Below are positions 1 to 64,000 of a stretch of DNA of 64,000 nucleotides, in pieces. The notes beneath the pieces were generated by a model. That model worked only from the letters and a program-made list of their open reading frames with translations. It was not told the DNA's origin and did no database searches. Position numbers and translations under genes: made by a program. Source of the stretch: an uncultured Aquimarina sp. (lineage in GTDB: Bacteria > Bacteroidota > Bacteroidia > Flavobacteriales > Flavobacteriaceae); assembly GCA_947497175.1 (NCBI GenBank), contig CANMFM010000002.1:293620-357619 (forward strand), written 5' to 3'. How positions within the stretch are numbered: position 1 is the stretch's first letter; every line of letters begins with the position of its first letter.

Positions 1-2217
1 CCGAGGATAAAAAAAACTATTGTCTTTAATCAATCCGAAGGTTTTTTGGGAAATGAATTTATTAATAATTCTTATCTAAGAGGACATAATAATAAACTTT
101 ATTTCGGGGGTGTAAAAGGAGTGTCATTTTTTGATCCAAATGATCTCAATAAAAGCAACTATACATCACGCGTCATTTTAACAGGGATCAAAATTACCGG
201 TAAAGAACTTGATAGAAGTATCTCTTTTGAAGATGAAAAAAACCTGGAACATGATGAGGCCTCATTTTTACTCAACTTTGCAGTGCCAAATTATATAAAT
301 ACATCCGAAAATCGATATGCTTATCGATTGTTAGGGCTAAATGATGAATGGAAATTTACGAACAATCATGAAGTGGGTTATACCATTCAAAAACCAGGAG
401 ATTATATTTTTCAAGTAAAAGAAGCCAATAATCAAGATACTTGGGATGATGAACCTACGACCCTAAAGATTACTGTAAAGGCAGCACTTTGGAAAACACC
501 TTTGGCATATGCAATTTATTTTGTGATTATAGTATTCGTACTTTATCAGATCTACAAAAACATGAGGACTAGATTTGAACTTGTACATAAACTAAAATCC
601 GAACGCTTAGAGAACATTAGACAAGAAGAGATCAATACTTCTAAACTAGAGTTTTTTACCAATGTATCGCATGATTTTAGGACACCTCTGACCTTGATTT
701 TGGCTCCTATTCAACAACTTATCGAAAATTACCAGGGCAATAAAGAAATGTATAAGAAATTGTTGGCGATAGAACGTAATGCAGACCAGCTCTTGAAGTT
801 AACCAATCAAGTGCTCGATTTTAGAGCTTACGAGAATAAGCATTCTAGACTGCAAGCGAAACAAGGAGATTTAATATCGTTTCTTAACGGGATATATACA
901 TCATTTCTGGAGTATGCTTCAATTGGCAATTATAATTATTCTTTTGAGTATGATGTATTGGAGTTACCAATTTTTTATGATCCTAATAAGTTAGAAAAAG
1001 TATTTTATAATATACTTTCTAACGCATTCAAATACACTCCAAAAGGAGGGGAAATTAAGATTAAACTCTATGTTGATCATCACGATGCAATTATAGAAAT
1101 TTCTGATAACGGGCCGGGAATCAGTATTGAGTTTATAAATAAAATTTTCGATAGATATTATGAAATTGCAAGTGATGTAGCGTATCAAAAACACTTTAAC
1201 CAAGGTAGTGGTATTGGACTTCATATTGCAAAAAAGGCAATAGAGCTGCATAAAGGTAGTATTGATGTTGAAAGTAAAGATGGTGTAGGAACGATATTTA
1301 AAATTACGCTAAAATCAGGATGCGCACATTTAGAAGATTTTGAAATGCTTGCTGAAAACTTTTCTACAACCGAAATTTATGGGGAGAATAAACATAAGCA
1401 TCTTATCGAAACGCTGAAAACAATCGAAGTAGAGCACCTTATTCAGGATGTTGATACTGATAAACCAAAAATTTTAGTCGTTGAAGATAATGATGAATTC
1501 AGAAGGTTTATAGTAGATATTTTAAAAGAATATTATATCGTAGAACAATCAGAAAATGGAGAAGAAGGTTTTAAAAAAGCATTAAGAGTTTTTCCTGATT
1601 TAATCATAAGCGACGTTATAATGACCAAAATGGAAGGAACAGAACTTTGCTCAAAAATTAAAAATGACAGACGCACAAGCCATGTTCCAGTAATTCTACT
1701 AACATCTCGTTCATCAATGACTTATAAGTTTGAAGGTTTAGAATCTGGGGCAGATGCCTATATAGACAAACCATTTGATATCAAAGAGCTGTTTTTAGTA
1801 ATTAAAAATTTACTTAATGCGGCAGAGAGAGTTAAACATAAGTTTACAGAAAATAATTATAGTAATGAATATGAAGCTATAGCTTCGGTTGATGAAAATC
1901 TACAAAGAAAAGCCATAAAAATTATAGAAGATAACATTGATAACCAATCTTTTGATATCCCATCCTTTAGTTCAGAATTAGGATTGAGTAGAACCATGTT
2001 ATTTGTGAAAATAAAAAGCTGGACTAATTTTACTCCAAAAGAATTTATTAATTCAATACGAATGAAAAAGGCAACAGAACTTTTAGAGTTAGGTGAGTTG
2101 AGTGTCTCTGAAGTCGCGTATAGAGTAGGTTTTAAAGACCCTAAGTATTTTTCTAAAGCGTTTAAAAAATATTACAAAAAAACCCCATCAGAATATTCAG
2201 AAAAATTCTATTCTTAG
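1..2217 (+). CDS. Hybrid two-component system sensor/regulator (Y_Y_Y domain, TM, HisKA, HATPase, REC, AraC HTH), 5'-truncated by the window edge
   Basis: Frame is open from base 1; the ORF-track start at 46 is an internal TTG. Motifs: SHDFRTPLTLI (H-box), NAFKYTPKGG / DNGPGIS / GSGIGLHIAKK (ATPase), REC domain ILVVEDNDEFR...IISDVIM...DKPF, C-terminal AraC HTH VAYRVGFKDPKYFSKAFKKYYKKTPSEY. Confidence 0.93.
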   Translation, partial: PRIKKTIVFNQSEGFLGNEFINNSYLRGHNNKLYFGGVKGVSFFDPNDLNKSNYTSRVILTGIKITGKELDRSISFEDEKNLEHDEASFLLNFAVPNYINTSENRYAYRLLGLNDEWKFTNNHEVGYTIQKPGDYIFQVKEANNQDTWDDEPTTLKITVKAALWKTPLAYAIYFVIIVFVLYQIYKNMRTRFELVHKLKSERLENIRQEEINTSKLEFFTNVSHDFRTPLTLILAPIQQLIENYQGNKEMYKKLLAIERNADQLLKLTNQVLDFRAYENKHSRLQAKQGDLISFLNGIYTSFLEYASIGNYNYSFEYDVLELPIFYDPNKLEKVFYNILSNAFKYTPKGGEIKIKLYVDHHDAIIEISDNGPGISIEFINKIFDRYYEIASDVAYQKHFNQGSGIGLHIAKKAIELHKGSIDVESKDGVGTIFKITLKSGCAHLEDFEMLAENFSTTEIYGENKHKHLIETLKTIEVEHLIQDVDTDKPKILVVEDNDEFRRFIVDILKEYYIVEQSENGEEGFKKALRVFPDLIISDVIMTKMEGTELCSKIKNDRRTSHVPVILLTSRSSMTYKFEGLESGADAYIDKPFDIKELFLVIKNLLNAAERVKHKFTENNYSNEYEAIASVDENLQRKAIKIIEDNIDNQSFDIPSFSSELGLSRTMLFVKIKSWTNFTPKEFINSIRMKKATELLELGELSVSEVAYRVGFKDPKYFSKAFKKYYKKTPSEYSEKFYS

Positions 2218-2489
2218 CATAAAACCATAATTTTAGCGATTAGCTATCAAAGAAATTCTTAAACCCGGTCTGTTTACTTATGTATTGAGTTTTGGCAGGG
2301 TTTTTGTTTTATTCGAATTCAGTAAATAAAATAACATTCAACACCTTTTTGAAAGGTCAATTTGGTAAAAATATATCCATGAACAGAAGTTTTATTTACT
2401 ACTTTTATAAAAAGTAAATCTATCCTAGCTGAGTTTTGAAAACAGCTAAGGAAGTTATAATTTTAACCCCCATAAATTAACCTATACTT

Positions 2490-3107
2490 ATGTACACAGT
2501 AAATTTTAAAAATACGAAGAAACTCTTTTTTATACTTTTAGTTTTATGCTTTTCCTTAAATACTCAAGCACAAAATGATCAAATTTCTATCCAATCTATT
2601 AGCGATCAGGAGTTTGCTGTAAATAGTATTAATGGAATCCCATTTACAGTAGTCCTTGAAGAAAGTAATAATGATGGACAATATCATTTACCAAGTGGAG
2701 GTAGTGTTACTTTTAAAACTGCAGATATGATTGGTAAAAGAAGCACGTTACGTATTATTTTTGAAGAAGAAATGTATCACTCTCTAGAAGATAAACTCAT
2801 AGAGCAATATGATGCTGATGTTGAATGGATTACATCTTCTCTTGAAATTAAAGAAAGCGACTTAAAAATGTTTCCTACCCGACCGGTTTTTACAGATGCC
2901 GCTTTAGAAAAGTTAAAGCAAAGAGTATTTCAATATACCACAACTGATCGAAAAGAAGAGTATTTTAATGAGTGGATAGAAAAAATAAATTATTCTGTGG
3001 GGGCTGTAAATTTTTTCAGAGAGTTGTATGCAGCATCTAATGGAGAAAACAATGAGCAGCGTCATAATTTTCTACCAATCAATATTCATCAAGAACTTCA
3101 TAAATAA
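2490..3107 (+). CDS. Secreted hypothetical protein
   Basis: 205-aa ORF with N-terminal signal peptide (KLFFILLVLCFSLNTQAQ); no family recognised. Confidence 0.7.
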   Translation: MYTVNFKNTKKLFFILLVLCFSLNTQAQNDQISIQSISDQEFAVNSINGIPFTVVLEESNNDGQYHLPSGGSVTFKTADMIGKRSTLRIIFEEEMYHSLEDKLIEQYDADVEWITSSLEIKESDLKMFPTRPVFTDAALEKLKQRVFQYTTTDRKEEYFNEWIEKINYSVGAVNFFRELYAASNGENNEQRHNFLPINIHQELHK

Positions 3108-3574
3108 TTCGAGTTCGAGTGACTCGCCCTTAGTAAAAGTGTATCGAGCTCTTGGTAAAGTTTAGGATGACAAGGTATTTCTAATAAAACCTTTTCTCGA
3201 TACTCTTTTGTCTGATTTCAAAAAAATCTCTTGTATTGCCCTGTTTGGATTATTTTTGTCCTCATGTCGTCCTCGTGGCAAATGAAAATGTGCACATAAA
3301 AAAAATAGAATAGTATTTTATTCTATTTGTTTCTGTATAGCACAAGAAAAAGTTCTACTGATAATGCCATTGTGCAAAGGTATTTCATAATGAAGCTTCG
3401 GAAGGTTTCTCTTCTGGACTTGTCGTAGAAAAATTATAAAACGGACTGAAAGAATTCAGAATCTGAGATAGGAATACTATCTTTTGATGATGATGATTTT
3501 TTTGTTGTATATAGTTTAGAAACTTATGTAAAGATCAATTGAATAAAACTCTTTAAAACGTAAGATTTTCTAAT

Positions 3575-5938
3575 TTATCTTCTTCTCCCAGAATAGGTCA
3601 TTGCTTCGCCTTTACCAAAGCCGTAGCTCAAACCAAAGGTGAAAAAACGTCCTCGTAGGCCAAAATCATACGTCTCGAATGTAGGTTGTGTTACAAAACG
3701 TTCTCTAATTCTCGATGCAAATACATCGCGTACACCCAAATTAACTACTACTTTACCCTTTATAATTTTCTTACGCATTCCCAGGTCCATAAATGCAAAA
3801 CCACTTTGCTTACCTTGTATAGTTTCAAAACCAGAACGATAGTTTCCGTTAAGCTCTAAATCAATATCGGCGGGCAAGTCAATTTTTGAACCCAATCGGG
3901 TAGACCATTGGTTTCCTTGAAAATCGAAAACCTGATCTTCAAAATTTCCTTTTCGATCAAAATAACTATAATTAAAATCCCCGGTAAAAGTTATCCATTT
4001 GATAGGGCTGTACTTTGCATTGGTCTCTAAACCAACAGACGAATTTGTTCCGATATTTTCAGGTGTAGTAAACGTTACATTATCTATAAAAGTTGATACA
4101 CGTTCTACCACTTCAGTTGTATAGCGATGGTAAATACTAGAGCTTACACTGGCTTTTCCTATTTTATAGATACTTGTTAGTTCGTATGACTGTGTAAATT
4201 CGGGCTGCAGGTTTGGATTACCTGTTCGAATGTTAAAGTTGTTCCGGATGTTAAAAAAGGGATTCAAATCCCAAAGCCTTGGCCTGAAAATACGTTTCGA
4301 GTAGCCCGCTTGCAGTGAAACTTTTTCGTTAAATTTATAAGAAGCGTGCATACTTGGAAAAAAATTAGTAAAATTCTGTGAATTGGTATCGTTGGTATTT
4401 CTCAATACGGTTTGTAAGTCGGTATTTTCAACTCTTAACCCTGCTTTTATCCCCCAATTGTCGTTTTCATAAGCTCCTGTTGCATATATTCCCAATACTT
4501 TTTGATTCCATTCAAAATCATTAGTAAGGGCTTCGTTAACCTCAAATACGCCATTTACCAGGTCACGTACTTCAAAATCATTACCCACATCATTTATTAC
4601 ATACTGAACTCCTGTTTCTAAGGTGTATTCTTTGGTAATTGGGTTTATATAATCAGCTTTGAAGGTAAAATCTGCCTGTTGGAAATTAGTAGCGGTTCGT
4701 TGGTTATTATCTACGTTTTCACCTTCGAGTGTGGTATCGGTAAAAAGCGAAGACTGGTCTTTACCGAAGAAACTACCCAAAGCACTAAATTGAAAAGTAT
4801 GATCTTCATTATCTTTAAATTGCTTTTTCCAATTAAATTCATACTGCCATTTGGGATTGGTGGCATCGGTAATCTCATCACGTATCCATCGAGATAGTAA
4901 GGTATTATTGGCATCAAAAAAACGAAAATTTGTTTCAGAAGGTTGATCTTCAATTTCGTAAGCAAAATTTCCTGAGAGTGTGAAAACGTTATATTGATTT
5001 AAGTGATAATCTGTTCCCAGGGTGATGTTGAAAAAGGTCTCATTTCTGAAATTTTCTCCCTCACTAAATATGACTTCGTTGTTGATTAAGTTTCGATTAC
5101 TCGCTTCATTATCGCGAGGTAAAGAACGGTAACCAACACCCATTTGGGTAAACAAATTAAATTTCTCTTGTCTGCGGTTAAGGCTAACTCCTATACTATG
5201 ATTATCTGGCAAACCGGTGTTAACAGAAATAGAGCCATTCCAACCTTCTTTTTCTTCTTTTTTCAGGATGATATTTAAAATACCAGAAGTACCTGAAGCT
5301 TCATATTTTGCAGAAGGATTTGTGATCACCTCGATACTCTCAATCATATCTGCGGTGATTGTTCCCAGAGCATTATTGGATTCATCGGCTAACACAGAGG
5401 GCTTGCCATTAATTAGGATTTGTACTCCACTGCTTCCTCGTAAACTTATTTCTCCTTCTATATTTACATTAACCGAAGGTACATTGTTGAGCACCTCCAA
5501 CGCACTGGCCCCAGTGGTACTAAGGTCTTTTCCTACATTAAAAACACGTTTGTCTAGCTTAAACTCAGTTTTAGAAACTTCACCTCTTACAACTACTTCA
5601 TCCAAGGTTTGGTTATCTTGAAAAAGTTTAATAACCCCCAACTTAATTTGATCTTCTTTTAGTTCAAAATCCTTTAATTGAATTGTCTTAAATCCAATAA
5701 AACTGATCTCAATGTAAAAGTCTTTTTTTGAAGTTTTAATGTTGAATTTTCCAGTATCATCAGTAGTTGTTCCGGTAACTACAGAATCAGAATAAAGATC
5801 CTTCAACACTATTGTTGCATAGGGTATTTTTGTTCCTGCTTCAGCTTCAATTAGAGAACCTGAAATGCTTATTTCACTGTCTTGAGCCCAGGTGCAAACT
5901 GTAAATAGTGAAATAACTAAAAGGAATTTAATCTTCAT
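3575..5938 (-). CDS. TonB-dependent receptor / outer membrane beta-barrel protein with N-terminal carboxypeptidase-regulatory-like domain
   Basis: Signal peptide, CarboxypepD_reg-like region (GSLIEAEAGTKIPYATIVLKD), plug (TTGASALEVLNNVPSVNVNIEGEISLRGSSGVQILINGKPS), OMP_b-brl_3-type barrel. Confidence 0.9.
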   Translation of the reverse strand: MKIKFLLVISLFTVCTWAQDSEISISGSLIEAEAGTKIPYATIVLKDLYSDSVVTGTTTDDTGKFNIKTSKKDFYIEISFIGFKTIQLKDFELKEDQIKLGVIKLFQDNQTLDEVVVRGEVSKTEFKLDKRVFNVGKDLSTTGASALEVLNNVPSVNVNIEGEISLRGSSGVQILINGKPSVLADESNNALGTITADMIESIEVITNPSAKYEASGTSGILNIILKKEEKEGWNGSISVNTGLPDNHSIGVSLNRRQEKFNLFTQMGVGYRSLPRDNEASNRNLINNEVIFSEGENFRNETFFNITLGTDYHLNQYNVFTLSGNFAYEIEDQPSETNFRFFDANNTLLSRWIRDEITDATNPKWQYEFNWKKQFKDNEDHTFQFSALGSFFGKDQSSLFTDTTLEGENVDNNQRTATNFQQADFTFKADYINPITKEYTLETGVQYVINDVGNDFEVRDLVNGVFEVNEALTNDFEWNQKVLGIYATGAYENDNWGIKAGLRVENTDLQTVLRNTNDTNSQNFTNFFPSMHASYKFNEKVSLQAGYSKRIFRPRLWDLNPFFNIRNNFNIRTGNPNLQPEFTQSYELTSIYKIGKASVSSSIYHRYTTEVVERVSTFIDNVTFTTPENIGTNSSVGLETNAKYSPIKWITFTGDFNYSYFDRKGNFEDQVFDFQGNQWSTRLGSKIDLPADIDLELNGNYRSGFETIQGKQSGFAFMDLGMRKKIIKGKVVVNLGVRDVFASRIRERFVTQPTFETYDFGLRGRFFTFGLSYGFGKGEAMTYSGRRR

Positions 5939-6349
5939 GGTACGACTTTATAACTTCAAAATCTAAAGAAAAGAAGTAAAATGGAGTTATTGAAATTTTC
6001 TTTGTTAAACAACTCTAAACACCTTAGAGTTTAATAGATTTTTGCAACAGTTTAGTCGTTAACGTATCTATTAAACAGTTGTTATTCTTTACTGTGTATA
6101 TGCTCTAATAATTTTAAAATATGAGTAGAATAGAATCTAGAAGATCTCAAATGACAAAAAGTACCAGAAAAATCGGACTTTGAAATATATTCTAGCCATA
6201 AGATGTTTTTGAAGCCGTTTTATTTTTTAATGCTCAAAACGTGTTAACATAAGGTTTTTGTGGTATACATATATAATACTATATTGCAGAAAAACCAGAA
6301 GTTTATGATGATTTCATTTGAAATCATCTCTTAACCTATAAATTATAGC

Positions 6350-7327
6350 ATGAGTAAAGCATCCTTTATAAAAGAATTAACGTTGCCCGCAGTAGCAGCA
6401 CCGATGTTTTTAATATCAGGACCTCAATTAGTTATTGAGTGTTGTAAGAGTGGAATTGTAGGAACTTTTCCGGCATTAAATCAACGAACTTCTGAGGGGT
6501 TTGAAGAATGGCTTATCGAGATTAAAAAGGCACTTTCAGATTTTGAAAAAGAAACCGGTAAAAAAGCAGCACCATTTGGTGTTAACCTGATTGTTCATCA
6601 TTCAAATCCAAGATTAAAAGCCGATCTGGCCTTGTGTGTTAAACATAAAGTTCCATTAATTATTACCTCTTTGGGTGCTGTGTCAGAATTGGTAGATACG
6701 ATTCATAGCTACGGAGGATTGGTATTTCATGATGTTATCAAAAAACGTCATGCAGAAAAAGCAAGCGAAGCCGGAGTAGACGGATTAATTCTTGTTGCCG
6801 CTGGAGCAGGAGGGCATGCAGGTACCATAAATCCCATGCCATTGGTTTCAGAAATTAAAAAATTCTTTAAGAAAACCATCTTACTTTCAGGTTGTATCTC
6901 CTCAGGTAGAGATATAGCTTCAGCTATGCAAATGGGAGCCGATTTGGCATATATGGGAACTCGTTTCATTAATACACAAGAAAGTAAAGCGCCAAAAGCC
7001 TATAGAGATATGATCATAGATTGTGGCGCAAGTGATATTGTGTATACAGCAGCTGTCTCAGGGGTTCATGCAAATTTTTTAGGCCCAAGTCTAAAGGCTA
7101 TGGGTATCACAGAAGAAATGTTAGCAAGAAAGAAAAAGGTTGATTTTGGAGAAGAATTAACAGTCAATGAAAATGAAGCAAAGGCCTGGGCAACCATCTG
7201 GTCTGCGGGGCAGGGAGTTGCAACGATAAGTAATTCTCCTAGCGTACATGATTTGGTATCTGAGTTAAAAACTGAGTTTAAAACAGCGATTAAAGAGCAA
7301 TATGCATTATTGAACGTTTATAAGTAA
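6350..7327 (+). CDS. Nitronate monooxygenase family (2-nitropropane dioxygenase-like FMN enzyme)
   Basis: Conserved APMFLISGPQLVIECCKSGIVGTFPALN, GAGGHAGTINP and MGTRFINTQES motifs. Confidence 0.88.
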   Translation: MSKASFIKELTLPAVAAPMFLISGPQLVIECCKSGIVGTFPALNQRTSEGFEEWLIEIKKALSDFEKETGKKAAPFGVNLIVHHSNPRLKADLALCVKHKVPLIITSLGAVSELVDTIHSYGGLVFHDVIKKRHAEKASEAGVDGLILVAAGAGGHAGTINPMPLVSEIKKFFKKTILLSGCISSGRDIASAMQMGADLAYMGTRFINTQESKAPKAYRDMIIDCGASDIVYTAAVSGVHANFLGPSLKAMGITEEMLARKKKVDFGEELTVNENEAKAWATIWSAGQGVATISNSPSVHDLVSELKTEFKTAIKEQYALLNVYK

Positions 7328-7446
7328 TAAGATTCAAAATAGAAGGATGTACTTAAAATTATTATAAATTGTGATGATAAAGGTGTTGTTTTAGCCCTAA
7401 AGACGTCTCAGTCGTTCGTTACACCTTCTTTGTAATTCATATTGTT

Positions 7447-7902
7447 TTAAGTACACTGTTTAATCGCTTCTATTTCTAGATCATTGGTGAATTTTTCGAA
7501 TGCTTCGTCAAATGGTGGAATCATTTTGGAAAATAAAGGAAACAAGGGACCTCCTATAGTTTCACTCATACTAAATATAACACCATTATTATAGGCTTGT
7601 ATTAAAAAAGTTCTCTTCCCCATCGTATCGCCCCACACTAATTTTTTATTAGGGATATACTCTTTAACTTTTAATTTAAATGTACGCTTGTCATCCAAAT
7701 AACTTTTTAATTTGATGATTTCTCCTTGTTTAATGGTACCTTTAAACATAGTTATCGTACTATTCCATTGTGGGTACTTTTCGCCACTAATAAGTAAGTT
7801 CCATATTGTTTCAGGTTTAACATCCATGTACTTTTTTATAGATGTTGTTCTGCTAAAGATTGTTTTGATTGTTTTAGCCTGAACATTAGTATTAATTTTC
7901 AT
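7447..7902 (-). CDS. SRPBCC-domain protein
   Basis: SRPBCC-like pattern (MDVKPETIWNLLISGEKYPQWNSTITMFKG...LVWGDTMG). Confidence 0.7.
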   Translation of the reverse strand: MKINTNVQAKTIKTIFSRTTSIKKYMDVKPETIWNLLISGEKYPQWNSTITMFKGTIKQGEIIKLKSYLDDKRTFKLKVKEYIPNKKLVWGDTMGKRTFLIQAYNNGVIFSMSETIGGPLFPLFSKMIPPFDEAFEKFTNDLEIEAIKQCT

Positions 7903-8198
7903 ATTTGGTTGAATAAATAGTATAGCTCAAATTTAATGCACTTAGTATTTTGAATACCACAATTATTAGTCTCGATATTTCTTTTGAAACCCTTTTACAG
8001 GGTTTTGAAATCACTTCATTTTAATGTAAGGGCAATTTTGAATATGACACCTCTTTATGATTAAGGTTAATTATTAGATATTATGTTATTGTTGTCTAGT
8101 CATTTAAAAGAACTAAACAATTTTAATAATTAAGAATATAACAAACAGTACATCACGATATCAAATAAAAGTTTTTGGTTACCGCAATATCCTTTGGG

Positions 8199-9374
8199 TT
8201 AAAACTTTGCAGCGGTAACTTCAGGGATGATAACTAATAAATCATAGCCCTTCAAAATTCGATTTAGAGTAGTGTCATCAACCTTAATTTTCTGTTTTTT
8301 AAGTTTGTGAATGATCTTTTGCAAATCGAATACCTTCCATTGGTTTTTTTGTGCAGTCAAAAAAGGTGTTAGATTTTTTAAAGGCCACGTTGTGATATCA
8401 ACAGGTTGTGCAGGAAATATCTTAAACGGCTGCCCCAACATGCCACTCTGGCCTACTATCATAATGTGCAAAGACTTTTGGTCATTAGCTTCAGAAATGT
8501 TAGAAACTAAGTTTCCTATGTCATAAACTTCAAGTAGACTTTCACCCTTTGTTAGATGGTTTGCACCATACTTGAATAGATTGCTCTTATGACTCCATTT
8601 CTCATAATCACGCATTAAATGACGTTTTAACAACTTTACACGTTTATGATGTCCTTTTGATCTACTTTTATAAATTTCTACCGAGGAACGCATAGCATTT
8701 ATGACCTCGTGTTCATGTTTAGATAGCTTTAATTCCTGTAAGGCTTTTATCTTCTCACCAAATTCTGGTGTCATTAAATACATGGGGTTTTGAGGATTTT
8801 CAAAGAATTTTTTCAAATATTCATTAGAATTATCTATTACCTCTTTATATAATTTCCTTGCTTGATTATTTTCAGTTTCAATATAAAGGTCATGAAAAAT
8901 GAGCCGGTCGGCATACATTAATACTTGATCCGAGCCTAAAAGATTAGTACCAGTTTTAACAATATCTTCGAGTAATTCATATTCTGGGCGCAACGCATAA
9001 AATGAAAATAAGTCCTTATATGTTTGATTAAAAACCTCTTTCTTTTTCTCTGTCAATTTTATAGAAGTCTCTATAATTTCTGTACTGTAAGGATCCAACT
9101 CGATATAAAAATTATCAAACTTTTTAAGGTTAAAAATATGTTTGGTAAATAGAGGGATTTCGTTAGTAAAATGTTCTTCTCCAATCAGTACATTGTCTAC
9201 TTGCTTTACTTTATCCGCGATTAAAGCCCAACCACCACCAGAAAACACGGAATCTGATATCTTGAAAGTTTTTTGATGATTAGCAATTATCGTTTCAAAT
9301 GTAATTTTTTGAGCTAAAAATGTATTAGATATCAATATGCATACAATCAACAATTGCCAAGATCTATGTTTCAT
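8199..9374 (-). CDS. Secreted hypothetical protein, possible ChaN/Tiki/erythromycin-esterase-like fold
   Basis: Signal peptide; VLIGEEHFTNEIPLFTKHIF resembles the GE(x)H motif of that superfamily. Family assignment is tentative. Confidence 0.5.
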   Translation of the reverse strand: MKHRSWQLLIVCILISNTFLAQKITFETIIANHQKTFKISDSVFSGGGWALIADKVKQVDNVLIGEEHFTNEIPLFTKHIFNLKKFDNFYIELDPYSTEIIETSIKLTEKKKEVFNQTYKDLFSFYALRPEYELLEDIVKTGTNLLGSDQVLMYADRLIFHDLYIETENNQARKLYKEVIDNSNEYLKKFFENPQNPMYLMTPEFGEKIKALQELKLSKHEHEVINAMRSSVEIYKSRSKGHHKRVKLLKRHLMRDYEKWSHKSNLFKYGANHLTKGESLLEVYDIGNLVSNISEANDQKSLHIMIVGQSGMLGQPFKIFPAQPVDITTWPLKNLTPFLTAQKNQWKVFDLQKIIHKLKKQKIKVDDTTLNRILKGYDLLVIIPEVTAAKF

Positions 9375-9887
9375 AGTATAAATTTAATGCGTTATAATTT
9401 CTTAGATTTATTAGTAGTAGTTCGTGCTATTTCTAGTCATAAAATCAATCATATTCGTTATAAACGTATCCGAGTTGATTTGTTTTTTACTTGAAAAAAT
9501 TTAATTTTCATATTTGATTTATCAAAACAATCATTTGTTTGATTTTAAATTACAGTCTAAATGTAGGACTGAATAAAACATCTGTTTGTTACAGTAAAAA
9601 TTTTACCTAAACGTTATTGATGTGTCGGATCTTATAAAAAGAAAAACCAATAGAAACATCTAAACTCTATAAAATATAGGCGTTTAGCTATTCTGATCTT
9701 TCTAATCAAACTTAGTGTTATTTAAATTTTATAGGAGTTTTTTAAAGTCTCATTAGTATTTTTGAGACTAAATGAATATTTTTTTATATAACAAACTAGT
9801 AGATTTGGAGTAACAAAAACTAACCTTATTTGTCCTTTAAGATATAACTAATTCAAATGTCATCAATTTTTAAAAGCGCACTAGTAC

Positions 9888-10973
9888 ATGAATACTAACT
9901 TTCCGGATATGCTAATAAACGGTATTTTAATATGCCTGTATTCTCAATTAATAATTCTTGGTATTTTTAATATTTTAAATAGAAGATTACGAAATGTTGT
10001 ATTAGGGTCGTTATGTTGTTTGTTGGCAATATCTTTTATGTATACAATTTATTGGCCAAGTCTAAACACGAATTTGGTGGGAAATATAGTGTTGGGCGGT
10101 TATAAACATATGTTTCTACCGGCACTTATTTACTTGTACATAGTGTTAATCAAAGAGAAAAACCAAAAGCATTTAATTTTGGTAAACCTCATACCTCCTT
10201 TTATTGTTCATTGTTTTTATTTAATCATAAAGTTTGGATTCAGAGACTTTTATAATACAAATATTGTAAATCTTGTTGCGTTTATTAATTTTTTCATCTT
10301 TGCATCCTATCTATTCTACTTTATTAAAGGAATTTCTTTTTTAAAATCGTTAAAACTCATGCTATTACCTGGGGTTCATAAAAGGTATACCTTTTTTGTT
10401 GTTATAATGTCTTTGTATGGAATCATTTTGGTTTCAGAAGCAATTTTCCCTTTCCTATTCAGTGAAGAAAAACTTAATGCCACACATTATTTTTTGTCCT
10501 CGAGTTTCTATATTCATATAGCAATCATCACTAATTTAGGAATATTGGTATTTGCTTTTATCGAATCTCCTTCTTTGAAGCCTATTCTTTTAGGTGAAAA
10601 AATATATACAGGTTTTGATTCTATAAAAAATGATGACATGATAAGAGCTTATATCAATGATATATTTGGTAAGCAAAAGTTATTCTTGGATGCACATTTT
10701 GATTTGAAGTTTTCTTTGCTATCGTGTGGTATTGATGAAAAGGAATTTAGATTATTTTTAAAAAAAGAATTTAATAAATCATCAATTGAATTTGTAAATA
10801 AATATAGGGTAGAAGAGTTTAAAAGGTTATTGGCTTTAAGCGAAAACAATAAATATAATTTAATGGGAATTGCAAATAAAGCAGGCTTTAACTCTAAAGC
10901 TACTTTTTATAGAAATTTCAAGAATATTGAAGGTATTACCCCCAAAGAGTATTGGACTCAGAATAGAAAGTGA
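9888..10973 (+). CDS. Membrane-anchored AraC-family transcriptional regulator
   Basis: Multiple N-terminal TM helices; C-terminal HTH MGIANKAGFNSKATFYRNFKNIEGITPKEYW. Confidence 0.88.
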   Translation: MNTNFPDMLINGILICLYSQLIILGIFNILNRRLRNVVLGSLCCLLAISFMYTIYWPSLNTNLVGNIVLGGYKHMFLPALIYLYIVLIKEKNQKHLILVNLIPPFIVHCFYLIIKFGFRDFYNTNIVNLVAFINFFIFASYLFYFIKGISFLKSLKLMLLPGVHKRYTFFVVIMSLYGIILVSEAIFPFLFSEEKLNATHYFLSSSFYIHIAIITNLGILVFAFIESPSLKPILLGEKIYTGFDSIKNDDMIRAYINDIFGKQKLFLDAHFDLKFSLLSCGIDEKEFRLFLKKEFNKSSIEFVNKYRVEEFKRLLALSENNKYNLMGIANKAGFNSKATFYRNFKNIEGITPKEYWTQNRK

Positions 10974-11233
10974 TCTTAGAAAACTGGAAATAATAAAGGT
11001 GTTTTCATAAACAATACTATTTATGTAAAGTCTTCAGTTAAACGATCAATCTACAAAATATCTTTTGCCACAGTTTTATAATGTGTTCAATACCTGTTTT
11101 TTTCATCCAAATACTTGAGTGTCTTTTTAAATAAATGGTGTCAAATATATTTATGAGACTTAATTACTGTGCTTGTCTGATTTTGATTAATAATTAAAAA
11201 ATAATTTTACTCAAATTTCATAAATCACATAGC

Positions 11234-11692
11234 ATGAAAAAGTATCATTTATTTATTCTAATCTTTTGTTTCTTACTCAACAGTTGCAAATCTGATGACA
11301 ATAGTTCAGCAACCGAATCAAATTTTTATTTCATTACAGCAAAAATTGATAATATGAATTGGGATGCGAACAACTTTAGTGCCACGTACTCCAATAAAAT
11401 TGTGTCTATAGAAGCTCAATCGTTAAATGGATCAAGAATTGAAATTTCTGCACAAGGTGTGAGCTCTATTGGAACTTATGATTTAGGAAATGTAAGCATA
11501 GGAACGTATCAAGACGGTAATCGCGACAATGAAACCTATACTACCGCAGGAACTTTGGGAACAGGTTCTATTACATTCAATACTCTTGATTCAACACGTA
11601 TTGAAGGTAGCTTTTCATTTACCGGAGAAAATGGCTTGGGTAATGCAAAGAATATAACCAGTGGCTCTTTTGAAATTAATTTAACTAACTAA
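11234..11692 (+). CDS. Small lipoprotein of unknown function
   Basis: Lipobox LLNSCKSDD; beta-rich 152-aa protein; 4 bp before the next CDS. Confidence 0.72.
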   Translation: MKKYHLFILIFCFLLNSCKSDDNSSATESNFYFITAKIDNMNWDANNFSATYSNKIVSIEAQSLNGSRIEISAQGVSSIGTYDLGNVSIGTYQDGNRDNETYTTAGTLGTGSITFNTLDSTRIEGSFSFTGENGLGNAKNITSGSFEINLTN

Positions 11693-11696
11693 ACGT

Positions 11697-13013
11697 ATGA
11701 AACCTTCAAATTTAAATTTATTTTTTTCATTTTTTTTACTAATTAGTATTTCATTAAATGCTCAAGAGTTATTAAGACGAGCAACTTTTGAGGCTAAAAT
11801 TAGCTGGCCAAACAATGAAACTCCAGGAGCTAAGATTGTCGAAATCACATCTAAATCACCATTGGATAAAGCAGGTTTTAAAGCTAATGATATCATCATA
11901 AGTGTGAATGATAGAATGGTTTTGAGTCAAGAAGATTGGAGCGCCATCACCTATAGTATAAGAGCTAATGAAGAGACCAATTTTGGAATCAAACGAGGCC
12001 ATATATATGTGTCAAAAAATGTACAACTCAATGCGTTGCCAAAGGAAATTCATGATAATACGGAAACTTATTATGAAACGCTAACTAGTGATTTTGGAAT
12101 AAAACAAAGAGTAATAATAACTAAACCTAAAAAGACCAAAAAGTATCCGGCCATTATTTTAATTCAAGGGTTAAGCTGTTCCACTGTAGAACAATATTCT
12201 GGCCGAAGTAACAATTGGGTTAAACTGATTAAAGATTTAGTGGAAAAGTCGAATATGGTCGTACTACGAGTTGAAAAGCCGGGTGTTGGTGATAGTGAAG
12301 GTGATTGCGGAAAAACCGATTTTAAGACAGAATTGAACGGATATGAATCAGCTATTAAACTCTTAAAGTCGAAGCCCTATGTAGACACTTCAAAAATAAT
12401 TGTGTATGGCAATAGTATGGGGAGTGCATTAGCCCCTTACTTAGCTAATAAATACGACTTAGCTGGCATAATCTCTGATGGTACATTTTTTAAATCTTGG
12501 TATGAACATATGCTAGAAATAGAACGTAGAATACTAAATATAGAAGGAAAAGATGAAGCAGAAATTTATAATTTAATGAATGAAGTTTACATACCATTAT
12601 ACTATGAAATGTTAATTAAGAAAAGAAGCTTTGAAGAAATTTTAGAAGATAACCAAACTTACAGAAAACACCATCGACAGAGTCTCAACCACATGTATGG
12701 TAGATCTATGAAATATTATCATCAAGTGCAGAATTTCAATTTTGCAAAAAATTGGGAAGAAATTAAAGTTCCCGTAAGGATACGGTGGGGAACAAACGAT
12801 TGGATAATGACAGAAAATGATAATGATATGATCATCGAGGTTTTAGAATCCACTGGACATAAAGACCATAAGCTATACAAATATCAAAATCTAGATCATT
12901 GGAGCACAATTCATACTGACTACAGTAGTAGTTATAACTTCAAACCTGGAAAATGGGAGGACAAAATTAGCCAACAGATCATCGATTGGGCTTGGGAAAT
13001 TATATCAAAATAG
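11697..13013 (+). CDS. Secreted alpha/beta hydrolase with N-terminal PDZ domain
   Basis: PDZ-like KIVEITSKSPLDKAGFKANDIIISVNDRMV; nucleophile elbow VYGNSMGSALAPYLA; LDHWSTIH. Confidence 0.82.
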   Translation: MKPSNLNLFFSFFLLISISLNAQELLRRATFEAKISWPNNETPGAKIVEITSKSPLDKAGFKANDIIISVNDRMVLSQEDWSAITYSIRANEETNFGIKRGHIYVSKNVQLNALPKEIHDNTETYYETLTSDFGIKQRVIITKPKKTKKYPAIILIQGLSCSTVEQYSGRSNNWVKLIKDLVEKSNMVVLRVEKPGVGDSEGDCGKTDFKTELNGYESAIKLLKSKPYVDTSKIIVYGNSMGSALAPYLANKYDLAGIISDGTFFKSWYEHMLEIERRILNIEGKDEAEIYNLMNEVYIPLYYEMLIKKRSFEEILEDNQTYRKHHRQSLNHMYGRSMKYYHQVQNFNFAKNWEEIKVPVRIRWGTNDWIMTENDNDMIIEVLESTGHKDHKLYKYQNLDHWSTIHTDYSSSYNFKPGKWEDKISQQIIDWAWEIISK

Positions 13014-13149
13014 CGAAAATAGATCTTTGAATACGAAAAGTGTTATGCTAACGACCTCGATACATTGTATCTTTATTTCTATTGTAATAACTATAACGCA
13101 TCTCGTACCATGTTATGAAATGATTTAGGTATTGTATAGTTTGTATGGG

Positions 13150-14562
13150 TTACTTCCCGATACAAAAATTAGCAAAGATGTTTCCTAATAAATCATCACT
13201 GGATATTTCTCCTGTAATTTCTCCAAAATGGTACAGTGCCTGGCGGATATCTATGGCCATCAAATCACCAGAAATTCCAGAATCTAATCCATACTGTACT
13301 TTTTGGATTTCTTCCAAAGCTTTTAGTAATGCATCGTAATGTCGTGTATTGGTTACGATGGTTTCATTGTTACGTAAAGCACCTGTATTTACAAATTCGA
13401 GAAGCATATTTTGTAATTCTTCGACTCCGGTATGTAGTTTTGCCGAAAGTAAATGAATATTCTCAATCTCTGAGGTTAATTTTGTTATTTGATCTTTGTC
13501 AAGTTTGTCAACCTTATTAGCGACTATAACCAAGGGTTTTTGAGGATACTTGTTTCTAATTTGATTGATTTCGATAATAATTTCTCTCACTCTGGAAGAG
13601 ATGCTAAGGGCTGAAGAGGATATTAATTGTGAGCTATCAACTAGATAAATCACCACTTGCGCTTGTTCAATTTTTTCAAAAGTCTTTTGAATACCGATAC
13701 TTTCAACTACATCTTTAGTATCACGTATTCCGGCGGTATCAATAAATCGAAATCCAATACCACCAATATTAATTTCGTCTTCAATAGTATCACGAGTAGT
13801 ACCCGCTATATCAGATACAATAGCTCTCTCTTCATTTAGTAGCGCATTTAAAAGAGTAGATTTACCCACATTAGGTTCTCCTACGATAGCAACTGGGATT
13901 CCATTCTTAATGACATTTCCTACGGCAAAAGAATCGACAAGACGCTTTAAAACATTGGTAATCCGGGTAATCAAATCTTTGAATTGAGAACGATCTGCAA
14001 ACTCAACATCTTCTTCGGCAAAATCAAGTTCAAGTTCTATAAGTGAAGCAAAATTTAACAGTTCCTCCCTTAATTTTTTAATTTCATTCGAAAAACCACC
14101 GCGCATTTGTTGCATAGCAATCTGATGAGAAGCTTCAGAATCAGATGCAATGAGATCTGCAACCGCCTCTGCTTGCGATAGATCCAATTTACCATTAATA
14201 AAAGCTCGTAAAGTAAACTCTCCGGCATTTGCCATTCGGCATCCTTTGCGTAATAATAATTGAATGATTTCCTGTTGGATATACGTAGAACCATGACAAG
14301 AAATTTCAATTGTAGGTTCGCCGGTGTACGAATTGGTTCCTTTAAAAATGGATATCAATACTTCATCTAATACCCGTTCTTTATCAACAATATGTCCTAA
14401 ATGGATGGTATGACTTTTTTGTTTCTCTAACGTTTTACCACTCACAGACCTAAACAAAGGTGAACAAATTGAGATGGCATCTTTCCCGGAAACACGAATA
14501 ACAGCGATTGCTCCAGCACCTGATGGTGTTGCCAGCGCGACAATGGTATCTTGTGAAATCAT
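13150..14562 (-). CDS. mnmE: tRNA modification GTPase MnmE
   Basis: DTIVALATPSGAGAIAVIRVSG start, GEPNVGKSTLLNALL, DIAGTTRDTIE, DTAGIRDT, NKVDKLDK, C-terminal NIFANFCIGK. Start placed at MISQ (14562) rather than the ORF-track M at 14583. Confidence 0.97.
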   Translation of the reverse strand: MISQDTIVALATPSGAGAIAVIRVSGKDAISICSPLFRSVSGKTLEKQKSHTIHLGHIVDKERVLDEVLISIFKGTNSYTGEPTIEISCHGSTYIQQEIIQLLLRKGCRMANAGEFTLRAFINGKLDLSQAEAVADLIASDSEASHQIAMQQMRGGFSNEIKKLREELLNFASLIELELDFAEEDVEFADRSQFKDLITRITNVLKRLVDSFAVGNVIKNGIPVAIVGEPNVGKSTLLNALLNEERAIVSDIAGTTRDTIEDEINIGGIGFRFIDTAGIRDTKDVVESIGIQKTFEKIEQAQVVIYLVDSSQLISSSALSISSRVREIIIEINQIRNKYPQKPLVIVANKVDKLDKDQITKLTSEIENIHLLSAKLHTGVEELQNMLLEFVNTGALRNNETIVTNTRHYDALLKALEEIQKVQYGLDSGISGDLMAIDIRQALYHFGEITGEISSDDLLGNIFANFCIGK

Positions 14563-14869
14563 ATCTTTCTTACTGAATCGCAAAAATAGAGATTAATCTA
14601 TTCACTTTAAGTACGCACTCTTAAACTTTTTTTGAGCAGTTGTTTTTCTTTTGTTATCTTGTGCATGGAATGAAGTAAAATACTTCTTTAGTATCTACAC
14701 TTTCCCCATTTTTGGGAAACAGAATTAAGAGAAAAATTAGGGTTCTGATAGTAAGCAAACTACGTAATATCAGATTCATTGGAAAACGATTTTGTTGTAA
14801 GATTCTTGCAGCAATTTTTTAGGTGCGTTCAATTTAATGTCTAACCAATACTAATTAATTCTTATTCTT

Positions 14870-17317
14870 ATGAATTTTCACAACACAAACTCAATTCATT
14901 TTAAACAGCAGTATTCCTTGCAAAAGTTTGGAATACTCGCGTGTATAGCTTTCATGCTATTGCCAGGCATTAGTTTTGCGCAAATAGCACCATTAAAAAG
15001 TACGTATAAAGCTTTTAATCAGGAAATAAAATCAAATGACAATCTAGCTAAAAGTACTTCAGAAGTTATTACCGAAACGATTTCAGAAAAAGGCGCCACC
15101 TGGTTGCGTTTGTTTTTTGATAATGTTAATCTTGGTAAAAGTAGTAGCTTGACCATTACATCAGATTTAGATGGGGCTACACAAACGTTAACCGCCACTA
15201 CGATTAAGGACTGGAAAAATACAAGCGCATATTTTAATGGCGATAAAGTTACACTTACACTTATTGTGGCGCCAGGAGAACGCTCTATTGGATTCAATAT
15301 TAAAGAATTAGGAATAGGGGTGTTTGATCCAACGACCAAATCACAATGTGGCTCAAATGATGATAGGGTGGATTCTAATGATGCTGCTATAGGTAGAATT
15401 GTGCCTATAGGGTGTACCGGGTGGATTATAACAAACGGGCGATTGGTAACTGCCGGGCATTGTGTTGGTAGTCGTGCTCAAATAATCGAATTTAATGTAC
15501 CTAAATCCAATCCAGACAGATCTATAGTACACCCAGGGCCGGAAGATCAGTATCCAATAGGGAATTTTGTGTCTCCATATCCAAGTAGCTCTACCCAGGC
15601 TAATGACTGGGCAGTTTTTACAGCAAGTGCTAATTCGCAAACAGGGCAGACACCTATTCAGGCACAAGGAAAATCTTTTAATGTAGTGCGAAGCGACCCG
15701 GGAAGTAATATAACAATCACTGGCTTTGGTACGGATACCGGGATCGATAATCAAACACAACAAATACATACAGGGCCATTGAGTTCTGTTACAAATACCT
15801 TTGTTAGATATAGAACCGATACTACCGGAGGAAATTCTGGAAGCCCAATTATTGATGCAGCTACAGGCAATGCAGTAGGTGTTCATGCCTATGGCGGCTG
15901 CTCGGGTTCTGGAGGATCAAATTCTGGTGAACGAGCTACGATTCCTGCTTTTTGGGACGCTATGGGACTTGGTGATGGTGGACCTGATCCCGGTAACGAT
16001 GAGTGTACAGGAGATGTGTCTTCTTTTCCGTTTACAGAGAGTTTTGAAACTAACTTAGGTCAATGGAAAAATACGTCTATTGGTGATGATCTAACCTGGA
16101 CTCGAAATTCTGGAGGAACACCTTCAAACGGGACCGGACCAAGTAGTGCAGCCGATGGTAGTACTTATATTTATGTAGAGGCTTCTGGAAATGGTACAGG
16201 ATATCCTAATAAAAGAGCACTTTTAAATTCGCCATGTTTGAATTTTAGTAGTCTTACAGCTCCCAGGCTTGTATTTCAATATCATATGTTAGGTACTGCG
16301 ATTAATAGTTTAACTGTAGAGGCCAGAACCAACAACACTGGTAATTGGACAAGCGTGTTTAGCAAAACCGGAGAGCAAGGTAGTAACTGGAACGCCGCAG
16401 ATGTTGATCTTTCGGCTTATGCAGGTGACTCTAATGTGCAATTACGATTTAGTGCAGTTACAGGTTCTGGAGGTAGTGGTTGGCAAAGTGATATTGCTAT
16501 AGATGCGGTAACGATTCAAAATGGTACTGGAGGCCCAGGTCCCACATGTGAAGTATTAAACTTTAATGATTTTACAGTGGCTCCGTTTTCTAATCAAGAT
16601 AGAGGAGGGACAGCTTCGATCACAAATAATGGTACTGGATTATCTATGCAAAGTAATACCTGGAAAGAAATTGCTCTTAGTTATACTGTAACTGCCAGTA
16701 CCGTTATAGAATTTGACTTTAGTAGTACCTCCGAGGGCGAAATTCATGCTGTTGGCTTTGAAAATGATGATGCATTAACGCCTGATCTATATTTTAAAGT
16801 TCATGGTACTCAAAATTATGGAGTAACAAACTACGACAATTATACTAGCGGAACAACTACCTATATTATTCCGGTAGGTAATTTCTATACAGGAAATATG
16901 AACAGATTAGTTTTTATAAATGATAACGATGCTGGCTCAGGAAATACTTCTATATTTTCTAATGTTAAAATTTATGAAGGCTCTTGTGGTCAATCTGCAT
17001 TAGCAGAAAGTGGGGCAAGTCAAGAAGCTGTAACACCATTCCTTGGTACTGAAGATGAAATTGATGATTTATTTAGTGTTAGAATGACTCCTAACCCGAC
17101 AAAAGGTAATTTTTCTATCTATGTGAATTCAAGTAGAGAAGGAACCGTGAATGCCGTTTTCTATAGTATTTTAGGAAGAAAAGTTGGACAAAAACAACTA
17201 CAATCTGGAGTAAATACACTATCCTCTGAAAGCCTCTCAATGAGACCAGGTATTTATCTGGTGAAATTTGATGACAGTAGGGGAGGAACCACTACTCAGA
17301 AGTTAATCGTTCACTAA
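14870..17317 (+). CDS. Secreted trypsin-like serine peptidase with type IX secretion C-terminal sorting domain
   Basis: Triad motifs LVTAGHC, NDWAVF, GGNSGSPI; C-terminal MTPNPTKGNFSIYV...SMRPGIYLVKF...TTQKLIVH typical of T9SS sorting domains. Confidence 0.9.
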   Translation: MNFHNTNSIHFKQQYSLQKFGILACIAFMLLPGISFAQIAPLKSTYKAFNQEIKSNDNLAKSTSEVITETISEKGATWLRLFFDNVNLGKSSSLTITSDLDGATQTLTATTIKDWKNTSAYFNGDKVTLTLIVAPGERSIGFNIKELGIGVFDPTTKSQCGSNDDRVDSNDAAIGRIVPIGCTGWIITNGRLVTAGHCVGSRAQIIEFNVPKSNPDRSIVHPGPEDQYPIGNFVSPYPSSSTQANDWAVFTASANSQTGQTPIQAQGKSFNVVRSDPGSNITITGFGTDTGIDNQTQQIHTGPLSSVTNTFVRYRTDTTGGNSGSPIIDAATGNAVGVHAYGGCSGSGGSNSGERATIPAFWDAMGLGDGGPDPGNDECTGDVSSFPFTESFETNLGQWKNTSIGDDLTWTRNSGGTPSNGTGPSSAADGSTYIYVEASGNGTGYPNKRALLNSPCLNFSSLTAPRLVFQYHMLGTAINSLTVEARTNNTGNWTSVFSKTGEQGSNWNAADVDLSAYAGDSNVQLRFSAVTGSGGSGWQSDIAIDAVTIQNGTGGPGPTCEVLNFNDFTVAPFSNQDRGGTASITNNGTGLSMQSNTWKEIALSYTVTASTVIEFDFSSTSEGEIHAVGFENDDALTPDLYFKVHGTQNYGVTNYDNYTSGTTTYIIPVGNFYTGNMNRLVFINDNDAGSGNTSIFSNVKIYEGSCGQSALAESGASQEAVTPFLGTEDEIDDLFSVRMTPNPTKGNFSIYVNSSREGTVNAVFYSILGRKVGQKQLQSGVNTLSSESLSMRPGIYLVKFDDSRGGTTTQKLIVH

Positions 17318-17353
17318 AAAAAACAGTAAGTAAAGACATTAAATTAATAATGA

Positions 17354-17384
17354 AGCATCTCCAAAAAAATGGAGATGCTTTTTT
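17354..17384 (+). terminator. Rho-independent terminator after the T9SS peptidase
   Basis: AGCATCTCC-AAAAAAAT-GGAGATGCT followed by a T run. Confidence 0.85.
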
Positions 17385-17483
17385 AATCAATATATGTAAC
17401 AAAGTGCCTTTATATACGTCATATAAATACATTGCTAATATTTTTAGCATTTCATCAATCATCAAACTAAAAAAAGTAACATC

Positions 17484-17822
17484 ATGAAACAGGACAGATC
17501 AGTATTAGTTATTACACATTTATCACAGTTATTAGACCTTATCACTGGGTTTGGAGGATTTGTTGTACCCTTAATATTATGGTTAACTCAAAGAGAACGA
17601 GTAATGGCGATGGATGAGCATGGAAAATCAATTATGAATTTTCAAATCAGTATGTTTATTTATGCTATTATTTGTATTCCGTTAACTTTACTATTTGGTC
17701 TGGGAGCATTAGGATTAGCTGCGATCGCAATACTTTGTTTTGTATTTCCTATAATTAATGCAATCAAGGCAAATAATGGAGAAAGACCTTCATACCCATT
17801 ATCAATGCATTTCATTAAATAA
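17484..17822 (+). CDS. DUF4870 domain membrane protein
   Basis: FGGFVVPLILWLTQRER...DEHGKSIMNFQIS pattern of the DUF4870/Tic20-like family. Confidence 0.85.
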   Translation: MKQDRSVLVITHLSQLLDLITGFGGFVVPLILWLTQRERVMAMDEHGKSIMNFQISMFIYAIICIPLTLLFGLGALGLAAIAILCFVFPIINAIKANNGERPSYPLSMHFIK

Positions 17823-17860
17823 TAAAAAAAAGCGGATGAGTAATTAAAAAATCATCCGCT
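17823..17860 (-). terminator. Terminator of the amtB transcription unit
   Basis: AGCGGATGA/TCATCCGCT 9-bp stem; T-run follows on the minus strand. Confidence 0.75.
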
Positions 17861-17885
17861 GTTATGGTAAAACACTACTTAAGTT

Positions 17886-19142
17886 CTAGTGTTGGTTAAG
17901 TCTAAAATCAGGATATGCGTCCATACCATGTTCGTGACTATCAAGTCCGTCAATTTCTTCTTTTTCAGAAACTCTAATTCCGACAGTCTTTTTAAGAGCA
18001 AAAATAATTATAAAAGCGGTGATCATACAAAATCCTCCTACTGCCAATACACCAACTCCTTGCACAAGAAATTGATCAAAGCCAGCTTTTGCACCAAAAA
18101 TACCTACAGCCAAAGTACCCCATATACCACATATTAAATGTACGGCAATAGCACCTACTGGATCATCAAGTTTTAATTTATCGATTAATGCTACACCAAA
18201 TACTATAATTGCACCCGCAATAGCGCCAATCAAGACAGCATCTGTAGGAGACATTTGATCCGCTCCGGCCGTAATACCAACCAGACCTCCTAAAATACCA
18301 TTTAAGAACATGGTAAGATCGTAGTTCTTATATAGTAAGGTAGATACCAAAAATGCTATTACTCCACCAGCGGCGGCGGCTAAAGATGTCGTTACTAAGG
18401 TTAACGAAGTTCCTGCAGCATCAGCCGATAGAACAGATCCTCCATTAAATCCAAACCATCCTAACCAAAGAATAAGAACACCCGCTGCCGCAAGAGGGAT
18501 ATTATGCCCTGGAATAGCTTGAGGTTTGCCGTCGGTGCTAAATTTTCCGATTCTTGATCCTAATAAGTACACAGCAACTAAAGCTGCCCATCCCCCTACA
18601 GAGTGCACTAGCGTTGAACCTGCAAAGTCATAAAAGCCTTCTGCATCACCAATTTGAAAAGTAGATAAGAATCCACCTCCCCATTGCCATGAACCTACAA
18701 TAGGATATATAACTCCTACATAAATGATTGTAAAAATCATAAATGCTCCAATCTTAATGCGTTCTGCTACAGCTCCTGATACTATTGTAGCCGCAGTTGC
18801 AGCAAACATTCCTTGAAACAAGAAGTCTGTCCAATAGGTGTAGCCTTCATTATATGCGAGGTCTAAACCACCTTCTGCAGTAAGAGGAGAATCCAATCCA
18901 AAACCAGCAAATCCAAAAATTCCTACTGTACCTTCTTCAAAGCCTGGGTACATCAGGTTGAAACCTACTAGACAGTATAATAATAATCCTATGCAGATTA
19001 TAAAAACGTTTTTAAAAAGTATATTGATTGTATTTTTTTGACGAGTTAATCCTATTTCTAAAAAAGAAAACCCTAGGTGCATGAAAAATACAAGTGCGGT
19101 ACACACCATCATCCATACATTATTGATAGTTAACATTTCCAT
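17886..19142 (-). CDS. amtB: Ammonium transporter
   Basis: FLEIGLTRQKNTINILFKN, FAGSTLVHSVGGWAALVAVYLLGSRIG and GWFGFNGGS motifs. Confidence 0.95.
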   Translation of the reverse strand: MEMLTINNVWMMVCTALVFFMHLGFSFLEIGLTRQKNTINILFKNVFIICIGLLLYCLVGFNLMYPGFEEGTVGIFGFAGFGLDSPLTAEGGLDLAYNEGYTYWTDFLFQGMFAATAATIVSGAVAERIKIGAFMIFTIIYVGVIYPIVGSWQWGGGFLSTFQIGDAEGFYDFAGSTLVHSVGGWAALVAVYLLGSRIGKFSTDGKPQAIPGHNIPLAAAGVLILWLGWFGFNGGSVLSADAAGTSLTLVTTSLAAAAGGVIAFLVSTLLYKNYDLTMFLNGILGGLVGITAGADQMSPTDAVLIGAIAGAIIVFGVALIDKLKLDDPVGAIAVHLICGIWGTLAVGIFGAKAGFDQFLVQGVGVLAVGGFCMITAFIIIFALKKTVGIRVSEKEEIDGLDSHEHGMDAYPDFRLNQH

Positions 19143-19205
19143 TGTTTAAGTACTATTTAAGTTATTTTTTTGTTTTCGGTTGGTTAATTTAAGTGATAAA
19201 GGATA

Positions 19206-19544
19206 CTAATTCAATGTTCCTCCACCTTTTTCAGAAGTACGAATTCTGTAGGCTTCTTTGACATCAGAAATAAAGATTTTTCCGTCTCCTACTTCTCCGG
19301 TTTTTGCAGCTTCAAGTATCGTTGACACTGTAATTTCTTCAAATTCATCATTTACTACTATAGATAAATAACGTCTTTGAATATCTGTTGTACTATAGGA
19401 TACTCCACGATATACACTTCCTTTTTGTTCGTTTCCTACACCGGTAACATCCCAATAGGAGAAAAATGTAATTCCCTTTTCGTGCAAAGCTTCTTTTACG
19501 GCTCTATATTTGGATCTTCTAATAATTGCTTCTATTTTCTTCAT
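19206..19544 (-). CDS. glnK: P-II family nitrogen regulator
   Basis: MKKIEAIIRRSKYRAVKEAL...KTGEVGDGKIFISDVKEAYRIRTSEKGG; directly upstream of amtB. Confidence 0.92.
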   Translation of the reverse strand: MKKIEAIIRRSKYRAVKEALHEKGITFFSYWDVTGVGNEQKGSVYRGVSYSTTDIQRRYLSIVVNDEFEEITVSTILEAAKTGEVGDGKIFISDVKEAYRIRTSEKGGGTLN

Positions 19545-19992
19545 AAAGAATAAAAGTTAAAATTAATGTTAAATTCGAATCAAAAATATGTCAAATTATA
19601 TTTTGCATCCAAATTTTATAGGGTAAAGACGTAATTTTTGTCATTTATTGATATTTACCCCTTAAAAAATTAGGGGTCTATATTTTTAAAGTAAAAAAAT
19701 GATGATTTTGCACTTGACAGAATAAATTTTTCTACGAAAACGTTTTCATCAGAATTTATTGATAATCAGATGGCTATTAAATTTTAAAATCCCCTGTTTT
19801 ATTTGATGTTTTTTGTGAAATTCACATTATCAAATTCGCAAATAGAGGTGCTTATTTTGTGATTATTTTATTCTAGTTACTGTTTTTTTAGAGAGCTCAG
19901 AAAAGTGATGCAGAATGATTCCGTTTTCTTTTTCATTCCTTAACGATTTGTTAATTTCATACACTTGAAATACTATTAGATCGGAAAATATT

Positions 19993-22900
19993 ATGAAGAA
20001 ACAAGGAATGTATCTACCAGAATTTGAGCACGACGCTTGTGGTGCCGGATTTATATGTAGCCTCGAAGGAAAAAAGTCAAACGACATTATTCACAAAGCA
20101 TTAGAAATTCTTGAAAAATTAGAACATCGTGGTGCCGTTAGTGCAGATGGTAAAACAGGAGATGGTGCTGGTATATTGATTGATATTCCTCATGATTTTT
20201 TTGTAGAACATTGCGATTTTGATCTTCCTGAGTTTGGTGAGTATGCTGTAAGTAATGTTTTCTTACCAAAAAAGGAAAATCAAAGACAGTTTTGTATTGA
20301 TACATTCCAAAAGAATATTATAGATCAGGGGCTTGTCTTATTAGGTTGGCGAGATGTGCCCGTTGATCATATTCATCTTGGAGAAATAGCGGCGACCACA
20401 GAGCCATTTATAAAACAAATATTTATTGGTAAAGAAGATAAGAATCAAAGCTATTTCGATTTTAATCTTAAACTGTTTACCGCAAGAAAAATTACAGAAC
20501 ATGCTATTTATGGTTCTAAACTTTCTGAAAATAAATTTTTCTATTTGCCAAGCTTATCAACAAAAACCCTAATATTCAAAGGTCTTCTAATGCCAGAAGA
20601 TATCAAATTGTATTATAAAGACCTATTGGATCCAAAGGTAGTAACTAGATTGGCACTTGTGCATCAGCGATTTTCTACCAATACATTTCCTACCTGGGAT
20701 TTGGCACAGCCTTTCCGATATATGTGTCATAATGGGGAGATTAATACATTGAGAGGAAATGTGACCAGAATGCGCTCTAGAGAAGAACTACTAAAGAGTG
20801 ACTGGTTTGGTGAGGATATCAAAAAAATACTTCCTGTAGTATTAAAGGGGAAATCTGACTCTGCTTCGATGGACATGGTTGTTGAACTATTACTGATGAC
20901 AGGAAGATCATTACCAGAGGTAATGATGATGATGGTGCCTGAGGCATGGGAGAAAAATCCTGAAATGTCTGAAGCCAAAAAAGCATTTTATGAGTATAAT
21001 TCTTGTGCTCTGGAGCCATGGGATGGTCCGGCTTCGATTCCATTTACAGATGGTAATTATATAGGAGCGGTATTGGATAGAAATGGATTACGCCCCTCGC
21101 GATATAGTGTTACCAAAGATGGATATGTGATCATGTCATCAGAAACAGGGGTGGTAGATATAGAACCTAGCAATATTGAGTTGCATGGTAGGTTAGAACC
21201 AGGCAAAATGTTTCTGGTCAACATGAATGAAGGAAGAATAATTAATGATGAAGAAATCAAAGAAGAAATTGCCTCAAAATATCCCTATAGAAAATGGTTG
21301 GATAACAATCTGGTACACCTAAAAAATATACCATATAACGATTGCCCATTATTTTTAGGAGAAGAAACTATGGCAAAGCGCAAAGAGGTATTTGGGTATA
21401 CTCAAGAAGATATAGATACCATTATCGCTCCTATGGGACAATTAGGTAAAGAACCAATTGGTTCTATGGGTTCAGATACTCCGATTGCAGTACTTTCTGA
21501 ACGTCCCCAATTAATTTATAATTATTTCAAACAATTATTCGCGCAGGTTACGAATCCACCACTGGATGGTATAAGAGAGGAACTGATTTGTGATATAAGT
21601 TTAACATTAGGAGCAGATTATAATATATTTGATATCAACGAAAAACATTGTAATAAGTTAAAGATCCAAAATCCTGTAATTTCTAAAGAAGATCTGGATA
21701 AAATAAAAACGTATGCAGACAAAGGGTTTAAATCTACTTCGGTATCCATGCTATATAACATTAATCGGGGATTAAATGGTCTTGAGGATGCTTTGGATAA
21801 ACTATTAAAAGAGACATCAGAGGCCATTGATAATGGAACCAATATTATAATTCTCTCTGATAGAAATGTTAGTAAGCATAGAGCTCCAATTCCTGCACTT
21901 TTAGGATGTTCTTATGTAAACAGTGGATTACAAAAACTAGGCAAACGATCAAAGGTTAGTATTATTATTGAATCTGCAGAGCCAAGAGAAGTGCATCATT
22001 TTGCATTATTATTTGGATACGGAGCAAGTGCTATTAATCCTTACATGGTAAATGAAATTATAGGAGAACAGATTAAAGAAAATAATATTACTGATCTTGC
22101 TTTTGAAGATGCAATCTATAATTATAACAAAGCAGTAGGTAAAGGAGTCTTAAAGGTGATGAATAAGATTGGTATTTCTACCCTTAATTCATACAGAAGC
22201 TCGCAGTTGTTCGAGTGTATCGGTATCAATACCAAGGTGGTAGATCAATATTTTCCTAATACAGCAACTCGTATAGAAGGTATCGGACTCTATGAAATAG
22301 AGAAAGAAATTGCAAAGCGCCACAAAAGAGCATACGTAGAGCAAGAGGTGGCTGCTGATCTGGATTTAGAGATTGGCGGACAATATCGATGGAGACGTAA
22401 TGGCGAAAAACACCAATTTAATCCATTATCGGTTGCAAAACTTCAAAAATCTGTTCGAGATAATGATCCTAAAACATATAAAGAATACGCAGCATTGATC
22501 AATGAGCAATCAAAAAGCTTAATGACCATTCGTGGATTATTAGAGTTTTCTAACTATGACCCTATTCCATTAGATGAAGTAGAGCCATGGACCGAAATTG
22601 TAAAACGTTTCAAAACAGGAGCTATGTCTTACGGCTCAATTAGTAAAGAAGCTCATGAAAATCTTGCCGTCGCTATGAATCGTATTGGAGGAAAGAGCAA
22701 CTCAGGAGAAGGGGGAGAAAATCCACTAAGATTTTATAAAGATGTTAATGGTGACTGGAAAAACAGTGCGATTAAACAAGTTGCTTCTGGTCGATTTGGG
22801 GTTTCTTCAAACTATCTTACCAGCGCTGCTGAGATTCAAATAAAAATGGCTCAAGGGGCAAAACCAGGAGAAGGAGGACAATTACCAGGGCCAAAAGTAA

Positions 22901-24492
22901 ATCCTGAAATAGCTAAAACTCGAAATTCTACGCCTTATGTAGGGTTGATTTCACCACCACCACATCACGATATTTATTCTATTGAAGATCTATCCCAACT
23001 TATTTACGATCTTAAGTCTGCAAATAGAAATGCAAGAATTAACGTAAAGCTGGTTTCGGAAGTGGGTGTCGGTACCGTAGCTGCCGGAGTTGCCAAGGCA
23101 AAAGCAGATGTAGTATTGATTTCAGGATTTGATGGAGGTACAGGAGCATCGCCTTTAACATCATTAAAACATGCAGGATTACCCTGGGAGCTTGGTATTG
23201 CTGAAGCTCAACAAACATTAGTAGGTAACAACTTAAGAAGTAGAGTAGTAGTAGAGTGCGACGGACAATTAAAAACGGGTCGTGATGTGGCTATCGCATG
23301 TTTGTTAGGAGCAGAAGAATTTGGATTTGCTACAGCACCATTAGTAGCCTCAGGATGTGTTATGATGCGTGTATGTCATTTGAATACATGTCCAGTTGGG
23401 ATTGCAACACAAAATCCTGAGTTACGTAAAAAATTTAAAGGAAAACCAGAACATGTTGTAAACTATATGTATTTCGTAGCACAAGAACTGCGTGAGATAA
23501 TGGCGCAACTAGGTTTCCGTACAGTAAATGAAATGGTAGGGCAAGTAAGTAAGTTAGACCATAATAAAGCAGTAGCACATTATAAAGCTGCTGGCGTAGA
23601 TTTAACACCTATTCTGCATCAAGTCGAAGCATCTGAAGGAGTCGATATCTACAATACAGAAACTCAAGATCATGGTCTAGGCAAGTCTATAGATTTTGAA
23701 ATTATCGAACAAGCGCATCCCGCATTGTTCCGTAAGGAAAAAACTACATTAGACTTTGATATTTGTAATACTGATAGGGCAGTAGGAGCTATATTAAGTA
23801 ATGAAATCTCTAAGATATATGGAGCCCAGGGATTACCTGATAATACGCTAAAACTAAACTTTACCGGATCTGCCGGACAAAGTTTTGGAGCATTTGCAAC
23901 CAAAGGATTGACTATGGTTGTTAATGGAAACACCAACGATTATTTAGGAAAAGGACTCTCTGGAGCAAAACTAATTATTAAAGTACCAGAGGAGGCTACC
24001 CTTATACCTGAAGAAAATATCATTACAGGAAATGTAACCTTGTATGGCGCAACAGCCGGTGAAGTATATATCAATGGTAAAGCTGGCGAAAGATTTTGTG
24101 TGCGTAACTCTGGAGCCAAAGCGGTAGTTGAAGGAATAGGAGATCATGGATGTGAATATATGACCGGAGGTGTCGCCGTAATTCTTGGAGGGGTTGGTAG
24201 AAACTTTGGAGCAGGTATGTCTGGCGGTATTGCTTATATCTATGATAATAAAAAGACTTTTGAAGCACATTGCAATAAGGAAGCGTTAAATCTTGATCCT
24301 GTTGTAGAACAAGCAGATATCAACGAATTAAAAGAACTTATAGAGAATCATTATAATGCAACATTAAGTCCTTTGGCACAACGAATCCTTGAAAACTGGG
24401 AACAGGAATTACCAAAATTCATAAAAATATTCCCCGAGGAGTATAAACAAGCCTTAAAACGATTAGAAGAAGAAAAATTAGCACAAGCATAA
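19993..24492 (+). CDS. gltB: Glutamate synthase large subunit
   Basis: [16 protein letters not shown] (Ntn-Cys), [46 protein letters not shown]-terminal GXGXG-type repeats; 1499 aa. Confidence 0.97.
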
Positions 24493-24505
24493 AACGATAA
24501 TAAAC

Positions 24506-25969
24506 ATGGGAAAGATAACTGGATTTTTAGAATTTGAAAGAGAAACCGAACAGTACCAACCTGTTAAAGATCGTATAAAAGATTATAAAGAGTTTACGGT
24601 AGAAATGCCTGAAAAAAAACTCAAAGATCAAGGTGCACGTTGCATGGATTGCGGTATTCCATTTTGCCATAGCGGATGTCCACTGGGCAATTTGATCCCT
24701 GATTTTAATGATGCTGTGTATCGCGGTAAATGGCAAAAAGCAGCAAATATTCTACATTCGACCAATAATTTCCCAGAGTTTACAGGAAGACTATGTCCGG
24801 CGCCCTGTGAAGAAGCTTGTGTGTTGGGAATTAATGAAGACCCCGTTACGATTGAAAATATAGAAAAAAACATCGTTGAACAAGCGTTTAAAAACGGTTG
24901 GATACAAGCAAACCCACCAAAAGAAAGAACAGGTAAAACAGTGGCTGTAATAGGATCTGGACCGGCTGGATTAGCAACTGCACAACAATTAAACCGTGCA
25001 GGCCATTTGGTAACCGTTTTTGAAAGAGATGAAAAAGTAGGCGGATTATTGCGCTATGGCATTCCAGATTTTAAAATGGAGAAACATGTAATCGATCGCC
25101 GTATTGCGGTTTTAGAAGAAGAAGGAATTATTTTTAAAACAAATACCTACATCGGTAAAGATATTAAAGCAGATGAGTTGAAGAACGAATTTGATGCTAT
25201 AGCATTATGCACAGGAGCAACAGTTCGTCGCAATTTGCCTGTTAAGGGAGCTGATCTTAAAGGTGTAGTGCAGGCCATGGATTTTTTACCACAAAACAAT
25301 AGAAGAGTTGATGGGATAAAAGATTTGGGAGAGGAAATATTAGCCACTGAAAAAAATGTTATTGTTATAGGTGGAGGAGATACAGGATCAGACTGTATAG
25401 GTACTTCTGTGCGTCACGGTGCAGCATCAGTAACTAATTTTGAGATTATGGGTAAAGGGACTATAGAACGCCCTGCAAATCAACCCTGGCCATTTTGGCC
25501 TATGCGATTACGTACCAGTTCTTCACATCAAGAAGGAGTAGAGCGTAATTGGAGTATTTCTACCAAAGAGTTTTTAGGAGATGAACATGGAAATTTAAGA
25601 GGGCTAATTACATCTGAAGTAGAATGGGTAAAAGAAAATGGTCGTTTCACTTTAAAAGAAATCCCAAATACAGAGAAAGAATGGAAATGTGAACTAGCCT
25701 TATTAGCTTTAGGGTTTACAGGGGCAGAACCTACAATCGCAGAACAATTAGGAATTGATATGGATGCCAGAACCAATATTAAAGCTACCGAAGATAATTA
25801 TGCAACCAATGTTAGAGGCGTTTTTGCAGCGGGTGATACTCGAAGAGGACAATCTTTAATCGTATGGGCAATTGCCGAAGGTCGACAAGCAGCATATCAT
25901 ATTGATACCTTTCTGATGGGATCATCTAATCTTCCGCTTAAAGGCGAAGGAGATTTACCAAGAATTTAA
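24506..25969 (+). CDS. gltD: Glutamate synthase small subunit
   Basis: ARCMDCGIPFCHSGCPLGNLIPDFND, CPAPCEEACVLGI, VIGSGPAGLATAQQLNRAGHLVTVFERDEKVGGLLRYGIPDFKMEK. Confidence 0.97.
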   Translation: MGKITGFLEFERETEQYQPVKDRIKDYKEFTVEMPEKKLKDQGARCMDCGIPFCHSGCPLGNLIPDFNDAVYRGKWQKAANILHSTNNFPEFTGRLCPAPCEEACVLGINEDPVTIENIEKNIVEQAFKNGWIQANPPKERTGKTVAVIGSGPAGLATAQQLNRAGHLVTVFERDEKVGGLLRYGIPDFKMEKHVIDRRIAVLEEEGIIFKTNTYIGKDIKADELKNEFDAIALCTGATVRRNLPVKGADLKGVVQAMDFLPQNNRRVDGIKDLGEEILATEKNVIVIGGGDTGSDCIGTSVRHGAASVTNFEIMGKGTIERPANQPWPFWPMRLRTSSSHQEGVERNWSISTKEFLGDEHGNLRGLITSEVEWVKENGRFTLKEIPNTEKEWKCELALLALGFTGAEPTIAEQLGIDMDARTNIKATEDNYATNVRGVFAAGDTRRGQSLIVWAIAEGRQAAYHIDTFLMGSSNLPLKGEGDLPRI

Positions 25970-26047
25970 TTCAGGGGATTATTTGATTGATAAATTATAG
26001 ATGAATTGTAGTTAGTTGATCTTTTAACGCATTACTGATTTGTCGTC

Positions 26048-26186
26048 AAAAAAGGCGGTCCGAAAAGAATAGAATAATGTCATCACGAAAAAATTTAATT
26101 TTGAAGTCATCTATTTATTAGTAACTCAAATGTAACAAATTCATTGGCTTTTCTAAAGAATGACAACTTCTCGGACAGCCTCTTTT
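26048..26186. repeat. MITE-like / inverted-repeat-bounded intergenic element, copy 1
   Basis: Arms AAAAAAGGCGGTCCGAAAAG ... CTTCTCGGACAGCCTCTTTT; interior similar to the element at 50273-50412. Confidence 0.65.
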
Positions 26187-26234
26187 ATCAGATCACTTTG
26201 ATTTGCTCTATCAAGAAACCATAAGTAGAACTGT

Positions 26235-26744
26235 TTAAGATTCGCCTCTGGCGGGATATTCATTTTTTAATATATAATCGATGGCATTTAATATGTCATC
26301 AAACTCAGGCCGTGCAAATGGCATGGTTTGTACCGAAGAAAAATACAATGTTTGGTCTGGTCGTATCAGAAAAATTCCAGGTTCTGAGAAATGCTCAGGT
26401 TCCTTGTCGTCCTTTGCAGCGGATATATATAATCCCCATTCTCTTGCCTTTTCTATGGTCATCTCATAACCAATAGGTAGTGAAGGTACGTTCCATTTGT
26501 CTCCTGTAGTTTTGGCCTTTTCTTTTGTGTCACAGCTTATTGCGGCTACATTTACTCCTCGGTCTACAAACTTATCCAATTTTGAAGAGAGTTCTTCTAA
26601 TTGTTTTTTACATATTGGACAATGTATTCCTCTGTAAAAAACAATCATCGTAAAATTTTCCGGGTTTTGATCCTCTATTTTCCAGTGCGTATCGTTGATC
26701 AGACTTACCTGAAGACTCGGCACTTTGTTTCTTGGTTTTAGCAT
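26235..26744 (-). CDS. Peroxiredoxin-like (AhpC/TSA) protein
   Basis: MIVFYRGIHCPICKKQLEELSSKLDKF...AISCDTKEKA thioredoxin-fold motif. Confidence 0.85.
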   Translation of the reverse strand: MLKPRNKVPSLQVSLINDTHWKIEDQNPENFTMIVFYRGIHCPICKKQLEELSSKLDKFVDRGVNVAAISCDTKEKAKTTGDKWNVPSLPIGYEMTIEKAREWGLYISAAKDDKEPEHFSEPGIFLIRPDQTLYFSSVQTMPFARPEFDDILNAIDYILKNEYPARGES

Positions 26745-27012
26745 AATTATTTTTTTACCGAAAATATTATTTCCACAATAATCTGATGAACTTTATTACA
26801 AATTTTGATAACCCTAATCAAATTTAGTGTTGCAAACTTTTACATGATGAAGGTTCTGGGTTTTATCGTTAGAGTAAAAGAAAATATGATTTGCGATACT
26901 ATTATTTTTCAGTTTTCAGTTTCTTAGCCTCTTAATAAAGTATTGCAGAGGCGAGATACTTTATAAAATAACTAATAGAATTTTTTATCTATCAAAAACT
27001 AAATAACTCACT

Positions 27013-30000
27013 ATGAATTTTCGTATTTCGATAATTTTTTTCTTTGTATGTATACTTATACATTCTTGTGCTACCTATCAACCCCAAATACAAGATTCGG
27101 TTATGGTTGATAATGTTGCAGATAAAGAGGTTTCTCATACCTTTTATGTGGTGGGTGGATTTGGAAATCAGGAGAAAGATAATTTTACAGCAGCATTAGA
27201 TGAAAAATTGTCTGCAGAACTTAAAAATGCTGATAAAAACAGCTCTCTCCTTTTTATGGGAGATAATATTTCTGAGAAAACAGGACAGAAAGAAAGAGAT
27301 TTTAAATTATTAGATAAGCAACTCTCTTTTGCAAAGGATTATAAAGGTGAAACGCTATTCATTCATGGCGTTAACGAATGGAAAGATGCCAATATTGATC
27401 AAATGGAGGAGTATGAGGATTATGTAGAAGAAAAGAAGTCATTAGATTCAGAATTTCCTGAAAAAAACGGTTGCCCAATAGAGCATATTGTTGTTAATGA
27501 TGAACTGGATATTATTGTGGTCAATTCGTATTGGTTTATTTCTAATTGGGACCGGATCGAAGAGATAAACAAAAAATGTACAAACGTAAATACAAGAAGG
27601 CGTTTTGCTGAAGAATTAGAAGGATATATTAATGATGCGCAAGGTAAGAATGTTCTTATCGTAATGCACCATCCAATTTTTAGCAATGGTACTTATGCAG
27701 GTCATGAGACATTGAAAAGTCATTTACTGCCATTACCAATTTTGGGGACTCTTACCGGAGAGGTTAAGGATTTAGCGAATTTAAATAGAGATCAATTAGA
27801 CTTTCCGAGATATAGATATTTAAGAATATTAGTAAGTTCTGTGGCTCAAAAATCAGATCGTGTTACCATCGTTTCGGGTCATGAAGAAAGTTTGCAATAT
27901 CTAGAAGGAAAAGGTATCCATCAAATAGTAAGTGGTTCGTATGGAGGGGCAGAGGCTACAAATCGCTCTAAAGGATTTATACATGCACCCGGTGGAAGTT
28001 TGTCTTACGAAGGGAAATATACGCACGGAGTACCCGGTTTTGCAAAAATTATATATTATAAAGACGGATCGTCTTCGGTAGATTTTATTACCGAAAATGA
28101 CAATAAAAAGAAATCCTTTAGCGTAATGTCACCTTTTGAAACCGCTAAGGATTATACGTATAAAGAAGAATCTCATCCCAGACAGAAAAAAGCAGTGATT
28201 ATTAAAGATGAAGTACTCTTAGATAAATCTGGATTCTACACATTTTTATGGGGTGATCGCTACCGTTCTTATTTCAATAAAGAAATTACTGTTCCTGTAG
28301 CCTTGTTAGACACATTATACGGTGGTTTGAAGGTGATCAAAAAAGGAGGAGGTCATCAATCTAATTCTCTCAGATTGGTGGATAGCCAAAATCGTGAGTA
28401 TGCCATGCGATCTCTTAAGAAAGAAGCCTTAAAGTTTTTAACACATAAAGTAAGAGGAATTTCCTATGATACTCAAGATTATGAAAACACGCTAACAGAG
28501 GATCTCGTTTCTGATTTTTTTACCACGGCTCACCCTTTTATGCAAATGGTAATCAATGATATGGCCAAGGCCTTAGATATTAATCACGCCGAAACAGAAT
28601 TGTTTTATATACCAAAGCAAGAGCGTTTAGGAGAGTATAATGCTACATTTGGTGATGAACTTTATTATGTAGAACGAAGACCTTCAGACGAACAGAAAAA
28701 ATACAAGGGATATAGAAGAGCACTACCTGATGTTGAGGGTGAAATAACGGATTTTGAAAGTACCACAGACGCTTTAGAAAAATTAAAAGAAGATGAATCT
28801 TATATTATGGATCAGGAAGCGTATATACGGGCAAGAATCTTTGATATGCTTATCGGTGATTGGGATCGTCATCAAGACCAATGGAGATGGATCGAATATG
28901 AAAAAGATGAAGGGGACGACAAGATTTTTATTCCGGTAGCAAGAGATAGGGATAATACATTTTCTAAGTTTGATGGTATTGCAATACCGATGATTAAAGT
29001 CTTTTCTCCCGCTACTCGACTTTGGCAAACGTATGGACCAGAAATTAAAAGTTTGAAATGGTTTAATGCCGAAGCCAATAATCTTGATCAAACTTTAATT
29101 ACAAAACATGGTGTTGATACCTGGATTAAAGAGGCAAAATATATACAGGAAAATCTAACAGATGCCGATATAGAGAAAGCGTTTACTAATTTACCGGCAG
29201 AAGTGCAGGATGAGACTACTGCTAAAATAAAAAATAGCCTTAAAGCAAGATTAAAAGTTGTTGACCAATATGCAAGCGAGTATGCGAGGTATCTCAATAA
29301 AACTGCAGTAGTACCGGGAACTCATAAAGACGACTTATTCGAAATTACAAGAATGCCAAATGGTAAAACAAAAATAGTCGGAAAAAGAAAATTGAGTGAC
29401 GAAAAAAATAAAGTCTTTTATGAACGTATTTTTGATAGTAAAGAGACTAAAAGAATCCTCGTTTATGGATTAAATGATGATGATACCTTTATAGTAAACG
29501 GAGACGGAGACGGATATAGTAAGGTAAAGATCATTGGTGGCTATGGTAAAGATGTTTACCAAATCGAGAATAAAAGGAAATTAAAAGTATACGACTGGAA
29601 ATTTGAAGAATCTAAATTTGAAGATAAAAAACCTAGCCGACAGCTTACTAACCTATATGAGACAAATACCCTGCATTGGAGATATTTTAAGGAAGATTTT
29701 AATATTGTTATGCCAACCATTGGATTGCGTAATGATGATGGTTTTTTCGTAGGATTATCCGATACATATACAATCTATGGCATTCATGGTGATGGTAAAG
29801 ATTTTAAGCAGAAACATACATTTGGAGGAAATTATTATTTCACATTTCAAGGTTTCGATCTTAATTACCAAGGAATCTTCGCTAATATTTTTCCGAATTG
29901 GAATTTAACAATCAATGGGTATTTCACCAATGAAGCCTATGCAAACAACTTTTTTGGTTTTGGAAATGATACCGAAAACTTCGATGATGATCTAAACCAG

Positions 30001-30726
30001 GATTTTAATAGAACTCAAATGCAACAAATAAAGATTGATGCGGGGATAAGCTACAGATCGTTATACGTAAAAGGACTTTTTGAATCTTTTAATGTTGGTC
30101 AAGATGAAGATAGATTTATATCAACTGGAGTTGTAAATCCTTTAGTTTTTGATTCTCAGAACTATGTAGGTGTAGAAACAGGTATTTCTTTTGATAGTCA
30201 AAATGCATTTGATTTTCCTACAAAAGCGCTGCTCTTTAATCTTTCTGGAGGGTATAAGCGCAATCTTGATATTACAAATAATGAGTTTGGTTATATCACT
30301 TTTGCTTTGGGCGGAAGTCATCAGCTTATTTCTTCAGGGCATTTGGTACTAGGAACTAAAGCTGAAGTAAAAGCCAATATTGGGAACAACTTTTTTTATT
30401 ATCACGCACCATCTATAGGAGGAGATAATGGACTAAGAGGGTTTAGAAATGAACGATTTACAGGAGAAAGTTACTTCTATCAGACTACTGATCTAAAAGC
30501 AAGAATCAAACGATTTACTACCTCTGTATTTCCGGTGACTTTTGGTACTTATGGAGGTTTTGATTACGGAAGGGTCTGGATAGATAATGACGATTCTAAT
30601 CAATGGCATACGTCATATGGTGGTGGATTGTGGATCAGCGGTGCAGATACTTTTTCCTTTAGATTAGGAATGTTTACATCAGATGAAGGCGTACAGGTAC
30701 AAGGAGGATTTGGATTCGAATTTTAG
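27013..30726 (+). CDS. Large metallophosphoesterase / outer-membrane barrel (BamA/TamA-like) fusion lipoprotein with kinase-like middle region
   Basis: Lipobox HSCATYQ; YVVGGFGNQE, FMGDNIS, NVLIVMHHPIFSNG, VSGHEES phosphoesterase motifs; C-terminal GGDNGLRGFRNERFTGESYFYQTTDLKARI and terminal aromatic strand GGFGFEF typical of Omp85-like barrels. Confidence 0.85.
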   Translation: MNFRISIIFFFVCILIHSCATYQPQIQDSVMVDNVADKEVSHTFYVVGGFGNQEKDNFTAALDEKLSAELKNADKNSSLLFMGDNISEKTGQKERDFKLLDKQLSFAKDYKGETLFIHGVNEWKDANIDQMEEYEDYVEEKKSLDSEFPEKNGCPIEHIVVNDELDIIVVNSYWFISNWDRIEEINKKCTNVNTRRRFAEELEGYINDAQGKNVLIVMHHPIFSNGTYAGHETLKSHLLPLPILGTLTGEVKDLANLNRDQLDFPRYRYLRILVSSVAQKSDRVTIVSGHEESLQYLEGKGIHQIVSGSYGGAEATNRSKGFIHAPGGSLSYEGKYTHGVPGFAKIIYYKDGSSSVDFITENDNKKKSFSVMSPFETAKDYTYKEESHPRQKKAVIIKDEVLLDKSGFYTFLWGDRYRSYFNKEITVPVALLDTLYGGLKVIKKGGGHQSNSLRLVDSQNREYAMRSLKKEALKFLTHKVRGISYDTQDYENTLTEDLVSDFFTTAHPFMQMVINDMAKALDINHAETELFYIPKQERLGEYNATFGDELYYVERRPSDEQKKYKGYRRALPDVEGEITDFESTTDALEKLKEDESYIMDQEAYIRARIFDMLIGDWDRHQDQWRWIEYEKDEGDDKIFIPVARDRDNTFSKFDGIAIPMIKVFSPATRLWQTYGPEIKSLKWFNAEANNLDQTLITKHGVDTWIKEAKYIQENLTDADIEKAFTNLPAEVQDETTAKIKNSLKARLKVVDQYASEYARYLNKTAVVPGTHKDDLFEITRMPNGKTKIVGKRKLSDEKNKVFYERIFDSKETKRILVYGLNDDDTFIVNGDGDGYSKVKIIGGYGKDVYQIENKRKLKVYDWKFEESKFEDKKPSRQLTNLYETNTLHWRYFKEDFNIVMPTIGLRNDDGFFVGLSDTYTIYGIHGDGKDFKQKHTFGGNYYFTFQGFDLNYQGIFANIFPNWNLTINGYFTNEAYANNFFGFGNDTENFDDDLNQDFNRTQMQQIKIDAGISYRSLYVKGLFESFNVGQDEDRFISTGVVNPLVFDSQNYVGVETGISFDSQNAFDFPTKALLFNLSGGYKRNLDITNNEFGYITFALGGSHQLISSGHLVLGTKAEVKANIGNNFFYYHAPSIGGDNGLRGFRNERFTGESYFYQTTDLKARIKRFTTSVFPVTFGTYGGFDYGRVWIDNDDSNQWHTSYGGGLWISGADTFSFRLGMFTSDEGVQVQGGFGFEF

Positions 30727-31658
30727 AAGGGAAGATTATTCAAATCTACATTTCCACCGGAAAGAATAATACCTATTTTTTTTCGTTTAAAACGTTCTTT
30801 TTCCCTAAGTAATGCCGCTAATGGTACAGCGCATGAAGGTTCTATTATAATCTTCATGCGTTCCCATATCAATCGCATCGCCGAGATGATTTCATCTTCT
30901 TCAACTCGAATAATATCAGACACATATTTTTGAATAATAGGAAAATTAACATCTCCCAATTCGGTCTTTAAGCCATCTGCAATAGTATCGATAGTTGTGT
31001 TATGTTCAATTTTTCCACTTTGTAATGAGCGATATGCATCGTCGACTTCAAAAGGTTCTCCGCCAATAACCTTACAATCATGGCCATAGAAATTTGCTGC
31101 CAAGGCAGTACCTGCAATCAAACCACCACCACCTACTGGCGTAAAGATATACTCTACATCAGGATGATCTTCAAGAAGTTCTATGGCGGCCGTACCTTGA
31201 CCTAAAATTACATTCAAATCATTTGAAGGATGCAGGAAAGTAGCGCCTTTTTCTTCCTGAATTTTATTGGCAACACGTTCGCGTTCTTCTAAGGTTGGGG
31301 AACACTCCACAATTTCTCCGCCATATCCTATTACCGCATCTTTTTTTACTTGTGGCGCAGTAGTTGGCATAACAATATATGATTTAATTCCAAGACTTTG
31401 AGCTGCTAATGATAATGCTTGAGCAAAGTTGCCAGAAGAATGTGTAACCACACCTTTTGATTTTTGATTTTCAGATAATCTGGAGATAGCAGAAACAGCT
31501 CCTCTCATTTTAAAGGCCCCCATCCGTTGGAAATTTTCGCATTTAAAGAAAATTGTAGCTCCAGAGATTTCATTCAGTAAGGTTGAGGTTAATACAGGTG
31601 TTCTATGAATATGGGGTTTGATACGTTCGTGGCAATCTTTTAACTCGTTTTTGGTCAT
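30723..31658 (-). CDS. PLP-dependent threonine/serine dehydratase (fold type II)
   Basis: KCENFQRMGAFKMRGAVSAI (PLP lysine), HSSGNFAQALSLAA, TPVGGGGLIAGTALA, ILSGGNVDL. Confidence 0.93.
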   Translation of the reverse strand: MTKNELKDCHERIKPHIHRTPVLTSTLLNEISGATIFFKCENFQRMGAFKMRGAVSAISRLSENQKSKGVVTHSSGNFAQALSLAAQSLGIKSYIVMPTTAPQVKKDAVIGYGGEIVECSPTLEERERVANKIQEEKGATFLHPSNDLNVILGQGTAAIELLEDHPDVEYIFTPVGGGGLIAGTALAANFYGHDCKVIGGEPFEVDDAYRSLQSGKIEHNTTIDTIADGLKTELGDVNFPIIQKYVSDIIRVEEDEIISAMRLIWERMKIIIEPSCAVPLAALLREKERFKRKKIGIILSGGNVDLNNLPF

Positions 31659-31697
31659 TTTAATTATGGTATTGAAGAGGGTTAAAATTAAGATTTT

Positions 31698-32345
31698 TTA
31701 GGGATTACTTTTTGTTCCGATTAATACGGTATTTACACCTTCTACGTTATTGTATTGTGTCCAGTATATATCATTAGCAAATGTTGATTTTAGGAGTTCG
31801 ATTTTTGTAGTGTCCTTCAGCAGAATTCCAGCATTGAAGAGTACATTTGCGTTAGGATTTAGTAATTGGATTAGCTGTTGCCAAAAATGTTTTTCATAAA
31901 AAGGTTCAGGTACTTTTTGATCAATAAAAATATCGACGATCACTAAATCGTAGCATGTTTTACTATGTTTTACATACTTTAAAGCATCTGTATTTATGAT
32001 ATGTAAATGTTTATTTTCTTTGATGTCAAACTCATTTTTTGCAATCTGAATCACCGTATCGTCAATCTCTACTGCGGTAATCCTGCCTTTATAATTAAAT
32101 CTGTTGTATAGTGATTTAATAACGCTACCACCACCTAATCCAAGTAACAATATTTCAGCAGTATTTTGAATATCAATTTGGGAGAGTCCATAATTCAGAA
32201 CTTTTTCTAAAGCACCATATGAGTAATTCGCATTTTGACTATCGAGAACTTTTTTCCCATTAATCCATGTGACCTCTAATGTTCCATTTATTTGTGATGA
32301 TATACGTTTTGTTAATGGCCAAACGTGACTTATTATCTTTTTCAT
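31698..32345 (-). CDS. Spermidine synthase-like / SAM-dependent methyltransferase
   Basis: ILLLGLGGGSVIKSLYNRF, ITAVEIDDTVIQIAKNEF, YDLVIVDIFIDQKVPEPFY. Confidence 0.83.
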   Translation of the reverse strand: MKKIISHVWPLTKRISSQINGTLEVTWINGKKVLDSQNANYSYGALEKVLNYGLSQIDIQNTAEILLLGLGGGSVIKSLYNRFNYKGRITAVEIDDTVIQIAKNEFDIKENKHLHIINTDALKYVKHSKTCYDLVIVDIFIDQKVPEPFYEKHFWQQLIQLLNPNANVLFNAGILLKDTTKIELLKSTFANDIYWTQYNNVEGVNTVLIGTKSNP

Positions 32346-32356
32346 CTACTTCTACT

Positions 32357-32400
32357 TAAAAAAAATCCCGGTAGTCATTTGTTATGAACAACACCGGGAC
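32357..32400 (-). terminator. Terminator after the GlcG-like gene (minus strand)
   Basis: TCCCGGT ... ACCGGGA stem followed by a minus-strand T-run. Confidence 0.7.
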
Positions 32401-32421
32401 ACTAATCTTTACAAAATAGGG

Positions 32422-32820
32422 TTACAATGCTGCGGCACCGGCTTGTGCTACCGCATGATCATTTTCTACACTACTTCCACTCACGCCAATAGCACCAATA
32501 ATTTCACCTTTATTATTTTTAAGGGGTACACCGCCTGGAAAAGAGATCAATCCACCATTAGAGTGTTCGATATTATATAAAGAACCACCCGGTTGAGAAA
32601 GTTCTCCAATTGATCCTGTATCCATGTCAAAAAATCGGGCCGTCTTAGCTTTTTTAAGAGAAATATCAGCAGATCCTAACCATGCTCCATCCATACGTAC
32701 AAATGCCAGGAGATTAGCTCCTGCATCCACTACAGATATATTCATTTTTGTATCCAACGAAATTGATTTTTCTTTTGCTACAGCAATAATTTTTTCGGCT
32801 TGTTCCAGAGTAATATTCAT
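32422..32820 (-). CDS. GlcG/HbpS family heme-binding-like protein
   Basis: [59 protein letters not shown] and [21 protein letters not shown]. Confidence 0.92.
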
Positions 32821-32867
32821 GTTTTTTTGTGTTTAAATAAGTTGAAATCAAAAGTAGTATTTAATGT

Positions 32868-33818
32868 TCAATTCCAAGACAATTTTTTACGTTCTATCCA
32901 ATAATGTGCTACATCAGATTTCAAACCTTGTAATGTCTTAATTTCTTCTGTATGTAGTTGAAAAGTATTTGCTTTAAGATTATCATCAAGATGTTTTTGA
33001 TTAGCTGCACCGCTAAGTACGATAGTAGGACGAAGGCTATCTAAACAAAATCGCAATGCGATTGCATCCAAACCAACTTTGTAAGTATTGGCTAACTGTT
33101 GTATGGTCGAATATAGTTTGTTATAATGAGGATAGTCTTGATTTGGAAGTAGCCTTCCGTTGGCTATAGCTTCTTTTATAATAATTTTTTTCTGTTGTGC
33201 TTTTAGCGTATTAATAATATCTGCGATACTTTGATCCAGAATGTTATACGTAACTTGAAAAGCGTCGAATAACATCTTAGACTCTACTTCAATATCTAGC
33301 GCTTTTTTTATAACATCCACTTGGTTACTGCCACTTGTCGTGATTCCGATCTTAATGTTGTTCTCTTCTTTTAATTCTGATAACCTATGAAGCACAGCTT
33401 GATTTTTCAGAACTCCGGATTCGAAAGTTGCCGAATGGATTTGATATATTTTAAGATAGGGGAGTAACCGTTGGGATTTTTTCCATTGCTCATTTAATTT
33501 GGATAAACTATGCTCTTTTACCTCATGTATCATAGCCTTTGGATCAAAATTTGCTGTATAGGTATATCCCCATTTTGTAGCGACCTCAATGGTTGGATCT
33601 TGTTTAAATATTAGCCAGTCAATGAGCAATTCTTCTGCCAATCCATATCCGGGTGCAGTATCAAAGTATCGCACCCCTTGTTTGTAGGCATATTCCAGTG
33701 TTTGCCAACCCTTTTTACGAAAATCTTCTAAAGAGATAGATTCACTTTCTTCTTTTCGAATATTAATATATAGAGGTCTTCCAATCGCAGCAGTGCCGAG
33801 TCCTATCATAAGAGACAA
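32868..33818 (-). CDS. Aldo/keto reductase
   Basis: GVRYFDTAPGYGLAEELL, KWGY, YQIHSAT, SGAANQKHLDDNLKA. Confidence 0.92.
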   Translation of the reverse strand: MSLMIGLGTAAIGRPLYINIRKEESESISLEDFRKKGWQTLEYAYKQGVRYFDTAPGYGLAEELLIDWLIFKQDPTIEVATKWGYTYTANFDPKAMIHEVKEHSLSKLNEQWKKSQRLLPYLKIYQIHSATFESGVLKNQAVLHRLSELKEENNIKIGITTSGSNQVDVIKKALDIEVESKMLFDAFQVTYNILDQSIADIINTLKAQQKKIIIKEAIANGRLLPNQDYPHYNKLYSTIQQLANTYKVGLDAIALRFCLDSLRPTIVLSGAANQKHLDDNLKANTFQLHTEEIKTLQGLKSDVAHYWIERKKLSWN

Positions 33819-33852
33819 ATTTCTAAGTGGTATTATTTGTTATAAAACTATA

Positions 33853-34701
33853 CTAAATAGTATCAAACCAATCTAACGTTTTTACCCAGAGGGGATTCTT
33901 ACACTTTCGACTAAAAAACCCAAAATGGCCAATTTTAGTTGTGGGAACTGAAGATAGTCTAATAATTTCAAGTGATTTATCTGACTTTTCGAATAAGTTA
34001 TGTATCCTGTTGATGGCTTTTTCTGTTCCGATAGGATCATCTTCGATACCCAGAGTTAATAGTTTGGCTTTACAATCATTATAGAAAAAATGCATACCAT
34101 TGGCTTCCATTTGCGTTTTCATATTTGTTTGATTTCTCCGGTTATGCCATTGGTCAATAACTCCTTTTGGGATATCTTCAAGCATCCTGAGGCTTTTTCC
34201 GGGGAAATAACCATACAGTTTAGTAATCAAGGGAAAAACTATATGCCATAAAAAGTAAATTTTAGTTTTCTGGTCTTTTGACCAATCCTTGTAATACGCG
34301 GTTTGTGCTCCAATATTAATGATACCACAAATTTCCTTATTTCTTTCAGTCATACCAATAATAGTACCTCCGATACTATGGCCAAGAGTAACAATTTTAT
34401 GATCCGGGAACTCTTTTTTAGCAAAGTCAATCACTCCAGAAAAATCCTTTTGCCCCCAATCTGTAAATGAAGCTTCAAACCCTCTCAACTTTTTTGGTCT
34501 GGAACTGGCAATACCTCTATAATCATAGGTGATAACCTGATAACCATTCTGGGCCATAAAGATGGCATAATGATGATATAGTTTTTTATCTACAGCCGTA
34601 GCTGAATTGATTATCAAAACCTTCTTTTTATTTTTCGGGTCATTATCTGTATATAATACACTTGATAATTTATAACCGTCAGCAGCAGGTATTTGTATCA
34701 T
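33853..34701 (-). CDS. Alpha/beta hydrolase
   Basis: VITYDYRGIASSRPKKL, VTLGHSIGGTIIG, IGHFGFF. Confidence 0.9.
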   Translation of the reverse strand: MIQIPAADGYKLSSVLYTDNDPKNKKKVLIINSATAVDKKLYHHYAIFMAQNGYQVITYDYRGIASSRPKKLRGFEASFTDWGQKDFSGVIDFAKKEFPDHKIVTLGHSIGGTIIGMTERNKEICGIINIGAQTAYYKDWSKDQKTKIYFLWHIVFPLITKLYGYFPGKSLRMLEDIPKGVIDQWHNRRNQTNMKTQMEANGMHFFYNDCKAKLLTLGIEDDPIGTEKAINRIHNLFEKSDKSLEIIRLSSVPTTKIGHFGFFSRKCKNPLWVKTLDWFDTI

Positions 34702-34840
34702 ATATCTGTGATATAATTATTTTGTATGTTACTAATTTGATTTCGATTTTATAGGTTTCATTAATGTCCAGCTTATGGTGTAACAAATTACATAGCATCC
34801 GATCTGGATGCTATGAAATATAGTAATAAAGATATTTATT

Positions 34841-35467
34841 TTACGCCTGTTCTTGCTCCTGTGCCAGTTCTTGTTGCTGTTGTACTTCTAGGGCCTTTTG
34901 CTTTTCTTCTTCCAGCTGCTTTTTATAGCTCTCCTCAGATAAGCTTTTAAGTTTTGATAAGCCGTTACTCCAGGTGTCGCCCATAGATGCTTCCATATCA
35001 CTAAACGCCATCATTAAATTGAATGGATAAGGCATTTCGCTATGAAACCCCCATGTAATTTTTGTTGTTGCTTTTCCTTCTTCTGCAAGTTTTATATATC
35101 CTTTGGCCTCGCTTTCGTAAGGAGTATAAAATTTTAAATCGGTCTCAAAAAGGTTAGGGGCTTCCATTTTAGCAATCGTTTGACTTCCTTTGCCTACATC
35201 TTCAACTTTGCTATCCCAACTAGCGGTAGCTCCTATTTCTCCATCAGTTCCTGTCATTTCTTTTTTCATATTAGGATCAATGTCATTCCATGGGCTCCAC
35301 TTGTCTAAATCATCTAAACTGTTTACATGTTCCCAGGTTGTTTCGATAGGAGCATTAACGGTGATAGATTTTTCGTAGACTAATTCTTTAGATACGAAGG
35401 CTGCTGCAATTAATGCGACTGCAATAACTACAACAAGTGCAAGTACTATTTTTTTTAAAACGTTCAT
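34841..35467 (-). CDS. SRPBCC family (polyketide cyclase-like) membrane-anchored protein
   Basis: N-terminal TM; KSITVNAPIETTWEHVNSLDDLDKWSPWNDIDPNMKKEMTG. Confidence 0.88.
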   Translation of the reverse strand: MNVLKKIVLALVVVIAVALIAAAFVSKELVYEKSITVNAPIETTWEHVNSLDDLDKWSPWNDIDPNMKKEMTGTDGEIGATASWDSKVEDVGKGSQTIAKMEAPNLFETDLKFYTPYESEAKGYIKLAEEGKATTKITWGFHSEMPYPFNLMMAFSDMEASMGDTWSNGLSKLKSLSEESYKKQLEEEKQKALEVQQQQELAQEQEQA

Positions 35468-35613
35468 AAGGTTGTTATTTATTTGGTTGTTTATTGATTT
35501 GTTAACCAGTTGTTTACATCTGGTTTGTAGTAAATTTATTGATTTTTCTTACATTTTTCAAGTTTCTGTACGGAGAAGCATTTTGTTTTATGTTAAATCA
35601 GAGGTAATTCAAC

Positions 35614-35649
35614 AAAAAAATCCAACCTTAAGAAGGGTTGGATTTTTTA
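35614..35649 (-). terminator. Bidirectional terminator downstream of dnaN
   Basis: AAAAAATCCAACCTT-AAG-AAGGGTTGGATTTTTT. Confidence 0.85.
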
Positions 35650-35670
35650 TTTACTGGTTATATTTAGTAT

Positions 35671-36789
35671 TTAATTATTCAACATCACAGGCATTACAAG
35701 CATAGTGACATGTTCACCTTCATCTAATCCATCTACCGGGGTAAGAATACCAGCTCTGTTTGGTAATGACATTTCTAATTGCACATCATCGGCATTGAGG
35801 TTATTCAACATTTCGCTTAAAAAACGTGAATTAAATCCAATCTGCATATCATCACCATGATAGTCACAGGTTAATCGTTCTTCTGCTTTATTAGAATAAT
35901 CAATATCTTCTGCTGATATATTGAGTTCTGCTCCTGCAATTTTTAGACGTATCTGATGTGTTGTTTTATTTGAGAAGATAGATACCCTGCGTACAGAGTT
36001 TAAAAACTGTGTGCGTGCAATGGTTAGTTTATTAGGATTCTCTTTTGGAATTACGGCTTCATAATTAGGGTATTTACCATCAATTAATCTACAGATGAGT
36101 TGTGTCTCGTCAAAAGTAAATTTAGCATTTGATTCATTATACTCAATCAATACTTCACTATCGCTTCCTGCCAAAATACCTTTTAACAAATTTAGAGGTT
36201 TTTTTGGCATGATAAATTCTGCTGATTGCGAAGCTTTTACATCTTCACGACTATATTTTACTAATTTATGCGCATCTGTGGCTACAAATGTTAGTCCTTC
36301 TGTAGAGAATTGAAAAAAGACACCACTCATTACTGGCCTTAAATCATCATTACCCGTTGCAAAAATGGTTTTACTAACAGCCGTTGCTAAAATATCACCT
36401 AATAATGTGGTGGCACTTGGATCTTCTAGTTCTACTGCTTTTGGAAACTCTTCACCATCGGCATAGGCTAATGCATACTTACCATGATTAGAGCTGATTT
36501 CTACCGTATTGTTATCTCCTGAAACAAAAGTGAGGGGTTGTTCTGGAAAAGTTTTTAGTGTTTCAAGAAGTAATTTAGCGGGTACTGCAATGGTTCCATT
36601 GTCAGAAGATTCTACTTCTAATTTTGCAGACATTGTAGTTTCCAGATCTGATGCAGAAACGGTTAGTGAGTTATGATCTAATTCGAACAAAAAGTTATCT
36701 AAAATAGGTAAGGTATTGCTATTGTTAATGACTCCCCCTAATACTTGTAATTGCTTTAATAAGTATGAACTGGATACTATAAATTTCAT
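35671..36789 (-). CDS. dnaN: DNA polymerase III beta sliding clamp
   Basis: MKFIVSSSYLLKQLQVLGGVINNSNTLPILDNFLFEL; C-terminal LTPVDGLDEGEHVTMLVMPVMLNN. Confidence 0.97.
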   Translation of the reverse strand: MKFIVSSSYLLKQLQVLGGVINNSNTLPILDNFLFELDHNSLTVSASDLETTMSAKLEVESSDNGTIAVPAKLLLETLKTFPEQPLTFVSGDNNTVEISSNHGKYALAYADGEEFPKAVELEDPSATTLLGDILATAVSKTIFATGNDDLRPVMSGVFFQFSTEGLTFVATDAHKLVKYSREDVKASQSAEFIMPKKPLNLLKGILAGSDSEVLIEYNESNAKFTFDETQLICRLIDGKYPNYEAVIPKENPNKLTIARTQFLNSVRRVSIFSNKTTHQIRLKIAGAELNISAEDIDYSNKAEERLTCDYHGDDMQIGFNSRFLSEMLNNLNADDVQLEMSLPNRAGILTPVDGLDEGEHVTMLVMPVMLNN

Positions 36790-37029
36790 CTGTTATTCTT
36801 TATTGTTTATTAGTTGTCAGATGAAATTCGCCTCTATTTACTGGAGTTAGATGTTACCAGAACCATATCGGCTCATTTCATAAGTGTGTAACTAGTTTTG
36901 TACAGTTTTACGCAAATATAATTGTAATCTATAAGGAATAGTGTATTCAAAAAACCATAGTTATTAACAAACCTAAAGGAGTTATTGACTATCCCTAGTA
37001 TTTACGAATTATGAATTATGAATTACAAG

Positions 37030-37608
37030 TTAGGATTTGGGGTTGTCATCCATAAGTTTGTCAGTATAATGGGCTTTATGTTTTGGTATCGAAAAACGTT
37101 CTTGATTATAAGAGGCCGATTTACCTTTTGGAATTGATAAACTTTGCCATTCTTCGCTTTTTATCATTTTTCCGATAAAGACCATTTGTCCTATGTGATA
37201 CGCGTAGTGTGCTAATTGTCTATAAATAGCTTCTGTAATTGAATGTTCTACATTTCGAATATAGACAGGTTGATCAAAATTAGTAGCATTGATACTTTTC
37301 AGGGCTTCAAATAAACATTGCCAACCTTCTTCCCATTTCAACATGAGTTCTTCTTTTGTTTTGATATCACTTTCAAATTCAGCATCGCGTTCTCTCCACT
37401 CTTTTTCACCATCAGAGGTTAAAAAATCTGTCCAACGAGATTTCATGTTTCCCCACAGGTGTTTTACAATAATGCCTATACTATTACTTTGGTCGTTGTA
37501 TTGCCAGAAGAGTTTTTGATCTGGTAGCTGCTTTATGGTTTTATCACCCAGGGATTTGTAGTAGTTGAATTGTTTTTGTATTCCTTCAAGATAAGCTTCT
37601 GTAGTCAT
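37030..37608 (-). CDS. DinB/DUF1572-family protein
   Basis: Four-helix DinB-like pattern; NSIGIIVKHLWGNMKSRWTDFLTSDGEKEWRERDAEF, AHYAYHIGQMVFIGK. Confidence 0.88.
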   Translation of the reverse strand: MTTEAYLEGIQKQFNYYKSLGDKTIKQLPDQKLFWQYNDQSNSIGIIVKHLWGNMKSRWTDFLTSDGEKEWRERDAEFESDIKTKEELMLKWEEGWQCLFEALKSINATNFDQPVYIRNVEHSITEAIYRQLAHYAYHIGQMVFIGKMIKSEEWQSLSIPKGKSASYNQERFSIPKHKAHYTDKLMDDNPKS

Positions 37609-37686
37609 TAGGTTTCGCTTTTATTCTAAAGATACTTATTTTTAGGTGTTCTCTATATATTATGAGTATTGTATTTTGGTAATGAC

Positions 37687-37980
37687 GAAACCTTCCGCAA
37701 CCAATGTAATGCTCATTGTTGGGTGTTAGAAACCTTCCACAACCAATGTAACGCCCATTGTTGGGTGTTAGAAACCTTCCGCAACCAATGTAATGCCCAT
37801 TGTAGGGTTTTAGAAACCTTCCGCAACCAATGTAATGCTCATTGTAGGGTTTTAGAAACCTTCCGCAACCAATGTAATGCCCATTGTAGGGTGTTAGAAA
37901 CCTTCCGCAACCAATGTAATGCTTATTGTAAGATATTAGATATCTTCTGCAACCATTGCACAGCTTATACTACGAGATAA
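37687..37980. repeat. 42-bp tandem repeat array (6 full units plus 1 degenerate unit)
   Basis: Unit GAAACCTTCCGCAACCAATGTAATGCYCATTGTWGGGTKTTA at 37687, 37729, 37771, 37813, 37855, 37897; degenerate unit 37939-37980. Confidence 0.95.
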
Positions 37981-37988
37981 AAAAGAAT

Positions 37989-39059
37989 TTAGAATAACAT
38001 TTTACGTTTACGTACCAATAACCATATCACTACTGGTGCACCAATTAGCGATGTTATTGCATTGATGGGTAGTGTATATTCGCTAGATGGTAATTGAGCA
38101 ATACTATCGCATATCAGCATAATAATGCTACCAATTAAGATCACAGCAGGAATTAAGGTTTTATGATTAGAGGTATGAAACAATTGACGGGTAAGGTGTG
38201 GTACTGCCAAACCTATAAAAGCAATAGGACCTGCAAATGCAGTACTACTACCTGCCAATAAGCCCGTTGCAATAATGATGGTAAAGCGGCTGGTTTTGAT
38301 ATTTAGTCCCAGACTACGTGCGTAGTTTTCTCCTAAAAGCAACGTATTTAAAGGCTTAATAGAAGCTACAGAAAGTAGCATACCCAAAATTGAGATCCCA
38401 AAAAATATAAGTACATCAATCCAGGATAGATTGCCAAGACTCCCAAATCCCCAAAAAACATATTGCTGCAATTGATCTGCAGGAGCAAAGTAGGAGAGTA
38501 CACTTACAATCGCAGAAGTAATACTTCCAAACATAAGGCCTATAATGAGTATGGCCATGGTATCTCTTACCTTAATCGACATTAGCATCACAGCAAATAG
38601 AACCAAAACACTTCCTAGACTGGCGGCGATGACTAATCCCCATTTAGAGATTAAAAAGGTAGAAAGTGCTGCACCGGTAAATGTGCTACCTAATATTAGC
38701 AAAGCTACTCCGAGGGTTGACCCAGAACTAATACCCAGAACAAAAGGACCAGCCAGGGGGTTTCTAAACAACGTTTGCATTAGCAATCCTGAAACACCTA
38801 AACCGCTTCCTACAATAACAGCGGTGAGTGCTTTTGGCAATCGGTAATCTACAATAATATGTCTCCAGGATTCTTTCTCAACGGGCCCGCCAACCAAGCT
38901 GCTCAGAGTGTCTATCCATGGAATAAAAACAGAGCCTAAACTTATATTAGCAATAAAACATATGAACATGAATACAGTGATGCCTGCAAAAACCTTTTTA
39001 TATGATTTGTTTGGGGTCAAATTATTTAAGTTTTTCGAAAAAATACGGTTCGTAATCAA
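37989..39059 (-). CDS. btuC: FecCD/BtuC-family ABC transporter permease (cobalamin context)
   Basis: DYRLPKALTAVIVGSGLGVSGLLMQTLFRNPLAGPFVLGISSGSTLGVALL; GPIAFIGLAVPHLTR. Confidence 0.9.
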   Translation of the reverse strand: MITNRIFSKNLNNLTPNKSYKKVFAGITVFMFICFIANISLGSVFIPWIDTLSSLVGGPVEKESWRHIIVDYRLPKALTAVIVGSGLGVSGLLMQTLFRNPLAGPFVLGISSGSTLGVALLILGSTFTGAALSTFLISKWGLVIAASLGSVLVLFAVMLMSIKVRDTMAILIIGLMFGSITSAIVSVLSYFAPADQLQQYVFWGFGSLGNLSWIDVLIFFGISILGMLLSVASIKPLNTLLLGENYARSLGLNIKTSRFTIIIATGLLAGSSTAFAGPIAFIGLAVPHLTRQLFHTSNHKTLIPAVILIGSIIMLICDSIAQLPSSEYTLPINAITSLIGAPVVIWLLVRKRKMLF

Positions 39060-40161
39060 CTAATACCTCTGGATGTGCAATATGGATAATGTCTTTAAGA
39101 ATAAGATCAGGCCGCATAGGACCTAGCTCATAATAAATCAAACCACCTTTGGCACCCATCTTTAATGTCGAAGAATATACGGCTTTATTTTTAAACGCAT
39201 CAAATGCTTCATATTTATGGTTTGTATCTCTAAGCTCTGACAAAGATTTTGAATTTCCTGATCCAATCCATAAATCAGCCTTTTGAGCCTTTTCTAATAC
39301 ACTTTCAAAACTTAAGGCCTGGCTTCCTGTTTTTTTAGTGTCTGCCCATAAATATGAAGTGTTAGCATCTTTTAGAAATTGTGCAATAAAGCTATGTCCA
39401 CCGGGTACATGCCATACATCTTTAAACATATTTCCAGACATCACCGTAGGAGGGTTTGTGGTATTTTTGGCCAAGGTTACTGCTGTATTATATTCTTTTT
39501 TAATGTTTTGAAAAACTTCTTCGGCAATAGCCTCTTTTCCAAAGAAAGCGGCTACAAACTTTATCCACTCTGCTCTGCCTATGGGGTGCTCTTCCATCCA
39601 GGAGCCATTCATAACGACAGGGATTCCTGTTTTTTGAATAAGATCATAGGCTTTTGTGTCTCCAGATGCAGAAAAACCAATAATAAGATCAGGAGAAAGT
39701 TCTAATACCACTTCGGTATTTAGATTGTATTCTTTGCCAAGTTCTTTAATTGCACCAGAATCAACTAATGCTCTTGTCTTTTCTGAAGAAATGTAATCTG
39801 TATGCGGAAACCCTACTAGCTTCTGCTCCATATTTAAATACTCCAGCATGGGTACGTCTGTGGTTGAAGTGACTACTACTCTTTCGACAGGAACCTCTAT
39901 AAATACTGCCTGATTTGAATCAAAAGGTCTTTGAGTTCCCTTGGGATGTAAAATATAGGTTAGCTCTTGCTTTGCATCGGGCCATGGCGTAGTTACTTTA
40001 ATTTCTTTATAAGTTCCATGGTTTTGTATGGTAAATCCTTTGGCATACTCAATATTTTGAGGTGCCAGGTACATAACCGTAAGCTGATCAGTTGTATTCG
40101 ATTTTTTTTTGCAAGAACCACAAACTAATACTAATGATATAATGATAAGGATGTTACGCAT
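39022..40161 (-). CDS. btuF: ABC transporter substrate-binding lipoprotein (cobalamin/iron family)
   Basis: Lipobox VCGSCKKK; ERVVVTSTTDVPMLEYL, VLELSPDLIIGFSASGD; overlaps the btuC start by 38 bp. Confidence 0.87.
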   Translation of the reverse strand: MRNILIIISLVLVCGSCKKKSNTTDQLTVMYLAPQNIEYAKGFTIQNHGTYKEIKVTTPWPDAKQELTYILHPKGTQRPFDSNQAVFIEVPVERVVVTSTTDVPMLEYLNMEQKLVGFPHTDYISSEKTRALVDSGAIKELGKEYNLNTEVVLELSPDLIIGFSASGDTKAYDLIQKTGIPVVMNGSWMEEHPIGRAEWIKFVAAFFGKEAIAEEVFQNIKKEYNTAVTLAKNTTNPPTVMSGNMFKDVWHVPGGHSFIAQFLKDANTSYLWADTKKTGSQALSFESVLEKAQKADLWIGSGNSKSLSELRDTNHKYEAFDAFKNKAVYSSTLKMGAKGGLIYYELGPMRPDLILKDIIHIAHPEVLVDYEPYFFEKLK

Positions 40162-40307
40162 GTCATATCGTTTTATGAAAATAATATGGTATTGATTCGC
40201 GATTAAACTTAGATATTTTTTTGGGAATCCCGATAAAATTTGACGTTAATTTGTGTTTCACAAATCGCGAATTATACATACATGTCATTTTTACATCGCT
40301 TAATCAA

Positions 40308-40964
40308 ATGAAAGATATACCTTTTTTATGTTCCTGGAGTGGGGGAAAGGATAGCTGTTATGCATTCCATATAGCAGTACAACAAGGTTTGAACCCTACG
40401 GTTTTACTTAATGTATTAAATGAATATGGAGATCGTTCGAGATCACATGGTATCCCAAAAGAAATCTTAGAAGCTCAGGCCGAAGCTTTAGAATTGCCTA
40501 TCCATTTTTTTGAAAGTACCTGGAGCGATTATGAACGCTTATATATTGAAAATCTCATTTCGTTAACACGTGCTTATGGTCTTAAGGCATCTGTATTTGG
40601 AGATATCGATATTACATCTCATAGAGCTTGGGAAGAAAAAGTCTCTAATGCGGCTAACCTGAATGCCGTTTTACCGATATGGAAACAACCTAGAAAACAA
40701 GTAGTACTTGATATGATCGCATATGGAGTCGAATCTATAATCGTTTCTTGTAATCATACGTTGGGGTCAGATTATTTAGGACGTACAGTAGACAAAACAT
40801 TGATTACCGATTTAGAAGCATTAGGGGTAGATCCTTGTGGCGAAAATGGCGAGTATCATACATTAGTTACCAACGCTCCTCTTTTTAAAAAGAGCGTAAA
40901 AGTGATGATCACCTCTAAAGAAGAATCATCAAATTATAATTTTGCTGGATTAAAACTAGTGTAG
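40308..40964 (+). CDS. Dph6-related ATP pyrophosphatase (diphthine-ammonia ligase-like, PP-loop)
   Basis: FLCSWSGGKDSCYAFHIA PP-loop; HGIPKEILEAQAEALELP; GEYHTLVTNAPLFK. Start re-placed at ATG 40308 from the ORF-track 40221. Confidence 0.9.
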   Translation: MKDIPFLCSWSGGKDSCYAFHIAVQQGLNPTVLLNVLNEYGDRSRSHGIPKEILEAQAEALELPIHFFESTWSDYERLYIENLISLTRAYGLKASVFGDIDITSHRAWEEKVSNAANLNAVLPIWKQPRKQVVLDMIAYGVESIIVSCNHTLGSDYLGRTVDKTLITDLEALGVDPCGENGEYHTLVTNAPLFKKSVKVMITSKEESSNYNFAGLKLV

Positions 40965-40965
40965 G

Positions 40966-41484
40966 TCAAATAGTAATCACTTCACCATAGGCGACCTGAA
41001 TGGTAAATGAATCTTTGAGGTGAATTTTCCTGATATTAGAAAGTAAAGCTCTAATGGGGCCTGCATGAGTAACGATTACAATTTTTTCTCCTGCGATGTG
41101 ATCTAACGTAGTATAAAAATTCAATATTCGCTGCTGGAGCATTGCATAGGATTCTCCATTGGGAACTTGAATATCAACAAAATCATTCATCCATGGATCT
41201 AGTTCTTTGCTATGAATGGCATCCCATGGTTTTAACTCCCAATCTCCAAAATTGAGTTCTTTTAATCGATCATCATAAATAACCTCCTTGTTAAAGGTTT
41301 TCGCTAAAAGCTTACATCGCTGCAACGGACTACTGTAGACTCTTGAAATCTCGTCAACCGGAATCTGATCGTGAATTTTTTTTACCTCTGAAGGAAAAGA
41401 ATCTGTAATACCCAGATCACTTTGTCCATAACAAATACCTTTTTCGATATTAGGCGTAGTATGCCTTACCAGATATATTTCCAT
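40966..41484 (-). CDS. cobC: Alpha-ribazole phosphatase (histidine phosphatase family)
   Basis: LVRHTTPNIEKGICYGQSDLGI; LKELNFGDWELKPWD; VIVTHAGPIRALL. Confidence 0.9.
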   Translation of the reverse strand: MEIYLVRHTTPNIEKGICYGQSDLGITDSFPSEVKKIHDQIPVDEISRVYSSPLQRCKLLAKTFNKEVIYDDRLKELNFGDWELKPWDAIHSKELDPWMNDFVDIQVPNGESYAMLQQRILNFYTTLDHIAGEKIVIVTHAGPIRALLSNIRKIHLKDSFTIQVAYGEVITI

Positions 41485-42230
41485 AGGGTTATAAAGGTAA
41501 GATAAAATACGACTTCGCTAAGTTGTTGAACAGCCCCTGCGCAATCGCCTGTCTGACCACCTATCCATTTTCTGAATTTTCTACCCAGAAACATTTTTGA
41601 AAGGTACATCGGTACAATTGAAAGAAATATCCAGGGGTTTTTAAAAAAAAATAAAGGGGCCATTCCAAAAACGCCACTAATGATGATCATCTTTACGGTC
41701 ATACTTTTTGCAGCCGGCTTGGCTTTACTATCTTCGGTATCGCGTACATAAGGATGTGTAAAGATTAAGGTAGTAGCAATAAATCGACTTAGACTATGTC
41801 CAGAGATTAAAACTAGGGGTATGTAGTGTGTTTCAATCTCTCGTAATGCAGCAAATTTGATAGATATGATTAGAAGTAACCCAATGGTGCCATACGTTCC
41901 TAATCGAGAATCTTTCATGATCAATAAGATTTTATCCTTGGTCCACCCTCCGCCAAACCCATCGCATACATCGGCAAACCCATCCTCATGAAAAGCTCCG
42001 GTAGTATATATAGTGGCAAGTATAGAAAGTAAAACTGAGATTTCTACCGAGAAAACATATGATGAACCATAAAAAACTAATGCTCCGATGCCACCGACAA
42101 TACTTCCTACCAGAGGAAAATATTTTGAGCTTAATCGCAAATATTGAGGATCGTGATTTACCCATTTAGGACAAGGGATACGAGTAAAAAACATCAAGGC
42201 GGTGAAGAAAATATGTAGTTCTTTTTTCAT
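41466..42230 (-). CDS. cobS: Adenosylcobinamide-GDP ribazoletransferase
   Basis: FFTRIPCPKWV; GAFHEDGFADVCDGFGGG; GGQTGDCAGAVQQLSEVVFYL. Confidence 0.95.
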   Translation of the reverse strand: MKKELHIFFTALMFFTRIPCPKWVNHDPQYLRLSSKYFPLVGSIVGGIGALVFYGSSYVFSVEISVLLSILATIYTTGAFHEDGFADVCDGFGGGWTKDKILLIMKDSRLGTYGTIGLLLIISIKFAALREIETHYIPLVLISGHSLSRFIATTLIFTHPYVRDTEDSKAKPAAKSMTVKMIIISGVFGMAPLFFFKNPWIFLSIVPMYLSKMFLGRKFRKWIGGQTGDCAGAVQQLSEVVFYLTFITLWKYIW

Positions 42231-42263
42231 TAGTAACTTCCTGTTTAATTAAGATTTTGTTGA

Positions 42264-43301
42264 TTACTCAGTACCGGAAACTCCCGCGCTTTCAAAACTA
42301 GCCATAGTATTTAAAAAACGAATCGAAGATACTATAATTGGATATGCTACTGCAGCTCCGGTACCTTCTCCTAAACGCATACCTAAATTAATTAAAGGTT
42401 CTTTTTCCAGGAAATCTAACATCTTGTGATGCCCTTGTTCTCCTGAAGTATGTGCAAATATGCAATAGCCCAGAATTTCGGGATATAAAGAATGTGCAAC
42501 TAATAATGCTGCAGTAACGATAAAGCCATCAATAATAATTGTCATTTTTAGGGCAGCAGCTCTTAACATGGCTCCGACCATCATAGCAATTTCAAAACCA
42601 CCAAAGTACATTAACATATCTATTGGTTTAGAAGGCGTAAATGTACTGTAGGCTTCAGCAAGAATTTTTTGCTTTACCTGGATAGCTTCAGCATCAAGTC
42701 CGGTACCAGAACCAACACAGTGTGTAATAGGTATTTTTGTGAAAAATGACATCAATAATGATGCAGATGAAGTATTGCCTATTCCCATTTCACCAAAGCC
42801 TATGATATTACTACCATCGTGATATGTTTCTGTAACAATTTCTGACCCTTTTTTGATTGCAGTATTGCATTGTTCGGCAGTCATGGCCGATGTTTCCTGG
42901 TAATTTTTAGTACCAAAATCAATTTTTGCATCAATCAAACCAATACTATGATCAAAATCATGATCTACTCCAGCATCTACAATCTTAAGATTAATGTTAT
43001 TTTGTTTACATATAACGTTAATGGCGGCTCCACCACTCAAGAAATTGTAAACCATTTGTGCGGTAACTTCTTGCGGATAGGGGTTGACTTCTCCTTTTTT
43101 AGCAATACCGTGATCTCCGGCAAAAACAATTATCGTAGGCTTAGAAAGCTTAGGATGATCTGTATTTTGGATCATTCCTATTTGTAATGCTATTTTTTCT
43201 AAAGTTCCAAGGGCACCAATTGGTTTTGTCTTATTATCGATTTTAGCTTGAATTTTTTTTTCCAGGGCGGGGTTTGAAATGCTTTCAATATGAAAATCCA
43301 T
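42264..43301 (-). CDS. cobT: Nicotinate-nucleotide-dimethylbenzimidazole phosphoribosyltransferase
   Basis: KPIGALGTLEKIALQIG, VFAGDHGIAKKGEVNPYPQEVTAQMV, GFGEMGIGNTSSAS, LGMRLGEGTGAAVAYPI. Confidence 0.96.
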   Translation of the reverse strand: MDFHIESISNPALEKKIQAKIDNKTKPIGALGTLEKIALQIGMIQNTDHPKLSKPTIIVFAGDHGIAKKGEVNPYPQEVTAQMVYNFLSGGAAINVICKQNNINLKIVDAGVDHDFDHSIGLIDAKIDFGTKNYQETSAMTAEQCNTAIKKGSEIVTETYHDGSNIIGFGEMGIGNTSSASLLMSFFTKIPITHCVGSGTGLDAEAIQVKQKILAEAYSTFTPSKPIDMLMYFGGFEIAMMVGAMLRAAALKMTIIIDGFIVTAALLVAHSLYPEILGYCIFAHTSGEQGHHKMLDFLEKEPLINLGMRLGEGTGAAVAYPIIVSSIRFLNTMASFESAGVSGTE

Positions 43302-43315
43302 ATGTTTTTTGTGAC

Positions 43316-43828
43316 TTATTTAGAGTTTTTAATTTCGACAGGTATTCCAGATACCATAAGTATGGCTTTATCTGCATGTTTAGCTATATGCTGATTCATC
43401 CATCCTTGCAGCTCTGTAAATTTTCTTCCAACTTCGGTAGCGGCATGTACTCCCATCCCAATTTCGTTAGAAATAATAATCAAGGTGGCCTCTTTTTTTA
43501 AAAGCTTATCAAATTCGTTTTTAGCTAGGGATAATGATAATTCAATATCATTCTTAGTATCAACAAAAAAATTTGTAAGCCATAACGTAACGCAATCAAT
43601 AACCACCACACTATTATCCTGAATTACTTTTGAAAGTTGTTTTTCTTCTTCAATAGAAGTCCATCGCTGATCTCGATCTGCGATATGTCTATCAATACGT
43701 TTACGATGATTCTCATCCCAAATTCGTGAAGTAGCGAGGTAATAGGGGGTGTTAGAAAGTTGTAATGCAAGATTTTGGGCATAACTGCTTTTTCCTGATC
43801 GTTCACCTCCGGTTATGTAGTACAACAT
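43316..43828 (-). CDS. cobU: Bifunctional adenosylcobinamide kinase / guanylyltransferase
   Basis: YYITGGERSGKSSYAQNLA; DCVTLWLTNFF; SNEIGMGVHAATEVGRKFTELQGWMNQHIA. Confidence 0.95.
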   Translation of the reverse strand: MLYYITGGERSGKSSYAQNLALQLSNTPYYLATSRIWDENHRKRIDRHIADRDQRWTSIEEEKQLSKVIQDNSVVVIDCVTLWLTNFFVDTKNDIELSLSLAKNEFDKLLKKEATLIIISNEIGMGVHAATEVGRKFTELQGWMNQHIAKHADKAILMVSGIPVEIKNSK

Positions 43829-43924
43829 GATGATTTGTTTTTTTAGAAGAGTACAAAGTTAATCGAATACATTATTTATTAGTTATTGTTGCATTGAATT
43901 CGTCAAAATATAATACATTCGCGC

Positions 43925-44215
43925 AGAATTTTGGTTTTGATACACTACTCATAGTGTTGAAAATTAAAAGGGAATCAGGTGAAATGAACTACGAAGGCAG
44001 AAATACGATTTATATTTTTTTAATTGTAAATCTAAAGTCAAATCTCGTGGATTATTATTCCTGAGCTGTTCCCGCAACTGTATGCTAAGCCGAATCGGCA
44101 CTGATATTTAGCAATATCAGTACGTAGTAGGTGCTTGTTGTTACTTCTTATAAAACCACTGCCTGTATAGGTGGGAAGGTATACAACAAGACGCGAGCCA
44201 GGAGACCTGCCTAAA
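43925..44215 (+). ncRNA. Cobalamin (B12) riboswitch upstream of btuB
   Basis: AAAAGGGAATCAGGTGAAA ... CCTGAGCTGTTCCCGCAACTGTA ... B12-box AGCCAGGAGACCTGCC (44196-44211). Outer boundaries approximate. Confidence 0.92.
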
Positions 44216-44307
44216 TTCAATTAATATCAAACTTTCGGGATAAAGGTTTGGGTATGGGTAAACTACATACTTTTTTCCGGTAATTGTAAAATTAAGTACG
44301 TAAAATA

Positions 44308-46254
44308 ATGAACAAAACGAAGTTTTTTGGGGCAGCATTTTTTATGCTGGGATCTTCATTGGTATTTGGACAAGAAGAAAACCAAGTCAACGAAAGCGTT
44401 AATGAATTAGAAGAAGTTGTGATTTCAGATTCTAAATTTAATTTAAAACGTGAACAAAGTGGTAAGGTAATTACCAAAATTACATCAGAAGAACTGGAAC
44501 AAAGCCAGGGGCAATCTGTAGCTACTGTGTTAACCAGAACTGCGGGGGTGTTTATCAACGGAAGTGGAAGTGCCGCAGGACAAAATCTTGGGGTATATGT
44601 TCGAGGTGGACGAAACCGACAGGTAGTCATAAGAGTAGATGGCGTTACAGTTAGTGATCCTTCAACTTCGGCAGGAGATTTTGATTTACGATTATTATCA
44701 GTTAATCAAATCGAAGAAATCGAAATCCTTAAAGGAGCTTCGAGTACGTTATATGGTTCTGGAGCTGCTACTGCTGTGATTAATATTACTACCAAATCAG
44801 CTAGTAAAGAAAAGATTGCAGCCACTTTTCAATCGAGTATCGGAACAAATCAATCTCAGGATGATCAGGACTATGACATTAATGAATTTGTGAATTTAGC
44901 TTCTGTTAACGGAACTTTAGGAAAAGTAAACTATTTGGCAAGTTTTGGAAACCAATTTACAGATGGGTTATCTGCAGCAGAAGCACCAGATGCCGAAAGT
45001 GATCCTTTTTCAAAATATAATGTATATGCTAAACTGGGCTATACATGGAATTCTAATTTCAGGTTTCATTTTTTTGGAAATTTGGACGAATATAAAAGTA
45101 GTTTTGATACTGGAGCGGGAGTAGATGGTGATAATGAGATTATCAGTCAACAACTAAGAGCCGGGTCATTTATAGAAGCAAAATACCCAAACGGAAGTTT
45201 TACAATCACCAATAGCTACGCTACTTTAGAAAGAGATCTTACGGGTTCTAGTTTTCCTGCAAAGTATAGAGGAGATGTATTTACCTTTGATGCATATAAT
45301 AAATACACATTTAATAACACTTTCTATACCGTTATCGGAGCTAACGGTTCATATAGCGATTTTAATTTATTGACCATCCCATTTGGAAGTACAGATTTAG
45401 AAGAAACAATTGATGACGAAAATGCAGAGTTTGATATTATTGATCCCTATGTTAATGTAGTGTATACTTCAGAGTTTGGTTTAAATATCAATGCCGGAGC
45501 TCGATTTAATATTCATAGCGTTTATGATAATCAATTAGTATATAATATTAACCCCTCGTATACCTATACCTTTGATACTAGTTATGTGAAAGGACTGGCG
45601 TCATATAGTACGGCGTATATTACTCCTTCTTTATTTCAATTATTTGACACGGCGTTTCTCACCGGAAATCCAAATCTAGAGCCAGAAGAAAGTACAACGA
45701 TAGAAGGAGGATTAGAGTTTTCTTATGAGAAGAATTCTATATTTAGTGTAGTGTATTTTAACAGGACTTCTGAAAATTTTATCACCTTTGATCCCGTTAC
45801 CTTTGTAAATATAAATTCACAGAACGATATCGAAGTTGACGGAATAGAAGTAGAAGCTTCTACGTTACTTTTGGATAGCAAATTGTCAATAAGAGGAAAC
45901 TATACCTATACCAATATTGATAAATTAGATGACAATATCAGAATACCGGAGCATATGGTCAATGCCAGTGTTGGATATCAATTTGGAGACAAAACGTTTG
46001 CTTCGTTAAGTTATCAATTTAATACAGAGCGTGCTGATAATGATTTTGCCAATGCTGATCCTGTTACTTTCGAGCCCACGCGCGTTACTTTAGATGATTA
46101 CGGCGTATTAGACTTTTATATTAGTCATAAGGTAATGGACAATTTTAGTATTTATGCTGCTATGAATAATATTACTAATGAAGATTATCAAGAGATTCTT
46201 GGATTTAGTACCAGAGGAAGAAATGCAAGAATTGGATTTAGTTTAGATTTCTAG
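44308..46254 (+). CDS. btuB: TonB-dependent cobalamin receptor
   Basis: Plug VLTRTAGVFINGSGSAAGQNLGVYVRGGRNRQVVIRVDGVTV...SSTLYGSGAATAVINITTKS; B12 riboswitch in the leader. Confidence 0.92.
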   Translation: MNKTKFFGAAFFMLGSSLVFGQEENQVNESVNELEEVVISDSKFNLKREQSGKVITKITSEELEQSQGQSVATVLTRTAGVFINGSGSAAGQNLGVYVRGGRNRQVVIRVDGVTVSDPSTSAGDFDLRLLSVNQIEEIEILKGASSTLYGSGAATAVINITTKSASKEKIAATFQSSIGTNQSQDDQDYDINEFVNLASVNGTLGKVNYLASFGNQFTDGLSAAEAPDAESDPFSKYNVYAKLGYTWNSNFRFHFFGNLDEYKSSFDTGAGVDGDNEIISQQLRAGSFIEAKYPNGSFTITNSYATLERDLTGSSFPAKYRGDVFTFDAYNKYTFNNTFYTVIGANGSYSDFNLLTIPFGSTDLEETIDDENAEFDIIDPYVNVVYTSEFGLNINAGARFNIHSVYDNQLVYNINPSYTYTFDTSYVKGLASYSTAYITPSLFQLFDTAFLTGNPNLEPEESTTIEGGLEFSYEKNSIFSVVYFNRTSENFITFDPVTFVNINSQNDIEVDGIEVEASTLLLDSKLSIRGNYTYTNIDKLDDNIRIPEHMVNASVGYQFGDKTFASLSYQFNTERADNDFANADPVTFEPTRVTLDDYGVLDFYISHKVMDNFSIYAAMNNITNEDYQEILGFSTRGRNARIGFSLDF

Positions 46255-46274
46255 TAACCTCATTCTTAAATAAG

Positions 46275-46309
46275 AAAACTCCTGAAATACACATCTCAGG
46301 AGTTTTTTT
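46275..46309 (+). terminator. Terminator after btuB, possibly bidirectional
   Basis: AAAACTCCTGA ... TCAGGAGTTTTTTT. Confidence 0.8.
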
Positions 46310-46329
46310 ATTGTATTACATTTTGATCA

Positions 46330-47772
46330 TCAAAAATCTGGAACAAAAAGATCGTGGGTCGTATTTTGATGATACATCATTTCATAATTAGCCTCCTGCA
46401 TATTGCTATTTCCTACCTCTTCAAAATAACGAGTACTATTCTTTTGTCTGCTGCTAACTCCTAAAATATCGTCTACAGCTGCTTTTAGTAAAGGTTCATT
46501 AACATCTCCTAATACACCAAGGTTAGAAAAATCCTCTTCCAAAGCGATTTCCGGAGCAAAACCATCAAAATAATCTGTAAAACCAACAGAATTTATAGAT
46601 TTAAGAACCAAAGGTTGCATAGCATATGTATGTCCTGTATTGGCTCCTTGTCTACGAAAGTTTTCAGAATCATATACTGTGATTGATGCCTGAAACTTAC
46701 CTCTGGTAGTATCACCAACTTGTATTACATCGATATAAGGATCAAGGCCATTAATTATAAGTTCACTTGCAGAGGCAGAGCTTCGGGTTGTTAAAACATA
46801 TACTCTGGATAAATTTAGACTATTGATCGCAGTTCCTGTGCTAATTTGATTATCAAAATTATTGATTAACCTACCTGGATCATTTTCTTGAAAACTTTGT
46901 TGAAATTCATCATTCCATTGTTCTGTAGTAAATAGTTTTTCATTAAACTGACCTGTAACCATACTTGATAAGTCTATGGCTGTTTCTACAGCGCCCCCAC
47001 CATTATATCGAAGATCTAGTATCAAATCGGTAACGTTATCTAACTTAAACTTTGCAAAAGCAGCATTGAGCTGTTCATCAAAATCTAGCGTAAAAGCATT
47101 ATACATAAGATACCCAACAGGATTGCCACCTACATCAATAGTTTTAGTCATAAAAACCGGGTTTTCTGTATATTGAACTTTATTTAGAGCAATAGATTCT
47201 CCTGTTGGAGTAATGGTATTTCCACTCAGGTTAGCAAGGCCAATAGTATAGCTATCAGGAGCGATAAGCTGTCTGAAATTATCAACCGTAATCTGAGTGC
47301 CGTCTATAGTGTTGAAAATATCTCCGCGCGCTACTCCCTTGGCTTCGGCATCAGTACCAGGAAGTACATATCTTACAAATCCAAAAACATTGTTAGAATT
47401 ATCTGGATAACGCACCAGGCCAAATTCCATACCATTATTTCTTGTAATACCATCAAAAGATTGTTCTAAGGCAACAAAATCGCTTACTAAAAAACTGAAC
47501 TCGTCAATATTTGACTTCAACGATTCAAAAATTACTTCCGGAGAAGAAAATCCTCTTAAATATTCTGTGTATTGCTGATCCGAAGAGAAACGATTATCCT
47601 GAAGATCCGGAACATCACTTTTGTACAAGTACCAGGTTTTCATTCCTCGATAAATAAAATCATTGATTTCGATTGTGCCAGAAGGCTGTATTACATCATC
47701 ATTATCATCAAAACATCCAGTGAGTATAGTTCCCATTAGAAGCAATAGCATAAAATGCTTCAAGTATTTCAT
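46330..47772 (-). CDS. S41 family peptidase lipoprotein
   Basis: Lipobox ILTGCFDDND; PDZ-like EAKGVARGDIFNTIDGTQIT; NVTDLILDLRYNGGGAVETAIDLSSM; TTRSSASASELIINGL. Confidence 0.92.
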   Translation of the reverse strand: MKYLKHFMLLLLMGTILTGCFDDNDDVIQPSGTIEINDFIYRGMKTWYLYKSDVPDLQDNRFSSDQQYTEYLRGFSSPEVIFESLKSNIDEFSFLVSDFVALEQSFDGITRNNGMEFGLVRYPDNSNNVFGFVRYVLPGTDAEAKGVARGDIFNTIDGTQITVDNFRQLIAPDSYTIGLANLSGNTITPTGESIALNKVQYTENPVFMTKTIDVGGNPVGYLMYNAFTLDFDEQLNAAFAKFKLDNVTDLILDLRYNGGGAVETAIDLSSMVTGQFNEKLFTTEQWNDEFQQSFQENDPGRLINNFDNQISTGTAINSLNLSRVYVLTTRSSASASELIINGLDPYIDVIQVGDTTRGKFQASITVYDSENFRRQGANTGHTYAMQPLVLKSINSVGFTDYFDGFAPEIALEEDFSNLGVLGDVNEPLLKAAVDDILGVSSRQKNSTRYFEEVGNSNMQEANYEMMYHQNTTHDLFVPDF

Positions 47773-47904
47773 AGTTCCTTTTTTTGTTATAGGTGTTAAA
47801 TGTAACTACTTTATTATAATTTTAAAAAAGATTGTAACAAATTACATAGGTAGTCGTCTCCCTAATATAAAGCTGACATAGTTTTATCATCAACCAATCA
47901 AAAA

Positions 47905-48414
47905 ATGAAAGAAAGAGCATTTATAACGCTTACTAATGGATTTAAGGATAAACTCTTTAGGTTGGCCAAACGTTTATTAGTGAGTAATGAAGAGGCAGAA
48001 GATGCTACACAAGAAGTGTTACTCAAGCTATGGAAGAGCAAAGGTAAAATATCAGAGTATAAAAATGTAGAGGCTTTTGCAATGACCATGACAAAGAATT
48101 ACTGTTTTGATAAATTAAAAGCTAAAGAAACAGCAAATCTTAAAATTGTTCATAGTAATTACAAGGATGAACGCCCTTCATTGCAAAGAGAGGTTGAAGC
48201 TAAAGATAGTCTGGACTGGGTAGGTAAAATACTGAATGATCTGCCAGAACAACAGCGAATGATTATCCAGCTTAGAGATATAGAACAATATGATAATGCA
48301 GAGATTGCTGATATGCTAAAGATTAACGAAACAGCAGTTAGAGTGGCATTATCCAGAGGAAGAAAAAGAATTAGAGAAGAATTATTAAAAAAGCATAATT
48401 ATGGAATTGTCTAA
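47905..48414 (+). CDS. ECF-type RNA polymerase sigma factor
   Basis: LFRLAKRLLVSNEEAEDATQEVLLKLWKSKGKI; LPEQQRMIIQLRDIEQYDNAEIADMLKINETAVRVALSRGRKRIRE. Confidence 0.94.
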   Translation: MKERAFITLTNGFKDKLFRLAKRLLVSNEEAEDATQEVLLKLWKSKGKISEYKNVEAFAMTMTKNYCFDKLKAKETANLKIVHSNYKDERPSLQREVEAKDSLDWVGKILNDLPEQQRMIIQLRDIEQYDNAEIADMLKINETAVRVALSRGRKRIREELLKKHNYGIV

Positions 48415-48835
48415 CATAGAAAAATTACTAGAAAAGTATTTTGAAGGCGAAACGACCATTTCTGAAGAAAAAGAATTAAAGGTTTATTTTACCAGAGAAA
48501 CTGTGCCGTCGCACCTCGAGAGATACAGAGATTTATTTCAGTATTTTTCTGAAGAGAGTACCGTAACAGCTACCAAGGAGCTAACATTAAATATCGATAG
48601 AAAAAGGTTTGTATACACCTGGATTGGTATTGCGGCATCAGTAGCGTTGATCGCAGGAGTTTTTTTAACAAGATCCACGCCATCTACAACTGCTGATACT
48701 TTTGAAGATCCGGAAATAGCATTGCAAGAAACCAAAAAAATCCTCAATATGGTTTCTCAATATATGAATGAGGGTAAGCAGGAATTAGTGTACCTGAAAG
48801 AATTTGAAAACACTAAAAATAAATTTATAAAATAA
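48401..48835 (+). CDS. Putative single-TM anti-sigma-factor-like protein
   Basis: Overlaps the sigma-factor end by 14 bp; ELSNIEKLLEKYFEGETTISEEKELKVYF and one TM helix. Confidence 0.75.
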   Translation: MELSNIEKLLEKYFEGETTISEEKELKVYFTRETVPSHLERYRDLFQYFSEESTVTATKELTLNIDRKRFVYTWIGIAASVALIAGVFLTRSTPSTTADTFEDPEIALQETKKILNMVSQYMNEGKQELVYLKEFENTKNKFIK

Positions 48836-48881
48836 AAATTGATTAGTGCTGATTATAGTGCGACTTAAAAATTATTTAATC

Positions 48882-49418
48882 ATGAAAAAAGTAGTAATTG
48901 TTTTAATATTAGCTGTTTTACCATACGTATCAAATGCACAAAGTTATTTTGATAAATATGAGAATATGAAAGACGTTACCTCTATGGTAATGACCAGTAA
49001 GATGTTTAAGCTTTTAAGCAAAATTGATCTTGAAAGCCAGGACGAAGAAACACAACAGTACCTTAATTTGGTAGAGAATATTAATAATATCAAAGTCTTT
49101 GTTACCGAAAACAAAGAGGTGAGCAAAAAAATGCGAGGCGATGTTACGAATTACCTAAAAAGCTCTTCTTTAGATGAGTTAATGCGAATAAAGAGCGATA
49201 GTGGTGAGAATATCAAATTTTATATCAAACCTGGCAATGATGAAGATCACGTAAGAGAATTATTCATGTATCTGGAAGGAAATGACACTAAAGAAGGTCC
49301 GGAAACAGTAATATTAACTATCACCGGTAATATTGATCTTAAACAAGTGTCCAAATTAGCTAATGATCTTAATATCCCTGGCGGGAAGGAATTAAAGAAC
49401 GTAAAAAAAGGAAATTAA
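48882..49418 (+). CDS. DUF4252 domain secreted protein (copy 1)
   Basis: MKKVVIVLILAVLPYVSNAQSYFDKYENMKDVTSMVMTSKMFKLLSKI. Start moved to ATG 48882. Confidence 0.82.
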   Translation: MKKVVIVLILAVLPYVSNAQSYFDKYENMKDVTSMVMTSKMFKLLSKIDLESQDEETQQYLNLVENINNIKVFVTENKEVSKKMRGDVTNYLKSSSLDELMRIKSDSGENIKFYIKPGNDEDHVRELFMYLEGNDTKEGPETVILTITGNIDLKQVSKLANDLNIPGGKELKNVKKGN

Positions 49419-49421
49419 AAA

Positions 49422-49462
49422 ATCGGGCTTCTTGAGATTCATAATTCTCAAGAAGCCTGATT
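49422..49462 (+). terminator. Terminator hairpin after DUF4252 copy 1
   Basis: ATCGGGCTTCTTGAGA ... TCTCAAGAAGCCTGAT. Confidence 0.6.
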
Positions 49463-49509
49463 TAATAAATACCGTGAGTGTAATACGAAAACGTAAATAA
49501 TCAAAAACC

Positions 49510-49570
49510 GTCAATTCGAGAGCTGTTTTGAAACAAAGTGGAAAAAGGGAGTATCGAACATAGCTTTTTT
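49510..49570 (+). repeat. Dispersed TTCGA...TATCGA intergenic repeat
   Basis: GTCAATTCGAGAGCTGTTTT...GGGAGTATCGAACATAGCTTTTTT; resembles 53141-53203 and 53984-54040. Confidence 0.6.
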
Positions 49571-49699
49571 ATACAAAAATCCATGTTATCCTGAGCTTGT
49601 CTAAAAGTCGATATACCTTTTCTAAGCTTGAAACACTCGAGAACAGTTTTAATTGTCTTTTAGTACACGTTAAAATATCAATCAAAAAACAATCAGAAA

Positions 49700-50248
49700 A
49701 TGAAAAATGTATTCAAAATTTTAAGTCTTATCGCAGTCTTACTAGTCACAAGTTGTAATGATAGTGCCTCGCTTCAGCGCTATTTTGTAGACCATCAAGA
49801 CGATAATGATTTTATTGCTGTAGATGTACCCTCTAGCCTTTTGGATAAAGAGCGTATACATCTTAATGAAGAAGAATTAGAGGCGTTAGAGAGTATAAAG
49901 AAGGTAAATTTCTTAGCCTTGCCTCTTAGTGACAAAACAGAAGCTAAATTTAACAAAGAAAGTATAGCGATAGCCAAAATTCTTAACTCAGATAAATATG
50001 AAACACTGATGCGATTTGGTACCAATGGAACCAAAGCTGTATTAAAATATCAGGGAGAAGATGATGATATTGATGAAGTTATTGTTTTTGCTACAGATCA
50101 GGAAAAAGGGTTAGCATTAGTGCGTGTATTAGGAGATAATATGAACCCTAAAAAGATGGCAAAACTAATGCAGTCTGTAGAAAAAGGAAAGGTTGACCTT
50201 GATGCCTTTAAAAAACTAGGAGAAACTATAAACATTCATGTCGATTAG
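49700..50248 (+). CDS. DUF4252-like lipoprotein (copy 2)
   Basis: Lipobox LVTSCNDS; overall architecture resembles copy 1. Confidence 0.75.
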   Translation: MKNVFKILSLIAVLLVTSCNDSASLQRYFVDHQDDNDFIAVDVPSSLLDKERIHLNEEELEALESIKKVNFLALPLSDKTEAKFNKESIAIAKILNSDKYETLMRFGTNGTKAVLKYQGEDDDIDEVIVFATDQEKGLALVRVLGDNMNPKKMAKLMQSVEKGKVDLDAFKKLGETINIHVD

Positions 50249-50272
50249 TTACGTTGGGACTATGAATAATTG

Positions 50273-50412
50273 AAAAAGAGATGGTATAAAAAGAATTAGA
50301 TAACCTCGTTACTAAAACTTTTAATTTTGAAGGCACTTGTTTGTAATACCTTAAATTTTAACAGATTCCTTCGCTTCTCTAAGAATGACAACTTTTTTAT
50401 ACCATCTCTTTT
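50273..50412. repeat. MITE-like / inverted-repeat-bounded intergenic element, copy 2
   Basis: Arms AAAAAGAGATGGTATAAAAAG ... CTTTTTTATACCATCTCTTTTT; interior matches copy 1 (TTTAATTTTGAAG..., TTCTCTAAGAATGACAACTT). Confidence 0.65.
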
Positions 50413-50429
50413 TTTTATGTAAAAGATAG

Positions 50430-51773
50430 CTATATCCCGGTATAGTTAGAAGGAGTAATTTGTTTTAACTCAGATTTTATAGCATCAGAAACCTCTAAAG
50501 TCTCTATAAAACTGGCAATAGATCCTTGGTTGATCGTTTCATTGGTTCGAGTTAACCCTTTTAAAGCTTCATAAGGATTAGGGTATCCTTCTCTTCTCAG
50601 AATCGTCTGGATCGCCTCGGCAACTACCGCCCAGTTATTGTCTAGATCATTAGCAAATTTATCTTCATTTAACAAAAGCTTATTTAATCCCTTCAGCGTT
50701 GCCTGAAATGCTATTATAGTATGCCCAAAAGGGACCCCCACATTTCTAAGTACGGTACTGTCTGTAAGATCTCGTTGCAAACGACTCACGGGTAGTTTTG
50801 CCGAAAGATGTTCAAATATAGCATTGGCAATCCCTAGATTTCCTTCGCTGTTTTCAAAATCTATAGGATTCACTTTATGTGGCATGGCCGAAGAACCAAC
50901 TTCACCTTTCTTTATTTTTTGTTTAAAGTAGTCCATCGATACATACGTCCAGATATCTCGATCAAGATCCAAAATAATGGTATTGATTCTTTTAAGCCCA
51001 TCAAACAATGCCGCCATATGATCGTAATGTTCTATTTGAGTAGTAGGAAAAGAGTGATGTAATCCTAATTTTCCTTGTACAAAATCGGTACCAAACGCTT
51101 TCCAGTCAATATCTGGATAGGCTACTTTATGTGCATTGTAATTTCCTGTAGCTCCTCCAAATTTTGCTGCACTCGGGATATCATTTAGCAAATCAAATTG
51201 TGCTTCTAATCGGGTAACATAAACCTGGATTTCTTTACCTAATCGTGTGGGTGAAGCGGGTTGCCCATGGGTACGTGCCAGCATAGGTATTGCAGACCAC
51301 TCGCTAACCAAAGATTTCAGTTTATCTTTTAATTCTAAATATACAGGAATATATACAGCACCGATAGCTTCTTTAATACTTAACGGAATCGCAGTGTTAT
51401 TAATATCCTGAGATGTCAATCCAAAGTGGATGAATTCTTTGTACTCTTCTAGTCCAAGCTGATCAAATTTTTCTTTGATAAAATATTCTACGGCTTTAAC
51501 ATCATGATTAGTAACTTTTTCTATTTCCTTAATCGCCAAGGCATCATCAGTCGAAAAAGTGGTATAAATTTCTCTGAGTTTTGCGAATAAAGCAGTATCA
51601 ACTTTTTGTAATTGTGGCAGAGGCTGTTCACATAAAGCGATAAAATATTCAATTTCTACCAATACACGATATTTGATTAGAGCTTCTTCACTAAAAAATG
51701 CACTAAGAGCTTGGGTTTTTGATGCATAACGGCCATCAATAGGAGAGATGGCTTGCAAAGGAAATATAGACAT
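50430..51773 (-). CDS. purB: Adenylosuccinate lyase
   Basis: AISPIDGRYASKTQALSAFFSEEALIKYRVLVEIEYF; HFGLTSQDINNTAIPL; GSSAMPHKVNPIDFENSEGN. Confidence 0.97.
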   Translation of the reverse strand: MSIFPLQAISPIDGRYASKTQALSAFFSEEALIKYRVLVEIEYFIALCEQPLPQLQKVDTALFAKLREIYTTFSTDDALAIKEIEKVTNHDVKAVEYFIKEKFDQLGLEEYKEFIHFGLTSQDINNTAIPLSIKEAIGAVYIPVYLELKDKLKSLVSEWSAIPMLARTHGQPASPTRLGKEIQVYVTRLEAQFDLLNDIPSAAKFGGATGNYNAHKVAYPDIDWKAFGTDFVQGKLGLHHSFPTTQIEHYDHMAALFDGLKRINTIILDLDRDIWTYVSMDYFKQKIKKGEVGSSAMPHKVNPIDFENSEGNLGIANAIFEHLSAKLPVSRLQRDLTDSTVLRNVGVPFGHTIIAFQATLKGLNKLLLNEDKFANDLDNNWAVVAEAIQTILRREGYPNPYEALKGLTRTNETINQGSIASFIETLEVSDAIKSELKQITPSNYTGI

Positions 51774-51865
51774 AATGTTGTGTGTTTTTTGAAAGCTGCA
51801 AAGATAGGATATAAGTTTTGATTTATAATTTATGATCTACGATTTTTAGAGTGCCTAATTTGGGG

Positions 51866-52420
51866 TTACAATAATTTTTTCAGGATCATTCTCGATCTGG
51901 CTTTATATGCTGCGCTCCCAGAAGAATAGTTGTTTTCAAGTATGATCTTAAGTTCTGGATGCACCCAATCGAATTCTGTGCCCAAAAGGTACAAGGATGT
52001 CATAGAATATGCCTGTGGCGCTACTTTTTGATCTGTAATTAGCCAGTCAAAACACGTTTCAATCATTTTTTGTCGGTGTACTCTGGATAATAACTTTCTT
52101 ACTGCTCGGGATTTTTTTTGGTAATAGGCTACAATTAGGTATTCAAAAATTTTTGCAATGGGTCGTACCGCAGGATGTTGATATACTTTTGGCGCCAAAG
52201 CTGTAAGATCGTCCAGGTATGGTAAAATAATATCTAAATTGTTTTTGCATAAAAATTCTAGTCCCCAGGAGGCTCTGCAAGAAATTTCATCATCAATTTT
52301 AGCACAAACGTGCAGCAAATCCGGAAGCAAAGCAGGATTACTTAATAGCAAACTGGCAAAATTACCTCGCTTTTCGCGAGAGTGATCCATTGTTTGTAAT
52401 AGCGCTTCTAAACCAATCAT
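51866..52420 (-). CDS. Hypothetical helical (HEAT-like) protein next to purB
   Basis: 184-aa intact ORF, helical composition, no specific motif. Confidence 0.65.
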   Translation of the reverse strand: MIGLEALLQTMDHSREKRGNFASLLLSNPALLPDLLHVCAKIDDEISCRASWGLEFLCKNNLDIILPYLDDLTALAPKVYQHPAVRPIAKIFEYLIVAYYQKKSRAVRKLLSRVHRQKMIETCFDWLITDQKVAPQAYSMTSLYLLGTEFDWVHPELKIILENNYSSGSAAYKARSRMILKKLL

Positions 52421-52541
52421 CAGGGGTTGCTTTATCAGGTCTCAAAAATAAACATAATAATAATTATGCTTTAAAATCGTTATCTGTTCTGTAACAGACA
52501 ATTATCTCATGTGATAATTATGCTATAAAATCAACCACACC

Positions 52542-53072
52542 ATGCTTACCAGAATTAAACACTTTTTCTTTCTAGTATTTCTCGCTTTATTGATTTCACA
52601 ATTTATACGACCGGATAAAAATCAAGGTAGTTACGATAGTATTACCAATTTTGAAGAAGCTACATTAGTCTCTGCTGATGTAAAAACGATATTTGAGAAC
52701 AACTGCTATGATTGCCATACAAACAGCACAAGATATCCATTATATATGGAGATAAGCCCGATAACTCATTGGATGTCTTATCAAATTAAAGAAGGTAAGG
52801 AGCACTTTAATATCTCCGAATGGGACTCGTATACCGATAAAGAAAAAGATCACAAACTTGAAGAACTTACCGAAGAGGTAGAACTAAAAAAGATGCCACT
52901 AAAACCATATACCTGGATTCATGGAGAGTTATCAGGCCAGGATAGAGAAAAACTAATCCAATGGGCAAAAGATACTAGAGTAAAAATTAAAGAAAAGCCT
53001 TTAGATTCTTTACCCATACATGAGTCTGATACCACAATAGTAGATAGTGTACAGGCAGATACTGTTATCTAG
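52542..53072 (+). CDS. Heme-binding domain (c-type cytochrome-like) protein
   Basis: NNCYDCHTNSTRYPLYMEISPITHWMSYQIKEGKEHFNIS with CxxCH motif; N-terminal TM. Confidence 0.88.
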   Translation: MLTRIKHFFFLVFLALLISQFIRPDKNQGSYDSITNFEEATLVSADVKTIFENNCYDCHTNSTRYPLYMEISPITHWMSYQIKEGKEHFNISEWDSYTDKEKDHKLEELTEEVELKKMPLKPYTWIHGELSGQDREKLIQWAKDTRVKIKEKPLDSLPIHESDTTIVDSVQADTVI

Positions 53073-53140
53073 GCTACTTACTATCTTACACCGACTTTAT
53101 AGTTTCATATACTTGCTTTAGGTGGCAAATAGGAAAAAAG

Positions 53141-53203
53141 CATCGATTCGAGTGATTTTTTATAGTGAAACGAAGAAAAATGGTATCGAGAATAGCTTTT
53201 TAG
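53141..53203 (+). repeat. Dispersed TTCGA...TATCGA intergenic repeat
   Basis: GCATCGATTCGAGTGATTTTTTATAGTGAAACGAAGAAAAATGGTATCGAGAATAGCTTTTTAG. Confidence 0.6.
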
Positions 53204-53253
53204 CGGTAAAATTCAATTCTTGAAAGCCTTTTCAGGTTGTGTAGTATATCGAT

Positions 53254-53934
53254 TTATAAATTAGTAAGTGTTTCTACTACTTGTGGAACTCCAATAGTCG
53301 CTCTTTCTGCTATAATAGTGAGATTTTCTTTAGGAGAAATAGCAGGATTAGGATCGATAAAATACACTTGGGTTTGATGCGGAGCATATTGTAATAATCC
53401 AGCAGCAGGGTATACCTGCATCGACGTACCTATGATGATGAGTATATCGGCTTTTTCGGTAATATTGATAGCTATGTCCATCATGGGGACCTCTTCTCCA
53501 AACCAAACAATATGTGGGCGTAATTGAGAATTGTGTTCGCAGAAATCCCCTATATGCAGATCGTTTTTCCAATCCAGAATGATATTGTGGTCAAATTGAC
53601 TTCTAACCTTTAAGAGTTCTCCATGCAGGTGAATAACCGCACTACTTCCGGCTCTTTCATGTAAATCATCAACATTTTGTGTGATAATGGTCACTTGGTG
53701 CTCTTTTTCTAATTCAACCAGGGCAAGGTGTCCGGCATTTGGTACTACCGTATGCAATTGGCTACGTCTTTTATTATAAAAATCCAGTACTAACTCGGGA
53801 TTAGCATCCCAACCGATGGGGGAGGCTACTTCCATAATATCATGACCTTCCCAAAGGCCATTAGCATCTCTAAACGTATTGATTCCGCTTTCTGCGCTAA
53901 TTCCGGCACCGGTGAGTACAACAATGTTCTTCAT
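53254..53934 (-). CDS. cobB: Sir2-family NAD-dependent deacylase
   Basis: VLTGAGISAESGINTFRDANGLWEG; TQNVDDLHERAGSSAVIHLHGEL; PHIVWFGEEVP; GTSMQVYPAAGL. Confidence 0.94.
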   Translation of the reverse strand: MKNIVVLTGAGISAESGINTFRDANGLWEGHDIMEVASPIGWDANPELVLDFYNKRRSQLHTVVPNAGHLALVELEKEHQVTIITQNVDDLHERAGSSAVIHLHGELLKVRSQFDHNIILDWKNDLHIGDFCEHNSQLRPHIVWFGEEVPMMDIAINITEKADILIIIGTSMQVYPAAGLLQYAPHQTQVYFIDPNPAISPKENLTIIAERATIGVPQVVETLTNL

Positions 53935-53983
53935 AAATTTTAAAATTAGACCTACGGTACTTTTTAATACTTCAGGTTAAAAT

Positions 53984-54040
53984 TCGTCAATTCGAATGCT
54001 TCGGCCAAAGGAAGAAGTATATCGAGAATAGAATTTTATT
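53984..54040 (+). repeat. Dispersed TTCGA...TATCGA intergenic repeat
   Basis: CGTCAATTCGAATGCTTCGGCCAAAGGAAGAAGTATATCGAGAATAGAATTTT. Confidence 0.55.
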
Positions 54041-54404
54041 TGAAATTCTCAAAATGCACTACTGATGGTATATAAATGTATAAGTAAAACTATTCAAAAT
54101 AGTTGAGTTGTACTACTGATTTTGAGAGTTGCTTGTATATTTTATCGTGTTTTTAGTAAAAAACGAGATTTTTTTTAGCAAATCATATACTGATTATGAT
54201 ATTTATACGTTTTAGGGTTCGGATTTTTATCGATAAAACACTAAAATATCGGACAAATGAATAAGAGGTAACCTATTGATTTAGAGTAATGTCCGTATTT
54301 ATTTTACGGTTATACCGTACCTATAAAAATAATAAATACCCTATCTTGTAAGTAGAATAATACAAGATTTACTAACCAGCATTAATTTTTTAATCGCCAA
54401 CCCT

Positions 54405-55142
54405 ATGAAATATCCTTACGTAATAATTGACAATGATCAGAAGATTGCAGATTCTATACAAATTGCTTTAGAAGAACAAACCGATTATATCTGTACCGGA
54501 ATTGCAAAAGATGAGCAGGATGCATTGGATTTGATTTTAGATAGAAAGCCCCGATTAGTATTTTTAGAACCAGAAGTTCCTGGTACCAACAGTGATAAAA
54601 CACAGTATGCTTTAATGACAGAATTGAACAAGTACATGTCGCAGTTGCCAGAGTTTATTGTAGTGACCAAGACATCAGATTATGCTATCGAAGGAATACG
54701 TAATCGCGTGATGGATTATATACTAAAACCGTTTAATAAAAGACAGATTACCAGAACATTAATGAGGTTTGAGAAAGATTTTGATCTGGTTGAAGACGCG
54801 ACTTTATGCTTTAAATCTTATGGAGATTATCGTTTTGTAGATGTAGACGAAGTGTTGTATCTAAAAGCTGATAATAATACGACAGATTTTATAATGAGTA
54901 ACGGTAATAAAGTAGAAGCGTTTAAGACGTTAAAACATTTTCAAAATTTATTGCCAGATCATTTTGTGCGTATTCATAACAGTTATATTATCAATACTCA
55001 TTATGTATCTCGAATCCATTTTGGCAAAGCAAAATGTGCTATAAAAAATACCAATGATATGATTCCTTTTTCTAAATCCTACAAGACTAATGTCGAGGGG
55101 ATTAAAGATAATTTATCTAAGAAAAGTTTGATCAATATCTGA
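54405..55142 (+). CDS. LytTR-family response regulator
   Basis: REC domain followed by LytTR: FVDVDEVLYLKADNNTTDFIM...HFQNLLPDHFVRIHNSYIINTHYVSRI. Confidence 0.93.
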   Translation: MKYPYVIIDNDQKIADSIQIALEEQTDYICTGIAKDEQDALDLILDRKPRLVFLEPEVPGTNSDKTQYALMTELNKYMSQLPEFIVVTKTSDYAIEGIRNRVMDYILKPFNKRQITRTLMRFEKDFDLVEDATLCFKSYGDYRFVDVDEVLYLKADNNTTDFIMSNGNKVEAFKTLKHFQNLLPDHFVRIHNSYIINTHYVSRIHFGKAKCAIKNTNDMIPFSKSYKTNVEGIKDNLSKKSLINI

Positions 55143-55168
55143 TTTAAGAAAACTTTATTTAAATATTA

Positions 55169-55200
55169 ACCGATAACTAACAATAGTTATCGGTTTTTTT
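55169..55200 (+). terminator. Terminator after the LytTR regulator
   Basis: ACCGATAACT-AACAAT-AGTTATCGGT followed by TTTTTT. Confidence 0.88.
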
Positions 55201-55535
55201 GTTATAACCCGTATATGATCCTTCAAAAATTTTTGTAGGTTTTTTCTTTCTACTTCGTTTATTCTCAAAATTAGTACATCTACTCGTATACCAGGTGCAT
55301 TGACCTCTATTTGGGGGTCATCTACTAAAGGGTCTTTAATATAGTGGGCGCGCGCGCGGTTTTAGTATACATTTGTAGTGTACAATGAGAGATGCAAAGC
55401 ACAATTGCTGATCATATCTCCAAAAAAAACATCGCTTGCGCAGCGATAACCCCAAACTAAAAGTTAAATAAAAAATTAATTTACCCCATTAAAGATGTAA
55501 ACATCTTTAAAAATTAAACTAAAAAATTGACAAAT

Positions 55536-55694
55536 ATGAAAACTGTTAAAACATTATTCGCAATATTATTTTTAAGTACTTTTTTTATCGCTTGTGAGGC
55601 TGATTCAGTAAATGAAGAGGTAGGGATAGAAGTGCAAGATGAAATTAATAAATTCAGTGAAGATGGTCATGAAGAAGTGAATCCAGGGCTATAA
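55536..55694 (+). CDS. Small lipoprotein (52 aa), paralog 1
   Basis: Manual translation MKTVKTLFAILFLSTFFIACEADSVNEEVGIEVQDEINKFSEDGHEEVNPGL*; lipobox FIAC; below the ORF-track size cutoff; similar to the next ORF. Confidence 0.82.
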   Translation: MKTVKTLFAILFLSTFFIACEADSVNEEVGIEVQDEINKFSEDGHEEVNPGL

Positions 55695-55732
55695 AAACAA
55701 TATTCAAAAGTTAGAAATTAAAGTATATCATT

Positions 55733-55882
55733 ATGAAAAAAATAATAAAAACATTTTGCGCAATTCTATTTTTAAGTGCTTCTTTTATGGCCTGTGAAGC
55801 AGACCCTGTAAGTGATGAAGTTGGTATCGAAGACCAAGAAATATTGGGAGAAGATGGACATGAAGATGTATTGCCAGGTTAA
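55733..55882 (+). CDS. Small lipoprotein (49 aa), paralog 2
   Basis: Manual translation MKKIIKTFCAILFLSASFMACEADPVSDEVGIEDQEILGEDGHEDVLPG*; lipobox FMAC; paralog of 55536-55694. Confidence 0.82.
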   Translation: MKKIIKTFCAILFLSASFMACEADPVSDEVGIEDQEILGEDGHEDVLPG

Positions 55883-55898
55883 AGTTACATTAAAGTAT

Positions 55899-55940
55899 AA
55901 AAAAAGGAGATTTTTGACTGTTTAAAAATCTCCTTTTTTT
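55899..55940 (+). terminator. Terminator after the small-lipoprotein pair
   Basis: AAAAAAAGGAGATTTTT-GACTGTT-TAAAAATCTCCTTTTTTT. Confidence 0.87.
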
Positions 55941-55978
55941 ATATTTAGAAAGTAATTTATAATGTTTCATTAAAGTTT

Positions 55979-58042
55979 ATGAAATTTTTATTTAGAAAAA
56001 TATTTATTTTCAGCTTTTTTTATTTGGTCTCATGCAGTACCAAGAACTCAGATAATAGTAGTTATGAAGTAAATGAGCTTAAATTTAATTTAATCAATGA
56101 AGATTTAAGTAAATTTAATGATAGATCTCGATCAATTAACGATAGAAAGGATGACCTAAAAAAAGCTTATGGGGTTATTAGTACTTTACCAAATAGTAAA
56201 TTGAAAATAGAAAAACTTCATGAAACGTCAATTGGATATTATTCATTAAAGGATTACGAGAGTTATAAACAATTGAGTAGAAAAGCTCTTGAATTGTCAA
56301 AGGTTCTATTTGATTCAATTGAGATGGCAAAATCTTATGGTTTTTTAGGTATATACTATAGGAATAATGAATTGGATAGTGCATATACAAATTTTAATGA
56401 AGCCGATAAAATATATCTTTCTTTGGATAAAAGTAAGTCGTATAATTCCTCTGAATATGCATATAACCACGGTAAAGTTTTAATTGATTTAGCTAAGTTA
56501 TCGCGAAAAGTAAAAGATTACACAAAAAGTGAGGATCTTACAATAAGAGCTATTAAAAAATTTGAATTGGCTGATAACAAAGAAGAGTCGTATATACCCT
56601 TATCATATTCTAATTTAGGTACGGTTGCCAAGTTATTAGGAAGGTATGATGATGCAGTGTATTATCATTTAAAGTCTATTGAATATGCTAAAAACACAAA
56701 AAAAGAGACTTTATATGCTGTTTTAGGAAATAATAATATAGGTACTGTATATAAATCTCAGGAAAAATATAAAGAAGCGAAAGAATATTATAATAAAGCT
56801 TTACAATATAAAGATTTCTTGGTAAAAAGACCTAAGAGACATGCATTATTGTTAGATAACTTAGCTTATGCGAATTTTTTATCTGGAGATAAAAGAAAAA
56901 GTGTAGAAGAATTATTTTATAAAGCTTTAAGGAAAAGAGATAGTATAAATGATCAAGTTGGTATAGTGACAAATTCTTTACATTTGGCAGAATACTATAA
57001 ATCGATAGAGAACGATAGTTTAGCCAATTTGTTTGCAGAAAAGGCTAAAAATACTGCTTTACAGGTAAAGACTAATGAAGAATTACTTAGATCTTATCAA
57101 CTGCTTTCTGAAATTTCCGATAGTAAGACCGGTTTAAATTATGCTAAAAGTTATATAAAACTGAATGATAGTATTGTGAAAGAAGAGAGGAAATTTAGAA
57201 ATAAGTTCGCTCGTATAAAGTTTGAGACAGATGAAATCGCCCAGCAAAACCTCCAAATCAGTCGAGAAAATGAAATCCTTGTGATTGCGATACTGGGATT
57301 AACCGCCTTGTTTTTGTTAGGGTATATTATCTTTAGGCAGCAACAAAGCAATAAAGAACTGGTGTTTGCACAGACCCAGCAAGAGGCCAATCAAGAGATT
57401 TATCGTTTACTGCTTAACCAGCAAATCAAACTGGAAGAAGGCCGGCAACTAGAGCAAAAACGTATGTCCGAAGAGCTGCACGATGGGGTGTTAGGTAGAT
57501 TATTTGGGGTGCGATTAAGCCTGGATGGCATCAACCAACGGGCCAACGACGGGTTTACCGAAGCCAGAAACAAATATATCGATGAGCTTAAATCAATAGA
57601 AAAAGAAATACGATTAATCTCTCACGATCTGGGCACAGAGGCCTTACCTTCTGATGTGGCCTATATAGATGCTGTAGAAAGTTTGATTAGTGATCTGTGC
57701 GACGTTAATGATATTAATTTCGAATTTAATAATGACGAAAACATTGATTGGGAACATATCGATGATCAAAAAAAGGTAAACTTGTTTCGGATTTTACAAG
57801 AATCATTGCAAAATATTTTTAAACATGCCAATGCAAAAAGTATAAAAATTAATTTCGATTATATTGAAGATAAAATAAATCTTACTATCTTGGATGATGG
57901 AATAGGATTCAAAAGCGAAAAGGTTAAAAAAGGAATTGGCTTAAAGAATATTACCTCCAGGGTTAGTCAGATGAGTGGAGTAGTTCAATTTTTAAGTAAT
58001 AAAGATTCGGGAACTATAGTTTCGGTTAGTGTTCCGACTTAA
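55979..58042 (+). CDS. TPR-containing sensor histidine kinase (HisKA_3 / NarX-like)
   Basis: Lipobox-like VSCST, TPR units (SYSNLGTVAKLLGRYDDAVYYHLKSIEYAK), TM helix, ELHDGVLGRLFGVRLSLDGIN, DDGIGF...KKGIGLKNITSRV. Confidence 0.92.
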   Translation: MKFLFRKIFIFSFFYLVSCSTKNSDNSSYEVNELKFNLINEDLSKFNDRSRSINDRKDDLKKAYGVISTLPNSKLKIEKLHETSIGYYSLKDYESYKQLSRKALELSKVLFDSIEMAKSYGFLGIYYRNNELDSAYTNFNEADKIYLSLDKSKSYNSSEYAYNHGKVLIDLAKLSRKVKDYTKSEDLTIRAIKKFELADNKEESYIPLSYSNLGTVAKLLGRYDDAVYYHLKSIEYAKNTKKETLYAVLGNNNIGTVYKSQEKYKEAKEYYNKALQYKDFLVKRPKRHALLLDNLAYANFLSGDKRKSVEELFYKALRKRDSINDQVGIVTNSLHLAEYYKSIENDSLANLFAEKAKNTALQVKTNEELLRSYQLLSEISDSKTGLNYAKSYIKLNDSIVKEERKFRNKFARIKFETDEIAQQNLQISRENEILVIAILGLTALFLLGYIIFRQQQSNKELVFAQTQQEANQEIYRLLLNQQIKLEEGRQLEQKRMSEELHDGVLGRLFGVRLSLDGINQRANDGFTEARNKYIDELKSIEKEIRLISHDLGTEALPSDVAYIDAVESLISDLCDVNDINFEFNNDENIDWEHIDDQKKVNLFRILQESLQNIFKHANAKSIKINFDYIEDKINLTILDDGIGFKSEKVKKGIGLKNITSRVSQMSGVVQFLSNKDSGTIVSVSVPT

Positions 58043-58147
58043 AAAATTAAACGTATCATTCTAAAAAGTGATCATACTATTTTACTAAGAACAAAGTTTA
58101 TAAAGTATGACATTATATTTTAGAGCTAAAAACAACAAATTTTTGAA

Positions 58148-58819
58148 ATGAAGAAAAAGCTAAAAGTTCTTATGATTGATGATCACCCAATGATCATCGA
58201 AGGATATAAGAATACCTTATTAGGTGAAAATCAAAAAGAATATCAAATCAAGATCGATATTGCATCCAATTGTGATGATGCATATGATAGAATCTTGAAA
58301 TCTTCTCAGTCTACTCCTTATGATATGCTTTTTGTAGATATAAAATTGCCTCCATCATCCGACGGTACCATTACCTCTGGCGAGGATTTGGCAAAACATG
58401 CCAAAGAACTACTTCCAAAAGCAAAGATCATTATCTTAACGATGCACAGAGAAGACCATAGAATCCATAATATTCTTAAAAATATAAATCCAACTGGCTT
58501 TTTGATCAAAAGTGACCTTACCTCAAGCGAGTTATTACTGGCGTTTAATAATATTGTTAAAGGTAAAGCATATTATAGCGCTACGGTCAACGATCATTTC
58601 AGAAAAATGATGACTAACAAGTTTTCTTTAGATGAGAAGAATTTAAAGATTTTATATCATCTATCCAGAGGAGTTAAAACAAAAAACCTTCCAAATTATG
58701 TAAGTCTTTCTCTAAGTGCCATCGAAAAGAGAAAGAATCAAATAAAAGAGATGTTCTCTATTGCTAAGGCAGATGACCAAAAGCTTTTAGAAGAAGCTCG
58801 AAAAAGAGGGTTTATATAG
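58148..58819 (+). CDS. Response regulator with divergent LuxR-like HTH
   Basis: MIDDHPMIIEGYKNTL, MLFVDIKLPP, IILTMHRED, C-terminal LKILYHLSRGVKTKNLPNYVSLSLSAIEKRKNQIKEMF. Confidence 0.9.
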   Translation: MKKKLKVLMIDDHPMIIEGYKNTLLGENQKEYQIKIDIASNCDDAYDRILKSSQSTPYDMLFVDIKLPPSSDGTITSGEDLAKHAKELLPKAKIIILTMHREDHRIHNILKNINPTGFLIKSDLTSSELLLAFNNIVKGKAYYSATVNDHFRKMMTNKFSLDEKNLKILYHLSRGVKTKNLPNYVSLSLSAIEKRKNQIKEMFSIAKADDQKLLEEARKRGFI

Positions 58820-58851
58820 GCTCACCTTGTATGATAAATAAATATAATAAC

Positions 58852-58879
58852 AGGCTGTTCTTTACGAGCGGCCTTTTTT
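58852..58879 (+). terminator. Terminator after the response regulator
   Basis: AGGCTG-TTCTTTACGAG-CGGCCT followed by a T-run, one G-U pair. Confidence 0.75.
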
Positions 58880-59540
58880 AGTTATTAAACATATCAAAAA
58901 ATACTTATTTTTTTTAAGTTTATTTAGAATGTGTCATATCGATATAATTTTTAATCAGTATAGTATTTACGATTTTTTTTTTATTACTTTGTGGTATTGA
59001 ATGCTTAACGTATAATTAACAAATACCCTAGTCTATAAAAAACATTACTTTTATTTTTTACATCGTCAAAGTATCCCCCTTTTTTGGCTATACACTGGTC
59101 TAGTGTTTCTTGTCATATATACGTATTTTATGAATAGTTCTCTTGATGTAGAACAGAAGCGGCTAACATAATCATATTTTTTATGTTAGCTTCCATATCT
59201 ACTATGAATATACATATCGTAGCAGTGTCTTTTAATGTTGCTTTTTATGATTGATTCATGGTGTTATTATACAATGTGGTATACAATATATCGTATACCA
59301 TAGTACAGCTGAAGTTTCACAAGTGACAAAGTAGATAGTATTTGATTAAAATAGAAAATAAAAGAGTTTTTGTGTTTTGATTTATCTAAAGAAAAAAGCT
59401 TTTAGTCGATATAAAATGACGTTTCGTCGATGATTATAATAAATTTGAATCAAAAAAAGTGTTATTTTATGAAAGGTATATGAATTTAGTGCTTTCAAAA
59501 AAACAAATACTCCTTAAATATGATATTTAACTAACCGCCT

Positions 59541-62500
59541 ATGAAAATAATTACTTATACTCGATTTTTTAAACTCTTCTTTTTATTTCTGGTATTGATT
59601 TCTAGTAAAATTGAAGCTCAGGTTTGTGGCGTAGTAACCACATTATATCAAACAGAAGGGCAGTCAGGTACCCCCAGAGTTTTAAGATACAATCCTTTTA
59701 TACAAGAATATGTACAGGTTGGGGTATTGCAGGGTGCAGCCGCGGGAACATCTTCTAACTCTGCGTACAATGCTTTTACAGAGTTAGTATATTCTAGTGA
59801 GGGAGGTCAGGTAATTAGATCATATGACCCGGCAAATAATTATCAGTTTGAAGGTGATCTTACTATTACCAACTTAACAGCTACCGCTGGGGGTTTTAAT
59901 AATACACTTTTTGCACAAAATGAATTCATTGGTCGAGTGGATGGCAATGATATTTTATTAATTGATATTGATGGATTGCCTCTGCCTGCTACAATAGATG
60001 TTACTAACACAAGAGTACAAGTAATAGCAAAGGTCAATAACAATCCCGGGGCAACGCCTTCCATACCAACCCCTGCCGACTATTCTTTTATCAATGGATT
60101 TATCTACGGTGTTAATGGCTCTACCTTAGTAGTAATAGATACAAGTAACGGAAATGCCGTTACAAGAAGTCTTAATTTCACAGGTACTGTAGGAGCAGCC
60201 CCTATTGGAGGTTTTGGTGCTGCCTGGCAGGATAGAGACGGTAATTTTTACACATTCAACAATGGCAACGGTAATATTTATCGGATTGCCAATATCGAGA
60301 CTATATTTTTGGCTACCAGTGCACCTTCAGATGTGATTACTGCCGAGCAAGTATTAGTAGCTAATCCGTCAGGACTTAATGATGGATATGCTTGTGAAAT
60401 TCAACCCAACCCACTAGACTGGGATGGAGATAATATTAATGATGATGTAGATATAGATGATGATAATGATGGGATTTTAGACACTGTAGAAAATGGTGGA
60501 AATGATCCTAATGCAGACGTTGATGGAGATGGTGTTCGTGCCTTAATTGATGACGATGATAATAATGGAAGCGTTGGTAATGATAATGGACGTGTCGAAA
60601 CTATTTTCGATTTTGATGGAGATGGCGTTCCAAATTCTTTCGATTTAGATTCTGATAATGATGGTATTATAGACAATATTGAAGGGCAGACTACTACGGG
60701 ATATGTTGCCCCTAGTAACAATGATGCTGACATGGATGGTTTAGATGATAATTATGAAGGAGGGGGAGATGCAGGTGTCACACCAGTTAACACAGATGGA
60801 TCTTTGGCAATATCAGATACAATTCCGGATTATTTAGACCCGGATAGTGATAACGATGGTATTTTGGATACCATTGAAGCCTATGACATCAATGGTGATA
60901 ATACTTCTGAAACGGTACCTACAGGGAATGATACAGATTTTGATGGGATAGATGATGCATTTGATTTGGTCATTGGTGGAGCTTCTGATCCAGCTGCTTC
61001 CGACAATAATGGTCAATTCCCGACTGATTTTCCAGATGATGATAGTCCGGGGAATGATAGAGATTGGAGGGATCCTTCAGATAGAGACTCTGATGGATCT
61101 ATCAACGAAGTTGATCTAGATGATGATAACGATGGGATTTTAGATGAATCCGAATATGACGCAGCTTTAGATCCTTTTGGAGATGAAGACGGTGATGGGG
61201 TTCCTAATTTTTCTGATGTTGATCAATTAGATTTGCCAGGTGACGGATCAAATACAGATTATACAGATAGTGATAACAATGGAGTTCCAGATGTTTATGA
61301 TCTTGATAATGATGGTATTCCAAATCACCTGGACTTAGATAGTGATAATGATGGTATTACAGATAATGTAGAAGCACAACCAACTATCGGTTATATTGCT
61401 CCTAGTGGTATAGGTCCAGGGATAACAGATGGAAATAATAATGGAGTAGACGATAATTATGAAACCGCTCAGGGCGGAACTGATTTAGGAGCAGGTGTCA
61501 ATTCTGATACAGATTTACTTCCGGATTTTTTAGATACGAATTCTGATGATGAAGGTGATAATGACACCATAGAAGCAGGTTTTACTCCGGCAGTTACTAC
61601 AAATGATAGTGATGGAGATGGTATTCTAGACGATTATGACGATATCAATGGTCCGATAGTTCAGGATGACCAAACTTTTGGAGCCATTGGACTACCAAAT
61701 AATCAAAACCCACCTACCACCGAGGTGGATTTTAGAGAAGATATTATAGGTATTGATACCGATGGAGATAATTCTTTTGATACGGTAGATTTAGATGATG
61801 ATAATGACGGTATTTTAGATACCGCTGAAAATACATTGGGCGTTGATCCATCAGCTGATGCCGATGGCGATGGTATTCCAAACTATCAGGATTTTGATGA
61901 CAATGGAAGTGCGACCGCTCCTGTATGTCTTGATGCGGATTTAAATGGTATCTGTGATACCTTAGATCCAGCTTTTGACAATGACCAGGATGGAGTACCA
62001 AATCACTATGATATTGATAGTGATAATGATGGTATTTACGATGTGATAGAAACCGGCGGTACGGATGCAAATAATGATGGTCGAGCCGATGATGACGATA
62101 ACAACACAGACAATACAGCTACAAATGGTATCCCTACCTCAGCAGGAGCGGGAGTTTCTACTCCAACCGAGACCACAGTAGGCACTCCAGATTATTTAAA
62201 TTTAGATAGTGACGGTGATGGTTGTAGTGATGCGAACGAGGCCTATGCCAGTGGTACTGCCGATGGTGGTGATACAGGAGTCTATGGTCCGGATCCTGCT
62301 ACGGTTAATCCTGCCACAGGAGTGGTGACTTCAGGTACCCCTGCACCAAGTTATGCTGCCCCGGCAGACGTTGATAGTAATGGTACTGATGATTACCAGC
62401 AAGTTGGCGGTCCTGATGGTGATGGTGATGGGATCTCAGATGCTTGTGATCCTGTATTTGACGATAATGATAATGATGGTGTAGGGGATGCTTTAGATTT

Positions 62501-64000
62501 AGATGATGATAATGACGGTATTTTAGATACCGCTGAAAACACACTGGGCGTTGATCCATCAGCTGATGCCGATGGCGATGGTATTCCAAACTATCAGGAT
62601 TTTGATGACAATGGAAGTGCAACCGCTCCAGTATGTCTTGATGCGGATTTAAATGGTATCTGTGATACCTTAGATCCAGCTTTTGATAATGATCAGGATG
62701 GTGTTCCTAATCATTTCGATTTAGATGCCGATAATGATGGGATTCCTGATAATATAGAAGTACAGACAACAGGAGGGTATATTGCACCAGTGGCGACAAC
62801 ACCTGCAGAATATATTGCAAATAATGGAATGAATAATGCTTATCTAACAACTAATGGAGGTGGGCCAGGATTTAATCCTGTAAATACTGATGGTACTGCT
62901 GATACAATACCAGATTATCTTGATACCGATAGTGATGAAGATTCCATTTTAGATATTCAGGAGAATGGAGATACTGATAATGCAATAGTAGTTTTTGCAG
63001 ATGCTGATGGAGATGGAATAGATGATCTTTTCGATACGGTAGATAATACGGTAACATGGGATGTGAACGACGCAGTAACCACTGGAGATGTTTCCAATTT
63101 ACAAACTATATACGGAGATTTTGATAGTGATGCTGATCCTATACCAGTGCCATTAGATAGTGATCTTTCTTTTAGAGATAATTGCCAAATAATTGCAGGA
63201 GTAATTGCAGCCGATGAGACGATTTGTGAAGGCGATGATCCAATTGCATTTACTGAAACTACCGCAACAAGTATAGATGCGGGTAGTATTACCTATCAAT
63301 GGCAAAGCAGTACAACAAGTGCAGTAGCTGGTTTTGCAGATTTAGTAGGTGAGACGAATACAACATATGATAGCCCGGTATTAACGCAAGATACATGGTT
63401 CAAACGTATAGACACAAATACTCTAAATGGAAACTCTTGCAGTGTTGAGACTAATGTAGTTGCCGTAACCGTAAATAACATTACTGCGGGTGTCATTGCA
63501 GCCGATGAGACGATTTGTGAGGGCGGCGATCCAGTTGCTTTTACAGAAATTACCGCTACAGTTGCCGATGGTACAGTAACCTATCAATGGCAGAGTAGCA
63601 CGACAGGAGCGACAGGGCCATTTACAGATATTACCGGAGCGACTAGTGCGACTTTTGATAGTGCGGTGTTAACTCAAGATACGTGGTTCCAACGAGTAGA
63701 TACTTCAACATTAAATACAGTTGCCTGTACGGCAACAACCAATGTCGTTGCTGTAACTGTAAATAACATCATTGCCGGAGTCATTGCAGCCGATGAGACG
63801 ATTTGTGAAGGTGGTGATCCAGTTGCTTTTACAGAAACTGCGGCTACAGTTGCCGATGGTACAGTAACCTATCAATGGCAGAGTAGTACCACTGGAGCTG
63901 CAGGGCCATTTGCAGATATTACCGGAGAAATATTGTCAACATATAATAGTCCAGTGTTAACCCAGGATACGTGGTTCCGACGAGTAGATACTTCAACATT
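59541..64000 (+). CDS. Giant secreted surface protein (adhesin-like): N-terminal beta-propeller-like domain, thrombospondin type-3-like Ca-binding repeats, Ig-like repeats; 3' end beyond the window
   Basis: Manual translation [40 protein letters not shown]... shows no stop through 64000; many DxDxDG units ([18 protein letters not shown]); repeated [20 protein letters not shown]...[11 protein letters not shown] modules. Missing from the ORF track because it has no in-window stop. Confidence 0.9.
   Translation, partial: [1486 protein letters not shown]
61788..62006 (+). repeat. Internal near-identical duplication, copy 1
   Basis: Encodes [73 protein letters not shown]. Confidence 0.92.
62496..62714 (+). 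repeat. Internal near-identical duplication, copy 2
   Basis: Same peptide as 61788-62006, offset 708 bp, few silent differences. Confidence 0.92.

Follow-up and report, generated by a model that had tools for sequence, protein, structure and literature searches.

What a single polypeptide carrying an apparent phosphoesterase, a kinase-like region and an outer-membrane barrel might do, and which of these parts are likely to be active, is the question raised by an open reading frame in a 64,000-nucleotide stretch of DNA (the window) from an uncultured Aquimarina sp.; Aquimarina species are also the nearest named relatives of the source genome. The reading frame (27013-30726, + strand) encodes 1237 amino acids and is a solitary gene: the flanking genes, one peroxiredoxin-like and the other threonine dehydratase-like, both lie on the opposite strand. 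The frame reported by the first-pass annotation and all the motifs that it quoted, such as FMGDN (27253-27267) and MHHPIF (27664-27681), are present, and profile matches together with the classification of the reading frames of relatives support its three-part architecture, namely a predicted lipoprotein comprising a phosphoesterase domain, a kinase-like middle domain and an Omp85 barrel. Three paralogs of the same length are encoded on other contigs of the genome (47, 39 and 38% identity); these whole-chain paralogs, the full-length relatives found across the phylum and the 89-100% conservation of motif residues in 122 relatives indicate that the motifs in the window are not due to chance. 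A sequencing or fusion artefact was rejected, as dozens of genomes carry the full-length form, and strong purifying selection acts on all domains. Elsewhere in the window, a short reading frame of approximately 13-residue repeats (37669-37980, + strand; TFRNQCNAHCRVLE) represents a tandem DNA repeat.

We then examined how these parts are combined across the Bacteroidota. Searches of 61 members of the family recovered relatives in 45 genomes, and those of 198 members of the phylum recovered relatives in 84, a count that includes matches to a single part only; the middle domain itself is present in 70 of the 198 sampled genomes, about a third. Classification of the reading frames by profiles yielded 89 proteins with all three parts, 23 combining the middle domain with the barrel and 17 with the middle domain alone, the rest being six solo phosphoesterases, six solo barrels and two proteins cut off by locus ends. 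Three consecutive genes at one locus (L076) specify the parts separately, as a middle domain of 519 aa, a phosphoesterase of 403 aa and a barrel of 388 aa. By the logic of gene fusion, the occurrence of these parts as a single chain in some organisms and as adjacent genes in others suggests that they are modules that work together.

The N-terminal module is a calcineurin-like phosphoesterase domain (27130-28107, + strand) with a degenerate metal site, as judged from a PF00149 match in the relative L008, a comparison of motifs and dN/dS ratios. While a Pfam scan returned no PF00149 match for the window protein, relatives such as L008 (3e-11) and L118 (2e-8) are matched, and the homology of the window copy is clear from its full-length alignment with relatives. 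Most of these retain the classical series IGDAGN, LGDN, PGNHDW, HHP and SGHEH, against which the window protein displays VVGGFG, MGDN, HGVNEW, HHP and SGHEES. The metal-binding Asp of motif I (27148-27165), the Asn and His of motif III (27364-27381) and the second His of motif V (27874-27891; all + strand) have been lost, leaving GDN and HHP as the only complete classical metal-ligand motifs; the window copy hence lacks the complete ligand set of active-type enzymes (GD...GDN...GNHD/E...HH...GHxH). The calcineurin-type motifs claimed by the first-pass annotation were accordingly real in part but over-read, and its designation of the protein as a phosphatase, which is supported for most relatives with their intact motifs, fails for the window copy because most of its metal-site ligands are gone. 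Most of these ligands are also missing in the Aquimarina relatives and in a wider clade that includes the paralog L002, and the phosphoesterase appears intact in the other two copies in the same genome (L003 and L004). A tree of the middle domain places this degeneration at several points (four changes). With most of its metal ligands lost, the phosphoesterase of the window copy is probably a pseudophosphatase, though one that is constrained (dN/dS about 0.04-0.06, an approximate value as synonymous sites are near saturation).

The C-terminal module (29713-30723, + strand) is an Omp85-family barrel, preceded by a beta-rich linker with the motif IGGYGKD (residues about 800-900; 29410-29712, + strand), which is delineated from the sequence and a low-confidence model. 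The window copy matches NCBIfam NF047779 (2.3e-10, under the curated cut-off of that model) and PF03865 (6.5e-4), and PF01103 is matched above its cut-off in relatives (2e-12 and 2.5e-15). It bears the (V/L)RGF motif of the Omp85 superfamily as GLRGF at residue 1140 (30430-30444) and ends in the expected aromatic residue, Phe. The "pore" of the first-pass annotation hence holds to the extent that the barrel is Omp85-like. Pfam scans detected no POTRA families; Omp85 subfamilies devoid of POTRA have been accepted (Heinz and Lithgow 2014, PMC4104836). At the N-terminus (27013-27069, + strand) lies a predicted signal peptide with a lipobox-like ILIHSC that ends in Cys19 and has an atypical His at position -2.

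Surface lipoproteins of the Bacteroidota carry an acidic export signal after the lipidated Cys. Such a signal is missing from the window protein (CATYQP); a strict lipobox pattern was found in 48 of the 89 full-length relatives, which typically continue as C-A-T/S-Y/F/H, and 38 of these 48 have no acidic residue at positions +2 to +6, which favors a periplasmic location. We weighed this against the possibility that the barrel serves to expose the soluble domains at the cell surface, as suggested for PlpD-type Omp85 proteins, and that these domains act on extracellular targets. The passenger-plus-barrel layout would fit such display, for which PlpD is a precedent discussed in PMC4104836, but most relatives lack the acidic signal, the standalone versions have an N-terminal membrane anchor, and the kinase and phosphoesterase can be encoded by separate genes with their own signals, independently of any barrel. 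We therefore regard surface display as distinctly unlikely.

The middle domain (residues about 400-765; 28210-29307, + strand) was delineated by conservation, profile matches and the Foldseek matches of a core structural model. Conservation, counted over 122 non-redundant relatives of three architectures, is concentrated in a series of motifs on the + strand: a glycine-rich loop KKGGGHQSNSL (28339-28371; G445/G446, 93%) followed by R466 (93%) and K470 (96%; at 28420), the element as a whole extending over 28339-28422; D501 (95%), P508 (99%), and R608 and D611 (99%); a catalytic-loop-like GDWDRHQDQW (28855-28884; D616 98%, W617 95%, D618 93%, R619 97%, H620 89%, Q623 92% and W624 98%) that aligns with GNFDRHNGNW of the kinase CtkA; a metal-binding, DFG-like PVARDRDNTF (28933-28962; D645 92%, R646 93% and D647 93%); and, close to where the C-lobe helices end, R746 (29248-29250; 100%). 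The motifs have been lost in a small number of divergent relatives, L095 among them. The order is that of a kinase, with a Gly loop, a basic residue, a catalytic-loop Asp, a metal-binding Asp and a helical C-lobe, all of them conserved, and Arg466 may occupy the usual position of the VAxK lysine. The first-pass annotation had staked its kinase reading on the conservation of GDWDRH and RDRD among homologs, and both motifs proved to be conserved in the 122 relatives.

Comparison with known kinases produced several weak pointers in the same direction. The Pfam and NCBIfam libraries contain no family that matches the middle domain above threshold, and none of the known kinase families was matched significantly, all scores falling under curated cut-offs. 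The Fam20C model PF06702, for which the ortholog L034 is the sole match across the 198 genomes, hits the kinase region of that protein, with 20.4 bits as the best score of any relative against a cut-off of 26.8; other family members yield weak Pfam matches that include CotH and HipA_C, with best E-values, both short of the respective cut-offs, of 0.019 for PF08757 (CotH) and 0.094 for PF07804 (HipA), each in two of 76 members. In profile searches of the PDB, the best coherent match is CtkA, a HipA-like kinase: the full alignment recovers it precisely in the region of the catalytic loop (GDWDRH versus GNFDRH; E 0.21), the standalone relatives recover it along 150 residues (E 0.039), and it returns in a further search at 0.059, where HDAC6 is level with it; all E-values exceed 0.03, and no single statistic is conclusive. 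Profile-profile comparisons with HipA and CotH gave scores not above those of block-shuffled controls, which are harsh as they keep the motifs; a comparison with the second kinase-like family (k2, below) likewise yielded no clear relationship. A profile search of the 198 genomes recovered the window protein family alone, with no bridge to HipA or other known kinases. A HipA_C match in one genome (G138) was dropped as a candidate bridge, since its protein combining the kinase-like domain and the barrel (L091) has no HipA_C match, and scans of viral contigs for a deeper alignment returned pattern matches but no relatives. Separately, the PADLOC candidate-defence model PDC-M03A, which carries no description, weakly matches residues 586-631 (3e-5; window 28768-28905), that is, the region of the catalytic loop.

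AlphaFold models of the middle domain, a longer one and a core one, both built from five close sequences, are of low confidence (pLDDT 42 and 48, respectively). With the core model, ranks 1-18 of the Foldseek search are all kinase folds of several families, including MPH, the Fam20 Golgi casein kinase (best probability, 0.47), COQ8A, p38 and ZAP-70, at E-values above 0.07. The longer model, kept as a control, retrieved unrelated proteins such as HIV RT and Sec61, with a single kinase, HipA, at rank 16. The structural comparison proposed by the first-pass annotation thus points to kinases with the low-confidence core model but not with the longer one, and its kinase-like reading of this region is backed by conserved residues and several independent, if weak, pointers rather than by an individually significant match or a confident structure. 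Based on the above, we consider the middle domain very likely to adopt a kinase-like fold and, with less assurance, likely to be catalytically active.

We accordingly examined two readings in which this domain is not a functional kinase. In one, GGG..K, DWDRH and RDRD would be part of some other enzyme or binding fold, unrelated to kinases, that resembles them by convergence; the want of a significant sequence match, the failure of the decoy-controlled profile comparison to rise above its controls, the poor structure models and the parity of HDAC6 with CtkA in one PDB search are all in keeping with this, but the weak pointers from different methods all lead to kinases and the motifs occur in the right order, making convergence quite improbable. 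In the other, the domain would be a pseudokinase with a binding or scaffolding role, and the protein would mainly serve as a scaffold or assembly factor in the outer membrane, in line with other Omp85 proteins, which usually assemble or translocate proteins (PMC4104836). The degenerate phosphoesterase of the window copy indicates that the chain tolerates dead enzymes. Further, ATP is normally absent from the periplasm, which counts against a periplasmic kinase. Nevertheless, in the 122 sequences the middle domain is most conserved at its catalytic-type residues, whereas those of the phosphoesterase decay, and the domain persists in the 23 proteins without a phosphoesterase and the 17 without a barrel; on balance, we think a pseudokinase unlikely.

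We hence favor, as the probable explanation, an outer-membrane-anchored, periplasmic, atypical kinase-like transferase that is paired with a phosphoesterase in most relatives. Anchoring would be provided by the C-terminal Omp85-type barrel and probably also by an N-terminal lipid, and the soluble domains would be held in the periplasm, a placement suggested by the signal sequence, by the lack of an acidic tag for export and by standalone versions that carry a membrane anchor. The middle domain would belong to the protein-kinase-like superfamily as an atypical member, its motifs most resembling those of the HipA/CtkA and Fam20 branches. Its most likely activity would be to use a nucleotide as donor of a phosphoryl or nucleotidyl group for an envelope molecule, which we infer to be a lipid, glycan or protein. 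In most relatives, the intact phosphoesterase on the same chain might reverse this reaction or process its product. With the metal site of its phosphoesterase lost, the window copy would supply only the transferase half, and the dead domain would be kept for a structural or regulatory role.

Few bacterial kinases work outside the cytoplasm, and for those that do the source of the nucleotide becomes a question. There is no nucleotide transporter next to the window gene, and TLC transporters, which occur in 15 of the 198 genomes, are not generally linked to its family. A parallel is offered by a different, unclassified kinase-like lipoprotein of about 565 aa (hereafter k2), with the motifs YLIKF, NDTDRRDANT and QDFG, which compares with the HipA profile better than all 31 controls. 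Its genes (L118:3951-5657 and 12939-14636; L202:6722-8404; L200:8583-10550; L201:8826-10496) adjoin the same barrel type in four genomes; in L118 and L202 they are flanked by both this barrel and a phosphoesterase, which was not found beside k2 in L200 and in L201, the latter having the barrel and k2 only. The recurrence of the same partners with a second kinase-like family strengthens the view that kinase and barrel, with or without a phosphoesterase, form a functional unit. TLC ATP/ADP-transporter-like genes adjoin k2 in L118, L200 and L202, hinting at a possible route for ATP into the periplasm and suggesting an ATP supply that can be tested.

Gene neighborhoods provide further context. Recurrent neighbors of the relatives encode PycTM or HD-PycTM proteins, class III cyclases, the polyphosphate kinase PPK1 and SixA-like phosphatases. 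PycTM occurs in 62 of the 70 genomes with the middle domain as against 14 of the 128 without it (p 2e-28, a value inflated by shared ancestry), and, across the 198 genomes, of the 76 PycTM genes that middle-domain-bearing genomes contain, 44 are at most 5 kb from a member of the window gene family, where rough arithmetic predicts fewer than one by chance. PycTM genes, often fused to an HD domain, adjoin relatives in dozens of Bacteroidota genomes (L196:9120-10346, L199:8111-9295, L079:2294-3529, L109:11044-11610 and others), apparently constituting conserved chromosomal loci. The source genome has two PycTM genes, both adjoining intact paralogs, one on contig 20 (0.9 kb away) and one on contig 6 (1.7 kb away), and there is none on the contig of the window copy. 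At L106, L108-L115 and L117, relatives have a TPR-repeat class III nucleotide cyclase as a neighbor at a distance of 63-265 bp, and in several of these loci PycTM comes next, as a Pycsar-like pair. PPK1 and SixA-like phosphatase genes recur beside the kinase-like/barrel genes (L079:4042-6090, L088:3422-5512, L100, L101, L102, L103, L107 and L116). Paralog 4 (L196:7442-11887) lies in a cluster with a CotH kinase, an HD-PycTM and a GH3-family gene overlapping the paralog start. A CotH gene is located about 3.6 kb from a paralog on contig 6.

The recurrence of the three parts suggests a hitherto unrecognized way of attaching phosphate to envelope molecules. It is conceivable, though we offer this only tentatively, that they define a family of kinases spread throughout the phylum and tethered to the outer membrane, in many cases fused to a counteracting phosphoesterase, that would mediate reversible periplasmic phosphorylation in the Bacteroidota and be coupled to inner-membrane PycTM/HD or cyclase proteins as an envelope signaling or defense module. 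A kinase-like domain joined to a phosphoesterase and an outer-membrane barrel would make envelope phosphorylation in a major phylum accessible to direct test, and the close PycTM linkage connects the family with proteins hitherto considered mainly as phage-defense effectors.

Among described systems, the closest in architecture is the "Metallo" subfamily of Omp85/TpsB proteins, in which PF00149 (termed a metalloprotease in that study) lies N-terminal to a POTRA-less barrel, just as in the window family, and the standalone barrels of L076 and L118 are similar to its "noNterm" group (Heinz and Lithgow 2014, PMC4104836). The word "kinase" is absent from the main text of that paper, and we found no description of a kinase-like domain in phosphoesterase-Omp85 proteins in the open-access text searched; hence, while the combination of phosphoesterase and Omp85 has been known since 2014, the kinase domain within it appears to be undescribed. 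With Pycsar (PycC cyclase and PycTM effector) the resemblance lies in the PycTM genes, some with an HD domain or beside class III cyclases, that adjoin relatives; however, PycTM is a neighbor and not a homolog of the window protein, and is absent near the window copy. CotH kinases (PF08757) are likewise bacterial and extracytoplasmic, but profile comparison revealed no relation to the middle domain. HipA/CtkA (PF07804; PDB 3akj) lacks a threshold match and differs in that the Asn of the metal loop is replaced by Gln in the middle domain, which is also extracytoplasmic and has no HipB partner, yet it shares the DRH-type catalytic loop (GNFDRHNGNWGF versus GDWDRHAKQWGW) and a helical C-lobe with a conserved Arg region at its end. 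Finally, although relatives of the middle domain score under the curated cut-off of the Fam20 secretory-pathway kinases (PF06702; PDB 4kqb), which have been reported as specific to eukaryotes or Metazoa (PMC9758233), these kinases similarly act outside the cytosol, give the best Foldseek probability and supply the only family model that reaches an ortholog of the window protein.
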